A stretch of 25,179 bases of DNA, from the IMG/VR virus record IMGVR_UViG_3300030380_001410, positions 19,224 through 44,402 of that record; one strand, 5' to 3'. A program made the translations under genes and the position numbers. A model generated the notes under the pieces. That model did not search any database. It was not told where the DNA came from and saw only the letters and a list, made by a program, of their open reading frames with translations. The stretch comes from a virus. This document shows positions 1 through 25,179 of the stretch, piece after piece (the stretch's first letter is position 1; the number at the start of each line of letters is the position of its first letter).

Positions 1-144
1 CTTTTCTTTCTTTTTCTTTTTGCAAACGCACAGCCTCTCTGTTTGCTCTTTCTTTTTCTGCTTGCGCTGCAGATTTATCGTAAGCATCAAAGTAAGCATC
101 TACTGGACTACCGCCTGTGGGTTGTAAAGGATTTTCGTAACTCA
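1..144 (-). CDS. 5' part of a hypothetical, probably virion-internal, protein (cut by window edge)
   Basis: The reading frame starts with ATG at 144 and runs off the left edge without a stop, giving the first 48 residues. It begins MSYENPLQPTGG and then becomes strongly charged and helical (many Lys, Glu, Ala, Arg, Gln), ending in a KEKERK run that looks like the start of a coiled coil. It lies 20 bases downstream of the Ala/Gln-rich 240-aa gene, so it probably belongs to the same tail/ejection group. No family is recognised. Function as an internal virion or ejection protein is inferred from position only. Confidence 0.6.
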
Positions 145-164
145 TTATTTATATATTTTAAATT

Positions 165-887
165 TTAACCTTTTGGTGCAAATGGATTACCCATGCTTCC
201 AGCTATACCACCTATAGCGCCAAACAAGCTAGCAGTTGCAGCTTCTCTTGCTCTACCAGCTTCACGTTTTTCACCATAAGCTCTATCAGCTAGACCAGCT
301 ACCCTGTTCATTTTAGCAACTTCTCTTTGTTCAGTAGCGTTAAACATAAACGCTTTACCTTGTGCATCAGCAGCCTGAACTCTTTGACCTTCTGCTATTT
401 GTATGCCTTGTATTCTTTGACCTTCAGACATTTTAAGTTGCTGCATTTGAGACTCGCCTTGAGCTCTTAATTTTTCATTAGCAGCTTCTTGAGTTTCAAT
501 ACTAGCGGCAACACCTTTTTTACTTTGCAACGCAGCTTGAGCTAAAGCAGTAGCACCACCAGCACTAGCGCCAGTAGCTCTTAATGTATCTAACGTATTA
601 GCTAATGATATATCAGCTTGCTCAGCTTGCATTTCTGCTGCTTGAGTTGCTACGCCTAGATTAGCATAGGGGTTTGTAATCATACCCGATAAATCTTGAG
701 CTAAACCAGAAAGGTCAGTTGTATTTTGATACGGGTTTATAACAGGCTGTCTGCTATCCTCTAACCTTTTTAATTCTGCCTCTCGACGTCTTTGCTCACG
801 TGCGGCACGTCTTTGAGCTCGTCTGGCTCTTCTACCAGCACCTATTGCTCCGACTGCACCAACAACGCCTTTAGCTACTCCTCCCAT
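165..887 (-). CDS. Probable internal virion / DNA-ejection protein
   Basis: 240 aa. The N-terminus has a short glycine/alanine/valine stretch (residues 2-18), then an Arg-rich helix (about 19-45). The rest is mostly Ala/Gln/Glu helix, with a repeated unit around residues 150-175 (SEGQRIQGIQIAEGQRVQ). The C-terminus returns to a Gly/Ala-rich segment, FGAIGGIAG. A small, Ala/Gln-rich, helical protein flanked by Gly/Ala-rich possibly membrane-active ends and encoded beside the tail genes resembles podovirus internal virion proteins such as T7 gp14. Those proteins leave the capsid at infection and help form a channel across the cell envelope. The match is by composition and context, not by a recognised signature. 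It starts 2 bases downstream of the acetyltransferase-like gene. It could instead be a cargo protein without membrane function. Confidence 0.5.
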   Translation of the reverse strand: MGGVAKGVVGAVGAIGAGRRARRAQRRAAREQRRREAELKRLEDSRQPVINPYQNTTDLSGLAQDLSGMITNPYANLGVATQAAEMQAEQADISLANTLDTLRATGASAGGATALAQAALQSKKGVAASIETQEAANEKLRAQGESQMQQLKMSEGQRIQGIQIAEGQRVQAADAQGKAFMFNATEQREVAKMNRVAGLADRAYGEKREAGRAREAATASLFGAIGGIAGSMGNPFAPKG

Positions 888-889
888 AA

Positions 890-1288
890 TTATGCATATT
901 TGTATATTATAGAGTGCTTCTTATCTAGCACACTGTATTTTAAATTTTTTACCTTGTCAACAATACCTCTCTCGGCTGATGTAGCCCATACAAATTTACA
1001 ACCTATGCTTAGTGCATGTTGTACCATGTAATCTATAAGTTTTGTTATTATATCGTTTCTGTCTTTATCTCTATATTCTTTACTAGAAATAACAAAATCA
1101 ACATATGCTATTCTAGCGTTAGTAAAATATAAATAACCTGCAGCAATAGGAACACCGTTTTTTGTAGCTATATAACCACCGGTGCCATCGCTAGGCAAGT
1201 AATCAGGATCAGGTATGGGTTGTCCCCAGTCTAACCACCACTGACTTATAGTATTGAAGTCAGCTTCTGTAATTCTTTTTATTTTCAT
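890..1288 (-). CDS. GNAT-family-like acetyltransferase
   Basis: 132 aa. The pattern fits a compact GNAT fold. There is an N-terminal strand/helix (MKIKRITEADFNTISQWW), a strand with GYIATKNGVPIAAGYLYF around residues 38-55 (the usual 'own-substrate' sheet), and the strand YVDFVISS at about 62-69. A stretch with YRDKDRNDIITKLIDYMVQ follows at about 72-90; in GNATs this place holds the acetyl-CoA pyrophosphate loop and following helix. A last part has KFVWATSAERGIV. The canonical R/Q-x-x-G-x-G/A loop is degenerate here, so catalytic activity is uncertain. The gene sits between a tail protein and the probable ejection protein, with gaps of only 2 and 10 bases, so it is co-transcribed with virion genes. 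Substrate unknown; it could act on a virion or a host protein. Confidence 0.6.
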   Translation of the reverse strand: MKIKRITEADFNTISQWWLDWGQPIPDPDYLPSDGTGGYIATKNGVPIAAGYLYFTNARIAYVDFVISSKEYRDKDRNDIITKLIDYMVQHALSIGCKFVWATSAERGIVDKVKNLKYSVLDKKHSIIYKYA

Positions 1289-1298
1289 TTTATTATAT

Positions 1299-2792
1299 TT
1301 AATATGCTGAGTCTACGTAATCTGAAGACACAGCGAACAATTCTTTTACGCCACCTAAATCGGTAGACGCATCTGTTCTAATAGTAACCGTACAATAATA
1401 AGCTTTTATACCTGTAACGTCTGCACCAAAAACAACCTCTGCTTCAGACGGTAATGTTTTATTAACTAAATTAGCGTAGTATTTATTTTCTTTTCTATTA
1501 AAACCAGCATACTCTCTAGGTAAACCAGGGTTTGGTGTTCCAAACACAGACTGATAATCTAGTCTGTCAACAGCTTGACCGTCAGCTGGGTTTATAACAT
1601 ATTCACCTTCATAGTAACTATCAACAAAAGAAGTTACATCGTTGTAACTTATGTAGTCACTATTAAATTCATCTGGCCCTGTAGCGTCACTTTCAAATTG
1701 AGTTATCATCCAACCGTTGCTACCTTCGTAGTTAACGGTTTTAAAATTCTTAGATAAACTAACTTTAGGATTAAAAACAAATGTTATATAAGAATCATAA
1801 TCTGCTCCATAGAAAAAACCTCTTTCGTTTGAATTGTGCTCGTATAATTTTACTACTCCACTTGTAGCATCTCTACCAACAGAATAAAATCTACTTTTTA
1901 AACTAAACAACCAATCAGGTTTATAGCTATATCTACTTGGCCAACCTAAAACAGTTTCATCAAAAGATAAAGTCTGGAAAGATCCACCAAAAGGTTGCAT
2001 AGATATAGTATATTGTTTTTGATGCATGTCCCAACCACCAACAACTTTACCTGTGTTTCTGCTAGTTTCGTTAACTGTGCTTAAGTTATCTCTAAAATAA
2101 TCAAACATACCATAGTTAGATATTTCAGTTATACCGTCTTGTGATAATCTTATTACAGCATTTCTATCCATGTCAGAAAAATACTTTCTATAACCATAAA
2201 CAGCAAAGCTCTCTGGGTTTTTACTAATACCATAGTTACCAGCATAAGGAATTATTTGACCTATAACTAGTTGAAGTTGACTAACAGGTACACCGCCTCC
2301 TTCAGCGGTATATATAGCGTCTTTGTCTATTAATGCCCTACTAACTTTATTTTCTTGGAATATAATTAAGTTAGTATCTTCGGCATATAGTCTTTGTATA
2401 CTACCATTTGCTGGGTCGGCTGCTTTAGTTATGTCTTCACCAACACTAAATACATTAGTATTGTTTATACCTGTTCTTGAGTTATATATACCAGAGTATA
2501 TCAAAGCGTTGCTTCTTATAGCACCTAAAGGTTCATCTTCTACTAAATAAGCTTTTACACCAAAAGAAACAGACGTGTTATTGTACCCGCCTCTTATTCT
2601 TGATTCTTCTATAGCCCAGTCATTACCATCTACACTAACGGTAGCAAATAACGGATAACCACCTAAAACTTGTGGTATACCTCTAGATCCATCATAGATA
2701 GGAAAACCAGTGTTTCTACCTTGTTGCGTTGGATCATTAACTTTCTTTAACAAGAAGGTATTAAAATATTTAACTTCTATTATCGCTGCCAT
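1299..2792 (-). CDS. Tail muzzle/stabilisation-like protein, second component
   Basis: 497 aa, predicted mostly beta. The region about 130-235 is the most informative. An ENKVSRALIDKDAIYTAEGG segment is followed by VIGQIIPYAGNYGISKNPES, then AVYGYRKYFSDMDRNAV and RLSQDGITEISNYGM. Blocks like these (G-x-x-NPES, then YF-D--R--V-RLS-DG) occur in large tail stabilisation or muzzle proteins of marine and crAss-like podoviruses, often as beta-propeller-like blades. The gene directly follows the 1666-aa tail protein with a 29-base gap, and has no signal peptide or membrane segment. I infer that it assembles with that protein at the tail end and that it may correspond to a part that is fused in related phages. 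Exact fold and role are not certain. Confidence 0.6.
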   Translation of the reverse strand: MAAIIEVKYFNTFLLKKVNDPTQQGRNTGFPIYDGSRGIPQVLGGYPLFATVSVDGNDWAIEESRIRGGYNNTSVSFGVKAYLVEDEPLGAIRSNALIYSGIYNSRTGINNTNVFSVGEDITKAADPANGSIQRLYAEDTNLIIFQENKVSRALIDKDAIYTAEGGGVPVSQLQLVIGQIIPYAGNYGISKNPESFAVYGYRKYFSDMDRNAVIRLSQDGITEISNYGMFDYFRDNLSTVNETSRNTGKVVGGWDMHQKQYTISMQPFGGSFQTLSFDETVLGWPSRYSYKPDWLFSLKSRFYSVGRDATSGVVKLYEHNSNERGFFYGADYDSYITFVFNPKVSLSKNFKTVNYEGSNGWMITQFESDATGPDEFNSDYISYNDVTSFVDSYYEGEYVINPADGQAVDRLDYQSVFGTPNPGLPREYAGFNRKENKYYANLVNKTLPSEAEVVFGADVTGIKAYYCTVTIRTDASTDLGGVKELFAVSSDYVDSAY

Positions 2793-2821
2793 ATATTATT
2801 ATCACTTGTTTTTTCAGTAAA

Positions 2822-5800
2822 TTAGGTTAAAGGAATTTGAGATCCAAGTACCACAGCTCCTGTACTATCTATATCCATTTTCCATTGTCTTAATTCTTGA
2901 TCAGATCTATTTTGTTGAGTATTCGCTGTGCTTGTTTGAGAATACTCAAAAGCCCAATCAGGCCAACCAGGTTGCTGACTAACCCAGTTACCCGCAGCGC
3001 TCCAATTTGTTCCATTGTAATTAAAAGTTGTTACATAGTAGGTGTTAGTGCCTGAACTAAGATTTACTTTTTGTAAAAGGTCTGGTTGTTGATAAAATTG
3101 AGTAACATACCTAAATAAAGGTTCTTTTGCATATACCTGCTGACCAGCAAAAGGAGAACTACTAGAACTGAGTTTATATGAAAAAGCTCTATTAGGTCCA
3201 AAGTCGTAATAAAAATCGCCATAATCTATATTAAATCTATCTTGACCAAAGTTACCAACGCCTGAGCCAGAAGATGAGCCACTACCTGTTTCAAAACTTC
3301 CAGTACATATAGTGTTGTTACAATCCCAATTGTTTGTAACTAGGTTATCCGTAGTTATTCTATACTCTCCAGGTATATCAAATGCAAACACTCTAGATGC
3401 TACACACTCATAAGATGTTGCGCCTGATTGAGTTTGCCCATTAATTCTAACAAGCCAATTACCATTAATTCCCGACGCAAATGATGATGGATATTGATTA
3501 TCTATTTCTAGTTGACCATATATAAAATTAGCAGGACTATTGTCGTGTCTCCAAGTACCCTTAGATTGATTCGCTAACGTGGTTCCCCCACATATATCAC
3601 CATTTAAATCTACAGCTGGAGTCCAGTTTTGGCTGCTGTTTAATCTATAATCTATATTAAATCCTCCAAAAACATATTTAACCGTGCTAGTTCCACTGCT
3701 TACACCTGAACTATTACCACCACCAGTAACACCGCTCCCTCCAGTTGACGAACTACTACAGCTCGTATCGAAATTACTACCTATCATTGATATAGCGACA
3801 TAAGCTGTTCCTTCTTGTATACCTTGTTTATTTGTATATCCTTGCCCAGCTGGTGGTGCTACCCATATAATTTCATTTCTATATTTAGCGTTTGTACTTG
3901 AAGCAGGCACTATTTGTTGAGCACAATCAGCCGCTGTTTCTGTTGAGGTTATACTTCCGTAAGGTGGACTAGAAGGTGCTGTTGCTTGAGAACCAGTTCC
4001 AGATACAGGGGGAATTGCTCTAAACCCTTGGAAGCTTTGAGTGGTCTGCGCGTTCCAACCTTGCACGTTATTGATAAACAGCATTGTAAGCGCGTTTCCA
4101 ACACCTTTACCAAAACCACCAATGCTTTGTCCTAGGAAAGAACCAACCAAAGGGGTTTCACCAAATATATATTGTGAAGAGCAGTCTACAAATAAACCAC
4201 CTGAATCACTACATCTTATAGTCATAGTATAAGAACCTATAGCTGTACCGTCTTGTACCAACCTACCGTATCTTTTCCCAGTTGCTGGGTCTTGATAGTT
4301 ACTTATACTGAAAGGTCCACATGTGTTGCTATTACTGCAAGAACTAGTAAAACCAGGTCCACCTAACGACTGTATAGTCCAAGTTAAAGCGTCTTCATAC
4401 ATAAAGTTCCCGTTTTGTAAAGGAACTAAATTGTTCACATTAGAACCATTATCTCCAATAAAATCAACCATAGGTAGATTAGCACCTGTAGGAGTTGATG
4501 GACCTGTTGGTCCTTGACCTTGTTGAAATGCAAAGTTATAATTACCTTCGCAGTTTTTTATAACAGGGTTTACGTTTAATAATTGGTTATTACCTATAGT
4601 AAAAGCAGTAGGCGTAGTAGGATCTCCATTTTGATCTACTGGTTGTCCTGCTGCGTTTGTTTGCTGTAATGAAAACTGAAACGTATAGTTGTTAGCGGGA
4701 CTATTAAAGCCATCATGTAAGAAATATTTATCTTTTGTGGCTAAATAATAAGTATCTTGTGGGTAAGCAGAAGCACTACCATCTAGCATTGCGTCACCTT
4801 TTGCAACTCTTATTATTTGGAAGTGATCTGTTACATCTAAATTATTGTTGTCTGTAGCTGAAAATAACTGTTGATTATTTGCGTCTAAACCTATTCTTGA
4901 ATATTCTAACGCAGTACCACCGGCATCTATAGGCCAGAAGTTACCATTTATATTTAACTTAGATATTCCAGCAAATTTTATCTGCGTATTTTGTCCAGGA
5001 AAAGTTCCACCACCTATTATTTTTACTCTCCAGTAGAGAGGTTGTTCTATCACTTCAGATACTATAGCTACTGTACCATTGGCACCTATAGCAGTAGTTC
5101 CAACGAGTTTTGTACCATCACCTTGAAAAGTAGCTTTTTCAAATCTAGCTACAGTATTTGCTGGTGTTGATGTTGGTCTGTCTTTAACAATGCCTACTGC
5201 TTGTAGACCTGGGAATAAATTTGAAGGAATTGTATTACCACTTTGGTTATCTGTAAATGGCGCTCCTGTTATTTCTCCATTGTATAATACAGCATCTTCT
5301 CTTAATAAAAAGTTGTAACCTTGTAAGCCGCTTGCTATAGACGTGTTATTTTCTACAACGTAGTTTAAATCCTGTATTAAACCAGTTGTTGTTGTTTCGT
5401 AATATATATCTAGTCTAGAAACTGTAGGCTCTGTTTCATATACTGCTAAAAATGGTATCATAGTACTAGATACTTGACCAATAGTGCTAAACGTGTTCAA
5501 CCTAGCCACATATGGTTGAGTGTCTATTTGATATATGTTTTCTTGACCTTGAGTGCTTAAAGTATCAAACACCATATTTGAGTCAGTGGTAGTACCTATG
5601 TTTACAACTGTGTCTGAGTTTCTACCTGGGTAGTATTGTTTATTTTGATCACCCACTATAATTATAGTACCACCACCTCCTGGTAAGTTTGTAACTCTAC
5701 CAAACAATCTTACAGAGCTTCTAAATTGTCTTTGCTCTGGTCCAACCTCATTTAAGTCTCTAGGTATTTTGTTTATGTTATCATTAATTAAAACAATGTT

Positions 5801-7822
5801 AGCTGTATAACCTTCTTCACCTACTGGAAACGGTGGTGGACTGGAAGCAGCGTCTTGACCTGGATAACCATTTAATATACCAGGTAAGTATACATTATAA
5901 TAATCTTGTTCATTTTGTTTTACTACAATTTTGTAGGAATACCAACCTAATGGATTGTAGTCATCACTTGTAGGGTCTCCATTATAAACACCTGGGTAGA
6001 AATTAGTTCCATCTAAAACAGGTTCTACAGGTATAACATTATTAACATTAACCTTTAAAGAGTCACCTGGCCAAACAGATGCTGATGGATCTTGCTGTGG
6101 GGGAGCTGGGTTTCTGTAAGGGTTAAAAATAGTAGACAAGCTACTAACAGCATCGCTACCATCATTAGATAATATAGTAGTAGATGATCTACCGTATCTA
6201 TCAGATAAAACAAAACCAACCTGGTAATTTCTATTTTGTTTCAAAGAGTGATTAGGATACTCTATAATACTAGTAGTGTATTGTACTGGTGTTTGATCAG
6301 GTGTGCTTTGATCGTCTATATTAAAAGTAGACTTAGGTGAAACATTAACATTGTAATCTATAGATTCAGGTGGCGAATGCTTTGTTTGAAAATTACTATA
6401 TACTATTCTGTTACTTATTATTTCTTGGCCAAAAGCTTTAACAGGTATCTTATCATAAACCCTAACTATTTCATCACCTGGTAATGTTTGAAAAGGTTTA
6501 GTAGAATTATACATGTATTCAAACATACTTGTAGAACCAGCTGCAGCTGCAACCGTAGAAGCTGGTATAGTATCTACTACTTGTATTGCTTGAGCATCAG
6601 ACTCTTTATATAATATTTGTATATTTTGTATTTTAAAAGATTTAATCAAATTATCGCCATCAACAGGTAATGGTATCCTTAGGCCTATTTGATTTACTTT
6701 GTTTTCCATAAACTGAACAACCGTGCTTCTGTAAGCATTCTCCATGTCTTCACTTAAAACTACTGGAGGATCATCAAAAGAACGTTGAGCTAAAAAATAA
6801 CCATCTTGTTTAGGTATAAAACACTCTTGAGTGTATGGTGCCATTATAGAATATGTGTTGTCTTCAAATTGAAATCTATAACTAAACCTAGCAAATATAT
6901 CTGTTAAGTAATCTGGATCACCTTGAAAATTTTCTTCATAATAAGGGTTAGCCCCAAATTTATATTCATCACCGGCGGTATATGTCTGGTTTACATTTGT
7001 ATCAAAAGTATAATTTACAGACGGAGCTTGAGGAAACTGTATATTTGTTATAGTTGCCTCGGTAAAACCAGCAGCATCTGATGTTAATTTATCACCAACT
7101 TTTGGAACTCCTTGTATACCAGCTATAGCACAAGTAAAATTATTACCTGTATTTGTTGCATTTGGCGATAATTGACCACCTCCTGGAAAAAACTCACTAA
7201 CAACATCTTTCATTGTTGTTTCATAAAAACCAGGTGCTAAAGCGCTTTCTTGCCAAACATCTATAGGTTGATAAGGATTATAAGAAGCAACTGATATTTG
7301 GTCTTCGTTAGAATAGTAAGATTCTGGTTTTGATATATCTATTCTTCTTGGTTGATTTCTATTATCTGTCCAAAATAATAAATTTTCTATAAGGTTAACA
7401 CCGTATATAGGATTACCTTCATAGAAATTTAAATAAGCACCTTTAAGTCTAATAACAGGACTAGCAGGTGTTTGTGCTGTTCCTTCTAATACATTAAAAC
7501 TAATTATAAAATTATTAGCGTCAGGTCTGTAAACACCTAGATTATTATTAGAAATTGTGTTATCTGTAAGAAAAATAAATATAGTATTAATATCTTCTGA
7601 CCTTAAGTAACCTACGCACACTAATCCGTTTACACCAAGGAAATTATCAAAATCTATTATAGGTGTATTACCCATTACGTTTTCTAAAGCACCTACATCT
7701 GAAGACTCTGATTTACTAACAGCTACGTTCATAGCATCCCTATATTCACCACTAGGTAGTAATCGATCGTCTAAGTCTTTATTCATCTTAGACTTTATAA
7801 AAGCATTTTTAACTTCAGCCAT
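2822..7822 (-). CDS. Giant tail (muzzle/stabilisation) protein with probable receptor-binding C-terminus
   Basis: 1666 aa, the largest gene in the window. The N-terminus carries KSKMNKDLDDRLLPSGEYRD, a motif I recognise from large tail proteins of marine and crAss-like podoviruses. The next roughly 1000 residues are rich in Asn, Thr, Tyr, Gly and Pro, and look like long beta structure. About residues 1120-1230 look Ig/cadherin-like (ALTWTIQSLGG, then GSYTMTIRCSDSGG) and contain Cys-rich turns (SSCSNSNTCG, near residue 1163). Ser/Gly linkers at about 1355-1385 and 1510-1525 separate two further C-terminal domains. This modular end suggests exchangeable host-recognition domains. The upstream neighbour is a ring protein and the downstream neighbour is the 497-aa partner. 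Lack of a signal peptide fits a virion protein assembled in the cytoplasm. The structural role is well supported; receptor binding is inference. Confidence 0.75.
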   Translation of the reverse strand: MAEVKNAFIKSKMNKDLDDRLLPSGEYRDAMNVAVSKSESSDVGALENVMGNTPIIDFDNFLGVNGLVCVGYLRSEDINTIFIFLTDNTISNNNLGVYRPDANNFIISFNVLEGTAQTPASPVIRLKGAYLNFYEGNPIYGVNLIENLLFWTDNRNQPRRIDISKPESYYSNEDQISVASYNPYQPIDVWQESALAPGFYETTMKDVVSEFFPGGGQLSPNATNTGNNFTCAIAGIQGVPKVGDKLTSDAAGFTEATITNIQFPQAPSVNYTFDTNVNQTYTAGDEYKFGANPYYEENFQGDPDYLTDIFARFSYRFQFEDNTYSIMAPYTQECFIPKQDGYFLAQRSFDDPPVVLSEDMENAYRSTVVQFMENKVNQIGLRIPLPVDGDNLIKSFKIQNIQILYKESDAQAIQVVDTIPASTVAAAAGSTSMFEYMYNSTKPFQTLPGDEIVRVYDKIPVKAFGQEIISNRIVYSNFQTKHSPPESIDYNVNVSPKSTFNIDDQSTPDQTPVQYTTSIIEYPNHSLKQNRNYQVGFVLSDRYGRSSTTILSNDGSDAVSSLSTIFNPYRNPAPPQQDPSASVWPGDSLKVNVNNVIPVEPVLDGTNFYPGVYNGDPTSDDYNPLGWYSYKIVVKQNEQDYYNVYLPGILNGYPGQDAASSPPPFPVGEEGYTANIVLINDNINKIPRDLNEVGPEQRQFRSSVRLFGRVTNLPGGGGTIIIVGDQNKQYYPGRNSDTVVNIGTTTDSNMVFDTLSTQGQENIYQIDTQPYVARLNTFSTIGQVSSTMIPFLAVYETEPTVSRLDIYYETTTTGLIQDLNYVVENNTSIASGLQGYNFLLREDAVLYNGEITGAPFTDNQSGNTIPSNLFPGLQAVGIVKDRPTSTPANTVARFEKATFQGDGTKLVGTTAIGANGTVAIVSEVIEQPLYWRVKIIGGGTFPGQNTQIKFAGISKLNINGNFWPIDAGGTALEYSRIGLDANNQQLFSATDNNNLDVTDHFQIIRVAKGDAMLDGSASAYPQDTYYLATKDKYFLHDGFNSPANNYTFQFSLQQTNAAGQPVDQNGDPTTPTAFTIGNNQLLNVNPVIKNCEGNYNFAFQQGQGPTGPSTPTGANLPMVDFIGDNGSNVNNLVPLQNGNFMYEDALTWTIQSLGGPGFTSSCSNSNTCGPFSISNYQDPATGKRYGRLVQDGTAIGSYTMTIRCSDSGGLFVDCSSQYIFGETPLVGSFLGQSIGGFGKGVGNALTMLFINNVQGWNAQTTQSFQGFRAIPPVSGTGSQATAPSSPPYGSITSTETAADCAQQIVPASSTNAKYRNEIIWVAPPAGQGYTNKQGIQEGTAYVAISMIGSNFDTSCSSSSTGGSGVTGGGNSSGVSSGTSTVKYVFGGFNIDYRLNSSQNWTPAVDLNGDICGGTTLANQSKGTWRHDNSPANFIYGQLEIDNQYPSSFASGINGNWLVRINGQTQSGATSYECVASRVFAFDIPGEYRITTDNLVTNNWDCNNTICTGSFETGSGSSSGSGVGNFGQDRFNIDYGDFYYDFGPNRAFSYKLSSSSSPFAGQQVYAKEPLFRYVTQFYQQPDLLQKVNLSSGTNTYYVTTFNYNGTNWSAAGNWVSQQPGWPDWAFEYSQTSTANTQQNRSDQELRQWKMDIDSTGAVVLGSQIPLT

Positions 7823-7828
7823 TTAATT

Positions 7829-9343
7829 TTAGTGTTTTATCCATTTAGACTTACCTCTCATTACTTGAGTAATCTCTTCTAATTTAATATTAGATAATCT
7901 TATTTTAGCGTTTCTAAGTTTAGCATATCTTTCTTTTTTCAACCTCATTACTAAATACTCAGGTTGATTTGCTCGAGTAGATATTATAGCATGTAGTATT
8001 GAAGCGTACATAGCTTCTTCTGCCATTTTAGGTACTCTAGTATCTAAATCATAAGCTAAACCATCTGATATATATTCTAGTATAATAACCTTGTCTCTTA
8101 AGTTGGCGGAAAAAGATATCTTACCTTCTCTTTCATTTATTGTATACCAACCATTAGAGTTAGCGTATTGAGGATCCATACCATATAACTCACCCCAGCC
8201 AGCGTATAAGCCAAATCCCCAGTCACCAAATTGAAGTAAATAACCTAACCAAGTTTGATCTATTAATTCATTAAAATTTCTATAAGCGTTTGTCTTCCAT
8301 CTTTCTTCTACTATAGATGTTCCAGTTATATTAGCGTCATATACATCTTGCATAGGCACGCCAAGGCCATCTTGTAATGGCATTCTGTAAGGGTTTTGAG
8401 TGAGGTTGTTTGCTGGATATATAGGGTGCTTTATGCCTTGGTGATCATACCAACCTATGCTAACATGATTAACATAATCTTGAGGCATTATAACGCTAAG
8501 GCTATGAGGTATAGTTAACTCTTGAGACTTAATACTTTTCAATGTATCATAGCTAAACTCTTGCATAGATCGTTTAGCAAAGAATATTAGATCAGTTCTT
8601 TTAACACTTGGTATTAATTTACCAGCGCCAACATACGCAACTTGAAAAGCATTTATTATATCTTTTAATTTAGTGTAAGCATAGTTACCGTAGTTTTCTT
8701 CAACTACATCACCAAAAGCTTTTTCTTGTAAATTTGAACCATACTTACCTCCATCTAGCTTTTTAAGTTGAACAACTAAATCAGAGCCAGCGGCAAAAGT
8801 ATCAAATGGTATAAACTTTACATCTGCGACAGCACCACCACCACCGTAAACTACTGTTCCATAAACAGCTTGATCCCACTCGCACTTATATCTACCGTCG
8901 TTTTCAAGCGTAACACTATTTATTATAGCATAATTAACTTGAGCTGAACCCTGTGTCCATTGTACACTGCTACCAGTAATTGTTACTTTATAACCAACTT
9001 GTGGTTCTATACTTCCTCTATCTAATCTAAATACAACTTCATTATCTCCAGGAGGAGAAGTAGAGGTTGTAGTTGTTTGCCCTTCTCCTGTAAAATTTAT
9101 AACATTACCTACAACAGAATATGGTATGTTTGTTTTATGTAACTCTTCGTAACTACCTGGGAGTTTTGTAGCGCTATAATATAATTTAAAGTTATTTTGA
9201 TTATACTGTATACTGGTTTTATCGTCAGTAAAAAACTTTAAATTAGTATCAAAAGTTGTGGTTATAGTTTCTCTCTGATTAGACGCACCAAAGCTTTGTG
9301 CACCCTCGTAATATTGTCTGTTGTTTTCTGTTACTAATGCCAT
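7829..9343 (-). CDS. Tail ring / tubular protein
   Basis: 504 aa. The N-terminal third is beta-rich (FDTNLKFFTDDKTSIQYNQN, then a Thr/Ser/Gly stretch near residue 95). The C-terminal half is mixed, with DLIFFAKRSMQEFSYDTLKS followed by many aromatic residues. The end is basic and helical, with MRLKKERYAKLRNAKIRLSN and a final KSKWIKH. Size, fold pattern and position between the 254-aa adaptor and the giant tail protein fit one of the ring proteins stacked under the portal in crAss-like phages, comparable in role to T7 tail tubular protein B or P22 tail factors. It lies 6 bases upstream of the giant tail gene. It is an abundant virion component if this is right. The precise ring assignment cannot be made from sequence reading. 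Confidence 0.6.
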   Translation of the reverse strand: MALVTENNRQYYEGAQSFGASNQRETITTTFDTNLKFFTDDKTSIQYNQNNFKLYYSATKLPGSYEELHKTNIPYSVVGNVINFTGEGQTTTTSTSPPGDNEVVFRLDRGSIEPQVGYKVTITGSSVQWTQGSAQVNYAIINSVTLENDGRYKCEWDQAVYGTVVYGGGGAVADVKFIPFDTFAAGSDLVVQLKKLDGGKYGSNLQEKAFGDVVEENYGNYAYTKLKDIINAFQVAYVGAGKLIPSVKRTDLIFFAKRSMQEFSYDTLKSIKSQELTIPHSLSVIMPQDYVNHVSIGWYDHQGIKHPIYPANNLTQNPYRMPLQDGLGVPMQDVYDANITGTSIVEERWKTNAYRNFNELIDQTWLGYLLQFGDWGFGLYAGWGELYGMDPQYANSNGWYTINEREGKISFSANLRDKVIILEYISDGLAYDLDTRVPKMAEEAMYASILHAIISTRANQPEYLVMRLKKERYAKLRNAKIRLSNIKLEEITQVMRGKSKWIKH

Positions 9344-9347
9344 TTAA

Positions 9348-10112
9348 TTAACTTTTTGCGTTTGCTTCTTCTTGCATTACTTGTTGTGTAGCTACTTGAA
9401 CTATTGAAGGATCTTTTACTATAACACCAGCATATGCTAATATTCTTAATATTAAGTTTGTTTGTTCAGAAGGATGTAGTTGAAAGTTTATAGATCCAGT
9501 TGGTGGAGTTACATCAGGGTTGTATTGATTAGGACTATAAACATATTGTCCTCTTCCTCCAACTGTAAAACCCCAAATAGGATCCAAAGGTCTTTTTACA
9601 AAGTCTATTGATATAGTGTTTGATTCGTTTATTGTAGAAGGTGAAACAAATAATTTTTCATCTTCATATAAATAAACTGGATATTCTTCTGTTGCTTTTA
9701 ACAACCCAGTGCTTTGAGCATTATAAAAGTCAGTTCTATTAACTCTTTCAACTTCTGTTACATTACCATAAGAGTTAGTATACGTTACAACCCCTAATCT
9801 ATAAAAAGATACATTGTCTCCATAAGTATCAGTTACTATTTGAGGTATTTGAAAATAATTTTGGATATATTCTAGGGAGGCAGATGTTTTAAATATAGAT
9901 ATTTTTTCGTCTATATTCATTTGCCTGTCGGCATAATCAACATCAGCTTGAGGTACACGTAGCTGTTGATTTATATCATCGAAGTATTGCTCAAATATTT
10001 GCAGTTGCACTTGAGCTGCCACATTATTAAATTCTTGAGGCGTCATGTAGCCACGTTGTTCTTTATTAAGAATTAACAACACGGTTTGATATACAGTGTT
10101 TACGTTTACCAT
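9348..10112 (-). CDS. Portal-tail adaptor (ring protein 1 / tail tubular A-like)
   Basis: 254 aa. An N-terminal helical part (VYQTVLLILNKEQRGYMTPQ, residues 5-24; then EFNNVAAQVQLQIFEQYFDD) is followed by a beta-rich middle containing YLYEDEKLFVSPS and ISIDFVKRPLDPIWGF. A C-terminal helical part contains LHPSEQTNLILRILAYAGV and a Gln-rich end. An alpha-beta-alpha layout of about 200-260 aa, placed after the capsid genes and before the tail, is typical of head-completion or adaptor proteins such as P22 gp4, T7 gp11, and crAss ring protein 1. Such proteins bind the bottom of the portal dodecamer. The spacing of 4 bases to the next ring gene supports joint expression. The gene begins just after a hairpin terminator (10134-10153), so it may need its own promoter or read-through. 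Confidence 0.6.
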   Translation of the reverse strand: MVNVNTVYQTVLLILNKEQRGYMTPQEFNNVAAQVQLQIFEQYFDDINQQLRVPQADVDYADRQMNIDEKISIFKTSASLEYIQNYFQIPQIVTDTYGDNVSFYRLGVVTYTNSYGNVTEVERVNRTDFYNAQSTGLLKATEEYPVYLYEDEKLFVSPSTINESNTISIDFVKRPLDPIWGFTVGGRGQYVYSPNQYNPDVTPPTGSINFQLHPSEQTNLILRILAYAGVIVKDPSIVQVATQQVMQEEANAKS

Positions 10113-10133
10113 TTTATATTTTTATTTAATATA

Positions 10134-10153
10134 AAGGCGGCCGAAACCGCCTT
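10134..10153 (-). terminator. Hairpin, probable intrinsic terminator after the 260-aa gene
   Basis: On the minus strand a perfect 7-bp stem (AAGGCGG / CCGCCTT) closes a 6-base loop TTTCGG, followed by TATATTAAAT. It lies 16 bases past the stop of the 260-aa gene and 22 bases before the start of the adaptor gene. The U-tract is weak (TT then A/T mix), so termination may be partial; RNA processing is an alternative. Confidence 0.6.
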
Positions 10154-10169
10154 ATATTAGTATTACATG

Positions 10170-10952
10170 TTATTTTAACTTTTTCTGTATAGACTTGTAT
10201 ACTTCAACACCGTCATCGGTTTTAAAGAAAGCAGCCATAGCAGAATAAGGGTTTTCATCAAATGGTATTGTCATAAGTTTTTTACCATTACTAGCCCAAT
10301 TAAAAGTTCTTTGATCTTGTGATAAAGTAATTATCTTAGCTTCAGATGCTTTAATAGCAAAGTTTCTAAGCTCAATATTTTCATCATTTGCTAGATCTAG
10401 TAACAACTTTGGATTTCTTTTAGCAAAAATCATTATATCTCTTTTTAACTCTTTAGATGTTAAACCAGATACTTTGTTACCAAACTCAACTCTTAATATA
10501 GCCTCAGCCATGTCTATGTCCATACTAGCAGCTGCGTTTAAAGCGTCTAACTCTAATGCTATCCAGTCTAACTGGTCAGTAGCGTCTTGAACTTTATTTA
10601 CTTCTGCGTATTTTTTATTTAACAATGGGTGGTATAGTGATAAAAGCTTTTGTAAAGCTTGATACTGTTTAGGAACATATAGCGTTCCTTTTTTAAACAT
10701 AATATGTCCTAATGTAGCTTGACCTTTTTGTTCATCTACAAATGGACTAGAATGATTAGTGGCGTATCTTAATTCTCTAACTCCACCTTGTTCTTCATCA
10801 AACCAAGTTAAAGGATATCTTTTACCATGCCTTGATGGAATAGTTAATGTTAAAGGATTGTATTTACCTAAAACATAGTAATGTCTGTCTTTTATTTCCC
10901 ACCCTTTTTCTAAGTGAGAAGACATTTTCTTTTCTTTTGTTTTTGTTGTCAT
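10170..10952 (-). CDS. Conserved hypothetical late protein between capsid and tail genes
   Basis: 260 aa, soluble, basic at both ends, no membrane segment. The N-terminus has Lys-rich TKTKEKKM then a short beta-rich domain (HYYVLGKYNPLTLTIPSRHG). The centre is helical (YQALQKLLSLYHPLL at about 98-112; DALNAAASMDIDMAEAILRV at about 136-155). The C-terminus has a compact block with GKKLMTIPFDENPYSAMAAF. I believe similar proteins occur at this place in marine podovirus genomes, but I know no function. It is bracketed by two hairpins (10987-11021 upstream, 10134-10153 downstream), so its level can be set separately from the major capsid protein and from the tail genes. Candidate roles are head decoration, head-tail joining or a regulatory late protein; none can be chosen from the sequence. 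Confidence 0.7.
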   Translation of the reverse strand: MTTKTKEKKMSSHLEKGWEIKDRHYYVLGKYNPLTLTIPSRHGKRYPLTWFDEEQGGVRELRYATNHSSPFVDEQKGQATLGHIMFKKGTLYVPKQYQALQKLLSLYHPLLNKKYAEVNKVQDATDQLDWIALELDALNAAASMDIDMAEAILRVEFGNKVSGLTSKELKRDIMIFAKRNPKLLLDLANDENIELRNFAIKASEAKIITLSQDQRTFNWASNGKKLMTIPFDENPYSAMAAFFKTDDGVEVYKSIQKKLK

Positions 10953-10970
10953 AATATAATATAATATAAA
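10951..10970 (-). promoter_or_regulatory. ATAAT pentamer repeat at the start of the 260-aa gene
   Basis: Three exact ATAAT units plus ATAAA (read on the plus strand) run into the start codon, so the minus-strand leader reads ATTAT repeats ending in ATTATG. The scaffold gene start at 13753 has the same arrangement. There is no Shine-Dalgarno motif. It may be an unstructured translation leader or an AT-rich promoter element; which one is not known. Confidence 0.35.
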
Positions 10971-10986
10971 AATTAAAATAAGGGCT

Positions 10987-11021
10987 AGGGCACCCCTTGA
11001 GCATTTGCTTTTTGGTGCCCT
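10987..11021 (-). terminator. Strong hairpin after the major capsid gene
   Basis: Minus-strand AGGGCACC pairs perfectly with GGTGCCCT (8 bp) around a 19-base loop that holds a small inner hairpin (AGC AAAT GCT). It begins 17 bases after the capsid stop. The following bases are AGCCCTTATTTTAATTTTTA, so the T-rich run is displaced by a few bases. A second, mutually exclusive stem (AAGGG / CCCTT, plus-strand 10980-10998) sits directly against that T-rich run and may be the actual termination stem. Confidence 0.65.
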
Positions 11022-11037
11022 TTACCTTATATAAATA

Positions 11038-12549
11038 CTAGATGCCTTTGAATAACACGAAGTTGTTAGCAGCTTGTACACATAAACATCTTTCAGAAAG
11101 GAAGTTTACTTCCATTGCATCAAGATCAGATGTGAACGCTCCACCAACAGAACCTGTTAACCAAGACTTCATTCGTCTGTCGTCAGCTTGCGATGCTCTA
11201 TATCTCACGTGTAGGAATGGTCGTCTAATGTTTGTACCAAGAATTTGGTCATAAACAGTAGAAGTTCCAGCTGGTACTAATACACCATCAATTGAACTTA
11301 CACCGTATCCAACAACTGGAGCAGTCTCAATCGCGCCTCTTGTTGAAGCGTCGTTTAAGTATTTCCAGTCTGTTTTATAGAAATCATAAGAACCTCTACG
11401 GAATCCAGAGAATCCTAAGTTAAGTGCCATTTGCTCAGAGTTTTCAAATAAACCATAAGCAGTACCACCTTCAGCTCCAGAAGAAATTGCAGCAAGCATG
11501 TCATCAAAAGATAATGCAGTTTCTCTGTTTAAGAAAAGCATGTTCTCTTCAATAGCACCTTGAGTATCTAAGTTTCTAAGAATAGAATCAAAAGAATCTA
11601 ATTGAGTTATACCTCCAGCACCTGGAGCAGCGTTAAACCCAATGTTAATATTACCTCTATCTTCGATAGCAGCAAATAAACCTTGAGTTCCTTTGAATCC
11701 AGCAGCAGCAGCAGAACCAGCAGGGGCACCAGCAGCATCAGCTAATTCACCTTCAACAACTGACATTTCTAGGTAATCTTCAAAACGTAGTCTTGTTTCA
11801 GACTCAGCTTTTAAGTACCATAAATATCCAGATGTTCCATCTTCAGTCGCAACTTCAACCCAACCAATCTGAGCAGTGTCAGAACCAGATACAACATATT
11901 TGTTTCTGATAATAATTGGTGAATTAGAGAATTGAGTGAAAGAAGGAGTAATAGTTTGATAACCATCTACAGCTCCAGCTGTTTGTGTATTATTAACGAT
12001 AGAACTTCCTTTTCCATACTCAGAACCATATACAAATATTTTAACATTTGTTTGTGCTAAGTTAGAAAGATCAGCCGCGCCATATACAGCTACAGTTAAA
12101 TCACCAGTTGTTACGTTACTAGCAGTAACAATACCTTTTGCTTCTTGACCAGTCTCGTCCATCATAACGATAGTTTGATTTGGAGAAACAACATTAGCTA
12201 CATAATCTTTAGGATCAGCAGGTGCTAAATCTACAGGGATTGTTATTGTGTTTACTTGGTCGTTAGTACAACCTTCATAACCGATGTGTAATCTATTTTG
12301 CTCTGACCAGATAACTTGGTCTGATGTCATTGGCATTTCAGCTCCTACCATTCTTAAGAAACCAGATAAAGTTCTGTTTCCATATCTTTCTACTTCTTGT
12401 TCGTAGATTTCTGGTAGATATTGCTGAGCAAACGTATCAGAATCACCTGGATTTGCGCCTCCATTGAAAGACAAGTAGTTAGAATCTAAAACTTGTTGTT
12501 TCTGAGACGGCTTAATCGACCCGAATAACGGGCTTACATTTTGACTCAT
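11038..12549 (-). CDS. Major capsid protein
   Basis: 503 aa. Position after portal and scaffold, size, and composition (Ala/Gly/Ser/Thr-rich, few Cys) fit a HK97-fold major capsid protein of the marine/crAss-like podovirus type. Recognisable blocks are FLRMVGAEMPMTSDQVIWSE near residues 64-83, an inserted beta-rich region at about 100-225, an Ala/Gly-rich turn near 270-285 (GELADAAGAPAGSAAAAG), and a C-terminal part with IRRPFLHVRYRASQ and SERCLCVQAANNFV. Several hundred copies would form the icosahedral shell. Codon use is visibly richer in G/C than the flanking genes, as expected for the most highly expressed phage gene. Start ATG at 12549 follows the scaffold stop by 4 bases and is preceded by an A-rich leader without Shine-Dalgarno. 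A strong hairpin follows. Confidence 0.85.
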   Translation of the reverse strand: MSQNVSPLFGSIKPSQKQQVLDSNYLSFNGGANPGDSDTFAQQYLPEIYEQEVERYGNRTLSGFLRMVGAEMPMTSDQVIWSEQNRLHIGYEGCTNDQVNTITIPVDLAPADPKDYVANVVSPNQTIVMMDETGQEAKGIVTASNVTTGDLTVAVYGAADLSNLAQTNVKIFVYGSEYGKGSSIVNNTQTAGAVDGYQTITPSFTQFSNSPIIIRNKYVVSGSDTAQIGWVEVATEDGTSGYLWYLKAESETRLRFEDYLEMSVVEGELADAAGAPAGSAAAAGFKGTQGLFAAIEDRGNINIGFNAAPGAGGITQLDSFDSILRNLDTQGAIEENMLFLNRETALSFDDMLAAISSGAEGGTAYGLFENSEQMALNLGFSGFRRGSYDFYKTDWKYLNDASTRGAIETAPVVGYGVSSIDGVLVPAGTSTVYDQILGTNIRRPFLHVRYRASQADDRRMKSWLTGSVGGAFTSDLDAMEVNFLSERCLCVQAANNFVLFKGI

Positions 12550-12553
12550 AATT

Positions 12554-13753
12554 TTAATTTTTAAGTGTTACTTTTTTAATTTTAAGTTTTGAAGAGTCAA
12601 CACCACTTAATGCTTTTACTTTTATTCCATTAACAAAAACTTCGCCACTCGCAGTTTTACGAGGTTCTTGGTCTATGTTTTTAGACTTAGCCATCATATC
12701 TCTTACAGCGTCGGCTTTACCTTGCTCATAGAAATGACTAGCAATTGTATCAACATTTTCAGCAGCATAAATAGCTTTGTGATAACCAGCCACATCTACC
12801 ACGTTACCATCTTTATCGAGAAACTTCTCAATAGTGTTAGCAACATTAGACTGTCTATCTGCAACAGCATTAGGATTTTTAACCTTGTATCTAAATATTT
12901 TTTGTCCAAGTTTAAAATCAAAACCTTTGAATTCTGTGGAAAATAAATTTCTAGTATTAGTTTTAAAATCTTCGTGTTGTTGGTTTGCTATATCTTGCTC
13001 TTCGTTATAGCGGTTGAAAAAGTCCATTGCTTTTTGTTGTTCTTGAGTTACGCCCGGTCTCAACTTGATCTCGTCGTAATATTTACTCTTAGCACTTTCT
13101 AAAAAGCTTTGAGCTTTTGCAACTTCTTCTTTAAACGCAATTTTCTTTTTGCGTATTTCTTTTGGCTCATCTACTTCTTCGTCATAGTCAAAGTCTTCTA
13201 GCAAAAGACTAACATCTTCGTGATCTAGATGAGGTTTAGTTTGTTTATAATATTCTCTTATCAAAGCAGAGTTATCTATACTAGAGTAATCAGCGTTTAA
13301 TCTAACGTAATCCTCTATGTTACCACCTGTTTCATTCATAAATGAAACTAGCTTTTCGATATTCTCTGGTAACGGTTGGCCAGTTATTTGAGCATCTCTT
13401 GTAGCCTCTTTAACTTCTTGTTCAACCTTCTTTGTTTGTTCTTGTACCTCTTCTTCTGTTATTTCTTGGATCGGAAGCTCAGCATTCGAGTCGGACTCTT
13501 GTACTTGTTCTTCCACTTGAGGTATATCTCCGGCTTGTTTAACTTCAGCCACGCCTCCTGTTTCTTGCTCTGAAATGGCATTGTCTTCGTTTTTTATTTC
13601 TACCTTAGTTACTTCAGGTACTATTTCACCTGTTGCCTCTGGTTTACTTAAATCCACCTTTATTGGTCCGTCAACTTTATTTAATTGTTTCGGTTTGGTC
13701 TTTTTAGATTTACCTTGTAAACTAAATTCACCTTCTTGTTTTACTTCTGACAT
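12554..13753 (-). CDS. Capsid scaffolding protein
   Basis: 399 aa, extremely acidic and low in complexity over the first 140 residues (many Glu, Gln, Val, Lys; for example EITEEEVQEQTKKVEQEVKE), then helical (about 150-300), with a basic C-terminus (SSKLKIKKVTLKN). This layout, and the place between portal and major capsid protein, are typical of scaffolding proteins. These guide shell assembly, bind the capsid protein through a charged C-terminal end, and leave before packaging. No protease domain is visible, so removal would be by exit or by a protease elsewhere. The start codon at 13753 is embedded in an ATAAT repeat, an unusual leader shared with the 260-aa gene. Gap to the capsid gene is 4 bases, suggesting coupled translation. 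Confidence 0.7.
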   Translation of the reverse strand: MSEVKQEGEFSLQGKSKKTKPKQLNKVDGPIKVDLSKPEATGEIVPEVTKVEIKNEDNAISEQETGGVAEVKQAGDIPQVEEQVQESDSNAELPIQEITEEEVQEQTKKVEQEVKEATRDAQITGQPLPENIEKLVSFMNETGGNIEDYVRLNADYSSIDNSALIREYYKQTKPHLDHEDVSLLLEDFDYDEEVDEPKEIRKKKIAFKEEVAKAQSFLESAKSKYYDEIKLRPGVTQEQQKAMDFFNRYNEEQDIANQQHEDFKTNTRNLFSTEFKGFDFKLGQKIFRYKVKNPNAVADRQSNVANTIEKFLDKDGNVVDVAGYHKAIYAAENVDTIASHFYEQGKADAVRDMMAKSKNIDQEPRKTASGEVFVNGIKVKALSGVDSSKLKIKKVTLKN

Positions 13754-13766
13754 AATATAATATAAT
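13752..13766 (-). promoter_or_regulatory. ATAAT pentamer repeat at the scaffold gene start
   Basis: Three exact ATAAT units (plus-strand reading) overlap and precede the scaffold ATG, giving ATTAT repeats ending in ATTATG on the coding strand. The same pattern is at 10951-10970. Function is unproven; it replaces a Shine-Dalgarno motif at this start. Confidence 0.35.
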
Positions 13767-13781
13767 AATTAATAATTGGTT

Positions 13782-16202
13782 TTACTTTGGTTCAAATTGC
13801 TCTAATCCAAAACCATCTAAGTTATCAAAACCAGCTGATTCAAAATTAGTAGGCAGCGTATCATTTTTTCTTTGATCAATCAATTGTGATTGTTGAGTGC
13901 CTTGCATTTTTAATCTTTTATCTTTTCTATCTTCTATTTCTTTTTCTTTATTTAACTCCTTAGCCATGTTAGCTTGAGCTAGTTGTATATTGTAATTAAA
14001 CTCTTCAGCCATTAATAGTTTCTTAATCTCAGCTTCTGTCTGCATTCTTTGTATTTCAAACTGAGACTTAGCTTGTTCTATTTGAACTTTAGACTCTGTT
14101 AGAGCTTGTTGTTTTTGCATTTCAGCTAAAGCAGCTTGTTCAGCTGTTTGAGAATTAGCTTGAGCTTGTGCTTGTATATTTGCTAACTGAGCAGCTTCAT
14201 CTCTTTGACGTTTCTTTTCTTGACTAAGTTTTAATTTTTGATTAGCAAGTTTAAGATTTTTTATTTGTCTTAGGTCTATAGCATCAGCCAGTCCTATACT
14301 CTGTTGTTGTAAAGCCATTTGTATATTTTGCTCTAGCATTTGCTTTTCTTCTTCGTCAGGCTCTAATTCTAAATATATACCAAACTCCATTAATTGTTTT
14401 TCCATTAACTCACCTAAAGTTGCAGAATTAAACAAAGATATAGAATCTACTAAGGCTTGTCTTGTTAAAGGAAAAGCTAAAGCATCAGCAGCTCTTAAAG
14501 CTATGTTCTCACAATTTCTCAACGTTAAATATAATTGAGCTTGCATTAAATGTCTAGTAGCTGTATTGCTATTTGCCGCGGCTAATTTTTGTAAACCTAC
14601 TAAAGATCCTACTGCTGGAGTGCTTGCGTCTTTAGCTTCATTAAGCCCCGTCACGTCTCTTATCATTTGTAAATAATACTGATAAGTTTGTATTAAGCTA
14701 GCTATTTTAGCATTACCACTACTTGTTTGTAGTTCTTGTATAGGAACTTTACCTCTATTAGGATCACCTTCTTGAGTTAAAGATCTACCTACTATACTAC
14801 CAGTTTGAAAATACATATTCAAAGCTTCTTGAGCATTGTAGTTTGTTCCATTACCTAAATCAACTTCTGCTAAACCATCAACATCAACAAACACCCCGTC
14901 CGGAACCATTCGCGATAACACTTGTTGTAACTTTAAATGTGTTAATTGAATCATATCAGCAAAGCCAGTTATTCTACTAACAGTAGACTCTATTCTCCCT
15001 TTATACATTTTAGGAGCACATATACTGTAGTTCATATTAACTTTAGCTATATTGCTAAATGGTCTAGTCATGTTTTTAGCTAACTGCCATCTTAACATTT
15101 TGTCAAAACCTAATATTTTAGCACCTGAATAAAGAACTTCTATCGATCTTGATGCTCTTTCAAAGTTATCATTTTTAGGTGGGTTAAATGTATCTGGCTT
15201 TTCTAAAGCTTTTTCTAAACCGTTCTCTGATCTTTTTATTTTAAATACTTGTTCTTGATATGTTTTATATTCAAAATAAAGAACGTTAACAGTATTATAA
15301 TTATCTTGCTGACCTCTATAATTGTTTCTATAGTTACTATTACCTGGGTACTGTTGTATTTCTTTTAAATCCTCTGGAGTTAAATATGAAAACTCTTTTT
15401 TAAGCTCTTCTAAACTTATTTGTTTAACTTCACCTACGTAGTATATATCTTCAAAATTTGGATCTTCGGTATAAGAATAAACTAAATTAGCAGGATCAAC
15501 ATACTCTACGGTTATACCATTTGCTAAGTTAAAGCTAGTTTTAGTAGCTCCTATACCTAAAACAACTAAGTCGTTTATTATTCTTCTTTTTGTTAATTGA
15601 TATTTATTTCTTTGTAATACGTTTTCAATTAACTCTTCTTCAGCTATCTCTATAGATTGCTTATAAGATAATTGCATGTGAAGATCTATTTCCTCTTGAG
15701 ACTCAGGTAATGCACTTGGATCAGTAGTAGTAAAAAAATCTAAACCTACTTTTTCTTTTGTTTCATTTAAAAGATCTTTACCATACATGTCTCTCATTAA
15801 TCCAGCAGCATAGTTTGTTCTTTGCTTTACAGATTCTGGATCTTGAGAAAAAGCTTTTATATCGTATACTTTTGCAGACATACCGTTAACAAGTATATCT
15901 ACAAACTTTGCAACTATAGGAACTGGTTTCCAATCTAAATTAAGATATGACAAATCACCATTAATAGATAATTCATCTTTGTATTTTTGTACAGGTTGTT
16001 CTCCTCTAGCGTATAATCTTAAAGTATTAAAAAACTGCCAGTTGTTACCAAACCTACCGCCTGCTCCGATACCTCTATCACCAGCCCACCATTCGCCTTC
16101 TATAGCTCTAGCAACTGCTAACCCATATTCCATTGTACTCTTCTCTTCGTCTGGTACCACCTGACTTGGGAAAGAACTATTAGGATTTGTGTATATATTC
16201 AT
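13782..16202 (-). CDS. Portal protein
   Basis: 806 aa. It forms the dodecameric ring through which DNA enters and leaves the head. The N-terminal half is typical of large podovirus portals: LARGEQPVQKYKDELSINGD is followed by LNLDWKPVPIVAKFVDILV (about 90-108), where the NLDW-x-P--IV-KFVD pattern is the clearest marker. The middle (about 250-560) carries the wing and stem, with an Arg/Asn-rich repeat NSNYRNNYRGQQDN. The C-terminus, from about 620 to 775, is a long Gln/Ala/Glu/Lys-rich helix (for example AAQLANIQAQAQANSQTAEQ), matching the helical barrel seen in P22-like and crAss-like portals. The start follows the large-terminase stop with no gap (TAGATG), indicating translational coupling. 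The order terL-portal-scaffold-capsid supports the call. Confidence 0.85.
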   Translation of the reverse strand: MNIYTNPNSSFPSQVVPDEEKSTMEYGLAVARAIEGEWWAGDRGIGAGGRFGNNWQFFNTLRLYARGEQPVQKYKDELSINGDLSYLNLDWKPVPIVAKFVDILVNGMSAKVYDIKAFSQDPESVKQRTNYAAGLMRDMYGKDLLNETKEKVGLDFFTTTDPSALPESQEEIDLHMQLSYKQSIEIAEEELIENVLQRNKYQLTKRRIINDLVVLGIGATKTSFNLANGITVEYVDPANLVYSYTEDPNFEDIYYVGEVKQISLEELKKEFSYLTPEDLKEIQQYPGNSNYRNNYRGQQDNYNTVNVLYFEYKTYQEQVFKIKRSENGLEKALEKPDTFNPPKNDNFERASRSIEVLYSGAKILGFDKMLRWQLAKNMTRPFSNIAKVNMNYSICAPKMYKGRIESTVSRITGFADMIQLTHLKLQQVLSRMVPDGVFVDVDGLAEVDLGNGTNYNAQEALNMYFQTGSIVGRSLTQEGDPNRGKVPIQELQTSSGNAKIASLIQTYQYYLQMIRDVTGLNEAKDASTPAVGSLVGLQKLAAANSNTATRHLMQAQLYLTLRNCENIALRAADALAFPLTRQALVDSISLFNSATLGELMEKQLMEFGIYLELEPDEEEKQMLEQNIQMALQQQSIGLADAIDLRQIKNLKLANQKLKLSQEKKRQRDEAAQLANIQAQAQANSQTAEQAALAEMQKQQALTESKVQIEQAKSQFEIQRMQTEAEIKKLLMAEEFNYNIQLAQANMAKELNKEKEIEDRKDKRLKMQGTQQSQLIDQRKNDTLPTNFESAGFDNLDGFGLEQFEPK

Positions 16203-18407
16203 CTACTTAATTATTTTTGAAATACTTCCTTTATTGTCATATCTTTTAAAACCTAAAGGAACTGATTTTACTATTGTTTCTGCTACTGGTCTGTATCTAT
16301 GTTTGTTGCACGCCATTAAAGCTAAACCAGAGCTAATAGACGCATCGTGTTTTGTTCTGTTGTTTATATTAAACCTAGCCCAATCATTTAGCGTTTTTTG
16401 AAAATACATATTACCATAGCCTGTTTGTAATAAACCAACGTGAGACTCTATGTAAGTTTCTATAGCCGCAGCATGAGCTTGCTTCATATCTTCACTTGAG
16501 TTTGGTACTCCACCTATCTCTCTTTCTGTAACAGACAATTTTAATTTGTCTGGTCTGTTCATGGAGTAACCTCTATAACCTCTTCTTTTAAAATGATATA
16601 ATAATCTAGGTTTGTTATTCTCTGCTAGTATTGGCATGCCATAAAATACACAAGCCATTAATACATCTTCAAAAAATATCTCTGCCGTTTGAGGTCTAGA
16701 TATATATTCTAAAAAGAAATGATTTGATGGAGCATCTTCCATACTGAATTTAGTTAAACCATGTAATGCTCCGTTAGAACCTCTTCTGTCTACGGTTCCT
16801 GATATATCGTATGAGTCACACCCAAAAGCACCTATATGCTCGTTTCCAGGGTATTTAGCTCCTCTTTTTAATACTACATTATTTTGTAGATAAACTGGTG
16901 GAACCCAGCTAACTAAAAACCTACCATCATTGTTAGGATAAAAAATTACTTTAGTATCTTGTTGACCGTTTTCCCAACGAAAAGAACCTTTTGTTAATAT
17001 GTTAGTGTTCCTAATATCTTCGTTGTAATCTATTTGTTGATATATTTTTGTTAAATTAAACAATGAAGATTTTGCTTCATCTCTAAAAGCGTGTTGCTCT
17101 GTTCTTGGAAACTGTCTATAAAATTCGTTTAACGCCTCTTGATCTCCTTTTAAACCATCAACTTCATTTTGCCAATAGTTTATTACTCCTATTTTTATTA
17201 TATTTCCGTGAGGACCAGTGGTGTTTTCTTCTGGGTCTTCGAATACAGGTAAGCCATAAGAATCAATGTATCCTTCGTAGTTCCATTCCATAGGTATGAA
17301 CAAACTATATAGTCCCGAGCGAGTCTGTCCATTGGCGTTTCTTTTTGTAACGTCTGAGTCATAGTAAAGCTTTTTAAAATTTTCTCCACCTTTGTCTAGC
17401 GCGTTGCTAGTAGATCCCATCATACATTTACCTACTACTCTACTACCTAATCTTAGTGTGGTTTTCGTGACCCTCCAGTTGTTGAGGATGTTGTTCGGAC
17501 GCTCCCATTTACCGCTCTCATCGTGGACGAGGAGTTTGAGTTTCTCACCATCGTAGGAGTTATCACCTGTGTTCTTCCAGTCGATTGTGGTGTCCAATCC
17601 CTGTAACTGCGGTAAGGTTTCATTTGCGGCAAGTTTACGTCTGGTGAACTTACTGGCAGGGACGCGGTAGGCAAGCTCGGTCTTTGGACGGTCCATTCCG
17701 TCCTGGATGGGTTTGAAAAAGAAAGGGTAGTTAACCGATATGGGTACCACCTTGTCTGTAAACATCGTCTTTGCATCAGGCCCAGACTTGGATAATATAC
17801 CATACCTACTGTCGCTTGATATGGTTGCCAAGTTAACCACCTCTCCTGAGGCCATAAACGAAAACCCAGAACGTCTGTTCTTAAGGTAACACATCCCATA
17901 GGATCGTGTATCTGCTTTGCAAGCTTCCCAAAAGATATAGAATAATCTATTTGCTTCCCTAAAGTCTGGTTTCCCAACATCAATCTTGGACCACTGCAGG
18001 TACATATAGTGAGTACCAGTAATGTAAGTAGCCACGTCTTTATTATAGAACCAAAACCCTTCTTCTCTTCGAGTAAATTCTTTATCGATGTAATCATACC
18101 ATTGCTCTTTGAATTCAACAGGGTAGTTTTCCCAGTCAAATCTAGTCTTAATATTTTTTAACTCTACAGGTATGTTAGTTCTTTCCCATTTATTAGAGCT
18201 AAACCTTTTTGTATCTTTTGGTTTAGGTAAAGCTATTTTAAGGTTTTGTATTTCATATATATCACCTATAGTACCGTCTTTACTTATAACAATGATGTCA
18301 TGATCTTCGTTATAACCGTATTCCCACTTTTTAGCTTTGTTAAACTTTTTTAAAATATGAGGTTTTACGTGATCTTCTAGTATATTATATAAATCTTGCT
18401 TGTACAT
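16203..18407 (-). CDS. terL: Terminase large subunit (packaging ATPase/nuclease)
   Basis: 734 aa. The ATPase domain has a degenerate Walker A (LKNRRSGFS, residues 175-183), a Walker B with catalytic acid (LLVHDE, 292-297), and a coupling motif (GSTSN, 331-335). The RNase H-like nuclease domain shows the first acidic residue in AFGCDSYD (Asp531), a middle region around EYISRPQTAEIFFED (567-581) with a possible acidic ligand Glu596, and the last in KHDASISSGLALMA (Asp689). It cuts concatemeric DNA and pumps it into the prohead through the portal. The N-terminal 120 residues are longer than in many TerL and hold no known motif. Its ATG shares one base with the upstream stop (TAATG). About 17460-18140 has unusually high GC and different codon use within an intact frame. 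Confidence 0.9.
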   Translation of the reverse strand: MYKQDLYNILEDHVKPHILKKFNKAKKWEYGYNEDHDIIVISKDGTIGDIYEIQNLKIALPKPKDTKRFSSNKWERTNIPVELKNIKTRFDWENYPVEFKEQWYDYIDKEFTRREEGFWFYNKDVATYITGTHYMYLQWSKIDVGKPDFREANRLFYIFWEACKADTRSYGMCYLKNRRSGFSFMASGEVVNLATISSDSRYGILSKSGPDAKTMFTDKVVPISVNYPFFFKPIQDGMDRPKTELAYRVPASKFTRRKLAANETLPQLQGLDTTIDWKNTGDNSYDGEKLKLLVHDESGKWERPNNILNNWRVTKTTLRLGSRVVGKCMMGSTSNALDKGGENFKKLYYDSDVTKRNANGQTRSGLYSLFIPMEWNYEGYIDSYGLPVFEDPEENTTGPHGNIIKIGVINYWQNEVDGLKGDQEALNEFYRQFPRTEQHAFRDEAKSSLFNLTKIYQQIDYNEDIRNTNILTKGSFRWENGQQDTKVIFYPNNDGRFLVSWVPPVYLQNNVVLKRGAKYPGNEHIGAFGCDSYDISGTVDRRGSNGALHGLTKFSMEDAPSNHFFLEYISRPQTAEIFFEDVLMACVFYGMPILAENNKPRLLYHFKRRGYRGYSMNRPDKLKLSVTEREIGGVPNSSEDMKQAHAAAIETYIESHVGLLQTGYGNMYFQKTLNDWARFNINNRTKHDASISSGLALMACNKHRYRPVAETIVKSVPLGFKRYDNKGSISKIIK
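17460..18140 (-). other. GC-rich, codon-shifted patch inside terL
   Basis: Hand count gives about 52% GC for 17461-17700 and about 49% for 17461-17880. Sampled lines elsewhere in the same gene give about 28-35%. The right-hand codon boundary is abrupt: residues 306-316 use AAC, ATC, CTC, GTC and ACC, while residues 317-326 use ACA, CTA, AGA, TTA, GTA and GGT. The upstream edge fades between about 17880 and 18140. The patch covers Walker A to just before the coupling motif. The frame stays open throughout. Confidence 0.75.
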
Positions 18408-18679
18408 TACTTAGATCTACCTTCTGCAAAACCTTTAAAAGTTTTTTCTTTTACTTTTTTAGGCTTTTCATTTAACATATTTTCCTCCTCTTGTATACGT
18501 TGAAGTATTTCAAACGCATCAAATATTGCTAATTTTTTTGTTGCTGCTGCGTTTTTTAAACGATCAGCAGATATATCATCATCTGAATCTACAATAGGTT
18601 CTTTAGCTACCTTTATTAATTCATCAACTGCTTTTTGCCCAGCTTGGATTATACTCTTCTTCGTTTCCTTTATATTCAT
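18407..18679 (-). CDS. Probable terminase small subunit
   Basis: 90 aa, helical and charged, directly upstream of terL with a one-base stop/start overlap. Residues 4-25 (KETKKSIIQAGQKAVDELIK) could form a helix-turn-helix-like or DNA-contact segment. Residues 39-66 (ADRLKNAAATKKLAIFDAFE, then ILQRIQEEENM) form an amphipathic helix suited to oligomerisation. The C-terminus is Lys-rich, as expected for contact with DNA or TerL. A small helical protein next to TerL is normally TerS, which recognises the packaging site and regulates TerL, but 90 aa is at the short end and no diagnostic motif exists. The first 56 bases of the gene overlap the end of the GroES-like gene in another frame. There is no later Met until residue 68, so the overlap appears real. 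Confidence 0.5.
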   Translation of the reverse strand: MNIKETKKSIIQAGQKAVDELIKVAKEPIVDSDDDISADRLKNAAATKKLAIFDAFEILQRIQEEENMLNEKPKKVKEKTFKGFAEGRSK

Positions 18680-19229
18680 ATTTAATTAAAATGTCGTCTA
18701 CGTGTAAACAATAAAGACGCGTGTTATCTATTATAAACTCAAACTCTCTATTACTTGCTACGCCCACAAGGTCTCCCTCGCTTATTCCCTGCACTTCTAA
18801 GAGCTTATTACCATATTTAAGTATACCAATATTCTTTTGTTCTTTTTCTAGCGTTAGAGAGCTTTTGTCTTTTATGGGTATTATAAAACATCTATCACCA
18901 AAAGAGTTCCATTTATTTTCTTTTTTATATAAATATATTTGATCTGGTTGACAAAAGAAAAGATCGTTTGTAAATTTTTTACTACTATCAACAGCTTCGT
19001 TTTTCATGTTGTAGTATCTTCTAAAAACGTTATGATGTATTATTATTTCGTCACCTTTATTTATAGCTGTATCAAAAGCTTTGGGAACACTTATAACAAT
19101 AGCTCTTCTACTTATAAACTTAAATGACTCAATACTTGTGTTTAATATTAAATCTTTGTTGTTTATTTTTATAGAGTTATCATACCTGTCGTCAATAGGT
19201 TTAACTAAAAAATTCCAAACACTTTGCAT
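18624..19229 (-). CDS. GroES-like co-chaperonin candidate
   Basis: 201 aa, about twice the length of bacterial GroES (about 97 aa). Residues 38-75 contain SRRAIVISVPKAFDTAINKG followed by DEIIIHHNVF, which parallels the GroES pattern of a V-x-V-G strand, a mobile-loop region and K-x-GD-V-(I/V). The C-terminal part has ISEGDLVGVASNREFEFIID then NTRLYCLHVDDILIKYE, which matches the closing GroES block (K-D-G-x-Y--(V/L)-x--DIL). The middle third is an insertion with KKENKWNSFGDRCFIIPI. The tail is EYKGNEEEYNPSWAKSS. If correct, it would cap host GroEL and help fold the phage capsid protein, as T4 gp31 does. Its place next to the terminase genes fits an assembly role. The start overlaps the previous stop (TAATG). 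Another barrel fold is possible. Confidence 0.6.
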   Translation of the reverse strand: MQSVWNFLVKPIDDRYDNSIKINNKDLILNTSIESFKFISRRAIVISVPKAFDTAINKGDEIIIHHNVFRRYYNMKNEAVDSSKKFTNDLFFCQPDQIYLYKKENKWNSFGDRCFIIPIKDKSSLTLEKEQKNIGILKYGNKLLEVQGISEGDLVGVASNREFEFIIDNTRLYCLHVDDILIKYEYKGNEEEYNPSWAKSS

Positions 19230-19453
19230 TAATACTGTAGATCATACTCAACGGATATAGCCATGTTAGAATTAAATTTTTTCCATGGCAAAACCTCGTT
19301 GTTTTTCTTTATATAAATGTTATAAGAGTTATCATCATCAAGTAAGATGTCAGATATAGTGTGACCACCATAAACCTCTTGACCTACAGAATAATGCATT
19401 GCATCATTTTTGTAATCAGAGCCTATGCTGATTTTTCTAATTTTACTTTCCAT
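19229..19453 (-). CDS. Small conserved-looking phage protein, unknown function
   Basis: 74 aa, soluble, mixed charge. It contains KISIGSDYKNDAMHYSVGQE (residues 8-27) and ends PWKKFNSNMAISVEYDLQY. It looks like a small beta-rich domain. I believe similar short proteins occur beside terminase genes in marine phage genomes, but no function is known to me. Its stop shares one base with the start of the GroES-like gene and its start overlaps the preceding coiled-coil gene by 11 bases, so the three are probably translated as a coupled unit. Confidence 0.65.
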   Translation of the reverse strand: MESKIRKISIGSDYKNDAMHYSVGQEVYGGHTISDILLDDDNSYNIYIKKNNEVLPWKKFNSNMAISVEYDLQY

Positions 19454-19682
19454 CTTCTTTTTCGATCGCAGTATAAGTACCGTCTTCTAAATTTATATTT
19501 ACAGCACCGTACTCTTTTTCTAATTCTTTTTTAGTCTCTTCGATCTCTTCGTTTAAAGCTCCTATTCTATGTAGCAATGAATGTTTTTGTGATTCTAAAC
19601 CACCTATTCCTACTAAGAATTCTTTTAATGTTTCTTGTTGTTTTACAACTTTTTCTAGTTCTGCTTTTTTTATTTTAGCCAT
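19443..19682 (-). CDS. Small coiled-coil protein
   Basis: 79 aa. Residues 5-60 are a nearly continuous charged helix with heptad-like spacing of Leu, Val and Ile (KKAELEKVVKQQETLKEFLV, then IGALNEEIEETKKELEKEYG). The end is a short acidic tail with INLEDGTYTAIEKEDGK. No signal peptide, membrane anchor or lipobox is seen, so it is not an obvious spanin. It overlaps the next gene by 11 bases. Possible roles are a packaging accessory or a scaffold-like helper; none is supported beyond context. Confidence 0.65.
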   Translation of the reverse strand: MAKIKKAELEKVVKQQETLKEFLVGIGGLESQKHSLLHRIGALNEEIEETKKELEKEYGAVNINLEDGTYTAIEKEDGK

Positions 19683-19708
19683 TTTATTAAATTTAATTAG
19701 TTACTCTA

Positions 19709-20167
19709 TTATTTATTATTACCTATACTTTTAAACTTTTCCGCTCCACGTGAACCAAAGTAGGCTACGTAAACAGTTATAAGTAATGATTTTAGCAAAT
19801 CAATCCAACCACTATCAATACCAAACTCTATATTAAAGCTGTCTAATAGTATAAAAATTATTAATGATATTGTTAAAAATATCAAAGTCATAGGCCTAGT
19901 ATTTTTACTAAGCCATGAATCTGATTTCATATCGCTGTTCCAGCGTTTACTTATCTCTTGAGCTTCAACTATATCTTGCTCTAATAGTTTTAACGCTATA
20001 ACTTTATCTTGTTGAGGTAGTTCTTTGTCATCAGATATTAAATTTTTAATAACACCTAGTAAACCTTTATCTGGCATCACGTCTCCTATGGCATTTACAA
20101 GACCTGATTTACCTAACAAAAATTGACCTACTTTAGTATCCCTAAATTTTTTTTTCTTATCTGACAT
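19709..20167 (-). CDS. Holin candidate, GTA 3TM holin-like
   Basis: 152 aa. Residues 1-90 are soluble and charged, with a W-N-SDM---SWL---TRP pattern (residues 76-92). Hydrophobic segments follow at about 92-110 (PMTLIFLTISLIIFILLDS) and 121-137 (WIDLLKSLLITVYVAYF), with a closing FGSRGAEKFKS. The RP-x-T-L---LT block and the YFGSRG-EK end match what I know of the 'holin of 3TMs, for gene-transfer release' family (Pfam GTA_holin_3TM). Such proteins sit in the inner membrane and time lysis. Unlike classical lysis cassettes it is about 3.6 kb from the endolysin candidate. Its start shares one base with the upstream stop (TAATG). Two membrane segments are clear and the third is not obvious. Confidence 0.65.
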   Translation of the reverse strand: MSDKKKKFRDTKVGQFLLGKSGLVNAIGDVMPDKGLLGVIKNLISDDKELPQQDKVIALKLLEQDIVEAQEISKRWNSDMKSDSWLSKNTRPMTLIFLTISLIIFILLDSFNIEFGIDSGWIDLLKSLLITVYVAYFGSRGAEKFKSIGNNK

Positions 20168-20364
20168 TACATTTTCTTTTCTACAACATACTTTGCTCCT
20201 GGAAATATATAATCATAACCAGGATACATTACTTTAGTATATCCTCTATCATCAGTGCCAATTACTTTAAAATCAACACCTTTCATAGTTATATTACCTC
20301 CGGGAATAACGTTATATGGTTTGTTAACATCGGGACTATTTTTTTTATAACCCTTAGTACTCAT
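20167..20364 (-). CDS. Small hypothetical phage protein, 65 aa
   Basis: The ATG at 20364 gives 65 aa; a GTG at 20376 could add four residues but overlaps the upstream gene, and the ATG lies one base after the upstream stop, so I chose the ATG. The core is NVIPGGNITMKGVDFKVIGT followed by an MYPGYDYIFPGAKYVVE segment. Pro/Gly/Tyr-rich short proteins of this type are, to my knowledge, frequent in marine phage late regions without known function. It ends one base into the holin candidate's start codon, so it is translationally coupled to it. Confidence 0.65.
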   Translation of the reverse strand: MSTKGYKKNSPDVNKPYNVIPGGNITMKGVDFKVIGTDDRGYTKVMYPGYDYIFPGAKYVVEKKM

Positions 20365-20365
20365 A

Positions 20366-21685
20366 TTATTTTTCACAAGGAGGACAAGGAGGGCAATTAC
20401 CTTTACGTACGTTTCTCGCTGTCTTCTTCTTTTTTATTTTATCTTTTGTTTTATCAACAAAATCACCTACAATTTTACCGATTTTAGGTAATTTAATTTT
20501 AGGTCCTTTAACTTTAGCATCAATATCAGCATCAACACTAACTTTAACACCTCGCTTTTTCTTTTTAGTAAGATCATCAGATGACTCGGTAGATGATGTT
20601 GATGTTGTTGAAGGTGTAACTTTAGTTTCATCATTAGTCATGTAGCTTAGTGTACCTCCAAAAGATGAACTGTTTTGACCCTCAATATCTTGTTTTGGTT
20701 TGTGAAAACCTTGACAAGTTGGATCATTTGGTCTATCTTTACATCTAGCTTTTTCTGATTTATATCTATCATATACTTTTCCACCTATCTCATGAGCTTT
20801 TGGTCCACCAGAACTTTCAGGTACTTCGAAAGGATCTTGATTTACGTTAGTTCTTGTACCACTACCATAATCAACCTTTACGTTTTCTTTAGTAGTATTT
20901 ATAGGATTTGGATTTGACATTTGCATAATCTTAGCCACACCACTTCCTTCAGAAGATGCTAAAGCCATGATGTTGCTTTTCATTTGGTAACCCATACCAC
21001 TATTCATACCTACTTTAGCTTCAACTTTTCTAAAACCTGAATTAATAAGTTCTTGGTTTCTCTTGTTAAATGCATCTTCGTTTTCAAACGTTTCTGTTTT
21101 TTCCACACCTGGTATAACTTCTGATTTTTCTGGAGTAACTGTAGTTACTTTACTAATTGTTTTTCTAGCAACTGGTTTTACTACTTCAGTTCTTGGACTT
21201 ACAGTAGCGTCAACATCGGCATCAATTCTAATTCCAGTTTTTTCAGGAGTTTTAGCATTTGAAACCGCAACTGCTTTATTACCTCTAATTCTTCTTTTCT
21301 TTTTATTACCAACCGCAATACCTTGTTCTTGACTAGTTGTTACGGTTTGACCTTGATCGTTAACCATAGTAGAAGATGTAAATCCTCCATCAGCTAACTT
21401 GTTAGCAGCGTCTCTCATAGCTTTTCTACCGCCACTATAAAGATTTTTAACATTGTTACCAGCTGCAACATTGTTAACACCGTCAATAGCTCCAGCTGTA
21501 ACTTTACCGTCTTTAATTAATACGCTACCAGTTCCTTTTAATCCTTTTCGTATTTCTTTTTTAGCTTGAAAATACTTTTTTTCTCTTTGTCTTTGCTCTT
21601 TGTTTCCAAATATTCTTCGAGCAAAGTTGCTTAATTGTTTAGGACCATCGGATGGTTCCATGTGTCCTTTCATTTTAAATGCCAT
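20366..21685 (-). CDS. Long disordered, basic protein with C-terminal CPPCPPC cluster
   Basis: 439 aa from the ATG at 21685. A longer frame to 21757 exists, but it would overlap the upstream gene, and MAFKMKGHMEP matches the N-terminal style of a neighbour. The protein is rich in Lys, Thr, Ser and Asn with few hydrophobic segments, so it is probably disordered. Two similar short units are present: IRIDADVDATVSPRTEV (about residues 145-165) and VSVDADIDAKVKGPKIK (about 385-405). The C-terminus is strongly basic and ends NCPPCPPCEK, a Cys-Pro cluster that could bind metal or form disulphides. It may be a virion-internal or DNA-associated protein. No family is recognised. Confidence 0.65.
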   Translation of the reverse strand: MAFKMKGHMEPSDGPKQLSNFARRIFGNKEQRQREKKYFQAKKEIRKGLKGTGSVLIKDGKVTAGAIDGVNNVAAGNNVKNLYSGGRKAMRDAANKLADGGFTSSTMVNDQGQTVTTSQEQGIAVGNKKKRRIRGNKAVAVSNAKTPEKTGIRIDADVDATVSPRTEVVKPVARKTISKVTTVTPEKSEVIPGVEKTETFENEDAFNKRNQELINSGFRKVEAKVGMNSGMGYQMKSNIMALASSEGSGVAKIMQMSNPNPINTTKENVKVDYGSGTRTNVNQDPFEVPESSGGPKAHEIGGKVYDRYKSEKARCKDRPNDPTCQGFHKPKQDIEGQNSSSFGGTLSYMTNDETKVTPSTTSTSSTESSDDLTKKKKRGVKVSVDADIDAKVKGPKIKLPKIGKIVGDFVDKTKDKIKKKKTARNVRKGNCPPCPPCEK

Positions 21686-21695
21686 AGTTTTAATT

Positions 21696-22046
21696 TTATA
21701 CGTTATATTTATTGTCTTTGTACTTAGTTCCAGAAAGCTGATAAGCCTGAGCCTCATAGCCTAGTTTTTTTGGATCACCAGACATAGCTCTGGCACTATG
21801 CTTAGGTATAGTTTCACCACGCCAATATATATTATTATCGTCGTAATCTAAATCCCCAGATTTCATTTGAGCAACATGAACTTTTTCATGACCTTCTACT
21901 TCTTTATGAAATTTAGGATCTAGTTTGTCATTAAGTATTATCACTTGATTTTTAAGTGATTCACCTAATACACCAGGCCCTAAGTCTCTCTCATAAACAG
22001 GTGTGTTATCTTCCTCGTATGGAGGATTAGTTAACTTAAAAGCCAT
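21696..22046 (-). CDS. Minimal HExxH zinc metallopeptidase candidate
   Basis: 116 aa. It holds a clear HExxH motif, GHEKVHVAQ at residues 52-60 (His53, Glu54, His57), preceded by a helix-forming KFHKEVE segment. A possible third ligand is Glu98 in LGYEAQAYQ, matching the HExxH...E spacing of small gluzincins. The middle has a DLDYDDNNIYWRGETIPKHS segment. The N-terminus MAFKLTNPPYEED resembles the MAFKMKG start of the next gene. There is no signal peptide or membrane segment, so it acts in the cytoplasm or is packaged in the virion. It could cut a virion precursor, a host protein or peptidoglycan crosslinks; alternatively it is an inactive metal-binding relative. The genes around it are small late genes. 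Confidence 0.6.
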   Translation of the reverse strand: MAFKLTNPPYEEDNTPVYERDLGPGVLGESLKNQVIILNDKLDPKFHKEVEGHEKVHVAQMKSGDLDYDDNNIYWRGETIPKHSARAMSGDPKKLGYEAQAYQLSGTKYKDNKYNV

Positions 22047-22047
22047 A

Positions 22048-22206
22048 TTACTTTCTTTTAAATGGTATCATTCTGTTTAAAGCTTCTTTTCTAGACTCGC
22101 AACCACACGGTATATTTAAACCGTTTGACAACATATCAACGGCAGCCTTAATACCGGTTGGCCTAGTTATTTTATTTTCAATAAAATCTCCTAAACCTCT
22201 ATCCAT
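22048..22206 (-). CDS. Small 52-aa protein with Cys-Gly-Cys motif
   Basis: The minus-strand frame from ATG at 22206 to TAA at 22048-22050 encodes 52 aa. It begins MDRGLGDFIENKITRPTGIK and ends NRMIPFKRK, with NIPCGCESRKEALN between. The start shares one base with the stop of the upstream gene (TAATG), and only one base separates its stop from the next start. This strongly supports a real gene despite its size. I believe short phage proteins with a GLGD----ITK-TGIK start and a CGC--R---LN---P(F/Y) end recur in Bacteroidota and marine phages, function unknown. The CGC pair could bind a metal ion. Confidence 0.7.
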   Translation of the reverse strand: MDRGLGDFIENKITRPTGIKAAVDMLSNGLNIPCGCESRKEALNRMIPFKRK

Positions 22207-22406
22207 TACGCTCCTTTTTTATCAGGGTTTTGATCTGAAACAATCGGCATATCTCTAAAATATCTATTACTTGACATGTGTTTAGATATTTGGCAACCGC
22301 CCATCATGTTTACTCCTTCACCATACATACCTACTTTTCCCTTGCTGTGACCTACTCCATGCTGTGGTCCACAGTGTGCTATATTACTATCGTTTTTATA
22401 AGCCAT
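22206..22406 (-). CDS. Small Gly/His/Cys/Met-rich protein
   Basis: 66 aa with two Cys (12, 38), four His (11, 16, 20, 43) and several Met, rich in Gly. Key blocks are HCGPQHGVGHSKGKVGMYGE and MGGCQISKHM. The SKGKVGMYGE and GCQISK pieces recur in altered form (GKGKVGIVGE, GMQVSK) in the 73-aa protein at 24247-24468, so the two are probably paralogues. Its His/Cys content suggests metal binding, but the paralogue lacks both Cys. Its stop overlaps the next start by one base. Confidence 0.6.
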   Translation of the reverse strand: MAYKNDSNIAHCGPQHGVGHSKGKVGMYGEGVNMMGGCQISKHMSSNRYFRDMPIVSDQNPDKKGA

Positions 22407-22416
22407 AATTTATTTA

Positions 22417-22692
22417 TTAGTGATGTGATTCATCATATTTAACATCGCCAGCTAATTTAGAAATATGCTTTTCATCAGCTGTCATTTTCTCGTCGCTGTG
22501 TCCGTGGTGAGCATCATATAGTACATCTCTTTTAAGATAGTCCATATGAGCTTTATCATCTCTTTCAGCAGCGGCAGCATTACAATCTGTTACACGGGTG
22601 TGACCGTGCTGATCGTGTTTTGCATAATGCGGGTGATTACCCGTGTATTTTCCATAATGACCTTTTTCGTAGTCACAACAAGATTTATCCAT
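22417..22692 (-). CDS. His-rich small protein, possible metal binder
   Basis: 91 aa containing 13 His (about 14%), three Cys (5, 6, 37) and many Asp and Tyr. His clusters are NHPHYAKHDQHGH (residues 19-31), AHHGH (61-65) and a terminal HH. The C-terminal part, MTADEKHISKLAGDVKYDE, looks like a separate conserved helical segment, while the N-terminal part is low complexity. No signal peptide or membrane helix. His-rich stretches bind Ni, Zn, Cu or Fe. In a late phage operon this may mean a metal-binding virion protein or a metal store. Function is inferred from composition only. It lies 10 bases from each neighbour. Confidence 0.6.
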   Translation of the reverse strand: MDKSCCDYEKGHYGKYTGNHPHYAKHDQHGHTRVTDCNAAAAERDDKAHMDYLKRDVLYDAHHGHSDEKMTADEKHISKLAGDVKYDESHH

Positions 22693-22702
22693 AATTATAT
22701 TT

Positions 22703-23155
22703 TTACTTTGTTAGTTTTCCAACTCCTTTTTTTGCGGCTTGTTTCGCAACTAGTTTAGCAAATCCTCTAGAAAATAATTTAACAGCTCCTTTGCCTCCTA
22801 CTAAATCTAAAGCGCCACTACCAGTAGTTAAGTGTGGGTTGCTTGGTCCACTCACGTTGTGTACAAACCTTTGACCTAATGTTTTTAATTTACTCATAAT
22901 ACCACCTCCTTCTTCAAATTGAGGAGTATTAGCCACGTGATCTTTATATTCTTGTAAACCAGGTACTAAATGTGTAAGTGATCTTAACTCACCTTGAGGT
23001 TTAACTTCAGTTGTGTTATTAGGAGAATCTCCATATGAAAACATATTAACACCTTTCATTTTAAAACCTATACTAGTCTGTCTTGGGGCGCAACTACCTT
23101 TTGAATAAGCAGCTTTACCAGGTACTGGCTTGTAGTTAGACCAACATCTACCCAT
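22703..23155 (-). CDS. Hypothetical small virion-like protein with FKMKG motif
   Basis: 150 aa. The N-terminus is GRCWSNYKPVPGKAAYSKG with two Cys, followed by SIGFKMKGVNMFSYGDSP (about residues 28-45). The FKMKG core also starts the 439-aa protein at 20366-21685. The centre contains SLTHLVPGLQEYKDHVANTP and the C-terminus is basic and Ala/Lys/Leu/Val-rich (RGFAKLVAKQAAKKGVGKLT), likely an amphipathic helix that could touch membrane or DNA. No enzyme motif is visible. Its start shares one base with the upstream stop. It is probably made late and may be packaged. Confidence 0.6.
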   Translation of the reverse strand: MGRCWSNYKPVPGKAAYSKGSCAPRQTSIGFKMKGVNMFSYGDSPNNTTEVKPQGELRSLTHLVPGLQEYKDHVANTPQFEEGGGIMSKLKTLGQRFVHNVSGPSNPHLTTGSGALDLVGGKGAVKLFSRGFAKLVAKQAAKKGVGKLTK

Positions 23156-23469
23156 TACTTTTTCTTTTTATCTATCTTATTACCTTCTTTGTCTAGCACA
23201 CCTATGTTAATTAAAAAATCTTTTTTAGTATACTTACCGTCACCGGAAGAATCTTTTGCGCTTGACTTTTGCTTAGGTCCACCTTTAGATTTACAACCCA
23301 TGTTTTTAGCATAGTTTGCCATTTCAACAACGTTTTTAGAATAGTCATCTTTGTTAGACATTATCTTGCTAGCAGCTGTACAAGTGTCTGTGCCTTTCAT
23401 ATTTCTTTTAATCCAAGCTTTAAATTTACCTTCGTTTTCTTTTTTTATTTCAGGGAACTTATTTGCCAT
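23155..23469 (-). CDS. Lys-rich small protein, unknown function
   Basis: 104 aa, very basic. Residues 1-60 form a likely helical domain with EIKKENEGKFKAWIKRNMKG, TCTAASKIMS and VVEMANYAKNMGC. The rest is Lys/Ser/Asp/Gly-rich and disordered, with a final GKYTKKDFLINIGVLDKEGN segment and a KKKK end. The domain has two Cys (TCT and GCK). Composition suggests nucleic-acid contact, for example DNA packing in the head, but there is no diagnostic motif. It is followed by a gene joined through TAATG. Confidence 0.6.
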   Translation of the reverse strand: MANKFPEIKKENEGKFKAWIKRNMKGTDTCTAASKIMSNKDDYSKNVVEMANYAKNMGCKSKGGPKQKSSAKDSSGDGKYTKKDFLINIGVLDKEGNKIDKKKK

Positions 23470-23472
23470 AAT

Positions 23473-23739
23473 TTACCATTTTACTTTATTAGCCCAGTAC
23501 GCAGCACTGAACACACCTTTCTTTATATTCTTAGCGTGTCTTGCTTTAAAGCTTGCACGCCTTGCTTTTGATTTAGCATCTTTCTTTTTACCAGCCGTGC
23601 TAACACCTTGCTGTCCAAACCTAATAATTTTTTCTTTACCACCTTTACAGGCTTTTACTATATGAGACTTTGTTTTGTGCCCAGGAGTTTTCTTGGGTTT
23701 ATTACAAGCTAGATCTGATTTTTTAAATTTATTTGCCAT
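23473..23739 (-). CDS. Highly basic small protein with SFKARHAKNIKKG motif
   Basis: The start MANKFKKSD at 23739 (88 aa) is preferred over one four codons upstream, because its ATG shares one base with the stop of the peptidase gene (TAATG), as elsewhere here. The protein is dominated by Lys, with blocks KSHIVKACKGGKEKIIRFGQ, KKKDAKSKARRASFKARHAK and a closing SAAYWANKVKW. I recall this Lys/Arg-rich block with ARHAKNI and AAYWA-KVKW from phage and plankton-virus proteins of unknown function. Binding to DNA or RNA is plausible. It precedes the other Lys-rich gene. Confidence 0.7.
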   Translation of the reverse strand: MANKFKKSDLACNKPKKTPGHKTKSHIVKACKGGKEKIIRFGQQGVSTAGKKKDAKSKARRASFKARHAKNIKKGVFSAAYWANKVKW

Positions 23740-24092
23740 TAGTAAGTCCACATTACGTATTGAGATTTGTCTTCATCTATATCTATATGAATAAAACCTT
23801 TTCCTACACCTATTCTTTTTATACCATGCTTAAGACATATGTTGACTAATTCAAATCTTTCTTTGCTTGAGTCACAGTCTAAGTCAGCGGCTAAACCTTT
23901 TATATGTGATGAATTTTTAACACCACCAATTTTTTCATTATGCTCTTCAGTTCTATAACCAGAGTTAATACGTATAGGTTTTCCATACTCTTCTCTGATA
24001 CTATCTAACATACAAAGAAAATCTTTATTCATCATTTGTCCACTACCTTGTATGTCAGGCGAATCAAACTCTTCGTATGTAAAGTATTTCAT
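23739..24092 (-). CDS. Endolysin candidate, M15-family D-Ala-D-Ala peptidase
   Basis: 117 aa, single compact domain. It has the M15 signatures: a SGYRTEEHN segment (residues 44-52), the zinc motif SSHIKGLAADLD with His63 and Asp70, and the last ligand in FIHIDID (His102). The family cleaves peptide crosslinks of peptidoglycan, either as an L-Ala-D-Glu or a D-Ala-D-Ala peptidase. No signal peptide is present, so release through a holin is expected. It directly follows the one-TM 50-aa gene with a TAATG overlap, a typical holin-endolysin layout. It is shorter than many M15 endolysins (about 130-150 aa) and has no cell-wall-binding domain, as usual for phages of Gram-negative hosts. A virion-associated wall peptidase is an alternative. 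Confidence 0.85.
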   Translation of the reverse strand: MKYFTYEEFDSPDIQGSGQMMNKDFLCMLDSIREEYGKPIRINSGYRTEEHNEKIGGVKNSSHIKGLAADLDCDSSKERFELVNICLKHGIKRIGVGKGFIHIDIDEDKSQYVMWTY

Positions 24093-24244
24093 TATTTTTC
24101 GTTTTTAAGGTTTATCCATTTATGAATTGTATAACCAATAGTAACTAATAATAAGGTTATTTTAAGTATCATATCAATTTGTGTCATAGATATAGCCATA
24201 GCTCCACCATTCATGGCGTATAGTTTTAGATCTGCAGTTGTCAT
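24092..24244 (-). CDS. One-TM 50-aa protein, holin candidate
   Basis: The minus-strand frame from ATG at 24244 to the TAA at 24092-24094 encodes 50 aa. It begins MTTADLKLYAMNGGAMAISM, then has a hydrophobic segment (about residues 22-40, around MILKITLLLVTIGYTI) and ends in a charged tail HKWINLKNEK. The stop shares one base with the endolysin start. One membrane span, small size, basic C-terminus and position fit a small holin, or an antiholin to the 152-aa candidate. Other short membrane proteins cannot be excluded. Confidence 0.65.
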   Translation of the reverse strand: MTTADLKLYAMNGGAMAISMTQIDMILKITLLLVTIGYTIHKWINLKNEK

Positions 24245-24246
24245 TT

Positions 24247-24468
24247 TTACCCGTGTTTAGCTATTGTTGTTATAGGTCCAGCTATATATTTTGAAGGATA
24301 TTTTGACACTTGCATTCCTGTAATACCAGAGCTTGAGCCTGGTGCGTGTAATCTACCTCTTTGATCTAACGGTCCGTCCCATATAGCAGACTCACCTACT
24401 ATACCAACTTTTCCTTTACCCACCATTTCTGCGTGTGGGTCATTTGCGTAATGTCCTGGTTTATGCAT
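24247..24468 (-). CDS. Small Gly/His-rich protein, paralogue of the 22206-22406 gene
   Basis: 73 aa, no membrane segment. Sequence blocks are KPGHYANDPH at the start, GKGKVGIVGE at residues 17-26, GRLHAPGSSSGITGMQVSKY at about 38-57 and a Thr/Ile end. The KGKVG--GE and GMQVSK blocks match SKGKVGMYGE and GCQISK in the 66-aa protein 1.8 kb downstream, suggesting duplication and divergence. Its stop is two bases before the next ATG. Function unknown; a virion-associated peptide is plausible from context. Confidence 0.6.
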   Translation of the reverse strand: MHKPGHYANDPHAEMVGKGKVGIVGESAIWDGPLDQRGRLHAPGSSSGITGMQVSKYPSKYIAGPITTIAKHG

Positions 24469-24486
24469 GTTTATTTTTTTTTATTA

Positions 24487-25128
24487 TTAAGGTTTTTTCT
24501 TGAATAACCCACCTATACCGCTACTAATTTTTCTAGTAAATTCGTTAAACTTTCCAGTAGGATTAGTAGTTGGATCAGTGTCGTTTCTAGCCTGAAAGTT
24601 ATTTATTCTTGTTTGTATTCTAGCTGCTTTTTTATCTCTACCAGCATCTTCCGCGGCTTTCTTTTTTGCTTTCAATGTTTCTTCGTCTCTATATAAAGCT
24701 CCAGCAGCCCAACCTACATTACCTTTGTCTTCTGTAGTATCGGTGTTTATAGCAAAATCACTTACTTCATTATTCATCAATGAACTACCTGTAGCTGTAG
24801 TGTTGTTAGGATTTGGCAAACCAGCATTAGCATCTGGTGTTGTAGTATAATTACTTTGATTTACAGTAACTGCAGGAACTGAGTTGTTTGGTTTTTTATC
24901 ATCTGATGATTGCATTACACCAGCAGGTCTAGAATATGCAGTTGTATCTTGTTGTTGCAACTGTACGTTGCCAATCATCATAGCTCCTTGAGGATTACCG
25001 TATATAGCATCAGCAGTGCTTTTAGCTTCTCTACTCATGTTAGTATTCATAGAGTCTAATTCATATGGATCTGACTCCATACTCATTTGTCTAAATCCTT
25101 TTTTCTTGTAATTACATTGTTTTGCCAT
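24487..25128 (-). CDS. Hypothetical disordered virion-like protein
   Basis: 213 aa, rich in Asn, Thr, Ser, Gln and Ala, so mostly disordered. The N-terminus KQCNYKKKGFRQMSMESDPY somewhat resembles the FKMKG-type starts of neighbours. A long polar stretch (about 50-130) with many Asn-Thr and Pro residues is followed by a charged helix (about 145-180: EETLKAKKKAAEDAGRDKKA) and a C-terminus with FTRKISSGIGGLFKKKP that may bind membrane. No family is recognised. It is the first complete gene in this chain in the window. Confidence 0.6.
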   Translation of the reverse strand: MAKQCNYKKKGFRQMSMESDPYELDSMNTNMSREAKSTADAIYGNPQGAMMIGNVQLQQQDTTAYSRPAGVMQSSDDKKPNNSVPAVTVNQSNYTTTPDANAGLPNPNNTTATGSSLMNNEVSDFAINTDTTEDKGNVGWAAGALYRDEETLKAKKKAAEDAGRDKKAARIQTRINNFQARNDTDPTTNPTGKFNEFTRKISSGIGGLFKKKP

Positions 25129-25130
25129 GA

Positions 25131-25179
25131 TTATCTTTTTAATGATCTTTTTCTTTGCAGCTCACTTCCGTATATAGCG
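25131..25179 (-). CDS. 3' end of an upstream gene (cut by window edge)
   Basis: One minus-strand frame runs from the right edge to a TAA at 25131-25133, two bases before the next ATG. It would end in IYGSELQRKRSLKR. A second frame also stays open to its own TAA a few bases earlier, so the frame choice is uncertain. Tight spacing to the next gene favours the first frame. Nothing can be said about function. Confidence 0.35.
   Translation of the reverse strand, partial: AIYGSELQRKRSLKR

Follow-up and report, generated by a model that had tools for sequence, protein, structure and literature searches.

The open reading frame (ORF) at positions 21696–22046 of a phage DNA raises the question of what a small protein with the HExxH motif of a zincin might cleave, and in which phase of infection. 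The DNA analysed (the window) comprises 25,179 nucleotides, which are bases 19224–44402 of a 44,402-base IMG/VR virus record. A first-pass annotation made from the letters alone had read the protein as a minimal zincin that could process virion proteins, act on host targets or be delivered with the DNA. Our analysis upholds the part of that reading that concerns a gluzincin-type site in a small soluble protein, and goes against the part in which the protein processes the capsid or prohead. We favour, with a probability of roughly 0.4, a model in which the protein is a single-domain cytosolic gluzincin-type metallopeptidase of the late gene block with an accessory part in lysis or its operon.

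Gene, motif and predicted fold

The ORF is genuine and runs on the minus strand from 22046 down to 21696, encoding 116 amino acids; the plus strand of the same interval has several stops. The site residues lie where they had first been placed, with GHEKVHVAQ spanning residues 52–60 (H53, E54 and H57) and LGYEAQAYQ containing E98, and they are accompanied by a conserved NIYWKG-type hairpin. The window has 38 ORFs of 50 or more amino acids that begin with ATG, and HExxH is found in this one alone; its expectation from the protein's own composition is about 0.01. The motif is not a product of chance. The highest 19-residue Kyte–Doolittle mean is 0.4, so that the earlier claim of no signal peptide is in keeping with hydropathy, the one property consulted. 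In its length and lack of any hydrophobic stretch, the protein resembles the soluble single domain of about 100 residues that characterizes minigluzincins.

Homologues were collected by IMG/VR scans that returned 43, 80 of 93, 80 of 93 and 6 loci, largely from the same contigs. The first three scans and one metagenome-assembled genome (MAG) gave 181 loci with 61 distinct zincin sequences, whose identity to the window protein is 35–91% in a sample of 28. H53, E54, H57 and Q60 are present in all 59 distinct sequences that reach them (2 of the 61 are truncated), and W75, G77, E98 and Y102 in 61 of 61. Because this set was found through the zincin itself, loci were also fetched with w14, a conserved 74-residue neighbour (19229–19453, minus strand) that is a zincin-independent bait. 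This set, 80 of at least 596 loci with 44 distinct zincins, retains HExxH in 42 of the 42 sequences that cover it; all 44 have the downstream Glu, and one member (L235) has lost Q60. Since the profile used to recognize its members includes the motif, complete losses would be under-counted. The zincin is present in 33 of the 38 w14-fetched loci that have more than 3 kb upstream, and among ORFs of at least 60 amino acids in the other five (L204, L210, L212, L218 and L251) HExxH appears only in L218, in a 531-residue ORF and in w14 itself.

The invariance expected of a zincin-fold metallopeptidase is therefore seen throughout the family, and loss of Glu54, which the first-pass annotation had named as evidence against its reading, occurs in no family homologue (0 of 59 and 0 of 42). 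A remote GenBank relative from Vibrio phage pVa-21 deviates in having KEGVH in place of HExxH, with the first His gone. Values of dN/dS between the window gene and seven relatives are 0.036–0.123. With the motif and the invariant Glu in hand, the description of a near-complete gluzincin-type site in a 116-residue, apparently soluble phage protein holds.

AlphaFold2 models the protein with a pLDDT of 82.1, or 86.6 with a broader alignment, and the two runs agree. The predicted fold consists of short strands, a helix at residues 44–63 that carries HExxH, a hairpin at about 66–81 that contains the conserved NIYW stretch and a helix at 96–105 that carries E98. Structure prediction, which had been proposed as a check on zinc geometry, thereby places H53 and H57 on one predicted helix and E98 on a second. 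The latter arrangement is that of a gluzincin with a downstream Glu; the third-ligand His of minigluzincins has no conserved counterpart, as the only downstream His (H83) is absent from most alignment rows.

Foldseek yielded no match to the model in the PDB at E ≤ 0.001; PprI, SPRTN, selecase and IrrE head the list (E 0.16–0.6), after which unrelated chains are intermixed. A structural second look (VIA) aligned the model with IrrE at Z 5.8 (83 residues, 4.1 Å), PprI at Z 5.6 (88 residues, 4.3 Å), SPRTN at Z 5.3 (81 residues, 3.5 Å), abylysin at Z 4.5 (75 residues, 3.1 Å), selecase at Z 4.0 (74 residues, 3.9 Å) and jannalysin at Z 3.5, all below 6, a range that may reflect a common arrangement only. 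We take all 27 VIA rows listed to be zincin-like metalloproteins, including several (6d2s, 6cyy, 6cz6, 6cyj, 2ejq and 1xm5) that are not so titled, and row 4hx3_G could be either partner of its complex; in the other VIA list, 22ob and 8yjy (2 of 27 rows) are not known to be zincins. The predicted viral proteins of BFVD contribute five matches at E ≤ 0.001, of which two carry the name SprT-like. The VIA rows and the invariant motif make assignment of the modelled protein to the zincins likely.

Holin association in the late block

In the window, the zincin gene stands in a late block read on the minus strand. Upstream is a probable endolysin (23739–24092, minus strand) with a Peptidase_M15_3 domain (Pfam PF08291, E 2.2e-20). 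Downstream lie w18 (20366–21685, minus strand), a basic 439-residue protein that matches no PHROG or Pfam family, and a 3TM-type holin (19709–20167, minus strand; phrog_3427 'holin', E 1.3e-18) that also has no Pfam match. The likely start of w18 is the Met of MAFKMKG at 21685, as the start at 21757 in the ORF list would overlap the zincin. Further along the minus strand are the terminase large subunit (TerL; 16203–18407, phrog_6681, E 1.7e-168), the portal protein (13782–16202, phrog_6547, E 9.7e-135) and a capsid-like protein (11038–12549, phrog_13704 'virion structural protein', E 3.2e-88) that is probably the major capsid protein, the annotation given to its homologue in Calle_1.

This arrangement recurs. 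In a set of 43 distinct representatives, each flanked on both sides by 2.5 kb or more, an endolysin is found in 41, the holin in 39 and both in 38 (the exceptions being L107, L109, L122, L145 and L199), and the neighbour genes tested are all on the strand of the zincin. The usual order is endolysin, small genes, zincin and holin, with zincin, endolysin and holin in L194–L198, and in 21 of the 43 the last 8 nt of the zincin are shared with the holin gene. The zincin stays while the type of endolysin varies (M15, or Amidase_2 in 6 of 43). Loci fetched through w14 give a similar picture, as 33 of the 38 with sufficient upstream sequence carry the holin, and a holin is detectable in 43 of 47 zincin loci and not in the other 4. 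In all 42 distinct cases with both genes, the holin is downstream, on the same strand and within 2,250 nt, and in 14 it lies within 6 nt of the zincin or overlaps it. Loci that span the interval from endolysin to w14 carry the zincin in 11 of 11 cases and a detectable holin in 8 of 11.

Several other features of the block were observed. The endolysin slot, M15 in the window (24092–23739, minus strand), is filled by Amidase_2 in close relatives (L010:3782–4207, with a Pfam E of 4.8e-15, and five other loci). The gene for a 91-residue protein with 13 His and 3 Cys (22692–22417, minus strand), a possible metal binder, precedes the zincin by two to three genes. A GroES-like protein precedes TerL (19229–18624, minus strand; phrog_13932, E 9.2e-21), and in related loci GroEL-like and short GroES-like genes, recognized by eye and from the annotation of relatives, stand upstream of the lysis block. 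Two zincins, L235:1025–2206 (393 amino acids) and L274:1762–2487 (241 amino acids), have long C-terminal extensions directly before the holin and are the longest zincin-containing ORFs among those searched.

Two unrelated neighbours, w18 (21685–20366, minus strand) and w23 (23155–22703, minus strand), share an N-terminal motif such as MAFKMKG. Among 2,419 distinct plus-strand ORFs, there are 30 instances of the pattern [FY]K[ML][KR][GN] within the first 45 residues and two beyond them. The 30 ORFs form four families, namely 13 w18-like proteins, 8 w23-like proteins, 7 zincins of the L178 type and 2 ORFs of an L244 protein; the window zincin begins with a looser MAFKL only. One might speculate that this motif is a sorting or packaging tag. 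Other HExxH motifs occur in giant proteins, as HEIFH in a 2,855-residue ORF of the same phage outside the window (L117:17538–8971, minus strand; no PHROG and no significant Pfam match) and as HEFGH in a 2,482-residue structural protein of Tenacibaculum phage Gundel (L193:8178–15626), and both are possibly zincin domains of the polyvalent type.

The window virus infects marine bacteria. Its TerL has relatives in 87 GenBank records, from phages of Flavobacterium (68), Cellulophaga (15), Tenacibaculum (2) and Maribacter (1) and the uncultured MW202828 (1). Because of the hosts of these relatives and a zincin homologue in a Saprospiraceae MAG, the host probably belongs to the Bacteroidota. The product of 2792–1299 (minus strand) matches crAss_MUZ_C, the C-terminal domain of the crassvirus muzzle protein, at 34.5 bits (cut-off 27), which indicates a kinship of the tail machinery with that of Crassvirales.

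Capsid processing, lysis and rival roles

Phage zincins have been suggested to carry out maturation cleavage or host-protein cleavage (PMC7824862) and to process polyvalent proteins (PMC5512222). The first-pass annotation had likewise thought of virion proteins, on seeing no prohead protease in the head module. That premise agrees with our search, in which Peptidase_S78, Peptidase_S49 and ClpP-like (CLP_protease) families are without a match in the 44.4 kb record, which may be incomplete. The zincin itself, having no Pfam match, falls in none of these prohead-protease families. Six relatives, MW202828, Panino, elemoE, phi19:3, Calle and Gundel, share a homologous TerL and portal with the window virus; in four, the capsid and putative scaffold are homologous as well. 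A zincin profile that found 5 of 5 positive controls, these being members or near relatives of its alignment, detected the zincin in none of the six whole records. By eye, the capsid N-termini of the four relatives lie within about a dozen residues of that of the window and show no extra prodomain. Processing of the capsid or prohead is not supported on these phyletic grounds, nor by the similar capsid N-termini, and the protein is probably not the capsid-processing protease that had been suggested.

The holin follows the same distribution, being present in 34 of 38 zincin representatives and in none of the whole records of the six relatives (controls, 2 of 2). This matching pattern, together with the absence of the zincin, ties the gene to the holin and its operon and weighs against a part in capsid maturation. 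The co-occurrence rests on six relatives, and it may be caused by common descent because two further small genes, w15 (32 of 38) and w28 (31 of 38), share the pattern, neither being found in the fetched stretches of the six. The relatives that lack the zincin carry annotated endolysins of their own, and so lysis does not in general require the zincin.

In the model that we favour, H53 and H57, probably with E98, would hold a zinc ion and E54 would activate water. Zinc binding is what the conserved site suggests, and proteolysis is likely. The protein would stay cytosolic until lysis, because it has no apparent signal peptide and no membrane segment. Encoded in the late block with an endolysin and a 3TM holin, it would presumably be expressed late and would cleave a particular protein as infection ends, most likely as an accessory of lysis or its operon, although we hold this tie to lysis or the operon only tentatively. 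A bolder version makes the protein a third enzyme of the lysis block, which is released when the holin opens the inner membrane and cuts a protein of the Bacteroidota host that belongs to the envelope or serves in anchoring. This version is unlikely; if true, lysis in this lineage would entail protein cleavage besides peptidoglycan cleavage. The question posed by the locus has in any case shifted from capsid processing towards lysis or late protein processing.

The latter process could concern lineage-specific late or virion-associated proteins, such as the basic MAFKM neighbours or the 2,855-residue protein, rather than the shared capsid. The zincin stands among small basic genes of the late block, and the two extended members lie directly before the holin, which is the place of w18 in the window. 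A conserved zincin of jumbo phages has also been proposed to act in virion maturation (PMC7824862). However, w18 occurs in only 5 and w23 in only 4 of the 38 zincin representatives, and thus they are not constant partners of the zincin. The C-terminal extensions of L235 and L274 match nothing elsewhere in the fetched loci, that of L235 being dissimilar to w18 (E 0.34), and the 2,855-residue protein has an HEIFH of its own. On balance, a processing protease of this kind is somewhat unlikely. A target in the host, whether for counter-defence or for takeover, has been proposed for SprT-like phage peptidases of patchy distribution (PMC7824862), but the zincin is stably retained in its lineage (33 of 38 w14-fetched loci) and has its place next to the lysis genes, not in an early region of variable content, which renders such a role rather unlikely.

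The structural likeness to IrrE, the best row at Z 5.8, brings to mind a protease of the IrrE, ImmA or MpaR type that cuts a phage repressor and thereby switches on late genes; the metalloprotease MpaR of the Listeria monocin offers a precedent of repressor cleavage (PMC6872733). In 6 of 42 cases (L178 and L194–L198), the start of the zincin overlaps by 1–4 nt the end of a gene for a protein of about 146 residues, a homologue of which is annotated 'repressor protein' in MW202828. This gene is nevertheless at least 1.5 kb from the zincin in the other 36 cases and is also present in five of the six relatives without the zincin. Its product looks DNA-binding by eye, yet of three that were scanned against Pfam, one matches HNH below the threshold and two match nothing. 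A dedicated repressor pair is weakened because the candidate regulator occurs without the zincin, and we consider this role very improbable. A zincin-like fold is no proof of proteolysis, and the loss of the first His in the remote relative pVa-21 would suit a protein that binds zinc or is catalytically dead and whose role lies in structure or binding. E54, which is required for catalysis but not for zinc binding, is never lost in the family, and a dead enzyme is accordingly improbable.

Comparison with known zincins

On its own, the window protein has no match in Pfam, PHROG (E ≤ 0.01) or NCBIfam and scores only E 0.011 and 0.015 against phrog_16532 and phrog_10499, whereas 28 and 26 of 29 sampled members, respectively, match these two PHROGs of unknown function at E ≤ 0.01 (best 3.9e-12 and 1.6e-12). 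Seven of the 29 match phrog_87 'metallo-protease', 16 match the Pfam 'putative metallopeptidase' DUF6782 at E ≤ 1 (best 7.3e-4; the window protein does not), and none of 18 members matches NCBIfam. When GenBank phages were searched by tblastn, the window protein gave nothing significant (E 1 or more) and other members, as separate queries, gave best E values of 0.04, 2e-4 and 1e-3. A sequence profile search of solved structures returned inositol phosphatases (E 0.012) and the zincin selecase (E 0.16) and was not usable.

Profile comparison by hhalign connects the stretch from HExxH to the Glu with an 'ImmA/IrrE family metallopeptidase' of Ochrobactrum phage OC (E 1.7e-11), ORF071 of Xanthomonas phage XacN1 (E 2.9e-10) and gp8 of Sinorhizobium phage phiM19 (E 2.9e-6), and the pVa-21 protein matches with E 4.9e-6 over 42 columns. 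These matches indicate that the zincin forms one branch within a broad family of phage proteins. In contrast to the window family, the OC, XacN1 and phiM19 proteins have dissimilar N-terminal parts and come from large myophages; in the short stretches inspected around the gene, the annotation lists neither a holin nor an endolysin.

Among cellular proteins, IrrE/PprI and Peptidase_M78 share HExxH with the window protein, provide the best VIA rows (Z 5.8 and 5.6 over 83–88 residues) and use a downstream Glu as zinc ligand. The solved IrrE/PprI chains are nonetheless 240–248 residues long, compared with 116 here, and Pfam M78 is matched, marginally, by 9 of 29 members (best E 0.024) and not by the window protein. 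The minigluzincins abylysin, jannalysin and selecase are, like the window zincin, soluble single domains (about 105–110 residues), but their third zinc ligand is a His rather than a Glu; Wss1 and Spartan are reportedly treated as minigluzincins. SprT-like proteins and SPRTN, whose third ligand is also His, are similar in structure (Z 5.3), and phage SprT-like proteins are among the BFVD matches. Pfam SprT-like is matched by 2 of 29 members (best E 0.0044) and not by the window protein.

A search of the PMC literature found no paper on this zincin family; a word search of a crassvirus structure paper (PMC10172136) turned up nothing on cleavage, protease or zinc, and one of a Crassvirales review (PMC10136315) nothing on protease, peptidase or zinc. 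Maribacter phage Molly, a marine flavophage, encodes a 199-residue zinc-dependent peptidase with a lipoprotein domain that is suggested to act on the extracellular matrix (PMC8776804). Going by that description, it and the window zincin are both short and of the zinc-peptidase type. The MPTase of polyvalent proteins (PMC5512222) resides in a large multidomain polypeptide, unlike the stand-alone ORF of the window. Phages repeatedly carry small stand-alone zincins, and in the set assembled here dozens of diverse sequences share an unvarying active site and a gene context that recurs. The window gene thus joins a known kind, the stand-alone phage zincin, with most sampled members matching existing PHROGs, and what is new here is the strictness of its conservation and its holin-linked context.
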